From: Pseudarthrobacter psychrotolerans
Lineage (GTDB): Bacteria; Actinomycetota; Actinomycetes; Actinomycetales; Micrococcaceae
DNA length: 64,000 nt
NCBI RefSeq assembly: GCF_009911795.1
Contig: NZ_CP047898.1
Location: forward strand, 372,001 to 436,000
Direction: 5' to 3'
Shown: piece by piece, positions 1 through 64,000 of the stretch
How positions within the stretch are numbered: position 1 is the first letter of the stretch
How the letters are laid out: each line of letters starts with the position of its first letter
Program-made: the position numbers and the translations under genes
The notes under the pieces: model-generated
The model's input: only the letters and a program-made list of their open reading frames with translations
The model's database searches: none
What the model was told of the DNA's origin: nothing

Positions 1-2328
1 CGGGTTGTCGCCGAAGGCCAGGAACAGACCCTCACCGGCGACGGCATCGACCCGTCCGGCGTGCAGGGGATCATCTGCGGCGCCCACAACTTCGTTGAGG
101 GCGACAAGGTAGTGGTCACCCTGCCCGGAGCGATCCTGCCCGGCGACTTCCACATTTCCGCCCGGAAGACGTACGGCCACCTCTCCGCCGGCATGATCGC
201 CTCCGTCCGTGAGCTCGGCATCGGCGAGGACCACGACGGCATCCTGGTGCTGTCCCGCATCGGGCTTGATCCCGAAATCGGTACCGACGCCATGGAACTG
301 CTGGGCCTCTATGACCAGGCAGCCGAGATCAACGTGACTCCGGACCGCGGCTACGCGTTCTCCATCCGTGGTGTGGCCCGCGAGTACGCCCACGCCACCG
401 GAACCTCCTTCACGGACCCGGCGTCAGAGGTCCTGGCCCCGGCGGAGCTTTCCGGCGGCTACGGCGTCAAGCTCAACGACGACGCGCCCGTCTACGGCAA
501 GCCCGGCTGCGACCGTTTTGTGGCCCGCACCGTCCGCGGCGTCGACGCCACCAAGCCGACGCCCGCGTGGATGACCTCGCGGCTGCGGCTCGCCGGGATC
601 CGCTCCATCTCCCTGCCGGTGGACATCTCCAACTACGTGATGCTCGAGCTTGGCCAGCCCACGCACTGCTACGACCTGGACACACTGTCCGGCGACATTG
701 TGGTCCGGCGCGCCGTTGCGGGGGAGAAAATCACCACCTTGGACGCCAAGGAGCGCACGCTCGACGTCGAAGACCTCCTCATCACCGACGGTTCCGGCGC
801 GATCGGCATTGCCGGCGTGATGGGCGGTGCAGCCACGGAGGTGAGCGATTCGACGTCGAACGTCCTGGTGGAGGCGGCACACTTCGACGAGGTGTCCATT
901 GGCCGATCCCGCCGCCGGCACAAGCTGCCGTCCGAGGCGTCCAAGCGCTTCGAGCGCGGCGTCGACTGGCACGTGGCGGACATCGCTGCCCAGCGTGTTG
1001 TTGACCTCCTGGTGGAACTCGCCGATGGGATTGCTGACCAGGCGGGGACCGACGTCGGGACCGCGCCGGACGCCGTAACCATCGCGCTGCCGGCAGCCTT
1101 CGCTGCCCAGCGGATCGGCATCGATTTCACCGAAGAACAGATCACCACCGCTCTGGTGGACCTCGGTGCCGTGGTGGAAAAATCCGACGGCGGCTGGACC
1201 GTGACCGCCCCGAGCTGGCGCAACGACCTGGAAACCAAGGAAGACCTCTCCGAGGAAATCGCGCGGCTGGTGGGCTACGAGAACATCCCCGCCACCCTTC
1301 CGGTGGCCCCTCCGGGACGTGGCCTGACCCGCGTGCAGCAGCAGCGCCGTCGGCTCATCCAGGCACTGGCTGACGCCGGGCTGACCGAAGTCCTGGCCTA
1401 CCCGTTCGTCTCCAAGGCCGCCAACGACACGTTTGGCGTCGCCGAGCAGGGTGCTGCCCGGAGCGCGGTCAAGCTGGCGAATCCCATCAGCGAGGAACAC
1501 GGCTTCCTGCGCACGTCCATCCTCCCCGGGCTCATCGAGGTGGCCAAGCGGAATCACTCCCGCGGCTTCCGCGACCTGGCGCTTTACGAGTCCGGCCTGG
1601 TGTTCCTGCCGAGCGGGACTGTAGGTACACCGTCCATCCCGCCGCTGGGCGTCAAGCCTTCCGACGAGGTGCTGGATGCACTGTACGACGGCGTTCCGGA
1701 CCAGCCGCTGTACGTCGCCGCTGTCCTCACCGGCCACGATTCACCCGCTGCGGCGAGCCACACACCGCGCTTGTGGGACTGGTCGGACGCGCTGGACATT
1801 GCCCGCCTCGCCGGGGATGTCCTGGGCGTGGAGGTCGTGGTCAGCCAGGGTGCACACCAGGCGTTCCACCCCGGCCGTGCCGCCCAGCTCTCGCTGCGGA
1901 CCGGTGAGGTGGTGGGGTACGCCGGCGAGCTGCACCCGAAGCTCCTGGCCGCGCACGACATGCCCGCCCGTTCGGTGGCGCTGGAATTCAACGCCGATGC
2001 GCTGTTCGAGGCAGCCGCGGATGTGATTGTGGCCCGCCACATCTCCACGTTCCCGGTAGCCACCCAGGACGTTGCACTGGTGGTCCCGCAGGACATTCCG
2101 GCGGACCAGGTCCTCGAGGCCCTGCGCGAAGGCGCCGGCGAACTGCTGGAGGACGTGGCGCTGTTCGACGTCTACGCCGGCAAGGGTATTGAAGAAGGCA
2201 AGAAATCGCTGGCCTTCGGCTTGCGTTTCCGGGCAACGGACCGGACGCTGACGGCCGATGAAGCCTCGGCTGCGCGCGAAAGCGCTGTGGCCCTGGCTGC
2301 AGAGCGCTTCGGCGCCGTCCAGCGCTAA
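1..2328 (+). CDS. pheT: Phenylalanine--tRNA ligase beta subunit, 5'-truncated by window edge
   Basis: Beta chain of the alpha2-beta2 phenylalanyl-tRNA synthetase, which charges tRNA-Phe in the cytoplasm. The frame is open from base 1, so the gene starts upstream; the GTG at 61 is an internal valine. About 775 codons remain of a family that runs about 800-850. Visible parts: the end of the EMAP/OB-like tRNA-binding fold (GIICGAHNF near the left edge), the B3/B4 editing region, the B5 domain (SEEIARLVGYENIP around 1250-1290) and the C-terminal anticodon-binding FDX-ACB domain (STFPVATQDVALVV, then DVALFDVY and SLAFGLRFRA). pheS is expected immediately upstream, outside the window. TAA stop at 2326-2328. 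Identification is secure. Confidence 0.96.
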   Translation, partial: RVVAEGQEQTLTGDGIDPSGVQGIICGAHNFVEGDKVVVTLPGAILPGDFHISARKTYGHLSAGMIASVRELGIGEDHDGILVLSRIGLDPEIGTDAMELLGLYDQAAEINVTPDRGYAFSIRGVAREYAHATGTSFTDPASEVLAPAELSGGYGVKLNDDAPVYGKPGCDRFVARTVRGVDATKPTPAWMTSRLRLAGIRSISLPVDISNYVMLELGQPTHCYDLDTLSGDIVVRRAVAGEKITTLDAKERTLDVEDLLITDGSGAIGIAGVMGGAATEVSDSTSNVLVEAAHFDEVSIGRSRRRHKLPSEASKRFERGVDWHVADIAAQRVVDLLVELADGIADQAGTDVGTAPDAVTIALPAAFAAQRIGIDFTEEQITTALVDLGAVVEKSDGGWTVTAPSWRNDLETKEDLSEEIARLVGYENIPATLPVAPPGRGLTRVQQQRRRLIQALADAGLTEVLAYPFVSKAANDTFGVAEQGAARSAVKLANPISEEHGFLRTSILPGLIEVAKRNHSRGFRDLALYESGLVFLPSGTVGTPSIPPLGVKPSDEVLDALYDGVPDQPLYVAAVLTGHDSPAAASHTPRLWDWSDALDIARLAGDVLGVEVVVSQGAHQAFHPGRAAQLSLRTGEVVGYAGELHPKLLAAHDMPARSVALEFNADALFEAAADVIVARHISTFPVATQDVALVVPQDIPADQVLEALREGAGELLEDVALFDVYAGKGIEEGKKSLAFGLRFRATDRTLTADEASAARESAVALAAERFGAVQR

Positions 2329-2340
2329 GCGCGGATCCGG

Positions 2341-3063
2341 ATGGCGGGGCCGGTGAGGGCGGGGCCGGCACGAGAGATGGCCGAGCCGGGCTCGATAGTG
2401 CCGGTCCTGCGTTCCTGCCCTCCCGGATTACCGGGAGGGCAGCCCCCGACGGCGGGAGGCCAGCCGGCAGGGCTGGGGCCCGCCGAGCTGGCCCGCGCCG
2501 CCGCCCTGGCGCCCGGCCCACGGGCCGTTTTTGTGGCGGGCCGGCGTGCCCTGCGAACGTTCGCAGCAGAACTGCTGGACGTCCCGGCGGCGGACCTCAC
2601 CACGCACTTCAGCTGCCCCCGGTGCGGCGCCGGCCCCGAGCTGTCGCACGGCAGGCCCGGGTATTCACTCAAGGGCGAGCCGGTGCCCCTCGCACTGAGC
2701 CTGTCCCGGAGTTCCGGCTGGATCCTGCTGGGCGCCGTGATGGAGTCACGGGCCGGAGTCACCATGGGCGTGGACCTGGCGGACCCGGCTGGCATGGACT
2801 TCGAAGGGTTCGACGGAGTGGCCCTCACCGCCGCCGAGCGCGCGGCCCTCGCCGGGCTGGCCGGACCTGTGCTGCTGCAGGAGCGGGCACGGCTCTGGGC
2901 GCGCAAGGAAGCCTGGCTCAAGATGACGGGAGACGGCCTCGTTACCGCCCCGGACACCCTCGACGTTCTGTCCCGCCCGGAAATCCGGGACCTGGCCGCC
3001 GGCGAGGCGGGCCTCCCGCTCTACCTTCGCGCCGCCGTCGCGGTTTCACGAACCGGCAGGTAG
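2341..3063 (+). CDS. 4'-phosphopantetheinyl transferase superfamily protein
   Basis: Likely transfers phosphopantetheine from CoA to the serine of a carrier domain. The C-terminal half shows the Sfp-type metal and catalytic signatures: GVDLADP (usual GIDIE/GVDVE; here the acidic pair is D..D) near residue 142, and WARKEAWLKMTGDGL (usual WTRKEAxLKxxG) near residue 186. At 240 aa it has the usual length for a single-chain Sfp/EntD-like enzyme. The first 50 residues are rich in Pro and Gly, and the ATG at 2341 lacks a clear ribosome binding site, so the true start could be further in. It follows pheT by 12 bp and converges on the Pls/M1 pair. The Pls-like synthetase next door has a carrier domain that needs this modification, so it is the obvious client (inference). 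Confidence 0.8.
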   Translation: MAGPVRAGPAREMAEPGSIVPVLRSCPPGLPGGQPPTAGGQPAGLGPAELARAAALAPGPRAVFVAGRRALRTFAAELLDVPAADLTTHFSCPRCGAGPELSHGRPGYSLKGEPVPLALSLSRSSGWILLGAVMESRAGVTMGVDLADPAGMDFEGFDGVALTAAERAALAGLAGPVLLQERARLWARKEAWLKMTGDGLVTAPDTLDVLSRPEIRDLAAGEAGLPLYLRAAVAVSRTGR

Positions 3064-3143
3064 CGCGCCGGACGGTAGGAGAGCTGCTGCCTGTCACCGT
3101 ACAGTGTCTGTCTAGCGCACCCACCCGTCAGTGCATGGGCCTG

Positions 3144-4523
3144 TCAGCGGACCGGCAGGGGCGGAAGGGCCGCCTCGAGCAGCCACGGGTGCAGCAGAGC
3201 CTCAGTGTCCAGGCCGGTGGCCCGGTCCGCGGCGAGGATAAAGGCCGCCGTGGACACCGAACCGTGACGGTGGGCATCCGTCCAGTCGTGTAACAGCGCA
3301 AAAAATGCCAGGTCGCCGCAGCGGATCCGCAGCGCATGCAGGGCCAAGGCCCCGCGCTTGTAGACGCGGTCATCAAACATCAGCTCCGGCCCGGGATCGC
3401 CCACGATGATGTCATGGCTGCCGGCGGCCAGCTTCCGCCAGGCTGCGGCGGCCCGGTCCGCGATGGGCAGGACGCCCGCTTCCTCGGACCAGATCCACTC
3501 CGCGTAGCAGGCGAAGCCCTCGTGGAGCCAGATGTCCGCCCAGGATGCGGCAGTGAGGGAGTTCCCGAACCACTGGTGCGCGAGCTCATGGGCGATGAGC
3601 CGCTGGGACTCCCACTCCTGCGTCAGGTGGTTCCGGCCCAGAATGGACAGCGTCTGCGCCTCAAGCGGTATTTCCAGCTCGTCTTCGGTCACCACCACGG
3701 AATATTCCGGGAACGGGTAGGGCCCGAAGCAGCTGGCAAAGGTGCGCATCATTTCCGGCTGCCTCGCCAGGCCGTCGCGGGCCGCGTCGACCAACAGCGC
3801 CGGGACAGCGGCGAACTGCGGAACCTGGCCGTCCACGGGGAAGGGAGTCAGCGCGAGGAACTCATACCGGCCGATCTGGACCGTGGCAAGGTAGGTGGCC
3901 ATGGGCTCCGCCTGCTCGTAGACCCAGGTCTCGCGGCTGGCCCTGCTGGTGTGGGAGATCAGCGTGCCGTTACATACGGCCCGGTAATTGGCGTCGGTGG
4001 TCACGCTGATTTTGTAGCTGGCCTTGTCGCCGGGGTGGTCGTTGCAGGGGAACCAGGAGGCGGCGCCGTTCGGCTGGCCAGCCACGAGGACGCCGTCGGT
4101 GAGTTCTTCCCAGCCCACCTCGCCCCAGAACCCGCGCCGGGGGGCAGGGTTGCCTTCGTAGCGGATGTCCAGGGTAAATTCCTCGCCTGCCGGCAGTGCG
4201 GCTTCGGGCACAATGACCAACTGTCCCGCGCGCTGGCTGAACTTCTTTACCCGGCGCCCGCTGAGCTGGATCTTCGTGGCCCGGAGCCCGGTCAGGTCCA
4301 GCACCACGGCCGCCGTCGCATACTGGGTGACGGCGCTGAGGACCGCGCGCCCGCTCAGGCGGTTGCTGCTGAGCTTGTAGTCAAGGTCCAGTTCGTAGCG
4401 GCTGACTTTGTACGCGTTCGTGCCATGGCCCGGCATATAGGGATCAGGTGCTGAAGCATCCTGCTCCGACGTGCGGGCGGGGCCGGTACTCGCGGCCGTC
4501 GGGCTCGGTACGGGGGAACTCAT
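3144..4523 (-). CDS. M1 family zinc metallopeptidase (aminopeptidase N-like, short form)
   Basis: Zinc aminopeptidase of the gluzincin clan. Visible: HELAHQWFGN at residues 312-321 (zinc ligands H312 and H316, catalytic E313), the third ligand E335 in WLHEGFACY, a PLEAQT segment around 286-291 where other M1 enzymes have GAMEN, and a YKRG segment near 388 that would supply the transition-state tyrosine. At 459 aa it has only the N-terminal beta domain and catalytic domain, without the long C-terminal helical domain of PepN. No signal peptide is seen, so it is probably cytoplasmic. It lies 51 bp downstream of the Pls-type synthetase on the same strand, so co-transcription is likely. From memory, epsilon-poly-lysine-degrading enzymes of Streptomyces are zinc aminopeptidases; a role in trimming or self-protection is inference. 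Confidence 0.9.
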   Translation of the reverse strand: MSSPVPSPTAASTGPARTSEQDASAPDPYMPGHGTNAYKVSRYELDLDYKLSSNRLSGRAVLSAVTQYATAAVVLDLTGLRATKIQLSGRRVKKFSQRAGQLVIVPEAALPAGEEFTLDIRYEGNPAPRRGFWGEVGWEELTDGVLVAGQPNGAASWFPCNDHPGDKASYKISVTTDANYRAVCNGTLISHTSRASRETWVYEQAEPMATYLATVQIGRYEFLALTPFPVDGQVPQFAAVPALLVDAARDGLARQPEMMRTFASCFGPYPFPEYSVVVTEDELEIPLEAQTLSILGRNHLTQEWESQRLIAHELAHQWFGNSLTAASWADIWLHEGFACYAEWIWSEEAGVLPIADRAAAAWRKLAAGSHDIIVGDPGPELMFDDRVYKRGALALHALRIRCGDLAFFALLHDWTDAHRHGSVSTAAFILAADRATGLDTEALLHPWLLEAALPPLPVR

Positions 4524-4574
4524 AAGACGGTCTTTCTGATCAGCGTAGGGCGGCGGGACAGCTGGTACTGCGGG

Positions 4575-7500
4575 CTACCGTGGTTTGGGAGCGGACTCTG
4601 CGGGACCGCTCCAGGGGCTCACCGGGTTACCCATCCAATAGGTCGCGGCTGGAACCGATTCGCCCCGCATCACCAGTGACGCCGGTCCAACGGTTCCACC
4701 GGCTCCGATGCTGGCCTGCGGCAGGATGACACCGTGGGGCCCCATGGTTGCACCGTCTTCGAGGGTAACAGTGTCCAGGCTCATGACGCGGTCGTGGAAC
4801 AGGTGCGTCTGGACCACGCAGCCCCGGTTGACGGTGGAGTTCCGACCGAGCGTGACCAGGTCAGCTTCCGGAAGCCAATAGCTCTCGCACCACGTGCCGC
4901 GGCCGATCCGTGCGCCAAGCGCCCGGAGCCACCAGACCAGGGCCGGCGTCCCGGTGGCTGCACGCGCGAACCAGGGGGCGCTGACCATCTCGATAAACGT
5001 GTCCACCACCTCGTTGCGCCAGATGAAGGAGCTCCAGAGCGGGTGCTCGCCGGCACGGATCCGTCCCACGAGGACCCATTTGGCGACGACGGCGCTGCCC
5101 GCGGCCACCGCGCCCGCCAGCAGCATCACGACCCCGCCCAAGGCTGCAGCAATCCCGTAGTTGTATGCGGCGGCCAGCCAGTCGAAGGCAAGCATCACGC
5201 CTGCGGCGATCGCCACCGTGGCCACGACGGGGATGAAGCGGCCCAGTTCCCAGAGGCAGCGGGCAAACTTGAGCCGCAACGGCGGCTGGTAGGTGCGTGT
5301 GTCGTCCGAGGCGATGGCGGTACGCCGGAGCCGCACCGGCGGGCTGCCCAGCCACGACGTCCCGGACTTTGCCTTGGCGGGGGTGGCCGACAATACGGCG
5401 ACGAGTGAGTTCTTGGGGACGTTCCGGCCGGCGGCGGTCATGCCGGAGTTGCCCAGGAAGGAGCGCTTGCCGATCTTCGCGGGCGCAATCCGCAGCCACC
5501 CGCCGTCGAGCTCGTAGGAGGCCACCGTGGTGTCGTCGGCCAGGAAGGCGCCCTCGCCCACGGTTGTCATCTTGGGGATGAGCAGGACGGTGGAGGCTTC
5601 GACGTTCTTGCCGATCTTGGCGCCGAGGAGGCGCAGCCAGACCGGAGTGAAGAGGCTGGCGTAGATCGGGAAGAGCAGGTCGCGGGCGAGGTCCAGCACA
5701 CGTTCCGTGGCCCAGACCTGCCAGCCGATCCGGCTGCGGACCCGGTAGTACCCCTCCGCCAGACCGATGCCGAGCAACCGGGTGGTGGCCAGAATGAGCA
5801 GCAGGTTGACGACGAACCACACCAAGGCCGCGGGTCCGAGGGCGAGCAGGAGCTGCGGGACGGCGGCGGAGAGTGATTCACTGCCGCGGATGAAGCCAAA
5901 GGCCACCAGCGCCGCGGCGGCAGCGGAGACGTAAGGGATCAGGGCCAGCACGGCCGAAGCCACGGCGAATCCGGCGAACCAGAGCCGGCCGATCAGCCGA
6001 TGTTCTGCGGGAGTGTCCGGCACCGAGTGCTTGGCCTTGCCCCGGCGCTCGGCCGGCGAACCGGCAACGTGGTGGCCGGCCTTCACCTTGCCGAGGACCG
6101 CCGAGCCCGGCTCCACCTGGGCTCCGGCGCCGATGGAAGCGCCGGGCATCAGCGTGCTGCGCGCCCCGACGCTGGCTCCTGCCCCGATGTGGACGGCTCC
6201 GATGTGGACGATGTCCCCGTCGATCCACCAACCGGAAAGGTCCACTTCAGGCTCAATGTTGGAGCCACTGCCGAGGGAAAGCAGTCCGGTAACCGGGGGA
6301 AGCGAGTGCAGCTGGACGTTGTTGCCGATCCTGGCGCCCAGCGCCCGGGCGTAGTACGGCACCCACGGTGCGCTGGCGAGGCTGATGGCGCCGGCGAGGT
6401 CCTGGATCTGTTCGGCCAGCCAGAGGCGCAGGTGTACCCGCCCGGAGCGCGGGTACGTTCCCGGCCCCACCTTCCGGAGCAGGATCCGGGCCGCGGCCAC
6501 GGAAATCAGCGTCCGTCCGGCCGGGGAGACGAAGACGAGCCAGGAGGCGGCCACCCACCACCAGGAAACGGTGGGGGCGGCACTGAAGCCGGCCAAGGCA
6601 GCCAGCACCTTATTAGCCGCCATGAGGTAGGTCAGCCAGCGCATCCCCACCAGGATGTGCAAGGGAATGCCCATCAGCGTCTGGAAGACCTGGGACTTGA
6701 ACGCGGTGGGGCGCACGGTCCTGGACGGCGCCGGTCCGGCCGGCACGCCGTCGGGAAGTGTCTGGCGGGCCGCATCAATCAGGGCCCCGATCCTGGGCGT
6801 GGCGTAGATGTCGGCGACCGTGATGGTCGGGTACCGGCCCCTGAGGGCGGAGACCAGCTGGGCAGCGGACAGCGAGCCGCCGCCGTAGGCGAAGAAGTCG
6901 GCGTCGAGGCTTGATACGGGGCTGCCAAGGATGGCAGTCCACTGTTCGGCCACCCAGGCGGCATCTTCCGGCAGGTTCAACGGGGCAGCGTCAGCCTCCG
7001 CCGCACCCGTCCCGGCAAGTGGCCAGGGCAGTGCGTGACGGTCCACCTTGCCGCTGGTTTTGGTAGGCAGGGAATCGACGACGGTCAGCAGCGGAATGAG
7101 CGGTGCGGGCAGGCTTGCCGCCAGGAGTTCGCGGGCGGCCACCAGATCCAGGTCCGCATCAGCAGCGGCCAGGTATCCCACCAGGATCTGGTTGCCGGCC
7201 GCGGTTGTCTGGACGGCCGCCGCCGCTCCGGCGACGTGGGGGAGGGCCTGCAGGGCGGCGTCAATTTCGCCCAGTTCGATCCGGCGTCCGCCGAGCTTGA
7301 CCTGTTCGTCGGCGCGGCCCATAAAGATCAGTCCGGCGGCTTCGTAGCGGACCAGGTCGCCCGAACGGTAGGCGCGCTGCCAGCCGAAGGACGGCATGGG
7401 CGCGTACTTCTCCCGGTCCTTGTCCGGGTCAAGGTAACGGGCCAGTCCGACGCCGCCGATGATCAGTTCGCCGATGTCCCCTTCGCTGACGGGCAGTCCT

Positions 7501-8564
7501 TCAGCGTCCACTACGGCCAGGTCCCAGCCGTCCAGCGGCAGCCCGATCCGGACCGGCCCGGGACCACCCAGGGGAGCAGCGCAGGCCACGACCGTGGCTT
7601 CCGTGGGGCCGTAGGTGTTCCAGACTTCGCGGCCCGGGACGGCAAGCCGCTCTGCGAGCTCGGGCGGGCAGGCCTCGCCGCCGAAAATCAGCAGGCGGAC
7701 GCTCTCCAGGGACTCGGCCGGCCAGAGGGCAGCCAAGGTAGGGACCGTGGACACGGCGGTGATGCCGTGACTGATGAGCCACGGACCGAGGTCTGTTCCT
7801 GTCCTGACCAGGGCACGCGGCGCGGGCACCAGGCAGGCACCATGACGCCAGGCCAGCCACATCTCCTCGCACGAGGCATCAAAGGCGACGGAAAGCCCGG
7901 CCAGCACCCTGTCCTGCGGGCCGAGGGGTTCTCCCCGGAGGAAGATCCGGGCTTCGGCGTCAACAAAGGCCGCGGCCGAGCGGTGCTGGACGGCGACGCC
8001 CTTGGGCGTGCCGGTGGACCCGGAGGTAAAGATCACCCAGGCGTCATCGCCGGGCTCGGCAGCACGGCTTTCGGCTTCACGGCGCTCGGCAGAACGGTGC
8101 TCAGCGCCACGGCCGTCTTCGGTTGGCCGGGAGGCCGGGACAATGACCGCGGCCCCGCCGGTGAGGACGGTGGCCACGCGTGCCTCGCCGAAGACGAGCC
8201 GTGCACGTTCCTCGGGGTCGTCGGCGTCCACGGGCACGTAGGCGGCGCCGATGTGCAGGATCGCGAGAATCGAGATGTAGAGCTCATTGGTCCCGGACGG
8301 AATCCGCACGCCGATCCTGTCGCCGGCGCCCAGTCCGGCGGCCCGGAGCTCCCGCCCTTTGGCCCGGACCGCGGCCATCAGGTCGGCGTAGCTCAGGGAG
8401 CGCCGGCCGTCGTCGAGCGCCGATGCCTCCGGGAAGCGGGTGGCCGATTCCGCCAGGATGGCCATGAGCGTCCGCTCGGGCGGGGCCAGGGGCAAACCGG
8501 CCAGCTGGGGGCGGTATAGATCTTCCGGCCGGGATGCCACGACGTTTGACTGATGCTCACTCAC
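4575..8564 (-). CDS. Pls-type non-ribosomal peptide synthetase (epsilon-poly-lysine synthetase-like), membrane-bound
   Basis: 1329 aa with the Pls layout. (1) Adenylation domain, about residues 30-515: VIFTSGSTGTPKG near 176, FDASCEEMW near 229, NTYGPTEATV near 316, YRSGD near 400, LPTKTSGKVDRHALP near 500. (2) Carrier domain, about 530-600, with DADFFAYGGGSL; the serine near 564 accepts phosphopantetheine. (3) Three pairs of membrane segments (about 625-690, 865-935, 1105-1175) alternating with three tandem soluble domains carrying hexapeptide (left-handed beta-helix) repeats such as IGAVHIGAGASVG. No condensation or thioesterase domain is present. The length nearly equals that I recall for Streptomyces albulus Pls (1319 aa), and the A-domain segment AGLSVAFDASCEEMWLAW is typical of that enzyme. 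The Glu in DASCEE suits a basic substrate. Product (poly-lysine or other homopoly-amino acid) cannot be fixed from sequence. Start is GTG at 8564. Confidence 0.88.
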   Translation of the reverse strand: MSEHQSNVVASRPEDLYRPQLAGLPLAPPERTLMAILAESATRFPEASALDDGRRSLSYADLMAAVRAKGRELRAAGLGAGDRIGVRIPSGTNELYISILAILHIGAAYVPVDADDPEERARLVFGEARVATVLTGGAAVIVPASRPTEDGRGAEHRSAERREAESRAAEPGDDAWVIFTSGSTGTPKGVAVQHRSAAAFVDAEARIFLRGEPLGPQDRVLAGLSVAFDASCEEMWLAWRHGACLVPAPRALVRTGTDLGPWLISHGITAVSTVPTLAALWPAESLESVRLLIFGGEACPPELAERLAVPGREVWNTYGPTEATVVACAAPLGGPGPVRIGLPLDGWDLAVVDAEGLPVSEGDIGELIIGGVGLARYLDPDKDREKYAPMPSFGWQRAYRSGDLVRYEAAGLIFMGRADEQVKLGGRRIELGEIDAALQALPHVAGAAAAVQTTAAGNQILVGYLAAADADLDLVAARELLAASLPAPLIPLLTVVDSLPTKTSGKVDRHALPWPLAGTGAAEADAAPLNLPEDAAWVAEQWTAILGSPVSSLDADFFAYGGGSLSAAQLVSALRGRYPTITVADIYATPRIGALIDAARQTLPDGVPAGPAPSRTVRPTAFKSQVFQTLMGIPLHILVGMRWLTYLMAANKVLAALAGFSAAPTVSWWWVAASWLVFVSPAGRTLISVAAARILLRKVGPGTYPRSGRVHLRLWLAEQIQDLAGAISLASAPWVPYYARALGARIGNNVQLHSLPPVTGLLSLGSGSNIEPEVDLSGWWIDGDIVHIGAVHIGAGASVGARSTLMPGASIGAGAQVEPGSAVLGKVKAGHHVAGSPAERRGKAKHSVPDTPAEHRLIGRLWFAGFAVASAVLALIPYVSAAAAALVAFGFIRGSESLSAAVPQLLLALGPAALVWFVVNLLLILATTRLLGIGLAEGYYRVRSRIGWQVWATERVLDLARDLLFPIYASLFTPVWLRLLGAKIGKNVEASTVLLIPKMTTVGEGAFLADDTTVASYELDGGWLRIAPAKIGKRSFLGNSGMTAAGRNVPKNSLVAVLSATPAKAKSGTSWLGSPPVRLRRTAIASDDTRTYQPPLRLKFARCLWELGRFIPVVATVAIAAGVMLAFDWLAAAYNYGIAAALGGVVMLLAGAVAAGSAVVAKWVLVGRIRAGEHPLWSSFIWRNEVVDTFIEMVSAPWFARAATGTPALVWWLRALGARIGRGTWCESYWLPEADLVTLGRNSTVNRGCVVQTHLFHDRVMSLDTVTLEDGATMGPHGVILPQASIGAGGTVGPASLVMRGESVPAATYWMGNPVSPWSGPAESAPKPR

Positions 8565-8587
8565 GGACGGATTCTGCCTGAGGAAAG

Positions 8588-8633
8588 TGAACGGAAGGTG
8601 TCCTTGATTGGTTGAAGGTTCATATTCCGTTCA
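8588..8633. repeat. Inverted repeat upstream of the Pls-type synthetase
   Basis: Perfect 9-bp arms TGAACGGAA (8588-8596) and TTCCGTTCA (8625-8633) separated by 28 bp, lying between the qor stop and the Pls start. There is no adjacent T run. It could be an operator for the Pls gene or a weak hairpin; the sequence alone does not decide. Confidence 0.4.
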
Positions 8634-8650
8634 TCCGTAAGCGGGCGCCG

Positions 8651-9613
8651 TCAGGGAACCAGCAGGACCTTGCCCGTGGTGCGCCTGCCCTCGAGGTCCT
8701 CGTGGGCACGTCGCGCTTCGGCGAGGGGGTACGTGGCACCGATCCGGACCTTCAGGCTTCCGTCGGCTACCGCACCAAAGACCTCGCTGGAGCGCCACCG
8801 CCGTTCCTGCGGGTTGGCGAGGAAATGCGCCAGTGTCGGCCGCGTGAGGGAGAGCGAGCCGCCCGCGTTGAGCCGCTGCGGATCCACCGGCGGCACAGCG
8901 CCGGAGGCTGCCCCGAACAGGACGAGGAAGCCGCGGGTCCGCAGGCTGGCAAGCGAGCCGTCGAACGTGTCTTTCCCGACGCCGTCGTACACCACCTGGA
9001 CGCCGACGCCGTCGGTGAGGTCACGGACTGCTTCAGCGAATCCGTCATAGCGGAGCACAACGTCCGCGCCGGCTCCCTTGGCCAGGGCTTCCTTCTCGTC
9101 CGTGGACACTGTGGTGATAACCCGGGCTCCGCGGGCCTTCAGGAGCTGGGTAATCAGCAGACCTACACCGCCGGCACCGGCGTGGACCAAGACGGTTTGG
9201 CCGGGCTCCACCTTGAAGGATGAGTTGATCAGGTAATGGGCTGTCATGCCCTGGAGGGGTAACGCAGCCGCCGTCAAGAGGTCCACGCCATCCGGTACCG
9301 GGAGGGCTTTCGCAGCGTCCAGCACGGTGTAGCCTGCGTAGCATTGCTGGCCCTCGGCCGTTGCAACCCGGCTCCCGACGGTGAAGCCCTCAACGCCCTC
9401 GCCGATTTCCTCGACGACGCCCGCTGCTTCGGCGCCCGGTATGAATGGATGGGCAACCTTGTACATGCCGCCGCGCTGGTACGTCTCAATGAAATTGACG
9501 CCCGTGGCCGCGACTTTGATGAGCAACTGGCCGGGGCCGGGCGTCGGCCGGTCCACCTCGGCGAGCTCGAGGACTTCCGGGCCTCCGGGCTGGCGGACAA
9601 CGATGGCATGCAT
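8651..9613 (-). CDS. NADPH:quinone oxidoreductase (zeta-crystallin-like MDR family)
   Basis: Medium-chain dehydrogenase/reductase that reduces quinones with NADPH; the family has no catalytic zinc. Evidence: GroES-like N-terminus (MHAIVVRQPGGPEVLEL), GVNFIETYQRGGMY typical of Qor, nucleotide-binding VLVHAGAGGVGLLITQL, and C-terminal PLAEARRAHEDLEGR. I placed the start at the ATG at 9613, preceded by GAGGAG at good spacing, giving 320 aa, the usual size; the frame extends upstream to 9727 but without family similarity. It lies 86 bp upstream of the Pls-type gene on the same strand. A functional link to that gene is not evident. Confidence 0.93.
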   Translation of the reverse strand: MHAIVVRQPGGPEVLELAEVDRPTPGPGQLLIKVAATGVNFIETYQRGGMYKVAHPFIPGAEAAGVVEEIGEGVEGFTVGSRVATAEGQQCYAGYTVLDAAKALPVPDGVDLLTAAALPLQGMTAHYLINSSFKVEPGQTVLVHAGAGGVGLLITQLLKARGARVITTVSTDEKEALAKGAGADVVLRYDGFAEAVRDLTDGVGVQVVYDGVGKDTFDGSLASLRTRGFLVLFGAASGAVPPVDPQRLNAGGSLSLTRPTLAHFLANPQERRWRSSEVFGAVADGSLKVRIGATYPLAEARRAHEDLEGRRTTGKVLLVP

Positions 9614-9775
9614 AAAGGGTCTCCTCTCCGGGCGGGGATTTCCCGCAGCCGGTGTCTCTGACCATCCTAGGGATACCGCTACCGACGACGAAGCGACGGC
9701 CGGTAGCCGGCCGTCGCTTCGGGTCATACGGGGGAAGAATCATGCGGGGGAGCCGCGTGATTCGGAAGGTGCGTG

Positions 9776-13234
<3,459 letters not shown>

Positions 13235-13277
13235 TCCTCACGCCAGATCCACCAGCCACCCTGGAGATACTGCACAC

Positions 13278-14255
13278 ATGAACACCCAGACCCGTGAAAC
13301 GACGTCCATGAGTGATGCCCAAAGCAAGGCCGGCACGCTGATCGAGGCGCTGCCCTGGATCCAGCGGTTCGCCGGCTCCACCATGGTGATCAAATACGGC
13401 GGCAACGCCATGGTTAATGACGAACTCCGCCGTGCGTTCGCCGAAGACGTGGTGTTCCTGCACCATGTGGGCATCCACCCCGTGGTGGTCCACGGCGGGG
13501 GTCCGCAGATCAACTCCATGCTGGCGCGGCTGGGTATCGAGTCCGAGTTCAAGGGCGGCCTCCGCGTCACCACGCCCGAAGCCATGGACGTAGTCCGGAT
13601 GGTCCTCACCGGCCAGGTGGGCCGCGAACTGGTGGGCCTGATCAACTCCCACGGACCCTATGCTGTGGGAATGTCCGGCGAAGACGGCGGCCTGCTCCGT
13701 GCCGTCCGGACCGGCACCGTCATTGACGGCGAGGAAGTGGATCTGGGGCTGGTGGGCGAAGTGGTCGGCGTGAACCCGGAGGGCATCCTGGACATCCTGG
13801 CAGCCGGCCGCATCCCGGTTATCTCCACCGTGGCCCCGGAAATCGAGGCCGGCGGCGTCGAAACGGCAGCCGGAGAGGTCCAGACCACGGGCCAGGTCCT
13901 GAACGTCAACGCGGATACTGCCGCGGCTGCTTTGGCCGAAGCGTTGGGGGCCTCCAAGCTGGTGATCCTCACCGACGTCGAAGGACTGTACGCCAACTGG
14001 CCGGACCGGTCCTCCCTCATCTCCTCCCTGACGGCCTCGGAGCTGCGCCAGCTCCTGCCGTCGTTGGAATCAGGCATGATCCCCAAGATGGAGGCGTGCC
14101 TCAAAGCCGTTGACGGGGGAGTGGAACGCGCGCACATCGTGGACGGCCGCCTGCCGCACTCCATGCTCCTGGAAACATTCACGACGGCGGGCATCGGCAC
14201 GCAGGTCGTCCCCGACGAAGACGCAGACAGCGAAGAACAGGGAGCCACCCCATGA
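13278..14255 (+). CDS. argB: Acetylglutamate kinase
   Basis: Phosphorylates N-acetylglutamate; usually the step inhibited by arginine. Amino acid kinase fold: lysine motif VIKYGGNAM, glycine-rich [14 protein letters not shown], and the nucleotide-binding end [10 protein letters not shown] with [14 protein letters not shown]. 325 aa from the ATG at 13278, with GGAG about 11 nt upstream; an in-frame ATG at 13308 (MSDAQSK) is an alternative. The 43-bp gap after argJ is the widest in the argCJBDF part. It overlaps argD by 4 bp (ATGA). Confidence 0.96.
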
Positions 14256-15547
14256 ACGCGGTAAAAACAGGAAGCCACGCGGCCAGCACACTCGAGAAGA
14301 CTCCGGTGGGAGACCTGGTTGACGGTAAAGGCCACAGCAGTGGGGCTGAGTGGCTCACGCGCTACTCCACGTCCCTGATGGGCGTTTTTGGTACCCCGCA
14401 GCGGGTCCTGGTCCGCGGTGCCGGCTGCCTGGTCTGGGACGCCGACGGCAAGGAATACCTGGACCTGCTCGGCGGTATTGCCGTCAATGCCCTGGGCCAC
14501 GCCCACCCGTTTGTCACGTCCGTGATTTCGAGCCAACTGGCCACACTGGGCCATGTCTCCAACTTCTTCACCAGCCCCACCCAGATCGCACTGGCCGAAA
14601 AGCTGCTGGCGCTGACGCACGCCCCGCCGGGCTCCAAAGTATTCTTCGCCAACTCGGGAACCGAAGCTGTCGAGGCCGCCTTCAAGCTGGCCCGGCGCAA
14701 CGGAGCCAGCCCGGACGGCACCACGGGCAAGCGCACCAAGATCATCGCCCTGGAAGGTGCCTTCCACGGGCGCACCATGGGTGCCCTGGCCCTGACCGCC
14801 AAGGAAGCCTACCGCGCACCGTTCGAGCCATTGCCCGGCGGCGTGGTCCACATCCCGTTCGGCGACGTCGCAGCCCTGGAAGCAGCCATCGACGAGACCG
14901 TGGCCGCCGTCTTCCTGGAGCCCATCCAGGGCGAAGCCGGAGTGCGGCCACTGCCTCCTGGCTACCTGAAAGCAGCCCGCGAAGCGACCACAAAGGCCGG
15001 CGCCCTGCTGATCCTGGACGAGGTCCAGACCGGAATCGGCCGGACCGGCAAATGGCTCGCGACGGAGGACGCCGGGATCGTTCCGGACGCCATCACCCTG
15101 GCAAAGGGCCTCGGCGGCGGTTTCCCCATCGGCGCGCTCCTGACGTTCGGTGAGCAGACGTCGTCGCTCCTGGCCGCGGGCCAGCACGGGACCACCTTCG
15201 GCGGCAACCCGGTGGCGACGGCGGCCGCGCTGGCCACGCTGCACGCGATCGAAAGCCAGCGGGTACTGGAAAATGTTGCTGTCGTGGGGGACTACCTCCG
15301 CACCGGTCTCGCCGCCGTCGACGGCGTCACCGAAGTCCGCGGCGAAGGCCTGCTCATCGGCTTCGACCTGGACGCCGAGGTGGCCCCCGCCGTGGTGACC
15401 GCAGGCCTTGACGCCGGCTTCATCGTCAACAGCCCCGGGCCCCGCACCATCCGGCTTGCCCCGCCGCTGGTCCTCACCAAGGACCAGACAGGAACCTTCC
15501 TCGCCGCCCTCCCGGCAATCCTCCGGACAGCTAAGGACGCGCAGTGA
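14252..15547 (+). CDS. argD: Acetylornithine aminotransferase
   Basis: PLP-dependent class III aminotransferase that converts N-acetylglutamate semialdehyde to acetyl-ornithine; the family often also acts on succinyl-diaminopimelate in lysine synthesis. Motifs: [32 protein letters not shown], the PLP-lysine segment [13 protein letters not shown], and [16 protein letters not shown]. 431 aa with about 30 extra residues before the usual start of the family. Start ATG at 14252 overlaps the argB stop; the stop overlaps argF (GTGA), which suggests translational coupling. Confidence 0.96.
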
Positions 15548-16542
15548 CCCCTGTAGCCAGCACCACCCGCCACTTCCTGAAGGACACGGACCTCAGCCCC
15601 GCCGAGCAGGCCGAGGTCCTGGAGCTGGCCGTCCGCATGAAGGCTGCGCCGTACAGCGTGCAGCCCTTCGCCGCGGAGGGCAACGGCCGCAAAACTGTGG
15701 CCGTCATCTTCGACAAGACCTCCACCCGTACCCGCGTTTCGTTCGCCACAGGCATCGCGGACATGGGCGGCAACGCCCTGATCATCAACCCCGGCGAGGC
15801 CCAGATCGGCCATAAGGAGTCTGTCGAGGACACCGCCAAGGTCCTGGAGCGTATGGTCTCCACCATTGTGTGGCGCACCGGCGCGCACTCGGGCCTGGTG
15901 GCCATGGCGGAGAACTCCAAGGTGCCCGTTATTAACGCCCTGTGCGACGACTACCACCCGTGCCAGCTCCTCGCGGACCTGCTTGCGGTCAAGGAACACA
16001 AGGGCGAGCTCAAGGGCCTCACCATGAGCTACCTCGGCGACGCCGCCAACAACATGGCCAACTCCTACCTGCTGGCCGGCGTCACCGCCGGGATGCACGT
16101 CCGCATCGCCGGGCCGGACGGCTACCTCCCGGCAGCGGAGATCGTTGCCGCGGCCGAGGAACGCGCTGCCCAGACCGGCGGGTCCGTCCTGATCACCACC
16201 GACGCTGCCGTGGCCCTCAAGGGCGCCGACGTGGTGGCCACGGACACCTGGGTCTCCATGGGCCAGGAAGCCGAAAAGGAAGCCCGGCTGCAGCTGTTCC
16301 GGGAGTACTCCGTCGATGAGGCGGCCATGGCACACGCGGCGGACGACGCCGTCGTGCTTCACTGCCTGCCCGCCTACCGCGGCTACGAGATTTCTGCCGG
16401 CGTCATCGACGGCCCGCAGTCCATTGTGTGGGACGAAGCCGAGAACCGGCTGCACGCGCAGAAGGCCCTGATGGCCTGGCTCATGCACCGCTCCGGACTC
16501 GCCGTCGTCGACGGACTGTCACCGGTGGAGGTCGGGAATTAG
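15544..16542 (+). CDS. argF: Ornithine carbamoyltransferase, anabolic
   Basis: Makes citrulline from ornithine and carbamoyl phosphate. Carbamoyl-phosphate loop FDKTSTRTRVSFA (residues about 57-69), WRTGAHSG, the ornithine region DDYHPCQ, and the catalytic HCLPAYRG near residue 276. 332 aa, normal. GTG start at 15544 overlaps argD by 4 bp. There are no deiminase-pathway genes nearby, so an anabolic role is expected. Confidence 0.97.
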   Translation: MTPVASTTRHFLKDTDLSPAEQAEVLELAVRMKAAPYSVQPFAAEGNGRKTVAVIFDKTSTRTRVSFATGIADMGGNALIINPGEAQIGHKESVEDTAKVLERMVSTIVWRTGAHSGLVAMAENSKVPVINALCDDYHPCQLLADLLAVKEHKGELKGLTMSYLGDAANNMANSYLLAGVTAGMHVRIAGPDGYLPAAEIVAAAEERAAQTGGSVLITTDAAVALKGADVVATDTWVSMGQEAEKEARLQLFREYSVDEAAMAHAADDAVVLHCLPAYRGYEISAGVIDGPQSIVWDEAENRLHAQKALMAWLMHRSGLAVVDGLSPVEVGN

Positions 16543-17078
16543 TGTCCGTCCCGCCGGCATCGCCGGGCTCCAGCCCGGCCACCAAAACAGCCCGTCAGGC
16601 GCGCATCACCGCGATCCTGACGGGTGAATCGGTGCGCTCCCAGGCGGAGCTCGCCGCTTTGCTGGCGGACGACGGCGTCCAGGTCACCCAGGCCACGCTG
16701 TCCCGGGACCTCGTGGAACTCGGCGCGGTCCGGGTCCGCGGCAAGGAAGGCGTGCTGGTCTACGCCGTCCCCGGCGAGGGCGGCGAACGTGCGGCCAAGA
16801 CCGGCGTCAGCCAGGAGATCCTGGATGCCCGGCTTGCCCGGCTGTGCAGCGAGCTCCTGGTCACGGCGGAAGCCTCGGCCAACATCGCGGTGCTCCGGAC
16901 CCCGCCCGGTGCGGCCAACTTCCTGGCACTGGCCATCGACCACTCGGTGATGCCCTCCATCCTGGGGACCATTGCCGGTGACGACACCGTGCTGCTGGTC
17001 TCCCGCGATCCGCAGGGCGGGCAGGACCTCGCAGTCCGGTTCCTGCAGCTCGCCGAGGAAGCCGGCGGCAGCCAGTAA
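16542..17078 (+). CDS. argR: Arginine repressor
   Basis: Hexameric, arginine-activated repressor of arg genes. N-terminal winged helix with SQAELAALLADDGVQVTQATLSRDL, and C-terminal arginine-binding and trimerisation domain with TPPGAANFLALAID and ILGTIAGDDTVLLV. 178 aa from the GTG at 16542, whose first G is the last base of the argF stop; GGAGG lies 10 nt upstream. Its place between argF and argG is the usual actinobacterial order. Likely targets are the argC upstream region and perhaps the 107-bp gap before argG. Confidence 0.95.
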   Translation: MSVPPASPGSSPATKTARQARITAILTGESVRSQAELAALLADDGVQVTQATLSRDLVELGAVRVRGKEGVLVYAVPGEGGERAAKTGVSQEILDARLARLCSELLVTAEASANIAVLRTPPGAANFLALAIDHSVMPSILGTIAGDDTVLLVSRDPQGGQDLAVRFLQLAEEAGGSQ

Positions 17079-17185
17079 GCCCACGCCGCCAGAACACCCT
17101 CCCGGTGTGACAGGCTTTCCCCAGAACGTTTTTCCCTGAAGAATTTCCCCCGACAATATCTACAACCCCAATTAGGAGCATTTTC

Positions 17186-19844
<2,659 letters not shown>

Positions 19845-19850
19845 CCGCAG

Positions 19851-19953
19851 AACGCTCTCTCACTTGATGCGTCATTTTGGCCAACGCTCTCTCACTTTCC
19901 TCAAGAAAGTGAGAGAGCGTTGCCGTATTTCCTGCGAAAAGTGAGAGTGCGTT
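19851..19953. repeat. AACGCTCTCTCACTT repeat cluster with perfect hairpin; probable terminator
   Basis: Three copies of one motif lie between argH and the PdxH-like gene. A direct copy is at 19851-19865. A perfect inverted pair AACGCTCTCTCACTTTC (19883-19899) and its complement (19905-19921) form a 17-bp stem with a 5-nt loop. A degenerate inverted copy AAAAGTGAGAGTGCGTT is at 19937-19953. The hairpin can terminate transcription from either side. A related but decayed set (CTCTCTCACTT, GAAACGCTC, AGAGAGCG) occurs near 34575-34645, which suggests a dispersed family. Confidence 0.75.
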
Positions 19954-19980
19954 GTGCGTTGACCGCCGAGGACTCCCCGC

Positions 19981-19992
19981 TACCATTGCGCC
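19981..19992 (+). promoter_or_regulatory. -10 element of the PdxH-like gene, leaderless arrangement
   Basis: TACCAT at 19981-19986 lies 6 nt before the ATG at 19993; no ribosome binding site is present in between. Confidence 0.45.
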
Positions 19993-20529
19993 ATGAGCGA
20001 CACCTTCCGCAGCAACCTGCGTGCCCTGCCGGACTTCCCCGAAAACCTGCCGGACTTCGACCCCGCCATTGCCCCCACGAATCCGGTGGCCCTGTTCAAG
20101 CTGTGGCTGGATGAGGCCCTCACTGCCGGCGTGCTGCAGCCGCATGCCTGCAGCCTGGCCACGGCGGACGGAAATGGCCAGCCCTCTGCGAGGATGCTGA
20201 TCCTGAAGAACATCGACGACGACGGCTGGCAGTTCGCCACGTCCCGCACGTCCCGGAAGGGCAGGGAGCTGTCCGCCAACCCGAGCGCGGCCCTGAACTT
20301 TTACTGGCCGCAGCAGGGCCGGCAGGTCCGGGTCGCCGGCCCGGTGGTTGAGCTGTCCGCCGAAGCGTCGGCGGACGACTGGCAGGCGCGCCCGGCAGCC
20401 GATGGCAGCGACAATCCGGACTGGCAGCTCTACGCGGTCAGGCCGACGGAACTGGAGTTCTGGCAGGCCCGCCACGACCGCCGGCACATTCGGCACCGCT
20501 ACGGACCGGACGGTATCCCGCTCAGCTAG
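19993..20529 (+). CDS. Pyridoxamine 5'-phosphate oxidase family protein (PdxH-like, short)
   Basis: FMN-dependent split-barrel oxidase. PdxH features: FKLWLDEALTAGV, SARMLILKNIDDDGWQFATS, and the C-terminal PTELEFWQARHDRRHIRHRY, which resembles the EIEFWQ...R.H.R..Y end of true PdxH. At 178 aa it is about 30 residues shorter than typical PdxH (210-220), with a shortened region between the FMN-binding core and the C-terminus and a brief N-terminus. It may oxidise PMP/PNP to PLP or a related substrate. Its stop overlaps the expected -10 of the next gene. Confidence 0.82.
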   Translation: MSDTFRSNLRALPDFPENLPDFDPAIAPTNPVALFKLWLDEALTAGVLQPHACSLATADGNGQPSARMLILKNIDDDGWQFATSRTSRKGRELSANPSAALNFYWPQQGRQVRVAGPVVELSAEASADDWQARPAADGSDNPDWQLYAVRPTELEFWQARHDRRHIRHRYGPDGIPLS

Positions 20530-20539
20530 GATGGGCGCC
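20527..20539 (+). promoter_or_regulatory. -10 element overlapping the preceding stop codon, leaderless arrangement
   Basis: TAGGAT at 20527-20532 includes the TAG stop of the PdxH-like gene and ends 7 nt before the ATG at 20540. An AGGA could also act as a weak ribosome binding site, so translation from read-through mRNA is possible too. Confidence 0.4.
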
Positions 20540-21280
20540 ATGACAGCTCCCGCACCTGCTGACCTTCTCGCCGAACTGCACAAGGCCGCCGACGCCGTGG
20601 CCTCCACCGCCGCGAAATTCACCGATGACGACGTCAAGGCACCGTCTGGACTCCCCGGCTGGACCCGCGGGCACGTCCTGGCGCATCTCGCCGGCATCTC
20701 CAACGCCATGGCACGGCAACTGGAATATGCCGCCCGCGGTGCCACTGTCGAGCTGTACGACGGAGGCCAGGACGGACGCACTAAGGCCATCGAGATGGCC
20801 GCAGGCCACACCGCGGATGCCCACCGGGCCGACGTACAGGCAGCCCTGGACCGGGCACTCGCGGCCTTTGATGCACTGGGAGCCGACTCCGCCTGGCAGA
20901 CACCCATTGCCTACCGTGGCGGAGTGGTCTTCGACGGCGGCCTCGCGCTATGGCGGGAACTGGTGATCCACACGGCGGACCTGGACGCTGGCCTCGGCCC
21001 CGAGACGTGGAGCCGGAAATTCTGTGAGCACCTCTTCGATTTCCTGGCGGCCCGCGTGCCGCCGGGGGAGAAGCTGGTGCTGCAGCCGCTGGGGCTGCCG
21101 CCCGTGACCCTTGGCGGGGGCGGCCGCTCCATAGTCATCAGCGGCATGATCACCGACATCGCGGCATGGCTGGCCGGCCGCGAACCGTCGCTTGGCAGCC
21201 TGCGGGCAACGGCCGCCGCGGACGGCGTGGACTTGCCGGACCTGCTGCCCTGGCCAGCCGGGACACCCGCAGCGCGGTAG
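20540..21280 (+). CDS. Maleylpyruvate isomerase family mycothiol-dependent enzyme (DinB-like fold)
   Basis: 246 aa. Resembles actinobacterial mycothiol-dependent maleylpyruvate isomerase-type proteins: an N-terminal four-helix DinB-like bundle with SGLPGWTRGHVLAHLAGISN (typical LPGWTRGHVLAHLARNAD; H near residue 46 in the metal-binding position) and REL VIHTADLD as the second metal region, followed by a small C-terminal domain. The exact substrate is unknown; members act as mycothiol S-transferases or detoxification enzymes. Start chosen at the ATG at 20540; an in-frame ATG at 20531 is nine bases earlier. Confidence 0.8.
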   Translation: MTAPAPADLLAELHKAADAVASTAAKFTDDDVKAPSGLPGWTRGHVLAHLAGISNAMARQLEYAARGATVELYDGGQDGRTKAIEMAAGHTADAHRADVQAALDRALAAFDALGADSAWQTPIAYRGGVVFDGGLALWRELVIHTADLDAGLGPETWSRKFCEHLFDFLAARVPPGEKLVLQPLGLPPVTLGGGGRSIVISGMITDIAAWLAGREPSLGSLRATAAADGVDLPDLLPWPAGTPAAR

Positions 21281-21283
21281 CCC

Positions 21284-21805
21284 CTATCCGGCTTCGCGGG
21301 CCAGCAGGCTTTCCGTTGCCTCACGGGCCAGCAGGCTCTCCTTGACGGCCAGGCCCCAACGGAAACCGCCTAGGGAACCGTCGGAGCGGATGACGCGGTG
21401 GCACGGCACAAACAAGGCCGCCGCGTTGAAGGCGCAGGCGCTGGCCGCGGCCCGGACCGCTTTCGGATTTCCGGAAAGTTCGGCGTACTCGGTGTACGTC
21501 ACCGGCGAGCCGGGACGAACGGTCCTCAGCACATCCCAGGCGTGTGACCGGAACGGCCCCGACTTCTGCCGCACCGGAACGGCCAAGGCCGGTGCCGGAT
21601 CGCCGGCATAGAAGGCTTCCACGGCCCGGGAGATGCTGCCCAGATCCGTCACCGCCTCAACGTCGCCCGGACGCAGATCGGGGTGGATCTGGCCCGTCAG
21701 CTCATCCTGCCCGGCGGTCCAGCCCGAGGCGAGGACCACGCCGTCCTGGGCAAGGATGGTGAACGGACCGTCAGGCGTGGACATCACTAACAGCTGGGCT
21801 TTCAT
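21284..21805 (-). CDS. ogt: Methylated-DNA--[protein]-cysteine S-methyltransferase
   Basis: Suicide repair of O6-methylguanine: the methyl group moves to the cysteine in [11 protein letters not shown] near residue 133. Other features: [21 protein letters not shown] (helix-turn-helix that binds the minor groove) and [14 protein letters not shown] at the end. 173 aa from the ATG at 21805. The C-terminus holds a short tandem duplication (ESLLAREA repeated as ESLLAREAG). It overlaps the ada-alkA stop by 4 bp (ATGA), so the two are translationally coupled. Confidence 0.95.
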
Positions 21806-23328
21806 AGCATCGCTTTCTCTGGAACGGTTTGTACACGTTGGGGGGATTTGGGCGCGGCGGCGGCGCGCCACAGGTGCATGGTGGCATAGGACCGCCATGG
21901 GCTGACCTCGCGGAAGTCCGGGCTGGCCGCCACCGCGGGCGAGTCATCACCGCCGACGTCTTGGCCCGTGAGGGCCGGGGAGAGGGCCCGGATGCCGTTG
22001 CGCACCGCGGCGTCATTGGCCAGGAACACGTCCGGGGCGCCGAGCACACGCATTGCCACATAGCCGACGGTCCACGGTCCCACGCCGGGAAGGGGAAGCA
22101 GCTTGGAGCCGAGTCCCGGCAGATCGTCCCCGTAGCCAAAATCCAGTTCGCCGCCAGCGAGGGCCGAGGCGGCTGAACGGATGGCGTCAATCCGGCGTTG
22201 CGGCCCGCGCAGCAGCGAGTAGCCAGCTTCGGCTATTTCGGCCGAGGTGGGAAACAGCCGGTCGAGTCCCTCTCCGGGAACCAGGCTGGGACTGCCTGCG
22301 GCGGCCAGCTGAGTCAGTGCGGTCCGGGCCGCGGCCACCGTGATTTGCTGCCCGATCATCGCCCGGATGAGCAGCTCCTGCGGATCCACAGCCCCGGGCA
22401 TCCTGATCCCCGGCGCACTGGCAACCGAGGCGGCCAGGCGGGGCTCCTGCGACAGGGCACTGTCGATGGCCACCGGATCGGCGTCAAGATCGAAGAGCCG
22501 GCGTACCCTGCTCAGCAGGGCGGGCAGGTCCCGCAGGTCCACCGCGCCGATGGTGAGGGTCAGCGGCCGTCCGGGCGCGCCGCCGTCGTACGTCACGCTG
22601 AAGCGGGCACCACCATGCGGAAGCTGCAAGGTACGGGCGTACGACGTCGGCGTCCCCGCCTCGATCCCGGGGATCGCCCTGACAGCGAGGAAGGAAAAGA
22701 TGCCGGGATCGAACGGTTCGCGGTATGGCAGGCTCAGCGTCAGGGACGTCGCGGCGGCGGGGGAGCGGTGGTGCTTTGCGGTCGCGCGCAGGGCAGTGGG
22801 CGTCATGGCGAACACCTCCACCATGGTGTCGTTGAACTGGCGGACACTGCTGAAGCCGGACGCGAACGCGATGTCCGCCAGCTTCATCGCCGTGGACACC
22901 AACAGGGTGCGGGCGGTCTGGGCACGGCTGGCCCGGGCCAGGGAGAGCGGGCCGGCGCCGAGCTCGTGGCTGAGGATCCGGTTGAGCTGGCGGGAGGAAT
23001 ATCCCAGCCGGGCGGCGAGGCCCTCCACCCCGTCCCGGTTGATCACGCCGTCGTTGATCAGGCGCATCGCGCGGCCCGCCAGGTCCTGCCGGATGTTCCA
23101 CGCCGGAGTCCCGGGCACCGCTTCGGGGAGGCAGCGCTTGCACGCCCGGTAGCCGGCGTCGTGCGCTGCGGCAGAGGTTTCGTAGAAGGTGACGTTGACC
23201 GCTTTCGGGGTCCGGGCGGGGCAGGACGGCCGGCAGTAGATGCCGGTGGTCCGGACAGCGGTGTAGAACTGCCCGTCGAAACGGGTGTCCCGCGCGTCAA
23301 TCGCGCGATAGCGCTGCCAGAAGTCCAT
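21802..23328 (-). CDS. Ada-AlkA fusion: DNA-3-methyladenine glycosylase 2 with Ada metal-binding and AraC-type HTH domains
   Basis: Three-domain alkylation-damage protein. (1) Ada N-terminal zinc domain: YCRPSCPAR and YRACKRCLP give the four-cysteine site, whose first cysteine takes methyl from phosphotriesters in Ada. (2) AraC-type helix-turn-helix, about residues 75-160: [20 protein letters not shown]. (3) AlkA-type HhH-GPD glycosylase: [41 protein letters not shown], and catalytic aspartate in [11 protein letters not shown] region. Start taken as the ATG at 23328 (MDFWQRYRA, the conserved start of the family); ATG 23337 and TTG 23349 are alternatives. It can act as methyl sensor, activator and glycosylase in one chain, with ogt coupled downstream and mpg divergent. 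Confidence 0.92.
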
Positions 23329-23394
23329 GCCCTCCATCCTGCCAGCCAACGACCGGGACTGCTAGCGGAAATCGGACACGGCCGTGGCGTTCGG

Positions 23395-23406
23395 TAGAGT
23401 CGGACC
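23395..23406 (+). promoter_or_regulatory. -10 element of mpg, leaderless arrangement
   Basis: TAGAGT at 23395-23400 lies 6 nt before the mpg ATG at 23407 with no ribosome binding site. The 78-bp gap is shared with the divergent ada-alkA gene, whose AraC-type domain could act here. Confidence 0.45.
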
Positions 23407-24057
23407 ATGACCGTCAGCAGCAGCCCCATGGCTCCGGAGCAACTCCGCGAGCTGCTGTCGGGCGACGCCCGGAGGGTCGCTCCGCAACTGCTGGGATCCT
23501 TACTGACCCACCACAGCCACGAGGGAACCGTGGCTGTGCGGATCACCGAAGTGGAGGCGTACATGGGTCCTGGCGACTCGTCGCATCCGGATCCCGGCTC
23601 CCACACGTTCCGTGGCCCCACGGCGCGCAACGCCCCTATGTTCGGCCCGGCAGGCCACCTCTACGTCTATTTCACGTATGGCATGCACTACTGCGCCAAC
23701 ATCGTGTGCGGCCCGGCGGGCACCGCGTCAGCCGTCCTGCTGCGGGCGGGCGAGATAGTGGAGGGGCAACACCTCGCGCTGGTGCGGCGGCCGACGTCGA
23801 AATCGGCCCTCGACCTGGCGAGCGGCCCGGCCCGGCTGGCCACCACCCTGGCCCTGACCACTGCCGACAGCGGCCGGGATGCGCTCGCTGACCCCTTCGA
23901 GCTGCGACTGCCTTCGCTATCGGCTCCCGTGTTCAGTTCCGGACCGAGGGTGGGCGTCTCCGGCGACGGCGGCTCCGCAGAGTATCCGTGGCGCTTCTGG
24001 CTGCCAGGCGATCCCACTGTGTCCCGCTATAAGGCGGCGAAGGTGCGCCCGGCATAG
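23407..24057 (+). CDS. mpg: DNA-3-methyladenine glycosylase (AAG/MPG family)
   Basis: Excises 3-methyladenine and other damaged purines. Features: LLGSLLTH, the catalytic glutamate in ITEVEAYMGPGD near residue 48, SHTFRGPTARNAPMFGPAG, and VYFTYGMHYCANIV, all typical of the family; YPWRFWLPGDPTVSRYK at the end. 216 aa. Its 3' end overlaps the convergent GNAT gene by 31 bp. The order mpg then tyrS is that of other actinobacteria, with the GNAT and helD genes inserted between. Confidence 0.95.
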   Translation: MTVSSSPMAPEQLRELLSGDARRVAPQLLGSLLTHHSHEGTVAVRITEVEAYMGPGDSSHPDPGSHTFRGPTARNAPMFGPAGHLYVYFTYGMHYCANIVCGPAGTASAVLLRAGEIVEGQHLALVRRPTSKSALDLASGPARLATTLALTTADSGRDALADPFELRLPSLSAPVFSSGPRVGVSGDGGSAEYPWRFWLPGDPTVSRYKAAKVRPA

Positions 24058-24662
24058 TCCGTCCTGCCCGGGTGGTCTCCCGCCAGTGCGAACGGCGCCA
24101 ACCGGTGCTGGAGTCGCTGCTGCACCGCGGGCCATTCCTGCCCCAGGATCGAGAACACTGCGGAATCCGCGCGTGTGCCGTCAGGCGCCATGCGGTGGCT
24201 GCGCAGCACTCCCTCAAAGGTTGCCCCCAGCCGTTCGATTGCTGCCACGCTGCGCAAATTACGCGCATCGCAGCGGAACGCAACCCGCTGCACTTGAAGG
24301 ACTTCGAACGCAAAGGCAAGCAGGGCGTGCTTGCTGGCGGGATTTACGTGCGTGCCCCAGAACTGCCGTCCAAAGAAGGTGCCGCCCACTTCCACGCGTT
24401 GCTGTGCGGCCGCGAAAGCATTCAGGGCGGTGGTGCCCAGGAGGGCGCCGGTCCGCTGGTCGGTCACGGCAAAGGCGAGGCTGGCCGGGTCCTCAATCCT
24501 GGCCGCAAAAAGTCCTGAAAGTTCCTGCGCCGTGGCCGGCAGAGGCGCCGCCATCCCTGCCCACATCGTGGCGTCCACGAAGTCAAACGGCCCTTCGGCA
24601 TGGTGCGGTGCCAACGGGAGAAGGGAAAGCCCGTATCCGGTCAGGACGCTCTCGTGGTGCAT
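24027..24662 (-). CDS. GNAT family N-acetyltransferase (RimJ/RimL-like)
   Basis: 211 aa acetyl-CoA-dependent acetyltransferase. Pattern: LSLLPLAPHHAEGPFDFV at the start, then LAFAVTDQRTGALLGTTAL, the acetyl-CoA-binding region ending in WGTHVNPASKHALLAFAFE, and VAFRCDARNLRSVAAIERLGATFEGVLR, typical of the RimJ/RimL branch that acts on protein N-termini or small molecules. Substrate unknown. Convergent with mpg (31-bp 3' overlap) and divergent from helD. Confidence 0.85.
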   Translation of the reverse strand: MHHESVLTGYGLSLLPLAPHHAEGPFDFVDATMWAGMAAPLPATAQELSGLFAARIEDPASLAFAVTDQRTGALLGTTALNAFAAAQQRVEVGGTFFGRQFWGTHVNPASKHALLAFAFEVLQVQRVAFRCDARNLRSVAAIERLGATFEGVLRSHRMAPDGTRADSAVFSILGQEWPAVQQRLQHRLAPFALAGDHPGRTDYAGRTFAAL

Positions 24663-24776
24663 TGCAGCATTGAATCACTCACGGGGCGGCGCAGCTACGG
24701 ATGTGTGCGGCCTGAAGGTGAACATTGGGTGACTTCCGGGACAGGGGACCGGCGGGCGCGTTAACCGAAATGGTTG

Positions 24777-24816
24777 TAGAATGGACGGTCTGTCTTTTGC
24801 GATAGGGGAACGTTTA
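24777..24816 (+). promoter_or_regulatory. -10 and ribosome binding site of helD
   Basis: TAGAAT at 24777-24782 is a good -10 element. GGGGAA at 24805-24810 lies 6 nt before the ATG at 24817, which favours that start over the ATG at 24781. Confidence 0.5.
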
Positions 24817-27044
24817 ATGCTCGACGCCGATTTGGCCCACGAACGGAACTATGTTGCCGGCCTGTACGCGCGGCTGGAAGAGCTCCGCGCGGAAAAGCGC
24901 CTGCAGTTGGCACAGGTCCGCCGGGCCGGTGCCGTGGGCACCATGCAGAATGTCTCCGAACGCGACGCCTTCGCCGCGCTCTATGAGGACCGCCTCGCCC
25001 AGCTCGACGCCGTCGATGACCGTTTGGTCTTTGGCCGCCTTGACCTGGATTCCGGTGAAGCCCAGTACATTGGGCGCATCGGACTGACCACCGATGACCT
25101 CCAGCGGCTCATGGTGGACTGGCGCGCGCCCGAGGCCGGCCACTTTTATCAGGCAACGGCGTTTGACCGGCAGGGCGTCCGCCGCCGGCGGCACCTGATT
25201 CTGCAAGGCCGGGAAGTCAAAGCCATCGAGGATGACGTCCTTGATGCGGACATGCTCGCGGACGACGCATCGCTGCAGGGCGAAGGAGCGTTGTTGGCGG
25301 CTCTGGACTCCAAGCGCACCGGCCGGATGTCCGACATTGTCGGCACCATCCAGTCGGAGCAGGACCGCATTATCCGTTCCTCCATGTCCGGCGCCCTCGT
25401 GGTGCAGGGTGGTCCCGGTACCGGTAAAACTGCTGTGGCACTGCACCGGGCCGCGTACCTTCTCTACACGCACCGGGAACGGCTGAAGACTGCCGGCGTG
25501 CTGCTGGTGGGCCCGTCGTCGTCGTTTATGAAGTACATCGAACGTGTTCTTCCCTCGCTCGGTGAGACCGGCGTGGTCATGGCCAGCGTGGGCCGCCTGA
25601 TGCCGGGGATCAAGGCGGTTGCTGAACCCGAGGCCGAGGTCGCGGCCATCAAGGGGCGGCTGGACATGGTGAAGGTTGTGGCCAACGCGGTGGCGAACCG
25701 GCAGCGGATCCCCGCCGAAGACCGCGTCCTGGACGTCGACGGCCGCAAACTTATGCTGACGCGCCGGCAGGTAAGCCGTGCGCGCGAACGTGCCCGGTCC
25801 ACCGGCAAGCCCCACAACGAAGCACGCCTGACGTTTATCAAGATCCTGCTCCGCGAGCTGACCGAGCAGATGACCGATCTTGTGGAGGCCGGGAGCATCG
25901 GGAACAATGCCGACCGCTCGTACTTGGCCGAAGACGTCCGCACGGCCCGCGACGTCCGGACCATCCTGAACCTGTGCTGGATGCCGCTGACTCCGGAGAA
26001 GCTGATCACTGAGCTGCTGAGCAAGCCCGCAGTCCTGGCCGCTTGCATGCCCCAGCTGTCCCTTAAGGAACAGTCGCTGCTGCTGCGCCCCGCTGAGGCT
26101 CCCTGGACCGAGGCCGATGTCCCGCTGCTGGACGAAGCCGCCGAGCTCCTTGGCGAACTGGACCCGGCGGCCGGACGTGGACTTGCCCAGCAGGAGCACG
26201 ACCGCGCCCGGGACCTTGCCAACGCCAAGCAGACGCTGGTGAACATGGGGACATGGGTGTCGACGTCCTCATCACCGCCGAGGAACTCGCCGACCAGAAC
26301 CAGGAGCGCGAGAACCGCCAGACTGCCGCAGAGCGCGCCACCAGCGACCGCACGTGGGCCTTCGGCCACATTGTGGTGGATGAGGCGCAGGAGCTCTCGC
26401 CGATGCAATGGCGTCTGCTGGTCCGCCGTTGCCCGCTTAAGTCCTTCACCATCGTGGGCGATATCGCGCAGACCAGTTCTGTTGCCGGTGCCAACTCCTG
26501 GCAGGGGGCCCTGGCGCCCATGTTCGGTGACCGCTGGCAGCTGGAGGAGCTGACAGTCAACTACCGGACACCCTCCCAGATCGCCGAAGCCGCCGCCCGC
26601 ATGGCCAACGCCGCCGGACTCGTTGTTTCCGCACCGAAGGCCGTCCGCGAGGGGCGTTGGGCTCCTGTCATCGACAAGGTTGACCACGGACAGGTGGTGA
26701 GCCGTTTGGTGGAGGTGCTCCCCGAGGAACTGGCAGCGCTCGACGGCGGCCTGCTCGCCGTGATTGCCGACGGCGACCTTCTGCCCGCGGCAACGTCAGC
26801 CCTTCGTGCCGTGTACGGCCGGCGCATCGGCAACGGCGCAGGCAGCTATGAACAGGACATCGTGGTCATCAGCCCGCGTGAGGCCAAGGGCCTGGAGTTT
26901 GACGGCGTTGTGGTCCTTGAGCCGTCCGTCATGCTCAACCACGAGCACGGCCGGGTGGGTGATCTGTATGTCGCCATGACCCGGCCCACGCAGCGGCTCA
27001 GGCTGATCGCCGCTGAAGGTATTCCGGCCGGCATCGAAGGCTGA
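24817..27044 (+). pseudogene. RNA polymerase recycling helicase-like protein HelD/HelR, interrupted by a single-base frameshift
   Basis: SF1-type ATPase that removes RNA polymerase from stalled complexes; actinobacterial HelR also displaces rifampicin from polymerase. N-terminal coiled-coil arm (about residues 8-60), Walker A VVQGGPGTGKTAVALHRAAY, then in the second frame Walker B HIVVDEAQELSP, FTIVGDIAQTSS, VNYRTPSQIAE, REAKGLEFDGVVVLEP and LYVAMTRPTQRL. The first frame leaves the family after NAKQTLVNMG and the second joins at MGVDVLITAEEL. The break is at the GGGG run 26247-26250; one extra G gives NMGDMGVDVL and a continuous 742 aa protein, normal for actinobacterial HelD. Sequence error is favoured over true inactivation. 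It sits upstream of tyrS and the rRNA operon. Confidence 0.88.
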
Positions 27045-27064
27045 GCCGGTCCGCTTTGCCACTT

Positions 27065-27099
27065 GACGCCCGGCGCCGTTCATTTCGGCGCCGGGCGTC
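27065..27099. terminator. Strong hairpin between helD and tyrS
   Basis: Perfect 13-bp stem GACGCCCGGCGCC (27065-27077) with its complement (27087-27099) and a 9-nt loop. There is no T run, as is common for actinobacterial terminators. The right arm ends 11 bp before the tyrS -10 element. Confidence 0.75.
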
Positions 27100-27110
27100 G
27101 CCGATCCTGC

Positions 27111-27123
27111 TAACTTAGAAGTC
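27111..27123 (+). promoter_or_regulatory. -10 element of tyrS, leaderless arrangement
   Basis: TAACTT at 27111-27116 lies 7 nt before the GTG start at 27124; no ribosome binding site is present. Confidence 0.5.
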
Positions 27124-28437
27124 GTGTCAGAACTCAACGATCTCGAATCCCAGCAGAACGACCCCACCTTCGCCAACGTCTGGCAGGAGCTGAAGTGGCG
27201 CGGCCTGGTCCACGTCTCCACCGATGAAGAGGAACTGGAAAAGCTCCTCGCCGGTGATCCGATCACCTATTACTGCGGATTCGACCCCACCGCGCCGAGC
27301 CTGCACCTCGGCAACCTGGTCCAACTCCTCGTGATGCGCCGGCTGCAGCTCGCCGGGCACCAGCCCCTGGGGCTGGTGGGCGGATCCACGGGACTGATCG
27401 GCGATCCGCGGCCCACCGCCGAGCGAACGCTGAACACCAAGGACACCGTCAACGAATGGGTGGGCTACCTCCAGGCCCAGGTCCGCCGCTTCCTCAGCTT
27501 CGATGGCCCCAGCGCGGCCCGCATGGTCAACAACCTCGACTGGACCGCGCCGTTGAGCGCCATCGACTTCCTGCGCGAGATCGGCAAGCACTACCGTGTC
27601 GGCACCATGCTTCGCAAGGATGCTGTCGCTTCCCGCCTCAGTTCCGACGAAGGCATCAGCTACACCGAATTCAGCTATCAGATCCTGCAGGGCATGGACT
27701 ACCTCCAGCTGTTCCGCGACTACAGCTGCATGCTGCAGACCGGCGGCTCGGACCAATGGGGCAACCTCACCAGCGGCACTGAACTCATCCGCAAGGTTGA
27801 GGGCAAGAGTGTGCACGCCCTGGGCACACCGCTGATCACCAACTCGGACGGCACCAAGTTCGGCAAGAGCGAAGGCAACGCCATCTGGCTCGACGCCGGC
27901 ATGTGCAGCCCGTACGCCTTCTACCAGTTCTGGCTGAACACCGCCGACTCTGACGTGGTGGACCGGCTCAAGGTCTTCACCTTCCTGAGCCGCGCGGAGA
28001 TCGAAACGTTGGCAGCGGCCGTGGCAGAACGTCCCTTTGCACGGGAAGGCCAGCGGAAGCTGGCGTTCGAAGTTACTTCCCTGGTCCATGGTGTGGAGGC
28101 AACAGAGAAAGTCATCGCGGCATCTGCTGCCCTCTTTGGCAACGGTGACCTGTCCGCCCTGGATCGGCCAACGCTGGAAGCGGCCACGTCGGAGCTTCCG
28201 TCCGCCCGCATCCAGGTGGATGGCCTCGGGATCATTGACCTGCTCGTGGCATCTGGCCTGTCGGATAGCAAGTCCGCGGCCCGGCGGACTGTCGGTGAAG
28301 GCGGCGCCTACGTAAACAACGAGAAGGTGTCCGACCCGGAAGCTGTCATCTCCGAGTCGGAGCTGCTGCATGGCCAGTACCTGCTCCTGCGCCGCGGCAA
28401 GAAGAATCTCGCGACTGTCGAAGTCCTGGTTCCTTAG
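27124..28437 (+). CDS. tyrS: Tyrosine--tRNA ligase
   Basis: Class I synthetase that charges tRNA-Tyr. HIGH-like signature HLGN in PTAPSLHLGNLVQLLVMRR (near residue 58), tyrosine-site segments YTEFSYQILQGMDYLQL and TGGSDQWGN, KMSKS-like DGTKFGKSEGN near residue 240, and a C-terminal S4 RNA-binding domain (SDSKSAARRTVGEGGAYVNN). 437 aa, normal. The GTG at 27124 fits the leaderless promoter. Confidence 0.97.
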   Translation: MSELNDLESQQNDPTFANVWQELKWRGLVHVSTDEEELEKLLAGDPITYYCGFDPTAPSLHLGNLVQLLVMRRLQLAGHQPLGLVGGSTGLIGDPRPTAERTLNTKDTVNEWVGYLQAQVRRFLSFDGPSAARMVNNLDWTAPLSAIDFLREIGKHYRVGTMLRKDAVASRLSSDEGISYTEFSYQILQGMDYLQLFRDYSCMLQTGGSDQWGNLTSGTELIRKVEGKSVHALGTPLITNSDGTKFGKSEGNAIWLDAGMCSPYAFYQFWLNTADSDVVDRLKVFTFLSRAEIETLAAAVAERPFAREGQRKLAFEVTSLVHGVEATEKVIAASAALFGNGDLSALDRPTLEAATSELPSARIQVDGLGIIDLLVASGLSDSKSAARRTVGEGGAYVNNEKVSDPEAVISESELLHGQYLLLRRGKKNLATVEVLVP

Positions 28438-28455
28438 CCTTCCCAAACCCCAATT

Positions 28456-28508
28456 CACGCTCCTCCGCAGCCGATTTGCACGGCCGCGGGGGAGCGTGTA
28501 TTGTTTTC
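28456..28508 (+). terminator. Terminator after tyrS
   Basis: Arms CACGCTCCTCCGC (28456-28468) and GCGGGGGAGCGTG (28486-28498) pair over 13 positions with one G-T wobble, followed by TATTGTTTT. This isolates tyrS from the rRNA operon. Confidence 0.8.
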
Positions 28509-28940
28509 TGAGTCGCCGCCGCTGAGTGGCGACAAACCCCCTTCACAAGAGAAGCAATTCATCGTGTGCAAAGCACGAAAATGATGAAAAGCTTCACTTT
28601 TTGATGGGCGGATTCGTTCCACAGAGTGAATATCGGGAAAATAACCCGGATTTGCAAAGTGAATAAGAATGAAATAAGCTATAAACATCGCAGCGAAGAA
28701 AAGCGAAACAAAATAATTCATTTGAATGTGAATTGTTTCGGGAATTATTCGAATGTTTCTGTTGTTTGAGAACTCAATAGTGTGCCAAGTTTGTTGATAC
28801 CAATTGTTTTATTGATTGGTTGTTTTGGCCGGGTCCGCCACCTCGTGGTTGGGTCTGGTTTTTACAGCTGGTTTCAAATTTTGCAGCCTTCTTCTTCCGT
28901 TATTTCCGGGGGTGTTGGTTGTGTTCGTTTTTGTTTTACT
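28509..28940 (+). promoter_or_regulatory. rRNA operon promoter and leader region
   Basis: A markedly AT-rich 430-bp stretch with no gene. A good core promoter is TTGCAA (28652-28657), 17 bp spacer, TAAGCT (28675-28680). Further down, GTTGTTTGAGAACT (28761-28774) followed by CAATAGTGTG is the conserved actinobacterial rRNA leader motif associated with processing or antitermination; the same 14-mer recurs before the 23S gene at 30834-30847. More than one promoter is likely but I could not assign others. Confidence 0.65.
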
Positions 28941-34118
<5,178 letters not shown>

Positions 34119-34170
34119 ACCACACACCACCCCCGCAAACGGTTCAAAAGCGTTTGTGATCCGGGGCGGT

Positions 34171-34218
34171 AAAAAGATAACAAGACTGCTTGCGTCCACT
34201 ATGTGGTTCCCAAACAAC
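34171..34218 (+). other. 3' arm of the 23S processing stem
   Basis: Bases 34192-34218 (GCGTCCACTATGT, then GGTTCCCAAACAAC) are the complement of 30834-30860. Together they enclose the whole 23S gene, which supports a pre-rRNA cleavage stem. Confidence 0.7.
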
Positions 34219-34343
34219 AAACCCGTTGCTTGAGGAACAAACACAACAACATAACAACACCACACCTGCCTTAACCGGCAGAAAGCATGTTGTAACCACA
34301 GAATTCCCACCCACGGCACACAGCCAGCGGGTGAGGAGCAAGG

Positions 34344-34463
34344 GTTACGGCGGTCATAGCGTGGGGGAAACGCCCGGTCCCATTCCGAACCCGGAAGCTA
34401 AGACCCACAGCGCCGATGGTACTGCACCCGGGAGGGTGTGGGAGAGTAGGTCACCGCCGGAAC
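34344..34463 (+). rRNA. rrf: 5S ribosomal RNA
   Basis: 120 nt from GTTACGGCGGTCATAGCG to ACCGCCGGAAC; the two ends pair as helix I. Internal CCCATTCCGAACCCGGAAGC and GGGAGAGTAGGTC are standard 5S segments. Confidence 0.96.
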
Positions 34464-34476
34464 ATCATTACAGGTC

Positions 34477-34510
34477 GAGAGCCCCCCAACCACCAGGTCG
34501 GGGGGCTCTC
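34477..34510 (+). terminator. rRNA operon terminator
   Basis: GAGAGCCCCCC (34477-34487) pairs with GGGGGGCTCTC (34500-34510), extended inward by three pairs past one mismatch. It lies 14 bp after the 5S gene. No T run follows. Confidence 0.8.
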
Positions 34511-34871
34511 CCACGTTAACCACCCACCACCCCAGAACGCCCCAACCGCCGCCATCGCACCTCAAGGCCGCCGGACCCTCTCTCACTTAATACAGAAAAA
34601 ACCGAAACGCTCCCCGCACCAACACAGAGAGCGACAGAGAGCGTCCGCCGGAAACCTGCAGGAACGGATAGAGCGTCCGCTGTGGAGTGTGAACATTCCC
34701 ACGCCGGCGGCCTGGAGGCGGATCCATGTCATCTGTCGGTGGGGTCTCGCCTAGAATTGACTGAGATGTACGGACTTCGAAGCGCTTGATTTCGGGTTGC
34801 GTAGGATAACGAAACACGGAACGAGCGGCTGCGATTGCGCCAGTGGTCGGCTCATAACAGGAGGAATCCCC
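34511..34871. other. Intergenic region between the rRNA operon and the TPR gene
   Basis: 361 bp without a convincing gene. The part 34575-34645 contains decayed copies of the CTCTCTCACTT/AGAGAGCG repeat family also seen at 19851-19953. TAGGAT at 34802-34807 is a possible -10 for the next gene. AGGAGGAA at 34859-34866 is its strong ribosome binding site. The long minus-strand open frame across this region is treated as spurious. Confidence 0.5.
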
Positions 34872-36797
34872 ATGGCTGAGCACAACGGCGGCAACCGCGG
34901 CGGTAACGACCGCGGTCCTTTCCGCGGCAATAACAATTCCGGCGGCGAGCCGCGGGGATTCCGTTCCCGGGAAGACCGTAACTCCGAGGCTCCGAAACGC
35001 GCGCCTGGTTCCGGTGAACGTAAGCCCTTTAGCGGCGGCGGGGATCGCAAGCCGTTCACCGGCGGTGGAGACCGTAAGTCGTTCAGCGGTGGCGGTGAGC
35101 GCAAGCCTTACGGCGATCGTGACAACAAGTCCTTCGGTGATCGTCCCCGCCGCGAAGGTGACGGTGAGCGCAAGCCCTTTAGCGGCGGCGGAGACCGCAA
35201 GCCCTTCAGTGGTGGCGGTGAGCGCAAGCCCTTTAGCGGCGGTGGAGACCGGAAGCCGTTCAGCGGTGGCGGTGAGCGCAAACCGTACGGTGACCGTGAC
35301 AACAAGCCTTATGGTGATCGTCCGCGCCGCGAAGGTGACGGCGAACGTCGTTCCTTCGGTGGTGGTGAGCGTAAGCCGTTCACCGGCGGTGGTGAGCGTA
35401 AGCCCTTTAGCGGTGGCGGTGAGCGTAAGCCTTACGGTGCCCGTGACAACAAGCCGTACGGTGATCGTCCCCGCCGCGAAGGTGACGGCGAACGTCGTAC
35501 CTTCGGTGGTGGAGAGCGCAAGCCCTTCAGCGGTGGTGGAGAGCGCAAGCCGTACGGCGATCGTGACAACAAGCCGTACGGTGATCGTCCCCGCCGCGAA
35601 GGTGACGGCGAACGTCGAAGCTTCGGCGGCGGAGACCGGAAACCGTTCGGTGACCGCCAGGACCGCGCACCCCGCAGCTTCGACCGTGGAGATTCCGGCC
35701 CCCGCCAGTTTGGCACGGACCGTGCCGAAGACCGCCCGGTCCGTGTACCCAACGCGCGTGATCTTCGCAGCGCCAACCGCCCGGACCGCGAACGTTCCCC
35801 GGAAATCGATGAGGATGTCACGGGCAAGGAGCTTGACCGCGCTACGCAGCACCAGATCAAGACACTTGAAGACAAGAGCGCCGAGTGGGTTGCCCGCCAC
35901 CTGGTAATGGCCGGACGCCTGATCGACGAAGAGCCTGAGCTCGCCTTCCAGCACGCCCTCGCCGCGAGCCGGCGTGGTGGCCGGCTGGCGGCCGTCCGTG
36001 AAGCCGTCGGACTCACCGCTTACGCGGCAGGACACTACGGCGAAGCACTGCGCGAATTCCGGACCTACCGCCGCATCAGCGGCTCGAACGTCCACCTGCC
36101 TGTGATGGCAGACTGCGAACGCGGACTGGGTCGGCCTGACCGTGCACTCGACGTGGTGCGGTCCGAGGAAGCCAATGATTTGGACGCGCCCGGCAAAGTC
36201 GAGCTGGCCATCGTGGCGGCCGGGGCACGGTCTGACCTCGGCCAGTTGGACGCTGCCGTGGCTGAGCTCGAAATTGCCCAGCTGGACATAAACCGTGCGT
36301 TCTCCTACAGCCCAAGGCTGTTCCGGGCCTACGCAAATGCCCTGGCAGCCGTCGGCCGCGAAGATGAAGCGGCAAAATGGCAGAGGCAGGCCGTCGTGGC
36401 TGAGAATGCCCTGGGCATTGGTGCCGATGAGGAACCGGACATCGTGGACCTGGGCTGGGACGAGGAAGAGGAAGCCCGCGAGGAAGCGCAGCGCCGGCGC
36501 CTGCTGGAGCGCGCTGCCGCAGGTCCCGAGGCCAGTGCTTCCACGCCTGCTGCCCGTTCCGAGGTCGCCGCGGACAAGACTGTCGTTGAGGCCGCCGGCG
36601 TGGATGCAGCCATCGATGACGTGGAATCGGATTTCTTCGATTCCGATGACGCCGAATCTGACGAGGATTCCGTCGAAGCAGACGAGCTGGAAGCCGGTGA
36701 CGCCGAGCAAGATGAAGAAGAGCGCGACGCCGGGCCCAGCGACGCACACGACAGCAACAACGGCAGCGATGCCCACTCTGAAGGACGGGACAACTAG
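34872..36797 (+). CDS. TPR-fold protein with a long Gly/Arg/Lys-rich repeat region
   Basis: 641 aa in three parts. Residues 48-262: about eighteen near-identical short units of the form G-E/D-R-K-P-F/Y-S-G-G, arranged in four longer blocks ending in DNKPYGDRPRREGDGER; this is RGG-like, basic and surely disordered. Residues about 300-560: helical TPR-like repeats (LIDEEPELAFQHALAASRRG, YGEALREFRTYRRI, DRALDVVRSEEA), homologous by position and content to the conserved actinobacterial protein I recall as Rv1691. Residues 560-641: very acidic tail (DDVESDFFDSDDAESDEDSV). ATG at 34872 with AGGAGGAA upstream. Function unknown; the basic arm suggests RNA or ribosome binding, and the next genes include a ribosomal methyltransferase. 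No signal peptide. Confidence 0.85.
   Translation: MAEHNGGNRGGNDRGPFRGNNNSGGEPRGFRSREDRNSEAPKRAPGSGERKPFSGGGDRKPFTGGGDRKSFSGGGERKPYGDRDNKSFGDRPRREGDGERKPFSGGGDRKPFSGGGERKPFSGGGDRKPFSGGGERKPYGDRDNKPYGDRPRREGDGERRSFGGGERKPFTGGGERKPFSGGGERKPYGARDNKPYGDRPRREGDGERRTFGGGERKPFSGGGERKPYGDRDNKPYGDRPRREGDGERRSFGGGDRKPFGDRQDRAPRSFDRGDSGPRQFGTDRAEDRPVRVPNARDLRSANRPDRERSPEIDEDVTGKELDRATQHQIKTLEDKSAEWVARHLVMAGRLIDEEPELAFQHALAASRRGGRLAAVREAVGLTAYAAGHYGEALREFRTYRRISGSNVHLPVMADCERGLGRPDRALDVVRSEEANDLDAPGKVELAIVAAGARSDLGQLDAAVAELEIAQLDINRAFSYSPRLFRAYANALAAVGREDEAAKWQRQAVVAENALGIGADEEPDIVDLGWDEEEEAREEAQRRRLLERAAAGPEASASTPAARSEVAADKTVVEAAGVDAAIDDVESDFFDSDDAESDEDSVEADELEAGDAEQDEEERDAGPSDAHDSNNGSDAHSEGRDN
35013..35658 (+). 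repeat. Coding tandem repeat array (24-nt units)
   Basis: The array encodes units such as GERKPFSG, GDRKPFSG and GERKPYGD. Copies differ mostly at third codon positions, and four blocks end in the same GDRPRREGDGER segment. The array is in frame throughout, so unit gain or loss would keep the protein intact. Its minus strand is also open, which creates a false long antisense frame. Confidence 0.9.
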
Positions 36798-36803
36798 CCC
36801 GCT

Positions 36804-37793
36804 ATGACTGAAGTTCCACTGATTTCCCTGTTTGACGCCCTTTTGGCGGACCTGGACGGCGTGGTCTACGCCGGACAGCACGCCATCCCCGGCGCCGTGG
36901 ACTCGCTGCAGCAACTGGAAGGTTTGGGCATTGGCCTCGGCTATGTCACCAACAATGCTTCCCGCACTCCGGCGCAGGTAGCGGCGCATCTCCGTGAACT
37001 GGGTGCGCCGGCGGATGACGAGCAAGTGGTCAGTTCTTCGCAAGCCGCAGCTGAGCTCCTGGCATCGCTCGTCGCCCCGGGAGCGCGGGTGCTGATCACC
37101 GGCAGCCCCGCCCTGGCGCAGGAAATCGAGCTGGTGGGACTGACTCCTGTCTACAGTCAGGATGAGGATCCGGTCGCCGTTGTCCAGGGGTTCAATCCCG
37201 GGATCGGCTGGAAGGATCTGGCCGAGGCGTCGTTCGTCGTGTCGGCCGGAGCCCTGTGGATCGCTACCAACACCGATATGTCCATTCCGCAGGCTCGCGG
37301 CATGGCCCCGGGAAACGGCACGCTGGTGGCAGCAGTAGCCGCCGCTACCGGACAGACTCCGAGGGTTGCCGGCAAGCCGGAGGCTCCGCTGTTCCACGCC
37401 GCCGCCAAACGGCTCGCGGCTGACCGCCCGCTGGTGGTGGGCGACCGCCTGGACACGGACATCCTCGGCGGCAACAACGCCGGGTTTGCCACGGTGGCGG
37501 TGCTGACCGGCGTCGACACCACGGCCAGCATCCTGGCCGCACGTACGGCCGAGCGTCCGGACTACATCATCAATTCCCTCAGCGACCTCCACCGTCCCTA
37601 CCCGGCCGTGGACCACGCTGACGGCACACACCGCTGCGGGGCGTCCGCCGCGCGGGTCAGCGGTGACACCATCCAGATCAGCGGCAGCGAGGGTGACCTG
37701 GATTCGTGGCGGGCTGCCTGCGCCGCGTGGTGGACTGCGGTCCCTGACGCGGCCCGGGCCACCGAGCCCAAACTCGAGTGGCGCGATCATTAG
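36804..37793 (+). CDS. HAD-superfamily hydrolase, subfamily IIA (NagD/phosphoglycolate phosphatase-like)
   Basis: Phosphatase with the nucleophile motif DALLADLDGVVY (residues about 11-22, D-x-D), motif II GYVTNNASRTPAQ, and motif IV LVVGDRLDTDILGGNNAGF. The C2-type cap places it in HAD-IIA. In M. tuberculosis the gene at this position (Rv1692, from memory) is a glycerol-3-phosphate phosphatase; phosphoglycolate is another possible substrate. A C-terminal extension of about 70 residues after the HAD core is present. It starts 6 bp after the TPR gene, so they are likely co-transcribed. Confidence 0.88.
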   Translation: MTEVPLISLFDALLADLDGVVYAGQHAIPGAVDSLQQLEGLGIGLGYVTNNASRTPAQVAAHLRELGAPADDEQVVSSSQAAAELLASLVAPGARVLITGSPALAQEIELVGLTPVYSQDEDPVAVVQGFNPGIGWKDLAEASFVVSAGALWIATNTDMSIPQARGMAPGNGTLVAAVAAATGQTPRVAGKPEAPLFHAAAKRLAADRPLVVGDRLDTDILGGNNAGFATVAVLTGVDTTASILAARTAERPDYIINSLSDLHRPYPAVDHADGTHRCGASAARVSGDTIQISGSEGDLDSWRAACAAWWTAVPDAARATEPKLEWRDH

Positions 37794-37802
37794 ACTGGCC
37801 CA
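37791..37802 (+). promoter_or_regulatory. -10 element overlapping the HAD stop codon, leaderless arrangement
   Basis: TAGACT at 37791-37796 contains the TAG stop of the HAD gene and ends 6 nt before the ATG at 37803. No ribosome binding site is seen. Confidence 0.35.
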
Positions 37803-38033
37803 ATGACTGAGCTGAACGAAGCGCACCATCCGGAAGCAGCCCAGCCAACGCCGGAATGGCCGGACAGAGCTGCTCCGGCAACCACCGATCCGTCCATTGC
37901 GGCCCTTGTGGCCGCACTGGACGGCGTCGAAAAGTTGCCCGTATCGGAGCATGAAGCTGTTTACAGCGACCTCCACGATGCCCTGCTGCACGCATTGAAC
38001 GAAGAGGCCCCAAACGGCGAAGGAGAAGCTTGA
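37803..38033 (+). CDS. Small conserved protein, function unknown
   Basis: 76 aa, mostly acidic: proline- and alanine-rich N-terminus, then ALVAALDGVEKLPVSEHEAVYSDLHDALLHAL, a likely amphipathic helical hairpin. A small gene at the same place occurs in other actinobacteria (Rv1693 by position, from memory). It overlaps the region of the tlyA ribosome binding site; its TGA at 38031-38033 is 2 bp before the tlyA ATG, so the two are coupled. No function can be assigned. Confidence 0.7.
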   Translation: MTELNEAHHPEAAQPTPEWPDRAAPATTDPSIAALVAALDGVEKLPVSEHEAVYSDLHDALLHALNEEAPNGEGEA

Positions 38034-38035
38034 GC

Positions 38036-38848
38036 ATGGCACGACTTGACCAGGCGCTCGTCGCCCGCGGCCTGGCCAGGTCCCGGACCCACGCAGCATC
38101 GTTGATTGCCGAGGGCAAGGTGAGCTCGGCCGGCCAGATCCTGTCCAAGGCGTCCCTGCAGGTCGACGACGGCAAGGATCTTTCGGTCGAGCACACGGAA
38201 GCGGACAGCTACGTCAGCCGGGCCGGGCACAAGCTGGCAGGCGCTTTGGATGTATTCCCGGAGGTCACCGTTGCGGGCAAACGGTGCCTCGACGCCGGGG
38301 CCTCCACCGGCGGTTTCACCGAGGTGCTCCTGCGGCGCGGTGCGGCACACGTGGTGGCGGTCGACGTCGGCCATGACCAGCTGGTCCCGCAGCTCCGCGC
38401 CGATGACCGGGTAGCCGTGCACGAGGGCCTCAACGTGCGGTACATGGCGCCCGCGGACATCGGCGGACAAGCCGAACTCACGGTGGCCGACCTCTCCTTC
38501 ATCTCGCTGACCCTGGTGGTCCTGCCCCTGGCGCTGTGCACGCAGCCGGGCGGTGACCTGGTGCTGATGGTGAAGCCCCAGTTCGAGATCGGCAAGGACC
38601 GGCTGGGCCGCACCGGCGTGGTCACCTCCGAGCGCGAACGCCGAATGGCGGTGGAAAAAGTTGCCAATACAGCGCTCGACGCCGGACTGGACTTATGCGG
38701 CTTAGCGGCCAGTCCGCTGCCGGGCCAGGACGGAAACGTCGAATACTTCCTGTGGATAAAGCGCAGGATGACCCAAGAACTGCCTAAGATCGAAGAGCGC
38801 CTCGCAGCCATTGACGGATTGCTTGGCCGAATCTGGCCGAACCACTAG
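38036..38848 (+). CDS. tlyA: TlyA family rRNA (cytidine-2'-O)-methyltransferase
   Basis: 270 aa. N-terminal S4 RNA-binding domain (RLDQALVARGLARSRTHAAS) and an FtsJ-like SAM methyltransferase: CLDAGASTGGFTEVLL (motif I), VAVDVGHDQL, and LVLMVKPQFEIGKDRLG. In mycobacteria TlyA 2'-O-methylates C1409 of 16S and C1920 of 23S rRNA, and its loss gives capreomycin resistance. ATG at 38036 with AGGAG 10 nt upstream; the TTG at 38030 is too close to that site. Confidence 0.94.
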   Translation: MARLDQALVARGLARSRTHAASLIAEGKVSSAGQILSKASLQVDDGKDLSVEHTEADSYVSRAGHKLAGALDVFPEVTVAGKRCLDAGASTGGFTEVLLRRGAAHVVAVDVGHDQLVPQLRADDRVAVHEGLNVRYMAPADIGGQAELTVADLSFISLTLVVLPLALCTQPGGDLVLMVKPQFEIGKDRLGRTGVVTSERERRMAVEKVANTALDAGLDLCGLAASPLPGQDGNVEYFLWIKRRMTQELPKIEERLAAIDGLLGRIWPNH

Positions 38849-38861
38849 AAAGCGGAACCCG

Positions 38862-39887
38862 ATGAGCAGGCGAGTACTTGTCCTTGCCCACACTGGCCGC
38901 GAGGAATCACTGAAGGCCGCCTGGGAAGCCTGCGCCCAACTGCATGACTCCGGCATTGTTCCCGTCATGCAGGAGTCTGAGCTGCGTGACATGGAAAGAT
39001 TCTTCGGGCAGCTCACCCAGCCGGTGGAGATCCTGCACGACCACGTACAGTTGCCGGACGTTGAGCTGGTCATGGTCCTGGGCGGTGACGGCACCATCCT
39101 GCGCGCGGCAGAGCTGGTGCGGGAGGTGGACGTACCCTTGCTGGGCGTCAACCTTGGCCACGTCGGCTTCCTGGCCGAGAGCGAGCGGGCGGACCTGGCC
39201 CAAACAGTGGAATGGATTGCCCGCCGCGACTACACGGTGGAAGAACGCATGACCATCGACGTCCAGGTCTGGGTCCGCGGCCAGAAGATCTGGCACACCT
39301 GGGCCCTGAACGAGGCCGCGATCGAAAAAGGCAACCGCGAACGCATGATCGAGGTGGTGACCGAAGTGGACGAGCGTCCGCTGACGTCCTTCGGCTGCGA
39401 CGGTGTTGTGGTGGCCACTCCCACAGGATCCACCGCGTACGCGTTCTCCGCCGGCGGACCCGTGGTCTGGCCCGAGGTGGAGGCCCTGGTGATTGTTCCC
39501 ATCAGCGCCCACGCGCTCTTTGCCAAACCGCTGGTGGTATCACCGCGGTCCCGGCTGGCCGTGGAAGTCCTCACCCGTACCGGCGCCCAGGGCGTGCTCT
39601 GGTGCGATGGTCGGCGCTCCGTGGACCTGCCGCCCGGCGCCCGGGTTGAAGTGACCAAGTCCGCCACCCCGGTCCGGCTGGCCAGGACGCACCAGACGCC
39701 CTTTTCAGCGCGGCTGGTCCGCAAATTTGAACTCCCCATCCACGGCTGGCGCGGGCCCGTGCCGCAGTCGGAGACCATCCACACCGGACCCATCCCGATC
39801 GTCCGGACGCCACGGCCCAGGCCGCCGCTCCAGCTTGCCTCCGGCGACCAGCCGGAGGGCCAAACCGATCCCGCGACCGCAAAGTGA
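38862..39887 (+). CDS. nadK: NAD kinase
   Basis: Phosphorylates NAD to NADP. VMVLGGDGTILRAAELV (GGDG motif near residue 72) and GVNLGHVGFLAE; conserved LNEAAIEKG and DGVVVATPTGSTAYAFSAGGPVV. The enzyme proper ends near RKFELPIHGWRG; about 45 further residues, Pro-rich, form a disordered tail. 341 aa from the ATG at 38862. Followed by recN after 3 bp. Confidence 0.95.
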   Translation: MSRRVLVLAHTGREESLKAAWEACAQLHDSGIVPVMQESELRDMERFFGQLTQPVEILHDHVQLPDVELVMVLGGDGTILRAAELVREVDVPLLGVNLGHVGFLAESERADLAQTVEWIARRDYTVEERMTIDVQVWVRGQKIWHTWALNEAAIEKGNRERMIEVVTEVDERPLTSFGCDGVVVATPTGSTAYAFSAGGPVVWPEVEALVIVPISAHALFAKPLVVSPRSRLAVEVLTRTGAQGVLWCDGRRSVDLPPGARVEVTKSATPVRLARTHQTPFSARLVRKFELPIHGWRGPVPQSETIHTGPIPIVRTPRPRPPLQLASGDQPEGQTDPATAK

Positions 39888-39890
39888 ATC

Positions 39891-41630
39891 ATGCTTGAAG
39901 AACTGAGAATCCGCGATCTGGGCGTTATCACCGACGCCACGCTGCCGCTTGGCCCCGGCCTGAGCGTCGTTACCGGCGAAACCGGTGCCGGCAAAACTAT
40001 GGTGGTCACCGCCGTCGGCCTCCTGCTGGGGGCGAGGTCCGACGCCGGGGCGGTCCGGAGCGGCGCGAAGAGCGCCACGGCGGAGGCCGTCCTCAAGCTC
40101 GACGCCGGGCATCCGGCCATTGCCCGGGCGGTGGAAGCGGGTGCCGACGTCGAGGAGTTCGACGGCGGCGCTGAACTCATTCTCGCGCGTCGCCTCGGCG
40201 CGGACGGGCGCAGCCGTGCCTTCCTGGGCGGTCGGGCTGCCCCCGTGGGCGTTCTCGCCGAGATCGGCGAAACCCTCGTGGTGGTCCACGGCCAGTCGGA
40301 CCAGATCAGGCTGAAGGGCGCGGCCGCCCAGCGCGGCGCCCTGGACAAATTTGCCGGCGACGCGCTGGTCGGCCCGCTGGCCTCCTACCAGGCGCTCTAC
40401 AGCCATTGGAAGGCCAGCCAGGCGGAACTGGAAGCCCTGCGCAGCGCTGCTCGTGACAGGCTCCGCGAGGCCGAGTCGCTCGAAGTCGCCCTGGCCGAAA
40501 TCAGCACCGTGGATCCGCAGCCGGGGGAGGACGAGTCCCTCAAGGCGGAGGCCGTGAAACTGGCCAACGTGGAAGAGCTAAGGATTGCGGCAAACACGGC
40601 ACACCAGGCGCTCATCGCGGAAGACTACGGTGACTCGGGTGACGCCACAACCCTCGTGGACGTCGCGAAAAGAACCCTGGAGCACGTGGCCGAGCACGAC
40701 GCCGAGCTGGGGTCCGCCGCGGCACGGTTGGCTGAAGTGGGCTTCCTGCTCAATGACATCGCTACTGAGCTGGCCAGCTATCAGGCCGGCCTGGACTCGG
40801 AGGGCCCGGAACGCCTCGCCGAGATCGAGGACCGGCGGGCCGCCCTGGCCACGTTGGTCCGCAAATACGCCCCCAGCATCGACGAAGTCCTGGTGTGGGC
40901 GGAAAACGCCCGGGTCCGTTTCGACGAGCTGCAGGACGACTCCACCAGGATCGAAGCCCTGGATGCGGACGTTGTCCGGACCGAAGCGGAGCTGCAGAAG
41001 CAGGCTGGTGCCGTCAGCAAAATCCGGGCCAAGGCTGCCAAGGACCTCTCCGGCCGGGTGAGCGCGGAGCTGAAGGCACTCGCCATGGCCGACGCCACCC
41101 TGGTCATCACCCGTGAGGCGGCCGCTCAGCTGACACCCCATGGAGCGGACGAGATCACGTTCCTGCTCCAGCCGCACTCCGGAGCCCCGGCCCGTCCGCT
41201 GGGCAAGGGCGCCTCCGGCGGCGAACTGTCCAGGGTCATGCTGGCCATCGAGGTGGTGCTGGCCGCTGTGGACCCGGTGCCCACGTTTGTGTTCGACGAG
41301 GTGGACGCCGGCGTCGGTGGCCGGGCCGCCGTCGAAATTGGCCGCCGGCTGGCCATGCTGGCACAGCACGTGCAGGTCCTGGTGGTCACACACCTGCCGC
41401 AGGTGGCAGCCTTCGCGGACCAGCACATCACCGTCACCAAGACATCCGTCAGAGGGGCCGACGGCGGCACCGCCACCGGGTTCACGTCCAGTGATGTTCG
41501 CCTCCTCGACGGCCAGGAGCGGGTGCGGGAGCTCGCCCGGATGCTGGCCGGCCAGGAGGATTCAGAATCAGCCCAGGCACACGCCCAGGAACTGCTGGAC
41601 GACGCAAAACTGCTGCCGCAGCGGGCCTGA
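39891..41630 (+). CDS. recN: DNA repair protein RecN
   Basis: SMC-like ATPase of double-strand break repair. Walker [14 protein letters not shown] near residue 31, coiled-coil arms in the middle (about 150-350), ABC signature [17 protein letters not shown] near residue 440, and Walker [15 protein letters not shown]-terminal [12 protein letters not shown] is the usual start. 579 aa. The hairpin CAGGGCG-CCT-CGCCCTG at 41652-41668 lies after the stop and may end the upstream transcript. Confidence 0.96.
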
Positions 41631-41722
41631 CGGCGGATACCCCTTGATCGCAGGGCGCCTCGCCCTGCACACTGGATCATTTGGGGAGACAGTTCCTGAT
41701 CGGGGAAAGGCTCAATTGATGA

Positions 41723-41736
41723 TAGGCTCGAATTCC
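41723..41736 (+). promoter_or_regulatory. -10 element of pyrG, leaderless arrangement
   Basis: TAGGCT at 41723-41728 lies 8 nt before the GTG at 41737; there is no ribosome binding site. Confidence 0.45.
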
Positions 41737-43464
41737 GTGGTGCAGCGATCAAATTCCCGTGTAAATTCCCGGTTCCCGGGCTCGTCCAAGACGACCAAAC
41801 ACATCTTCGTAACCGGTGGTGTGGCGTCCTCGCTCGGTAAGGGACTGACGGCTTCGAGCCTCGGTCACCTCCTGCGGGCACGCGGCCTGTCTGTAACTAT
41901 GCAGAAGCTCGATCCCTATCTGAACGTGGATCCGGGCACGATGAACCCCTTCCAGCACGGCGAGGTCTTCGTCACTGACGACGGCGCCGAGACGGACCTG
42001 GATATCGGACACTACGAGCGGTTCCTCGACGAAAACCTTGAGGGATCAGCCAACGTGACCACCGGCCAGGTCTACTCCACCGTGATCGCCAAGGAACGCC
42101 GCGGCGAATACCTCGGGGACACCGTCCAGGTCATCCCGCACATCACCGATGAGATCAAGCGGCGCATGCGGCTGCCGGCCGAAGGCAAAAACGCGCCGGA
42201 CGTCATCATCACCGAAATCGGCGGCACCGTGGGCGACATCGAGTCGCAGCCCTTTCTCGAGTCGGCCCGCCAGGTCCGCCAGGACATCGGCCGCGGCAAC
42301 GTGTTCTTCGTCCATGTCTCCCTGGTGCCCTACATCGGACCCTCCCAGGAACTGAAGACCAAACCGACGCAGCACTCCGTGGCAGCCCTGCGCTCCATCG
42401 GCATCCAGCCCGAGGCAATCGTGGTCCGTTCGGACCGCGAAGTTCCCCAAGCCATGCGTGACAAGATTGGCCGCATGTGCGACGTCGACATCGAAGCCGT
42501 CATCGGCTGCCCGGACGCCCCGAGCATCTACGACATCCCCAAAACCCTGCACTCCCAGGGCCTGGATTCCTACATCGTCCGCGCCCTGGACCTGCCGTTC
42601 AAGGACGTTGACTGGACCAGTTGGGACAAGCTGCTCGAAGCAGTCCACAACCCCAAGCACCACGTGGAAATCGCACTGGTGGGCAAGTACATCGACCTGC
42701 CGGACGCCTACCTGTCCGTGACCGAGGCCCTGCGTGCCGGCGGCTTCGCCAACGACACCAAGGTTAAGATCCGCTGGGTACCGTCGGATGAATGCGAAAC
42801 CCATGAAGGCGCAGTGGCGTCCCTGGACGGCGTGGACGCCATCTGCGTTCCCGGCGGCTTCGGCATCCGCGGCCTCGAAGGCAAGCTGGGCGCCCTTAAG
42901 TACGCCCGCGAAACCAAGCTGCCTGTGCTGGGCCTGTGCCTGGGCCTGCAGTGCATGGTGATCGAATATGCGCGGAACGTGGTGGGCCTCGAAGGCGCTT
43001 CCTCCAGCGAGTTTGAGCCGGATTCCAAATACCCGGTGATTGCCACCATGGAAGAGCAGCTGGACATCGTTGACGGCAAGGGCGATCTCGGCGGCACCAT
43101 GCGCCTGGGCCTGTACGAAGCAAAGCTCGACGACGGCTCGGTCATTGCCGAAACCTACGGGAAGACCACCGTCAGCGAACGCCACCGGCACCGCTACGAG
43201 GTCAACAACAAGTACCGTGACCAGATCGCTGCCGAGGGCCTTGTGTTCTCCGGAACGTCGCCGGACGGCAAGCTCGTGGAATTTGTTGAGCTGCCCCGGG
43301 AAGTCCACCCGTTCTACGTGGCAACCCAGGCGCACCCCGAACTGAGCTCACGGCCCACACGGCCGCACCCGCTCTTTGCCGGGCTCATCAAAGCCGCCCT
43401 GGACCACCAGAACGCACAGGACGTGCCGGCAGCCAAGCTGTCCCGTACGGTTGCCGCAAAATAG
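41737..43464 (+). CDS. pyrG: CTP synthase
   Basis: Aminates UTP to CTP using glutamine. Synthetase domain with [16 protein letters not shown] near residue 20 and [21 protein letters not shown]; glutaminase domain with nucleophile cysteine in [15 protein letters not shown] and [13 protein letters not shown] at the end. I chose the GTG at 41737 (VVQRSNSR), which fits the leaderless -10 and gives 575 aa; the frame extends far upstream through recN without similarity. Confidence 0.97.
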
Positions 43465-43489
43465 AACCGAATAAGTAGAGGACGGCGCG

Positions 43490-44152
43490 ATGCCCGGAAC
43501 ACCTGAAACCCCCCAAGCTGCACGGCAGGTTTCGGATGCACCGAGCCCGCGCCGTCTTCTGTCTACGGAGAAGGTCTACGAAGGCCGGATCTGGGATGTG
43601 GTCAGCGACAGCTTCCAGCTGAGCGAGGCGGGGGAGTCCCTGACCCGCGACTACATCGACCACCCCGGCGCCGTTGCCGTCCTGCCGATGAACGACGCCG
43701 GCGAGGTTCTGCTGATCAGGCAGTACCGGCACCCCGTGGGCATGGACCTTTGGGAAATCCCTGCCGGCCTCCTGGATGTGGAAGGCGAGGACTTTGTGGT
43801 GGGTGCGGCCCGCGAACTTGCCGAGGAAGCGGACCTCGCGGCCGGGGAGTGGAACGTCCTGGCTGACTTCTTCAACTCGCCGGGCTCCTCCAGCGAAGCC
43901 ATCCGCATCTACCTCGCCCGCGGCCTCACCGAGGTGCCCCACCACGAACGCCACGAGCGGACCGACGAAGAAGCGGAAATTGAATTCCACTGGATCCCGT
44001 TGGACGACGCCGTGGCCTCGGTCCTGGAAGGCAGGCTGCACAACCCGTCCGCCGTCGTCGGAATCCTGGCTGCTGCCGCGGCGAAGGCTGATGGCTTTGC
44101 CGGACTGCGTCCCGCGGATTCACCCTGGACTGCGCACCCCAGCCAGCGTTGA
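43490..44152 (+). CDS. NUDIX hydrolase, ADP-ribose pyrophosphatase type
   Basis: 220 aa. N-terminal [16 protein letters not shown] and [23 protein letters not shown] are typical of ADP-ribose pyrophosphatases. The NUDIX box is [24 protein letters not shown] (residues about 92-115, key REL.EE). It acts on ADP-ribose or a related nucleotide sugar. It sits between pyrG and xerD, the standard actinobacterial order, and overlaps xerD by one base (TGATG). Confidence 0.92.
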
Positions 44153-45135
44153 TGACGGCGGCTACTGAGGCAGAAACCCCGGCGCCGCCCGTGCGGCCAC
44201 AGACCGCCATCGAGCGCGCCATCACCGAGTATCTGCAGCACATGGGCGTGGAACGCGGCCTGGCCGCCAACACACTCTCCGCCTACCGCCGTGACCTGGC
44301 GCGCTACTCCCGCTACGTGACATCGGAGGGCTGCCACAGTCCGGGCCAGATCACCCGCCATCACGTCACGGGGTTCGTTATGGCCCTCAACGACGGATCC
44401 GACGGCGGCACAGCCCTGGGCGTCAGGTCTGCTGCCAGGACCGTGGTGGCCGTCCGGGGGCTGCACAAGTTCTGGGCCCTGGAGGGGATCACCACGACGG
44501 ACCCCGCCAGCGACGTCCACCCGCCGATGCCGGGCAAGCGGCTGCCCAAGGCCATCAGCGTGGACGAAGTCACGCGGATCCTTGAGGCCGTGGGCACCGA
44601 CACCGCCACAGGACTCAGGGACCGCGCCCTGCTCGAATTTCTCTATTCCACCGGGGCAAGGATCAGCGAGGCCGTGGGCCTGGACGTTGACGACATTGCC
44701 CTGCACGAGGACGAAGCCGGACCCGCCGTGGTCCGCCTGTTCGGCAAGGGATCCAAGGAACGGCTGGTGCCGCTGGGATCCTATGGGGTGCGGGCCGTGG
44801 ACGCGTACCTGGTGCGCGGCCGTCCGCTGCTGGCGGCGAAGGGCACGGGAACGCCCGCCCTGTTCCTGAACGCCCGGGGCGGAAGGATCAGCCGGCAAAG
44901 TGCCTGGACCATCCTGAAGGCGGCGGCGGAAAAGGCCAACATCACAAAGGATGTTTCCCCGCACACGCTGCGGCACTCCTTCGCGACGCACCTGCTCGAG
45001 GGCGGCGCGGATGTCCGCGTGGTGCAGGAGTTGCTGGGGCACGCCTCGGTCACCACCACGCAGGTCTACACCCTGGTCACCGCTGACACGCTCAGGGAAA
45101 TTTACGCAGCGGCCCACCCCCGGGCGCTGGGCTGA
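44152..45135 (+). CDS. xerD: Site-specific tyrosine recombinase XerD
   Basis: Resolves chromosome dimers at dif with XerC. Catalytic residues: Arg in [13 protein letters not shown], Lys in [11 protein letters not shown], His-x-x-Arg in [14 protein letters not shown], His in [11 protein letters not shown] and Tyr in VYTLV near residue 310. N-terminal core-binding SAM-like domain ([21 protein letters not shown] split over residues 25-45). 327 aa from the ATG at 44152. Located beside NUDIX and not within a mobile element, so a housekeeping enzyme. Confidence 0.94.
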
Positions 45136-45152
45136 CGCTGGCGGCCGGGCTA

Positions 45153-45165
45153 TAGGGTTGAGGCC
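45153..45165 (+). promoter_or_regulatory. -10 element of the second NUDIX gene, leaderless arrangement
   Basis: TAGGGT at 45153-45158 lies 7 nt before the ATG at 45166; no convincing ribosome binding site. Confidence 0.45.
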
Positions 45166-45651
45166 ATGACGTTCACCCCTGTCACGCTGTGCTTCCTGAC
45201 CCGTGAGTCCGCAGGGGTGCCACAGGTCCTGCTTGGCCTGAAGAAAACCGGCTTCGGCCGCGGCAAAGTGGTGGGGCTTGGCGGCCATGTCGAGCCGGGG
45301 GAGACGGATGAAGAGGCTGCCTGCCGCGAAGTCCACGAGGAAGCCGGCCTAGTGGTCCGGCAGGAGGATCTGCGCGACGCTGGCATGGTGACCTTCGATT
45401 TCCCGGCCCGCCCGGAGTGGAACATGAGCACCCGGCTCTTCGTCGCAGCCCGGTGGACCGGGCAGCCGGCCGAAAGTGCCGAGATCCGGCCGGAATGGTT
45501 CGACGTCGGCGCCTTGCCGGTGGACCGGATGTGGCAGGACGCGGCGCACTGGCTGCCGCTAGCGCTTGGCGGGTCTTTCTTGCGCCTGACAGTGGTCCTG
45601 AACGATGACAATGAAACCGTCCGCGAAGTGCTGGACTACTCGACCCGCTGA
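45166..45651 (+). CDS. NUDIX hydrolase, 8-oxo-dGTP diphosphatase-like
   Basis: 161 aa. Starts TFTPVTLCFLTR, then LLGLKKTGFGRGKVVGLGGHV, followed by the NUDIX box GHVEPGETDEEAACREVHEE (residues about 44-63, ending AGL). WNMSTRLFVAARW and EIRPEWFDVGALPVDRMWQD resemble MTH1-type enzymes that clean the nucleotide pool. Substrate assignment is by similarity only. It converges on prpC. Confidence 0.88.
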   Translation: MTFTPVTLCFLTRESAGVPQVLLGLKKTGFGRGKVVGLGGHVEPGETDEEAACREVHEEAGLVVRQEDLRDAGMVTFDFPARPEWNMSTRLFVAARWTGQPAESAEIRPEWFDVGALPVDRMWQDAAHWLPLALGGSFLRLTVVLNDDNETVREVLDYSTR

Positions 45652-45767
45652 GTTTTTGTCCACTTATCGCCCGTTTAAGGGCTGGATGGATTATCTGGAC
45701 AAAACTCTGAGAACGAACGACGGCGGACCGGCCACCCTTGAAAGGTGACCGGCCCGCCGTCGTTCGT
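45650..45767. terminator. Double hairpin between convergent NUDIX and prpC
   Basis: Strong stem: 45713-45736 pairs with 45744-45767 over 24 positions with two mismatches and a 7-nt loop (ACGAACGACGGCGG outermost). Before it, GAGTTTTTGTCCA (45650-45662) and TGGACAAAACTC (45696-45707) form a second hairpin. Together they can terminate both strands. Confidence 0.8.
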
Positions 45768-45790
45768 CCCAAGGGAGCCGGTGGGGAGGA

Positions 45791-46930
45791 TTACGGAACG
45801 TGCCGTTCTTCCGGTCCGTTGTATTCGCTCAGCGGGCGGATCAGGGAGTTGCTGGCTGCCTGTTCCATGATGTGGGCGGTCCACCCGGTGATGCGGCTGG
45901 CCACGAACAGGGGTGTGAACGTGTGGGTGTCGAAGCCCATCAGGTGGTAGGTGGGGCCGGCCGGGTAGTCGAGGTTCGGCTTGATGGCCTTGGCCTCGTC
46001 CATGGCCTGCTCGAGGCCGTTGTAGAGACCCAGCAGTTCGGGGCGGCCGTAGTGCGCGATCATCTTGTCCAGCGCGGCCTTCATGGTGGGGACGCGGGAG
46101 TCACCGTGCTTGTAGACGCGGTGGCCGAAGCCCATAACCTTTTTCTTCTGGGCCAGTGCATCCTCCATCCAGGCCTTGGCGCGGGTGGCGGCTTCGTCCA
46201 GTGATTCCTCGGGCCGGATGCCGATCTCGTCGAAGGTGTGCATCACGGCTTCGTTGGCGCCGCCGTGCAGCGGGCCCTTGAGTGCGCCGATCGCACCAGT
46301 CACTGCCGAGTGCAGGTCAGACAGGCTGGAGGTGATGACCCGGGCGGTGAAAGTGGAGGCGTTGAAGGAGTGCTCGGCGTACAGGATCATCGAAACATTG
46401 AAGGCATCCACGACTTCCGGGACCTGGTCTTCGCCGAACGACATCCACAGGAAGTTTTCCGAGTAGCCCAGGTCATCCCGGGGCTCAACGACTTCCTGGC
46501 CGCGCCGGCGTCGCTGGTCGTAGGCAACAACGGCGGGCATCGCAGCGAAGAGATCCACGGCCTTTGCCATGTTGGCCTCGGGCGAGGAGTCGTCGGCCAG
46601 CGGGTGCCGGGCGCCCATAACGGACGCTGCGGTCCGGCAGACATCCATCGGGTGGGCAGTGGTGGGGATCGTGTCAACGATCTGCTTCACCACAGGATCG
46701 AGGGCACGGCCGGCGCGCTCGCGGGCACAAAACGCGGACAGCTCGTCGGGGGTGGGCAGTTCGCCGTTCCACAGCAGGAAGGCCACTTCCTCGAAGCTGC
46801 ATTTGGCGGCGAGCTCCTGGACGGGATAGCCGCGGTACAGCAGCGAATTGGTGTCCGGGTTGACCTTCGAAACCGCGGTGTAGTCCACCACGACGCCGGC
46901 CAGGCCCTTCTTGATATCGACAGCTACCAT
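45791..46930 (-). CDS. prpC: 2-methylcitrate synthase/citrate synthase
   Basis: Condenses propionyl-CoA with oxaloacetate. 379 aa, type II-like short form. KGLAGVVVDYTAVSKVNP at the start, RGYPVQELA, catalytic region GPLHGGANEAVMHT and MGFGHRVYKHGDSR, and PTYHLMGFDTHTFTPLFVASR at the end. Its operon with prpB and prpD identifies it as the methylcitrate enzyme rather than the TCA-cycle citrate synthase, although this group often accepts both acyl-CoAs. ATG at 46930 with GGAGG upstream; 74 bp after prpB. Confidence 0.93.
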   Translation of the reverse strand: MVAVDIKKGLAGVVVDYTAVSKVNPDTNSLLYRGYPVQELAAKCSFEEVAFLLWNGELPTPDELSAFCARERAGRALDPVVKQIVDTIPTTAHPMDVCRTAASVMGARHPLADDSSPEANMAKAVDLFAAMPAVVAYDQRRRRGQEVVEPRDDLGYSENFLWMSFGEDQVPEVVDAFNVSMILYAEHSFNASTFTARVITSSLSDLHSAVTGAIGALKGPLHGGANEAVMHTFDEIGIRPEESLDEAATRAKAWMEDALAQKKKVMGFGHRVYKHGDSRVPTMKAALDKMIAHYGRPELLGLYNGLEQAMDEAKAIKPNLDYPAGPTYHLMGFDTHTFTPLFVASRITGWTAHIMEQAASNSLIRPLSEYNGPEERHVP

Positions 46931-47004
46931 GCTGTCCTCCTTCGTTCATTGGGCAAGCCCGGATGTGCCGGAATACTTGCAGTCTCCTTGGTGGCTCCCG
47001 GGTC

Positions 47005-47910
47005 CTAGCGGACGCCGGGAATGTGGAAGTTGAAAACGCCGGTATCGAAGTGGTTGTAGGCCTCATAGTCCACAAGGTCATAAAGCCGCGCACGGGTGAG
47101 CATGTTCTCCACTTGTGCTTCCTGCGACCCTGTGGCCTTGATCGATTCCAGCGTACGCTCTGCTGCGCCCATGGCAATGCGCAGCAGCGTGACCGGATAT
47201 ATGACCATGTTGACGCCCACGCCCTGCAGCTGATCCACGGTGAACAGGTCGCTCTTGCCGAACTCGGTCATGTTGGCCAGGATCGGCACGTCCACGGCGT
47301 CCCGGATGGCCTGAAACTCGGACAGGTCCTTCATCGCTTCCGGGAAGATGGCGTCGGCACCGGCATCAACCAGGGCCCGTGCCCGGTCCTTGGCGGCGTC
47401 GATTCCTTCCACGGCGCGGATGTCGGTCCGGGCCATGATGAGGAAGTTCGGATCCCGGCGTGCGTCGGCCGCGGCGCGGATGCGCTTGGTGGCCGTGTCC
47501 AGGTCCACCACGTTCTTGCCGTCCAGATGCCCGCAGCGCTTGGGGTTGAACTGGTCTTCGATGTGGCAACCGGCGAGGCCGGCGTTCTCCAGTTCCTGGA
47601 TGCTGCGGGCCACGTTCATGGGCTCGCCGAAGCCGGTGTCCGCGTCCACCAGTGTGGGCAGGTCGGTCATGCGGGCGATCTGCCCGGCACGGGTGGCCAC
47701 CTCGGTGAGGGTGGTCAGCCCGATGTCCGGCAGGCCAAGGTCATTGGCCAGCACGGCACCGGAGATGTAAACACCGGCGAAGCCCTTTTCCTCGATCAGC
47801 CGCGCCGAGAGCGGGTTGAAGGCGCCCGGGAACTGTTGGATGGTGCCGGACGCGAGCATGTCGCGCAGCGCGATCCGCTTCTGTTCCGGGGTGGTCTTGG
47901 AATACAGCAT
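47005..47910 (-). CDS. prpB: Methylisocitrate lyase
   Basis: Splits 2-methylisocitrate to pyruvate and succinate. PEP mutase/isocitrate lyase fold: FPGAFNPLSARLIEEKGF, VDADTGFGEP (metal site), the catalytic-cysteine loop NPKRCGHLDGK near residue 121, and ILANMTEFGKS. 301 aa, normal. Lies 33 bp after prpD with AGGAGA before the ATG at 47910. Confidence 0.96.
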   Translation of the reverse strand: MLYSKTTPEQKRIALRDMLASGTIQQFPGAFNPLSARLIEEKGFAGVYISGAVLANDLGLPDIGLTTLTEVATRAGQIARMTDLPTLVDADTGFGEPMNVARSIQELENAGLAGCHIEDQFNPKRCGHLDGKNVVDLDTATKRIRAAADARRDPNFLIMARTDIRAVEGIDAAKDRARALVDAGADAIFPEAMKDLSEFQAIRDAVDVPILANMTEFGKSDLFTVDQLQGVGVNMVIYPVTLLRIAMGAAERTLESIKATGSQEAQVENMLTRARLYDLVDYEAYNHFDTGVFNFHIPGVR

Positions 47911-47943
47911 CTGATTCTCCTGTGCGGGGTGGGTAGGCAGAGC

Positions 47944-49464
47944 TTAGAAGAGGCCGGCGGGTGCGTTGCTGAGGTCGATGACGCCCGGGGCGGCGGTGAT
48001 GTTCAGCTGGTCCAGTTCGCCCGGGCCCAGGTCCGGAAGGCTTTCGGCGGCGGTGAGGAAACGCTCGATTTCCTCCTCGGCCACCAGTCCGGCCGCCAGG
48101 GTGCGGAACTTGTTGATGTACTGCTGGCGGGCGAACGGCCGGGCGCCGAGCGGGTGGGCGTCCGCTACGGCGATCTGGTCGGTGATGACGGTGCCGTCGT
48201 TCAGGGTGATCTCCACGGAACCGCCGAAGGCCTTCTCGGCGATGTCCAGGGAGTGGTAGCGGCGGGTCCATTCGGCGTCTTCCACGGTGCTGACCTTGTT
48301 CCACAGCTCCACGGTGTCGGCACGGCCGGCACGCTCAGGACTGTAGGAGTCCACGTGGTGCCAGGAGCCGTCCTGGAGTGCCACAGTGAAGATGTAGGGG
48401 ATGGAGTGGTCCAGGGTCTCGCGGCTGGCCGTGGGGTCATACTTCTGCGGATCGTTGGCACCGGAACCGATCACGTAGTGCGTGTGGTGGCTGGTCTTGA
48501 TCAGGACCGAGCTCACGTTGGCGGGGTCGGTCGCCTCCGGGTGTTCCTTGTGCAGCTTGCGGGCCAAGTCGATCCAGGCCTGGGCCTGGTATTCCGCGGA
48601 GTGCTCCTTCGTGTAAGTGTCCATAATGGCGCGCTTGGCTTCGCCGGCCTCGGGCAGCGGGACCTCGTAGGAGGCGTCCGGGCCATCCAGCATCCAGGCG
48701 ATCACACCGTCCTCGCCTTCATAGATCGGCACGGGGGAGGTCTGGCCGCGCATGGAGCGGTCCACGGCTTCGACAGCCATCTTGCCTGCGAACGCCGGGG
48801 CGTGGGCCTTCCAGGTGGAGATTTCGCCCTTGCGGGACTGGCGGGTGGCGGTGGTGGTGTGCAGCGCCTGGCCGACGGACTGGAAGATCGTCTCCACGTC
48901 CAGGCCCAGGAGTGTGCCGATACCGGCAGCGGCGGACGGGCCGAGGTGGGCCACGTGGTCGATCTTGTGCTTGTGCAGGCAGATCGCCTTGACCAGGTTG
49001 ACCTGGATCTCATAGCCGGTGGCGATGCCGCGGATCAGGTCCTTGCCGCTCGCGCCGACGTGCTGGCCAACGGCAAGAATCGGCGGGATGTTGTCGCCCG
49101 GGTGCGAGTAGTCAGCTGCCAGGAACGTGTCGTGGTAGTCGAGCTCGCGGACGGCCACACCGTTCGCCCAGGCCGCCCACTCAGGGGCGACACGGTCCGT
49201 GATGCCGAAGACGCCGGAGCCCTTGCCGTTGGTGGTCGGTGCGTGGGTCAATGCCTGGGCTCGGGCAGCCACGATCGGGCCGCGGTTCAGGGAGGCGATG
49301 GCAACGGAGGCATTGTCGATGACACGGTTGATGACCATCTCGGTGACCTCGGGCGTGACCTCGACGGCGTCGGCAGCGACGACGGCGATCTTGTGCGCCA
49401 GCTGGTCTTCACGGGCGAGGTTCTCTTCGCTCTTGTAGACGCGGACGTGGTTGAGCTTAACCAT
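47944..49464 (-). CDS. prpD: 2-methylcitrate dehydratase
   Basis: Iron-sulfur-independent dehydratase of the MmgE/PrpD family that converts 2-methylcitrate to methylaconitate or methylisocitrate. 506 aa. [56 protein letters not shown], and [20 protein letters not shown] are typical. ATG at 49464 with AAGGAG upstream; only 11 bp after gntR, so the two are co-transcribed. Confidence 0.95.
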
Positions 49465-49475
49465 GGTGCTCCTTA

Positions 49476-50117
49476 TTAGTGCTGTGGGTGGGTGGCTTTG
49501 ACGTGGGAAAGGCTGCGGTGCAGGTGCAGGGTGGTGGCTGCTTCGGCGAGCCTGGCGTTGCCTGCGGCGATGGCCTCGGCAATGGCCGCGTGCTCGACGG
49601 CGGCCGCGTTCAGTCGCGGGGCGTCATCGGCCGCGAGGCGGCGGACCCGGACCAGATGGACCCGCAGGCTGCGCATGGCCTGTGCGAGGTAGGAGTTGGA
49701 GATGGCGGCGTCGATCGCCTCATCCAGCCGGCCCACCAGGGCGTAGTACTCATGCCGGGCAGGATCGGTGTCGCTGATCAGCTCCCGCGCCCGCAGGAGA
49801 TCGGTGTGGAGTTTCTCAAAGACAGCGCGCTCGCCGCGTTCGGCAGCGAGGGCTGCGGCCTTGCCCTCCAGGGTTTCGCGGAGCTCGAACATCTCGTCGA
49901 TGTCCTCCAGTGAGATGTCGGTGACGACGACGCCGCGGCCGCCTGCCGCCGTCGTCAGCCCTTCCGCGCTGAGCCGGCTCAGCGCCTCCCGGACGGGGGT
50001 GCGGGAGACGCCCAGGCGCTCCGACTGCTCCACTTCGGCCAGGACCGTTCCGGGCGTCAGGCGCCATTCGATGATGTCTTCGCGAAGCGTTGCATAGGCT
50101 TTGTCGCTGGCCCGCAT
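49476..50117 (-). CDS. GntR family transcriptional regulator (FadR/FCD subfamily) of the prp operon
   Basis: Winged helix with [20 protein letters not shown] in the first third, followed by an all-helical FCD effector domain ([20 protein letters not shown] onward, with metal-binding-type Asp/His positions including [14 protein letters not shown]). About 213 aa from the ATG at 50117, preceded by GGGAGGG. A second start at 50141 lies 7 nt after a -10-like TACACT on the minus strand. It is first in the prpD-B-C operon, and the likely operators are next to it; 2-methylcitrate or propionyl-CoA is the expected signal (inference). Confidence 0.9.
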
Positions 50118-50150
50118 GGTCCCTCCCGTCAATCTGCTCATGGGCATCAG

Positions 50151-50158
50151 TGTATACA
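50151..50158. promoter_or_regulatory. TGTATACA operator 1 (gntR-prp side)
   Basis: Perfect 8-bp palindrome that overlaps the -10-like TACACT of the minus-strand gntR promoter. FCD-type GntR regulators commonly bind short palindromes of this kind. Binding here would autoregulate the operon. Confidence 0.65.
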
Positions 50159-50213
50159 TCAATTGACGGATTGCCCAGTATTGGCCAGCGAATCAGCGAA
50201 ATTTCCCTAGCTG

Positions 50214-50221
50214 TGTATACA
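50214..50221. promoter_or_regulatory. TGTATACA operator 2 (prpE side)
   Basis: Second identical palindrome, in GTGTATACAT, exactly 63 bp from the first, about six helical turns. It lies about 70 bp upstream of the prpE start and coincides with its likely core promoter. Confidence 0.65.
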
Positions 50222-50287
50222 TAAGCCTTGTGTGCTGCCTGTTGCCCGCATAGCATGGTGGCAACACAGCGACGTGAACGGGAGCCC

Positions 50288-52188
50288 ATGATGGTCAGCG
50301 GAAAATACCGGGAAGCATATTCGCGCAGCATCGAACAGAAGGATGCCTTCTGGCTCGAGGCGGCAGGCGGCGTGACCTGGTCCCGGACGCCGGAAACCGC
50401 GCTTGATGGATCGGCCGCCCCGCTGTTCCAATGGTTTCCTGACGGCATGCTCAACACGAGCTACAACGCCTTGGACCGCCACGTCGAGGCCGGCCGCGGG
50501 GACCGGGATGCCCTCATCTACGACTCCGCGATGCTGGGGGTCAAGCGCACCTACAGTTACGCCGAACTGACGGACCTCGTGGCGCGGTTCGCGGGTGTGC
50601 TGCGCTCGCAGGGGGTCCGCAAAGGGGACAGGGTGGTCATCTACATGCCCATGATTCCCGAAGCTGCCATCGCGATGCTGGCGACGGCCCGGCTCGGAGC
50701 CGTGCATTCGGTGGTCTTCGGCGGATTCGCGCCCAAGGAACTTGCCGCCCGCATCAAAGATGCCGGACCGTCCGCAATCGTCACGGCGTCCGGCGGGATT
50801 GAGCCCTCACGCCGGGTGGAGTATCTTCCGGCGGTTGCTGAAGCGCTCGAACTGGCCGGTGCAGGGCAGACGCCCGTCATTGTCAAAGGCCGGGAAGGCT
50901 TTGTGCATTCGGCCTCCGACTATCCGGACTGGCTGGATTGGGAAACGTGCATGACCTCTGCCGCCCCGGCATCGGCTGTGAACGTCGCAGCCACCGATCC
51001 CCTCTACATCCTCTACACCTCGGGCACCACCGGCACGCCGAAGGGTGTAGTGCGGGATAACGGCGGTCATGCGGTCGCGCTCAGCTGGACCATGGCGAAC
51101 ATTTACGACGTCGGTCCCGGTGACGTGATGTGGACGGCGTCCGACGTCGGCTGGGTGGTGGGCCATTCATACATTGTTTATGGCCCGCTGCTGGTCGGTG
51201 CCACCACGGTCCTCTACGAGGGCAAACCCGTGGGTACGCCTGATGCGGGTGCGTTCTGGCGCGTGGTGCAGGACCATAAGGTTAACGTCCTGTTCACCGC
51301 GCCCACCGCCCTGCGCGCGATCCGCAAGGCCGACCCCCAGGCTGCGGAACTGGCCAAGTATGACATGTCCACCCTGCGCACCCTGTTTGCCGCAGGCGAG
51401 CGGCTGGATACAGAGACCTACCGCTGGGCGGGTGAGATCCTGGGTGTTCCGGTGGTGGACCACTGGTGGCAGACCGAAACGGGCTGGGCCATCTGCGCCA
51501 ACCCCCGTGGGTTGGAGGACCTTCCCTTCAAGCCAGGTTCACCGACCGTGCCCATGCCAGGCTTCGAACTGAATATTGTCGACGGCGCCGGGGCAGCGGT
51601 GCAGCCGGGGGTGGAGGGCAACATTGTCCTGGGACTGCCGCTGCCCCCGGCACCCTCACTACCCTGTGGCGGGACGACGACCGCTACGTGTCCTCGTACC
51701 TGGCTGCTTTCGAAGGCAGTTACGCCACAGGCGACAGCGGCTACCGGGACGCCGATGGCTACGTCTTTGTGATGGGCCGGACCGACGACATCATCAACGT
51801 CGCCGGCCACCGCCTGTCCACCGGTGCGATTGAACAGGTCATCGCCAGCCACCCGGCCGTGGCCGAATGTGCCGTGATCGGCGTGGCGGATCCCCTTAAG
51901 GGTCAGCGGGCCAGCGGCTATGTGGTGCTCAAAGCAGGCGTCACCGCAGAGAACGACCAGCTGGTCCGCGAACTGATCGCCCTTGTCAGGAAGGACATCG
52001 GTCCGGTGGCCGACTTCAAGCACGCCACTGTGGTCGAAGCCCTCCCCAAGACCAGGTCAGGGAAGATCCTGCGCAAGACCATGCGGCAAATCGCCGACGG
52101 CGAGGACTACGTGGTGCCCTCTACGATCGAGGATCCGGACGTCATCGGGCAGTTGCTGGGCGTGCTCCGGCCGGAAGGCGCCGTTTAG
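50288..52188 (+). pseudogene. prpE: Propionyl-CoA synthetase PrpE, interrupted by a single-base frameshift
   Basis: Activates propionate with ATP and CoA. Begins YREAYSRSIEQKDAFW (ACAS N domain), has YILYTSGTTGTPKGVVRD with DNGGHAVALSWTM, typical of PrpE rather than Acs, and DHWWQTETGW. The second frame supplies YATGDSGYRDADGYVFVMGR and the lysine segment PKTRSGKILRKTMRQIA. The first frame fails after GLPLPP and the second resumes at GTLTTLWRDDDRY. The CCCCC run at 51643-51647 is one C short; with it restored the protein is about 633 aa, the family size. Start ATG at 50288 (or 50291) after GGGAG. Divergent from gntR-prpDBC, so a complete propionate pathway. Sequence error favoured. Confidence 0.9.
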
Positions 52189-52244
52189 TACTGCAGTCCC
52201 CGGACGCAAAGAAGCCTTGACCGTGATCCGCATCGTAGTTACAT

Positions 52245-52283
52245 TTGTTTCACAAAACGAAATGTCTTTTCCGCAGTGCGGAA
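52245..52283. promoter_or_regulatory. Palindromes upstream of the NCS1 transporter gene
   Basis: TTCCGCAGTGCGGAA (52269-52283) is a perfect 7+1+7 palindrome of the kind bound by IclR-type regulators. Just before it, GTTTCACAAAACGAAAT forms an imperfect inverted repeat. No regulator gene of that type is in the window, so the protein is unknown. The rest of 52189-52401 holds no gene. Confidence 0.45.
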
Positions 52284-52401
52284 TCTAAATTCCATGGGGG
52301 GCCTAGCCGTCCAAGGTTGACGCTCCCCGGCAGAAGCACCGGTTCCGTCCACACAAGTCCACACCCAGCAATGCCGTTTCCGTCCTACGGAGGTCTGCAT
52401 C

Positions 52402-53985
52402 ATGTCCCACCAGCAGGGTCCCGGCTCGCATGACGAGCACGGGCATCCGCACCTGATTGACCCTGAGCCGTGGGGCACCGGCGACCCTGCGGTCGAGGAG
52501 ATCGTCAGGGGAGAGCCAGCCACCCCGGTCCAGGTGCCCACGGGTGTGAGCCCCAGACTCTACAACGAGGACCTGGCGCCCACCACGCGCAAGGGGCGCA
52601 CCTGGCACGCCTACAGCATCTTCACGCTCTGGGCGAACGACGTGCATTCGTTGGGCAATTACGTGTTTGCCATCGGACTGTTCGCCCTGGGATTGGGCGC
52701 CTGGCAGATCATGCTCGCCTTCCTGTTCGGCGCCGTCCTGCTGTTCCTTCTCCTGAACCTTTCGGGGTTCATAGGCGAGCGGACGGGCGTACCGTTCCCG
52801 GTCATGAGCAGGATCTCGTTCGGCATCCGGGGCTCCAATATCCCCGCCATCATCCGCGGCGCCGTGGCCGTGGCCTGGTTCGGCATCCAGACTTATCTGG
52901 CTTCGGTAGTGCTCCGGGTGCTTATCCTGGCCCTGGCACCGTCCCTGGCGCCGCTCGATACAGATTCGTTCCTCGGGCTCTCGACTCTGGGCTGGATCTC
53001 GTTCGTTGGGCTGTGGGCGTTGCAGACGGTGATCGTGAGCTTCGGCATGGAGATGATCCGCAAGTACGAGGCCTTCGCCGGCCCCATCATCCTCGTCACC
53101 ATGCTCGCGCTGGCCATATGGATGTTGGTGGAAGCCGGCGGGACCATCGCCTGGTCCACGGCCGACTCCCTGACGGGCCCAGTGATGTGGGTGCGGATTT
53201 TCCAGTCGTCGGCGCTATGGGTGGTCGTTTACGGGACGTTCGTACTGAACTTCTGCGACTTCACCCGGGGCGCGCCCTCCAGGCGGTCGGTGGTGCGGGG
53301 CAACTTCTTCGGCATCCCCATCAACATGCTCTTCTTCGCTGCCATCGTCGTTGTTCTCGCCGGCGCCCAGTACAAGATCGACGGAACGATCATCGCGTCG
53401 CCCACCGACGTCGTCAACGCCATCCCGAACACGCTCCTGCTGGTGCTGGCCTGCTTGGCCCTGATCATCCTGACGGTGGCCGTGAACCTCATGGCCAACT
53501 TCGTGGCGCCCATATACACACTGGCCCACCTTTTCCCGCGGACTCTGAACTTCCGCCGCGCAGCCATTATCTCCGCGGTGATCGGCCTGGTGATCCTGCC
53601 GTGGAACCTGTACAACTCGCCCGTGGTCATCGTCTACTTCCTCGGCGGGCTGGGCGCCCTCCTGGGACCACTGTTCGGCGTCATCATGGCCGACTACTGG
53701 CTGGTCCGTAAGGGCAGGGTCAACATTCCGGATTTGTACTCGGATTCCCCCGACGGGGAGTATGCCTATACCCGTGGCGTCAACCGGAAAGCTGTCATCG
53801 CGGGTACACCGGCTGCCATCCTCGCCCTGGTGCTGGCTCTCGTCCCTGCGTTCACCTATGTCTCCGGTTTCTCCTGGTTCGTCGGCGCGATCCTGGCCGC
53901 TGGCACGTACCTGCTGATCATGGATCGCCACGCGCCGTTCCACGCCGTCGACGGCGAGGATATTGCTGTCGCCCCGAGGCACTGA
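52402..53985 (+). CDS. NCS1 family nucleobase/allantoin/hydantoin:cation symporter
   Basis: 527 aa integral membrane protein with about 12 helices. NCS1 signatures: YNEDLAPTTRKGRTWHAYSIFTLWANDVHS (residues about 53-83), GVPFPVMSRISFGIRGSNIPAIIRG, WFGIQTYLAS, and DFTRGAPSRRSVVRGNFFGIP; IMADYWLVRKGRVNIPDLYS near the end. An N-terminal His-rich cytosolic tail (HQQGPGSHDEHGHPHL) is notable. Substrate could be uracil, allantoin, hydantoin or cytosine. The following aminotransferase gene makes a ureide such as allantoin attractive (inference). GGAG ribosome binding site 9 nt upstream. Confidence 0.9.
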   Translation: MSHQQGPGSHDEHGHPHLIDPEPWGTGDPAVEEIVRGEPATPVQVPTGVSPRLYNEDLAPTTRKGRTWHAYSIFTLWANDVHSLGNYVFAIGLFALGLGAWQIMLAFLFGAVLLFLLLNLSGFIGERTGVPFPVMSRISFGIRGSNIPAIIRGAVAVAWFGIQTYLASVVLRVLILALAPSLAPLDTDSFLGLSTLGWISFVGLWALQTVIVSFGMEMIRKYEAFAGPIILVTMLALAIWMLVEAGGTIAWSTADSLTGPVMWVRIFQSSALWVVVYGTFVLNFCDFTRGAPSRRSVVRGNFFGIPINMLFFAAIVVVLAGAQYKIDGTIIASPTDVVNAIPNTLLLVLACLALIILTVAVNLMANFVAPIYTLAHLFPRTLNFRRAAIISAVIGLVILPWNLYNSPVVIVYFLGGLGALLGPLFGVIMADYWLVRKGRVNIPDLYSDSPDGEYAYTRGVNRKAVIAGTPAAILALVLALVPAFTYVSGFSWFVGAILAAGTYLLIMDRHAPFHAVDGEDIAVAPRH

Positions 53986-54028
53986 CCGGCCTGACAACGG
54001 CAAAGAGTCCCGCGACGAAGGAGTTCCA

Positions 54029-55126
54029 ATGCCACAGGTTTTGACCTCGCGGTTCCTGTTCGGTCCGGGACCGAGCAACTGCTACCCGGAAGTGACCGCC
54101 GCGTTGGCGCACCCGGTGATTGGGCACCTGGATCCGGTCTTCATTGAACGGCTCGACAACACCTGCGAGGGCCTCCGCACTGTCTGGGGGACTCAGAACG
54201 CCCGCACCCTGCCGTTGAGCGTCACCGGTTCGGGCGGCATGGAAGCGGCTTTCGTGAACACCGTGGACGACGGCGACGTGGCCGTGATCGCCGTCAACGG
54301 CCTTTTCGGTGAGCGAATGTGTGAGGTGGCCCGCCGCTGCGGCGCAAACGTGGTTCGTGTAGACCACGAATGGGGCACACCCATCGACGTCGAACGCGTT
54401 CTGGCGGCTCACCCGCGACCGAAAGTGATTGCGGCCGTCCACGCCGAAACGTCAACCGGCGTGCTGTCCGACATCGCATCGCTCGGGCAGAACAAGGGCG
54501 ATGCGCTGTTCATCGTCGACGCCGTGACATCCATCGGCGGGCTGGAACTCCTTGCGGACGGCTGGGGAATCGACGTCGGCTATGCCGGCACGCAGAAATG
54601 CCTCGGTGTGCCGCCGGGGCTGTCGCCCTTCACAATGTCGGTTAGGGCCTTCGAGCGAAGGATCCGGAATCCCCGCTCCTGGTACCTGGACGTCGGTCTG
54701 CTGGGCGGTTACGTCGGGGCCGCCAGCGGCAGCGGTCGAACCTACCATCACACGCCGCCGGTCACCATGATCGCCGGTCTCGAGGCGGGTTTGCAAAGAA
54801 TCCTGGCCGAGGGACTGGACTCGGTCCAGGCGCGCCACCGCGCGGCCGGGGCCGCGTTGCAGGCGGGGCTCCAGGAGATGGGACTTGAGCTGTTCGCGGA
54901 CGAGGGCCACCGGCTTCCCAGCCTGACCACTGTCAAGGTCCCGGACGGTGTCGACTCCGCGGCCGTACGCCGCCACCTTCTGGAGCACTTCAGCATCGAG
55001 ATCGGCTCAGGGGCCGGCAAGTATGCTGCCAGCATCTGGCGGATCGGAATGATGGGCCCCAACGCAAACGCCGCATCAGTGACCCTGGTGCTGGGGGCTC
55101 TCAAGGAAGCCATCTCCGCTGCCTGA
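54029..55126 (+). CDS. Class V aminotransferase (alanine/ureidoglycine--glyoxylate aminotransferase-like)
   Basis: 365 aa PLP enzyme of the AGXT/PucG group. FLFGPGPSNCYPEVTAAL and GHLDPVFIERLDNTCEGLR are typical of this group; SVTGSGGMEAAFVN is the phosphate-binding region, VDAVTSIGGLEL holds the PLP aspartate, and the PLP lysine is in AGTQKCLGVPPGLSPF. Alternatives are alanine-glyoxylate or serine-glyoxylate aminotransferase. ATG at 54029 with AAGGAG; 43 bp after the NCS1 gene, so one operon. PucG acts late in allantoin breakdown, which fits with the transporter. Confidence 0.85.
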   Translation: MPQVLTSRFLFGPGPSNCYPEVTAALAHPVIGHLDPVFIERLDNTCEGLRTVWGTQNARTLPLSVTGSGGMEAAFVNTVDDGDVAVIAVNGLFGERMCEVARRCGANVVRVDHEWGTPIDVERVLAAHPRPKVIAAVHAETSTGVLSDIASLGQNKGDALFIVDAVTSIGGLELLADGWGIDVGYAGTQKCLGVPPGLSPFTMSVRAFERRIRNPRSWYLDVGLLGGYVGAASGSGRTYHHTPPVTMIAGLEAGLQRILAEGLDSVQARHRAAGAALQAGLQEMGLELFADEGHRLPSLTTVKVPDGVDSAAVRRHLLEHFSIEIGSGAGKYAASIWRIGMMGPNANAASVTLVLGALKEAISAA

Positions 55127-55156
55127 CCACAGACTCTCCGAGAAACGCGCCTGTAG

Positions 55157-55870
55157 TCAGAGCCGCTTCCAGCCGTATTCGTTTTCCGGCCGCCCGGGCG
55201 TGCCGTAGCGGGGCGCCCGGGAGACGATGCCGGCGTCGGCGAGGTATTCGAGGTAGCGGCGGGCCGTCACACGGGACATTCCAAGCGCCGCCATGACCTC
55301 TGTGGCCGAAACGGATCCTGAGTGCTGTTTCAGGTAGTCCCGGACCGAGTCCAGGGTGGAGACGGAAAGGCCTTTCGGCAGGGGCATTTCCGACGGCGCC
55401 CGGAGGCTTGCGAAGGCCTGGTCAACCTCGCTCTGGGATGCGCCGGTCCTCCCCGCGCCGGACTCCGGGGAGGCCAACTGCTGCCGGAACAACCGGTAGC
55501 TGGAGAGCTTGTCTTCAAACGTGGCAAAGGTGAAAGGTTTGATCAGGTACTGGACCACGCCAATGGCCACAGCGCTCCGGACGATCGCCACTTCCCGGAT
55601 CGCGGTGATGGCAATGATGTCCGCCAGGATTCCTGCGGAACGCATCCGCCGGGCGATGTCCAGGCCGTGCAGGTCCGGAAGGTTCATGTCGAGCAGGACC
55701 AGTTCCACCGGCTCGCCGGCGGCCGCCAGTTCCGTCAGCAGCCTGAGCGCAGACTGGCCGTCAGGGGCCGTCCCGGCCAGCACGAATCCTGCCATCCTGC
55801 CCACGTAGGCCGTGTGCGCTGCCGACGCCACCGGCTCGTCCTCCACCACAAGGACGCGGATTTCGCTCAC
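55157..55870 (-). CDS. Response regulator, CitB/DcuR/DctR family
   Basis: 237 aa. Receiver domain with acidic pair D11/E12, phospho-acceptor D61 in LVLLDMNLPDLHG, and conserved Lys in QYLIKPFTFATF near residue 109. The C-terminal half carries a helix-turn-helix (SVSATEVMAALGMSRVTARRYLEYL), typical of the CitB group rather than OmpR or NarL. Its start overlaps the kinase stop by 4 bp. Likely controls the divergent dicarboxylate carrier gene. Confidence 0.93.
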   Translation of the reverse strand: MSEIRVLVVEDEPVASAAHTAYVGRMAGFVLAGTAPDGQSALRLLTELAAAGEPVELVLLDMNLPDLHGLDIARRMRSAGILADIIAITAIREVAIVRSAVAIGVVQYLIKPFTFATFEDKLSSYRLFRQQLASPESGAGRTGASQSEVDQAFASLRAPSEMPLPKGLSVSTLDSVRDYLKQHSGSVSATEVMAALGMSRVTARRYLEYLADAGIVSRAPRYGTPGRPENEYGWKRL

Positions 55871-57507
55871 TGGAACTGCTCCTCTTTGTCGGTTCCGCCG
55901 GCCATGGCCGGCAGGAAAACATGGAAGCGTGCGCCGTCCGTGCCTGTGATCGTCATCGTACCGTCCAGGCGCTGCACGGCCTGGCGGACGAGGGCCAGGC
56001 CGATGCCGCGTCCGAACGGACCGGACGCCTTGGTGCTGAAGCCGTGCCGGAAAATATCCTCCACCGCGGCGGGGTCCACGCCGGAGCCGGAATCCTCCAC
56101 CGTGATGTCCAGGCCCTCGGCGTCGGACTCCACGGTCAGCTCCACCGTCCGGGGAGCCGCGCCATCCGCGGCGGCGTCGATCGCGTTGTCCAGGAGGTTT
56201 CCCAGGATGGTGACGAGGTCCTGGACCGCCAGGCCAGTGACGGAGGCGGACCCCTCGGCGGAGAGCGTCAGCTTCACCCCGCGCTCATTCGCTTCCGCAG
56301 CCTTGCCCATGATCAGGGCGCTAAGGACAGGCTCGTCCACCGAGCTGACCATTTCGTCGGTGAGCTTCTGGCTCAGTTCAAGATCCTTCGTGGCGAAGTC
56401 CAAGGCTTCGCGGGTCCGCCCCAGCTCAAGCAAGGACACCATGGTATGCAGCCGGCTGGCATGTTCATGGGTCTGCGCCCTGAGGGCGTCCGAGAGCGTC
56501 CTCATCGTTTCGAGTTCACTGCCCAGCGACTCAATTTCCGTCCTGTCACGGATGGTTGCCACCGTGCCGAACACGGCCGGGCGGCGGCCGCCGGGGGAGT
56601 CCGGAGCGAGAGCCGGGCCCTGGTTCACCACCACAATCCGGGACCCGGTCAGGTGGATTTCGTCGTGGGCCTCGCGGCCGGATTCAAAGAGTTTTTTCAG
56701 GCTCGCGGCGAGCGGGAGCTCCGCCAGGTAAGGAGGGCGGGCCGGATCCTCCTCCGAGCTGCGGGGCTCAAGCCCAAGCAGTTCAGCCGCCTGGTCGTTG
56801 TACATTACAACCCGGCCCTTGGTGTCTATCAGGATGAGCCCTTCGCGCACAGAATGCAGCACGGACTCGTAGTAGGCAAAAAGCTGGGCCAGTTGCTCCG
56901 GCCCCCAGCCCCTCGTGACCCTGCGCAGGTAGCGGCCCAACAGCCACGAGGCCGCAGACCCGCCAATCAGCAGCGCCAGCGCGATGCCGAGCAGCACGGG
57001 CAGCCGGCCGGAAAAGGCCACGTCCACGGTCCGCACGGTGACACCGGCAGCGACAAGGGCCTTGACGTTTCCGCCCGCGTCCTTGACCGGGACGATGGTG
57101 CGCACCGACGGACCCAGGGTTCCGGCCGTCACCTCAGTGAACACCTCACCACGGAGCGCCGCATCGATCGAGCCGATGTAGGGCTTGCCGATCTCCTCGC
57201 CGTTGGGGTGTGTCCACCGAGTCCGGTCCGGCGCCATGATGGTGACAAAATCCGGCCCGGCCCGGGACATGACCAGCAGCGCATACGGCTGCAATGTGGC
57301 TGAGGGATCAGGATCATCGGCGGCCTGGAGCACCAAGGGATTGGCGGCAACGGCGGCTGCCACTCCCGTCATCCTTCTGCCAGCTTCCTCGTAGGCGTGG
57401 TCCCTGGCGTCGAGGAAGGTGGCCGTGCCCACGATGGCAGTGAAGGCCAGCACTATCAGCAGGTTGGCCACAAACAGCCTCCGGGCGATACTCCAGCGGT
57501 GGATCAT
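55867..57507 (-). CDS. Sensor histidine kinase, CitA/DcuS family
   Basis: Two membrane helices (about residues 8-30 and 168-190) enclose an extracellular PAS-like sensor (PDC fold) with YALLVMSRAGPDFVTIMAPD and GTLGPSVRTIVPV, as in citrate and C4-dicarboxylate sensors. A cytoplasmic PAS domain follows (VLHSVREGLILIDTKGRVVMYN), then the phospho-acceptor His in THEHASRLHTMVSLLELG and the ATPase domain with GNLLDNAIDAA, DSGSGV and GRGIGLALVRQAV. Start ATG at 57507 after GGGAGG; 546 aa. Divergent from the carrier gene. Confidence 0.93.
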   Translation of the reverse strand: MIHRWSIARRLFVANLLIVLAFTAIVGTATFLDARDHAYEEAGRRMTGVAAAVAANPLVLQAADDPDPSATLQPYALLVMSRAGPDFVTIMAPDRTRWTHPNGEEIGKPYIGSIDAALRGEVFTEVTAGTLGPSVRTIVPVKDAGGNVKALVAAGVTVRTVDVAFSGRLPVLLGIALALLIGGSAASWLLGRYLRRVTRGWGPEQLAQLFAYYESVLHSVREGLILIDTKGRVVMYNDQAAELLGLEPRSSEEDPARPPYLAELPLAASLKKLFESGREAHDEIHLTGSRIVVVNQGPALAPDSPGGRRPAVFGTVATIRDRTEIESLGSELETMRTLSDALRAQTHEHASRLHTMVSLLELGRTREALDFATKDLELSQKLTDEMVSSVDEPVLSALIMGKAAEANERGVKLTLSAEGSASVTGLAVQDLVTILGNLLDNAIDAAADGAAPRTVELTVESDAEGLDITVEDSGSGVDPAAVEDIFRHGFSTKASGPFGRGIGLALVRQAVQRLDGTMTITGTDGARFHVFLPAMAGGTDKEEQFQ

Positions 57508-57648
57508 CTGTACCTCCCATGACCAATATGAACGCAACGGTGAGCCAAGTCACGCTGTGCCTAATGATGGATATCACACCGGACCGACGTGATGAGCCCA
57601 GAGACTGTGCCGCAGCGTCTACCAGATTATCCATAAAGGAGACACATC

Positions 57649-58995
57649 ATGGCTTCTCAACGAGGAGAGTCACCAGCGCCTGCGAAGGCCGCCCGCAAGG
57701 GCCTCGACAAATCCCACTACCTCTACATGGCCGTCATTGCCGCCGTGATCCTGGGCGCCCTCGTGGGCCTCCTGTTCCCCGAGGTTGGCAAGAACCTCAA
57801 GCCGCTAGGTGACGGGTTCATCAAACTCATCAAGATGATGATCGCGCCGATTATCTTTTGCACCATCGTGCTGGGCATTGGTTCAATCGCCAAGGCGGCC
57901 ACGGTTGGTAAGGTCGGCGGCCTGGCACTGGGCTACTTCGTCATCATGTCCACCTTTGCCCTGGCCATCGGCCTCGTCGTGGGCAACATCATCCATCCGG
58001 GTGAGGGACTGAAGCTGTCGCCCTATGACCCGAACAAGAAAGCTGCCACGGACAGCACCGTGGACTTCCTGCTGGGGATCATTCCCACCGACATTCCGGT
58101 TCTGCCCACCCTGCTCGCGGCCATCCTGATCGGCTTCGCGTTGCAAAGGATGGGAACGCAGGGTGCCCCGATCCTCAAGGCCATCGGTTTCGCCCAAGCA
58201 CTGGTTTTCCGCATCCTCATCATGATCATGTGGCTCGCCCCGGTCGGTGCCTTCGGTGCCATCGCCGCCGTTGTCGGCGCAACTGGCTTCGCGGCCATCG
58301 TGAGCATGTTTACGCTCATGGTGGCGTTCTACATCACGTGTGCACTGTTCATCGTCGTCATCCTGGGAGGACTCCTGCAGGTTGTTGCCGGAGTTAACAT
58401 CTTCAGGCTGATGCGGTACCTGGCCCGCGAATACCTCCTGATCTTCTCCACTTCATCCTCTGAAGCAGCGCTCCCGCGCCTCATTGCGAAGATGGAACAC
58501 CTCGGGGTTTCCAAGCCGGTTGTCGGCGTCGTGGTCCCCACGGGTTACTCCTTCAACCTGGACGGCACCGCCATCTACCTGACCATGGCCTCACTGTTCG
58601 TGGCCAACGCCATGGGCACACCGCTGGATCTCGGGGCGCAGATTTCCCTCCTGATCTTCATGATCATCGCCTCCAAGGGAGCAGCCGGCGTCACCGGCGC
58701 CGGACTGGCAACCCTCGCGGCCGGACTGCAGGCCCACCGGCCGGAACTCCTCGGCGGCATGGGCATTATCGTCGGAATCGATCGCTTTATGTCAGAGGCC
58801 CGCGCACTGACCAACTTCACGGGCAACGCAGTGGCTACCGTGCTGGTCGGTACCTGGGTCAAGGAAATCGACGGTGAACAGGTCGAACGTGTCCTGTCCG
58901 GCGGCCTGCCCTTTGATGAAAGGACCATGGCTGCTGGTCACGCTGACCGGTTTGGCGGCTCCTCGGAGACCAAGGCTGTGCCCGCCACCGCCTAG
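57649..58995 (+). CDS. C4-dicarboxylate/amino acid:cation symporter (DctA/GltP-type DAACS family)
   Basis: 448 aa membrane carrier. HYLYMAVIAAVILGALVG at the start; GDGFIKLIKMMIAPIIFCTIVLG; serine-rich re-entrant motif FSTSSSEAALPRLIAKME near residue 265; GYSFNLDGTAIYLTMASLF and GMGIIVGIDRFMSEARALTNFTGN. The match to DctA is better than to glutamate carriers, and the adjacent CitA/DcuS-type system supports C4-dicarboxylates such as succinate, fumarate or malate. ATG at 57649 with AAAGGAG upstream. The 141-bp divergent region should hold the regulator site; I found no clear palindrome. Confidence 0.92.
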   Translation: MASQRGESPAPAKAARKGLDKSHYLYMAVIAAVILGALVGLLFPEVGKNLKPLGDGFIKLIKMMIAPIIFCTIVLGIGSIAKAATVGKVGGLALGYFVIMSTFALAIGLVVGNIIHPGEGLKLSPYDPNKKAATDSTVDFLLGIIPTDIPVLPTLLAAILIGFALQRMGTQGAPILKAIGFAQALVFRILIMIMWLAPVGAFGAIAAVVGATGFAAIVSMFTLMVAFYITCALFIVVILGGLLQVVAGVNIFRLMRYLAREYLLIFSTSSSEAALPRLIAKMEHLGVSKPVVGVVVPTGYSFNLDGTAIYLTMASLFVANAMGTPLDLGAQISLLIFMIIASKGAAGVTGAGLATLAAGLQAHRPELLGGMGIIVGIDRFMSEARALTNFTGNAVATVLVGTWVKEIDGEQVERVLSGGLPFDERTMAAGHADRFGGSSETKAVPATA

Positions 58996-59033
58996 GTCGG
59001 CTGTTCCGCGACTACTCGAGAAACGCCGCCCAG

Positions 59034-59068
59034 AACCGCCCGTACAGCTCCGGCTGCACGGGCGGTTT
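59034..59068 (+). terminator. Terminator after the dicarboxylate carrier gene
   Basis: AACCGCCCGT (59034-59043) and ACGGGCGGTT (59058-59067) form a perfect 10-bp stem with a 14-nt loop, 40 bp after the stop. Confidence 0.8.
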
Positions 59069-59242
59069 GCATGCGTAGAAGCTCAACCTTCGACCTCTAG
59101 TAGAAGGTCAAGGCTCAGAATCCATACAAAGTCAAGTTCCCTCAAATACCGTGTCGGGGCCTGTAGCCTAGGTGGAAAGCAGGATCGGCGCTGGAGCTCC
59201 AGCGGCAGGAAAATCACCGTCATCGAAAGTGTGGATAGATAC

Positions 59243-60142
59243 GTGAGCAGCGAACAGGGTTCGGCAACTCTGGAAGGCACGGAACTCGATCTGGAGGACG
59301 CCGTGATGGGTCCCACCGGGCGCCCCCACCGCGAATTTCCGGAACCCGCCCCGCTGTCGTCCCACGGTCCCGCGCGCGTGATCGCCATGGTCAACCAAAA
59401 GGGCGGCGTTGGTAAGACCACGTCCACCATCAACCTGGCAGCGGCCCTTGCCGAATACGGCCGCAAGGTGCTGCTGGTTGACTTCGATCCGCAGGGTGCG
59501 CTGTCCGCGGGCCTCGGCATCAACCCGCACGAACTGGACCTTACGGTGTACAACGTCCTCATGGACCGCAAGGTGGACATCCGCGATGCCATCCACCACA
59601 CCGGCGTCGAAAACGTGGACCTGCTGCCGGCCAACATCGACCTCTCCGCCGCAGAAGTGCAGCTGGTCAACGAAGTAGCCCGTGAGCAGGTCCTGGACAG
59701 GGCGCTTAAGAGAGTCGAAGACGATTACGACGTCGTCCTCATTGACTGCCAGCCGTCCCTGGGCCTGCTGACGGTCAACGCCCTGACCGCCGCCCACGGC
59801 GTGATCATCCCGCTGATCTGCGAGTTTTTCGCCCTCCGTGCTGTAGCCCTGCTGGTGGAAACCATCGACAAGGTCCAGGACCGGCTGAACCCCGGCCTGC
59901 AGGTTGATGGCGTCCTGGCCACCATGTATGACGCCCGGACGCTCCACAGCCGCGAAGTCATCACCCGCCTGGTGGAAGCCTTCGGTGACAAAGTCTTCGA
60001 GACCGTCATCAAACGCTCCATCAAGTTCGCGGACGCCACCGTCGCGGCGGAGCCGATCACCAGCTACGCAGGCAGCCACATCGGCGCCGATGCCTACCGC
60101 CGCCTGGCCAAAGAGCTGATTTCGCGCGGCGGCGCACCCTAG
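59243..60142 (+). CDS. ParA/Soj family ATPase
   Basis: 299 aa. Deviant Walker A MVNQKGGVGKTTSTINLAAA, LLVDFDPQGALSAGLG, and VVLIDCQPSLGLLTVNAL. This is the chromosome-encoded ParA-like protein found next to scpA/scpB in actinobacteria (Rv1708 by position, from memory), distinct from the parAB pair near oriC. Start chosen at the GTG at 59243 (VSSEQGSATLEG), with a weak GGA upstream; the GTG at 59231 is an alternative. The longer upstream open frame has no similarity. Confidence 0.9.
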   Translation: MSSEQGSATLEGTELDLEDAVMGPTGRPHREFPEPAPLSSHGPARVIAMVNQKGGVGKTTSTINLAAALAEYGRKVLLVDFDPQGALSAGLGINPHELDLTVYNVLMDRKVDIRDAIHHTGVENVDLLPANIDLSAAEVQLVNEVAREQVLDRALKRVEDDYDVVLIDCQPSLGLLTVNALTAAHGVIIPLICEFFALRAVALLVETIDKVQDRLNPGLQVDGVLATMYDARTLHSREVITRLVEAFGDKVFETVIKRSIKFADATVAAEPITSYAGSHIGADAYRRLAKELISRGGAP

Positions 60143-60149
60143 CCACGCC

Positions 60150-60962
60150 GTGGCCGAGTCCAAACCCGGCTTTGAGGTGCGGCTGGCCAACTTCACCGGC
60201 CCGTTCGACCTGTTGCTGGGCCTGATTGCCAAGCACCAGCTGGATATTACCGAGGTGGCCATAGCCACCGTCACTGATGAGTTCATCAAGTACATCAGGA
60301 AGCTCCAGAAGCTCGGCGAGGAATGGGCACTGGATGAAGCCAGTGAATTCCTGGTCATCGCCGCCACCCTCCTGGACCTCAAGGCGGCGCGGCTCCTGCC
60401 GGCCGGTGAAGTCGAGGACGACGAGGACATCGCCCTGCTGGAAGCGCGGGACCTCCTGTTTGCGAGGGTTCTCCAATACAAGGCGTTCAAACAGGTGGCG
60501 GCCCTGATGGCTGGAACCCTGGAACAGGAAGCCAGCCGGTTTCCGCGCCAGGTTGCCCTGGAGGAGCATTTTGCCGCCATGCTTCCGGAACTGGTGTGGA
60601 AGCACTCGCCGGAGCAATTCGCCCGCCTGGCAGAGTCCGCGATGAAGCCCAAGACGGCAAGGCCCACCGAGGTGGGCCTTGCCCACCTGCACGGCAGTGC
60701 CGTCAGCGTGAAGGAACAGGCAGAGATCCTGGGGCTCCGGCTCCAGTTGGGGAGGCCTCTGTCTTTCCGCGCGTTGATCGCCGACGCCGATTCCACCCTG
60801 GTAGTGGTGGCCAGGTTCCTGGCATTGCTGGAGATGTTCCGGGACCGGGCAGTGTCCTTCGACCAGGTGTCGCCGCTGGGCGATCTCACCGTGCACTGGA
60901 CTGCAGACGGCGGGGACTGGTCAACAGAAAATCTAAGCGAAGAATACGAGGAACTGTCGTGA
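60150..60962 (+). CDS. scpA: Segregation and condensation protein A
   Basis: Kleisin subunit of the SMC-ScpAB condensin. FEVRLANFTGPFDLLLGLIAKHQLDITEVAI (N-terminal SMC-neck-binding region, starting at residue 8), DEASEFLVIAATLLDLKAARLLP, and a C-terminal winged helix (VVVARFLALLEMFRDRAVSFDQ). 270 aa from the GTG at 60150, 7 bp after parA. Its TGA overlaps the expected scpB GTG. Confidence 0.95.
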   Translation: MAESKPGFEVRLANFTGPFDLLLGLIAKHQLDITEVAIATVTDEFIKYIRKLQKLGEEWALDEASEFLVIAATLLDLKAARLLPAGEVEDDEDIALLEARDLLFARVLQYKAFKQVAALMAGTLEQEASRFPRQVALEEHFAAMLPELVWKHSPEQFARLAESAMKPKTARPTEVGLAHLHGSAVSVKEQAEILGLRLQLGRPLSFRALIADADSTLVVVARFLALLEMFRDRAVSFDQVSPLGDLTVHWTADGGDWSTENLSEEYEELS

Positions 60963-61050
60963 GCCAAGAACTTCCGGAGCCCGGGCGGAGCCGGGCCTGG
61001 ATGTCCGGGATCTTCCCGGGGGTGCCAGGGCTGCGCTCGAGGCGGTCCTG

Positions 61051-61620
61051 ATGGTCCTGGACCAACCGGCCACGGCCACGGAACTGGCCGCCGGGCTTAA
61101 CCTGACCGTCGCCGTCGTCGAGCAGTTACTGGCGGAACTGCAGCGGGAGTATAGCGGCTATACTGTTAAAGCCCCGGACATGGACGATGCCAGCGATGCT
61201 GGTTTCAGTGCCAGCCCCCGGGGTTTCGAATTGCGGAACATCGCCGGTGGCTGGCGGATCTACTCCCGCGCAGACTTCGCCGAGATTGTCGGACGGTTTG
61301 TGCTTGAGGGTCAGACGGCCAGGCTCACGCAGGCGGCTCTGGAAACACTGGCTGTCATCGCATACCGCCAGCCTGTCTCCAGGGCCAGGGTGTCTGCAAT
61401 TCGAGGAGTCAATGTCGATTCTGTCGTACGGACATTGACCCAGCGCGGACTGATCGAAGATTCGGGACATGATCCTGAGTCGGGCGCCATCCTCTACCGG
61501 ACCACGTCGTATTTCCTGGAACGGATGGGAATCGGCTCCGTAGCGGAACTGCCTCAGCTTTCACCCCATCTTCCGGGGCTTGAGGGCATCGCGGAGTTCT
61601 ACGACGCCGACAGAATGTAG
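61051..61620 (+). CDS. scpB: Segregation and condensation protein B; true start probably at 60959 behind a frameshift
   Basis: Winged-helix partner of ScpA. TAVEQLLAELQ-type first domain, then GGWRIYSRADFAEIVGRFV, LTQAALETLAVIAYRQPVSR and the highly typical RGVNVDSVVRTLTQRGLIEDSG. From the ATG at 61051 the protein is 189 aa and lacks most of its first helix. The same frame is open upstream and encodes GGARAALEAVL directly before it, the normal ScpB N-terminus. The GTG at 60959, overlapping the scpA stop, is the natural start but is one base out of frame; one extra G in the GGG run at 60983-60985 would join them (VSQELPEPGAEPG...) into a 220 aa protein. Sequence error is likely. Confidence 0.9.
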   Translation: MVLDQPATATELAAGLNLTVAVVEQLLAELQREYSGYTVKAPDMDDASDAGFSASPRGFELRNIAGGWRIYSRADFAEIVGRFVLEGQTARLTQAALETLAVIAYRQPVSRARVSAIRGVNVDSVVRTLTQRGLIEDSGHDPESGAILYRTTSYFLERMGIGSVAELPQLSPHLPGLEGIAEFYDADRM

Positions 61621-61677
61621 GCGGGGAATCCCGCGTGCGCACACGAATATTCATAAGGGCAGATAATTTCTGCATGG

Positions 61678-61709
61678 CTGGCTAGGGTTGTTCTTGGACA
61701 ACCAGCCGG
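61678..61709 (+). terminator. Hairpin between scpB and rluB
   Basis: CTGGCT and GGTTGT (61678-61691) pair with ACAACC and AGCCGG (61698-61709), with a 2-nt bulge and one wobble. No T run. It may be an attenuator-like or partial terminator before rluB. Confidence 0.4.
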
Positions 61710-61730
61710 CCAAATAACGAAGGACGGGTC

Positions 61731-63020
61731 ATGACACAGGCGGGACGCCAGGGTTCACCACGTAACAGTTCGGGACGTAACAGTTCAGAACGCAATGCCG
61801 GACAGGGCGGCGCCAGCCGCAATCCATCGGCCAGCCGTAATCCGGCGCAGGGCGGCGCAAGCCGCAACCCTGCACAGGGCGGCAGCGGCCGCCCCAGCGC
61901 GGCCGGCGGCGGTTTCCGCGCCGGCGCCGGCAAGCGTAACGCCGGATTCGGCGGCGGGGACCGGCCGCACAAGGCCCCGAGGCCGCGCGAGGAGCCATTT
62001 GTTGATCCCGGCGATGCTCCGGCGTCGCCGCCGGCCGGCCGCGGTGCCTCCGACTGGAAGCCCGCTGCCAGCGCCTCGGCGCGCAAGCCTGCCGCCCGCA
62101 AGCCGGGCGCCAACAAGGCTCCCGGCACTCCGGGCGCACTCAAGCCCAAGCCACGCACCGGCAGGCCCGGAGCCGCGGCGTCACGCGCCTTCGGTAGCGA
62201 ACGATTCGGCCAGAACCTTGGCCCCGTGCGCAAGCCTGCCCGCAAGCGCGGTCCCCGTGGTTCCGTTCCGCAGTCTGAGATGCACGACGCCGATGGCACC
62301 CGCCTGCAGAAGGTCATGGCCCAGGCCGGCGTGGCTTCGCGCCGCGTCTGCGAAGAGATGATCTCCGAAGGCCGGGTAGAAGTCGACGGCCAGGTGGTCA
62401 CTGAGCTTGGTGTCCGCGTGGACCCCAAGACAGCGGTCATCCACGTTGATGGCCTGCGCATCCAGCTGGATGAAAACCTCGTGTACATGGTCTTCAACAA
62501 GCCCAACGGCGTGGTGTCCACCATGGAGGACCCCGATGGCCGTCCCTGCATCAGCGATTTTGTGCGGAAGACCCACCAGGGGGAACGCCTCTTCCACGTT
62601 GGCCGGCTGGATGTCGCCACCGAGGGCCTGCTGCTGCTGACGAACGACGGCGAACTGGCCAACCGGCTGACCCACCCGTCCTACGAGGTTCCTAAGACCT
62701 ACCTGGTCCAGGTCCGCGGCCCGTTCCCGCAGGGAGTCGGCGCCCAGCTCAAGGAAGGTGTGGAACTTGAGGATGGCTTTGCCTCCGTTGACTCCTTCAA
62801 GCTGGTGGACTCCACCCCGGGCCACGTGCTGATCGAAGTAATCCTGCACTCGGGCAAGAACCGGATTGTCCGGCGTTTGTTCGACGCCGTCGGTTTCCCG
62901 GTCCTGCGCCTGGTGCGCGTCAAGGTGGGTCCCATCGGACTGGGCGACCAGCGCCAGGGCAGCATCCGCAACCTTGGCAAGCAGGAAGTCGGCCACCTGC
63001 TGGCATCCGTAGGACTCTGA
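61731..63020 (+). CDS. rluB: 23S rRNA pseudouridine synthase, RluB/RsuA family, with a disordered N-terminal extension
   Basis: 429 aa. Residues 186-235 form an S4 domain (GTRLQKVMAQAGVASRRVCEE). The catalytic domain has VFNKPNGVVSTMEDP and the aspartate motif HVGRLDVATEGLLLLTNDG near residue 292, then SGKNRIVRRLFDAVGFPVLRLVR. Residues 1-180 are low complexity: repeats of SRNPAQGGA-type, then Lys/Pro/Ala-rich linker (ARKPAARKPGANKAP), strongly basic. Bacterial RluB normally has a much shorter start, so this is an added RNA-binding-like tail. ATG at 61731 after GAAGGA. Downstream of scpAB as in other Gram-positives. Confidence 0.93.
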   Translation: MTQAGRQGSPRNSSGRNSSERNAGQGGASRNPSASRNPAQGGASRNPAQGGSGRPSAAGGGFRAGAGKRNAGFGGGDRPHKAPRPREEPFVDPGDAPASPPAGRGASDWKPAASASARKPAARKPGANKAPGTPGALKPKPRTGRPGAAASRAFGSERFGQNLGPVRKPARKRGPRGSVPQSEMHDADGTRLQKVMAQAGVASRRVCEEMISEGRVEVDGQVVTELGVRVDPKTAVIHVDGLRIQLDENLVYMVFNKPNGVVSTMEDPDGRPCISDFVRKTHQGERLFHVGRLDVATEGLLLLTNDGELANRLTHPSYEVPKTYLVQVRGPFPQGVGAQLKEGVELEDGFASVDSFKLVDSTPGHVLIEVILHSGKNRIVRRLFDAVGFPVLRLVRVKVGPIGLGDQRQGSIRNLGKQEVGHLLASVGL

Positions 63021-63023
63021 GGA

Positions 63024-64000
63024 ATGTCCGCATTTCGCTCCCACGGGCGGGGACACCTCAACGGACCGGTCGTGGTGATTGGCACCGGCCTGCTCGGTGC
63101 CAGCATCGGGCTGGGCCTGCGTGGACGCGGCGTGCCCGTATTCCTGTCTGACCCGTCGCCTACCAACCAGGCAGTAGCCGTGGACATCGGCGCCGGCCAG
63201 CCCCTTGACCAGCTCGGGGACGAGGCGCCGGAGCTTGTGGTGGTGGCGGCACCGCCGGACGTGACCGCCGACGTCGTGGCCCGTGCGCTTGCCGACTACC
63301 CGGATTCCGTGGTGGTTGACATCGCCAGTGTCAAAGCCGCCATCCTGGCGGAGTTGAGCGGCCGCGGCGCGGACCTCACCCGTTATGTGGGTACCCATCC
63401 GATGGCAGGGCGCGAAAAGTCAGGGCCGGTTGCGGCCCGCGGGGAGCTGTTCACGTCCATGCCGTGGGTGGTTTGTCCAGGCCCGGAGTCATCCGCGGCT
63501 GCCGTGCAGTCTGCGCGGTCCCTGGCCACGGACCTGGGTGCCGTGGTCTCCCAGTTCACTGCCGACGAACACGACGAAGCCGTGGCCTTGGTCTCACACC
63601 TGCCCCAGATCATGTCCTCCCTGCTGGCCAGCCGGCTGCAAGGGACGCCGCTTCACGCGCTGTCCCTCGCCGGCAACGGGCTGCGGGACGTGACCCGGAT
63701 CGCCGCCAGCGATCCCACGCTGTGGGTCCAGATCCTGGGCGGCAACGCGGGGAAAGTCGTGGAGATCCTTTACGGGGTCCGTGAGGACCTGAACCGGCTC
63801 ATCGGCACGCTGGAGGAGCCCCTTGCACCCGGCGCCAGGCTTGACCTGGCCCAGCTGATCAGCGAAGGCAACGCCGGGCAGGCCCGTATTCCGGGCAAGC
63901 ACGGTGGCCCGCCGCAGGCCTACTCCTGGCTGACAGTCCTCGTGGATGACCGGCCGGGCCAGATAGCGCAGCTCCTTACCGAAATCGGTGAGATCGGCGT
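63024..64000 (+). CDS. tyrA: Prephenate dehydrogenase, 3'-truncated by window edge
   Basis: NAD(P)-dependent oxidative decarboxylation of prephenate to hydroxyphenylpyruvate in tyrosine synthesis. The frame from the ATG at 63024 stays open to the right edge (325 codons). Rossmann motif VVVIGTGLLGASIGLGLRGR near residue 16, VDIASVKAAI, catalytic-site GTHPMAGREKSGP, and HLPQIMSSLLASRL. The last part, AYSWLTVLVDDRPGQIAQLL, is the start of a C-terminal ACT regulatory domain. It begins 3 bp after the rluB stop. Confidence 0.93.
   Translation, partial: MSAFRSHGRGHLNGPVVVIGTGLLGASIGLGLRGRGVPVFLSDPSPTNQAVAVDIGAGQPLDQLGDEAPELVVVAAPPDVTADVVARALADYPDSVVVDIASVKAAILAELSGRGADLTRYVGTHPMAGREKSGPVAARGELFTSMPWVVCPGPESSAAAVQSARSLATDLGAVVSQFTADEHDEAVALVSHLPQIMSSLLASRLQGTPLHALSLAGNGLRDVTRIAASDPTLWVQILGGNAGKVVEILYGVREDLNRLIGTLEEPLAPGARLDLAQLISEGNAGQARIPGKHGGPPQAYSWLTVLVDDRPGQIAQLLTEIGEIG

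Follow-up and report, generated by a model that had tools for sequence, protein, structure and literature searches.

What product is to be expected from a locus of a soil actinobacterium in which a large synthetase gene is flanked by the genes for a zinc peptidase and a 4'-phosphopantetheinyl transferase (PPTase)? The question is raised by the window, i.e., the 64,000-nucleotide stretch of the Pseudarthrobacter psychrotolerans genome analysed here, in which an earlier note had placed a 1329-aa synthetase, an M1 peptidase gene 51 bp downstream and a convergent PPTase gene, an arrangement with which the open reading frames agree (Table 1). The note had proposed a compact locus to make, degrade and activate a cationic homopolymer, and sequence comparison supports this proposal. 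The window very probably contains an epsilon-poly-L-lysine locus composed of the synthetase Pls, a polymer-degrading M1 peptidase of the PldII type and a PPTase that primes Pls, a reading to which the identity of the substrate pocket and the order of the genes also contribute. Epsilon-polylysine is an antimicrobial polymer that serves as an industrial food preservative and is made mainly with Streptomyces.

Table 1. Genes of the predicted epsilon-poly-L-lysine locus and its borders, in window positions (residue numbers for domains).
Feature	Position	Strand	Details
pheT (presumed), phenylalanyl-tRNA synthetase beta	1..2328	+	C-terminal 775 aa; left cassette border, outside the cassette
Sfp-type 4'-phosphopantetheinyl transferase (PPTase)	2341..3063	+	240 aa as called
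pldII-like M1 zinc metallopeptidase gene	3144..4523	-	459 aa; 51 bp after pls
pls, predicted epsilon-poly-L-lysine synthetase	4575..8564	-	1329 aa; GTG start
pls domains			adenylation region to ~512; carrier 537-598 with Ser564; Pls/PosA terminal region 626-1315
Quinone oxidoreductase-like gene (QOR)	8651..9727	-	right border

The left border of the locus is a presumed pheT gene. The PPTase gene starts 12 bp after it and converges with the M1 gene, from which it is separated by 80 bp, while positions 4524-4574 form the gap between pls and the M1 gene. All three genes are retained in the same order in near relatives (loci L028, L029 and L033), and dN/dS values to near relatives are low for pls (0.08-0.09) and the M1 gene (0.07-0.11) and somewhat higher for the PPTase gene (0.20-0.36). 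This purifying selection supports a function for the genes of the locus and, together with the conserved order, argues that the three genes are not assembled by chance. Simple promoter and terminator scans returned nothing clearly above shuffled sequences.

Pls contains one adenylation domain and one carrier domain and, as the earlier note had described, lacks any condensation or thioesterase family of Pfam at E <= 0.001. The AMP-binding match covers residues 38-376 and the PP-binding match residues 537-598, with the carrier motif FAYGGGSL at residue 558. The Pls architecture that had been recognised from the domain order is borne out by the NCBIfam model TIGR02353 of the Pls/PosA family, which scores 701.9 bits over residues 626-1315 (cut-off 423.1) and exceeds its cut-off nowhere else in the genome, and by the best PDB match of the whole protein, which is 7WEW, the adenylation domain of the epsilon-poly-L-lysine synthetase of Streptomyces albulus (621.7 bits). 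The three hexapeptide-repeat domains claimed for the C-terminal region stand in part: three tandem repeats are marked by LGA[RK]IG at residues 740, 978 and 1214, but only one hexapeptide stretch passes the Pfam cut-off, and the count of three is thus drawn from the family model together with the repeat motif. Family-mean hydropathy would fit three membrane-helix pairs at residues ~626-699, ~858-940 and ~1098-1171, of which the second and third are clear and the first is the weakest.

The M1 protein matches PF17900 and PF01433 and has an intact zinc motif (HELAHQW...E, of the form HExxH...E) at residues 312-335. In S. albulus, the gene of the epsilon-polylysine-degrading enzyme PldII is reported to lie beside pls and to be translationally coupled to it (PMC9223678; PMC4361855). 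In G539, which serves as the nearest stand-in for S. albulus (its adenylation domain is 79% identical to 7WEW), the M1 enzyme encoded downstream of pls is 44% identical to that of the window. We infer that the M1 enzyme of the window is the counterpart of PldII, the peptidase that has been published as partnering pls and breaking down polylysine.

Two alternatives concern the polymer and its putative hydrolase. For the polymer, lysine is the predicted monomer because the adenylation pocket is identical to that of 7WEW. The ten pocket residues, whose positions follow the GrsA convention, read DAESIGTVVK in both proteins, and the two adenylation domains align with 618 bits and 309 of 472 identical residues (65%). 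All 97 sequences compared share this pocket, namely the window, 7WEW and L013-L107 (95 loci, with the window's own gene entering again as L013), and it recurs in 40 of 40 loci taken from other parts of the class. The pocket therefore fits the basic amino acid suggested by the earlier note, and the choice is narrowed to lysine. A different cationic homopolymer, built from ornithine, diaminobutyrate, diaminopropionate, arginine or beta-lysine, has in its favour that enzymes for other cationic monomers belong to the Pls/PosA family too (PMC10522769), and some members of the genus encode a paralogue with the pocket DFECLSVVTK, which has Phe at position 2 as is reported for the PDAP and PDAB enzymes. 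Position 2 of the window pocket is, however, Ala, and thus neither this Phe nor the Met of PosA, whose pocket is reported as DMEHNGTVSK (PMC10522769), and the PosA structures 8G95-8G98 reach only ~192-194 bits on the window's adenylation domain, less than several ordinary NRPS modules. The peptidase partner is moreover reported as a context unlike that of three other synthetases compared (PMC8117764). Other monomers were accordingly rejected for this Pls on its pocket identity with 7WEW, and a polymer other than polylysine is very improbable.

As to the hydrolase, the M1 gene could encode a housekeeping aminopeptidase without any link to the polymer, given that the M1 family is broad and that two longer M1 enzymes are encoded elsewhere in the genome. 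The distribution of the gene makes this reading very improbable. In every one of the 80 best named-genome loci, out of at least 595 related stretches, pls is followed by an M1 gene in the same orientation, in keeping with the partnership that the earlier note had expected in other Pls homologues. This arrangement, strand included, holds for 95 of 95 loci (L013-L107, the window's own included), the gap widening to 0.6-2.2 kb in five of them. The same position is found in 37 of 40 class loci, a sample that is less biased by similarity since it was drawn from the 92 genomes outside the genus that bear pls; only the divergent loci L161, L167 and L176 depart from it. Across the class sample of 394 genomes, an M1 enzyme of PldII grade (at least 345 bits) is encoded in 92 of the 95 genomes with a Pls adenylation domain (E <= 1e-120) and in none of the 299 others. 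Pls occurs without it in G170, G382 and G528, in G523 (locus L161) it is encoded elsewhere in the genome, away from pls, and members of this M1 subfamily that are not linked to pls reach 316 bits at most. Finally, the polymer-degrading enzyme published as a neighbour of pls is PldII itself (PMC4361855; PMC9223678).

An acidic active-site signature was considered as an explanation for a polycation preference of the pls-linked M1 enzymes. At positions 139, 140, 284, 371, 384 and 385, the share of acidic residues is at least 92% among 132 linked enzymes and at most 10% among 20 unlinked relatives (79 and 12 enzymes, respectively, after removal of near-copies). In the reverse count, three positions are acidic only in unlinked enzymes and four basic positions are specific to linked ones, and the net negative charge is higher in the unlinked set (median 13 vs 9). 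The signature is for these reasons not clearly above ordinary divergence and is left as a lead. Regarding location, hydropathy reveals no membrane or export segment in the M1 protein of the window, which stands against the reported location of PldII outside the membrane (PMC9223678).

The PPTase matches PF01648 with 34.1 bits against a cut-off of 25, carries the motifs GVD and WARKEAWLK and is much longer than AcpS. PF01648 detects two genes in the genome, an AcpS-sized 118-aa frame and the cassette PPTase, which is the only Sfp-type PPTase found. PF00550 likewise detects two carriers, that of Pls and an ACP encoded by an 87-aa frame, so that the former is the only non-ACP client detected for a PPTase; exactly two carriers are present in 20 of the 123 Pls-positive genomes of the genus, this one included. 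These 123 are the genomes with a strong Pls match among the 150 of the genus, 18 others having a weak match only and nine none, which gives a Pls-negative set of 27. The positives include broken or fragmentary genes (e.g., G030, G053, G102, G131 and G141) and three genomes (G018, G073 and G095) whose only Pls is of a 49-50% type, and the negatives include the incomplete assemblies G118 (63%) and G134 (68%).

The earlier note had merely located the PPTase next door to the synthetase, and the link turns out to be firmer than proximity. The PPTase protein has a match in 123 of 123 Pls-positive genomes and in one of the 27 Pls-negative ones, where it is marginal (G149; E 1.6e-4, 34% identity). At least two PF01648 genes are present in 122 of the positives, the remaining one (G027, 68% complete) having a single gene, as against one of the negatives (G099). 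Fisher's exact test of this co-occurrence gives an uncorrected p of 2.9e-28. As the genomes are related, the test was repeated on a pheT tree of 61 genomes, which comprised all 27 negatives along with 34 of the positives. This tree requires a minimum of 11 changes of the Pls state on well-supported branches (14 in its best version), and the PPTase changes in step with Pls in 10.8 of 11 independent pairs on average (p ~0.001), with G149 counted as PPTase-positive. From the co-occurrence we infer that the role of the PPTase is dedicated to Pls, and in the Arthrobacter group the enzyme appears to be kept mainly for priming Pls. Priming with Sfp in vitro has been reported for the Pls relative PosA (PMC10522769).

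The PPTase could instead sit in the pheT region simply as a bystander, or act in another pathway, its loss with pls being the by-product of a shared deletion. It lies between pheT and pldII, where one deletion would take all three cassette genes. Of the 123 Pls-positive genomes, 109 have it no more than 9 kb from a Pls; the other 14 do not, and in eight of them it is on another contig. G018, G073 and G095 retain the PPTase next to pheT, with the only Pls found encoded at another place; these three genomes break strict linkage, yet keep one PPTase wherever Pls exists. Furthermore, two to three PF00550 carriers are still matched in 25 of the 27 Pls-negative genomes, from which it follows that a second carrier alone needs no Sfp-type PPTase. 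Against a bystander or an enzyme of another pathway, the window's genome yielded no non-ACP carrier besides that of Pls, and the second PF01648 gene is absent from 26 of the 27 negatives. In eight genomes in which Pls is located away from pheT (G009, G016, G021, G049, G062, G122, G130 and G135), a PPTase match is found near that Pls, the loci of G009, G016, G021 and G135 (L133-L136) having been searched as sequence, and the 11 independent tree pairs agree on a joint change. We regard the bystander or other-pathway reading as unlikely, and a chance neighbour is disfavoured by the co-occurrence in the genus, the PF01648 counts, the tree pairs and the empty site described below.

The empty site is the junction that remains where the three genes are missing. 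The order pheT-QOR-(desaturase)-argC is retained in Pls-negative genomes, and QOR was found in 26 of the 27, the contig of G118 ending after pheT. No more than 170 bp separates the matches to pheT and QOR in 22 of the 26 readable genomes; in G001, G006, G029 and G112, they are separated by 0.9-1.6 kb of something else. A match to Pls, the M1 enzyme or the PPTase at E <= 1e-5 was found between the two genes in none of the 26, which indicates that pls, pldII and the PPTase gene usually come and go together between fixed neighbours. QOR was considered as a further member of the cassette and rejected, since all 26 readable Pls-negative genomes retain it. Of the named-genome loci, 21 extend far enough to show pheT; a PPTase match is present in 17 of these and was not found in L038, L053, L056 and L069. 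The locus is best read as a three-gene cassette to make, degrade and activate the polymer. It is also reasonably probable that epsilon-polylysine production in the Arthrobacter group depends in general on such a mobile-like cassette, in which the genome's sole Sfp-type PPTase serves to prime Pls, with pls and Sfp-type phosphopantetheinylation being gained or lost jointly in nearly all cases and usually at one site.

In the proposed mechanism, the PPTase would attach phosphopantetheine to the Pls carrier at Ser564, after which the adenylation domain would activate L-lysine and load it onto the phosphopantetheine arm. The three membrane domains of the C-terminal region would then link the lysines via the epsilon-amine and pass the polymer out, and the M1 enzyme, probably co-transcribed with pls, would hydrolyse it for self-protection or recycling. 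For this locus, Pls chemistry and PldII activity are predictions that draw on gene order, on sequence and on the identity of the pocket. Both are known from relatives, namely S. albulus and, for Pls by heterologous expression, Corynebacterium variabile (PMC8117764). As C. variabile is reported to carry a functional pls and yet to yield no detectable polymer in culture (PMC8117764), the window locus may by analogy be silent.

Compared with known systems, the locus is an ordinary, well-supported member of the pls-pldII system, an operon published for Streptomyces and Corynebacterium (PMC8117764; PMC4361855). It shares with S. albulus the architecture of adenylation, carrier and membrane domains, the lysine pocket and an M1 gene directly downstream on the same strand. 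It differs in the 51-bp gap, which in S. albulus is reported as a 4-bp overlap (PMC4361855), in its location between the pheT and argC genes and in the attached PPTase. The Pls of C. variabile and other coryneforms belongs to the same family, and its gene likewise shares an operon with that of a peptidase (Jiang et al., 2021; PMC8117764). That survey covers cheese and skin isolates, and the window derives from a soil bacterium. PosA, which makes delta-poly-L-ornithine, and the PDAP and PDAB enzymes share the Pls/PosA superfamily and overall architecture and differ in the pocket. In a close relative, Pseudarthrobacter sp. So.54, antiSMASH is reported to predict a cluster of the non-alpha poly-amino-acid type ("NAPAA"; PMC12025171). 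The earlier statement that such a product is little described in Arthrobacter-type organisms is consequently only partly true, since the pls-pldII operon is published and Arthrobacter is already listed among the genera with Pls homologues (Jiang et al., 2021; PMC8117764).

The association of the PPTase with pls has apparently gone unremarked in print. Among the titles and beginnings of abstracts listed from the open-licence literature, which is weak evidence of absence, none described a PPTase in association with pls; the term phosphopantetheinyl is absent from the main text of PMC8117764, and the one passage of PMC4361855 on phosphopantetheinyl enzymes deals with gene-ontology enrichment. With Pls in 123 of 150 genomes, pls genes are common in ordinary Arthrobacter-group bacteria, where the gene set is usually compact enough to be gained or lost as a unit. 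The PPTase link suggests that, in some cases, heterologous expression of Pls may be unsuccessful because a matching PPTase is missing, and the genome of the window, with apparently one non-ACP client for its PPTase, offers a clean genetic test of dedication. As to the extent of this PPTase, many relatives match only from residue ~14-23, and Met13 (position 2377) may therefore be its true start.

Lysine-type Pls proteins, 71-74% identical, are also encoded outside the usual pheT-argC site (L130-L136), and in six of the seven loci fetched a zinc metallopeptidase (M1) gene lies downstream of pls. In three of these genomes (G148, G094 and G020) there is an additional Pls copy that is closer in sequence, and a PPTase is encoded in its vicinity. 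The genus contains a further Pls type, 47-49% identical to the window Pls and with the near-lysine pocket DAESIGTVIK (L126-L129, from G095, G044, G018 and G073, respectively), around which no M1 or PPTase match was present within the fetched stretch of each locus. In G018, G073 and G095 the sole Pls found is a 49-50% type placed at another location, and a PPTase adjoins pheT, as if this PPTase either had survived the loss of a pls copy or served the 49-50% type Pls.

Six residues of the M1 protein (139, 140, 284, 371, 384 and 385) are acidic in pls-linked enzymes and not in unlinked relatives. One of them is located four residues ahead of E288, which is invariant in all 152 enzymes compared, and two are located 3-4 residues ahead of Tyr388, which we take to be catalytic. 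This acidic signature does not clearly exceed general divergence.

Pls/PosA paralogues of about 30% identity occur in G014, G050 and G076 (L122, L123 and L125). Their pocket, DFECLSVVTK, has Phe at position 2, the residue reported there for the PDAP/PDAB synthetases (PMC10522769). Such paralogues are candidates for the synthesis of a second homopolymer in some genomes.

In four Pls-negative genomes (G001, G006, G029 and G112; L177, L178, L185 and L196, respectively) the interval between pheT and the quinone oxidoreductase-like gene QOR measures 0.9-1.6 kb, and in the other readable Pls-negative genomes it is shorter than 170 bp. In the window, two overlapping reading frames apparently share the coding sequence of a fatty acid desaturase-like protein.

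Window features referred to in the text
Feature	Position	Strand
M1 zinc metallopeptidase, pldII-like	3144-4523	-
Fatty acid desaturase-like protein	9776-11871	-
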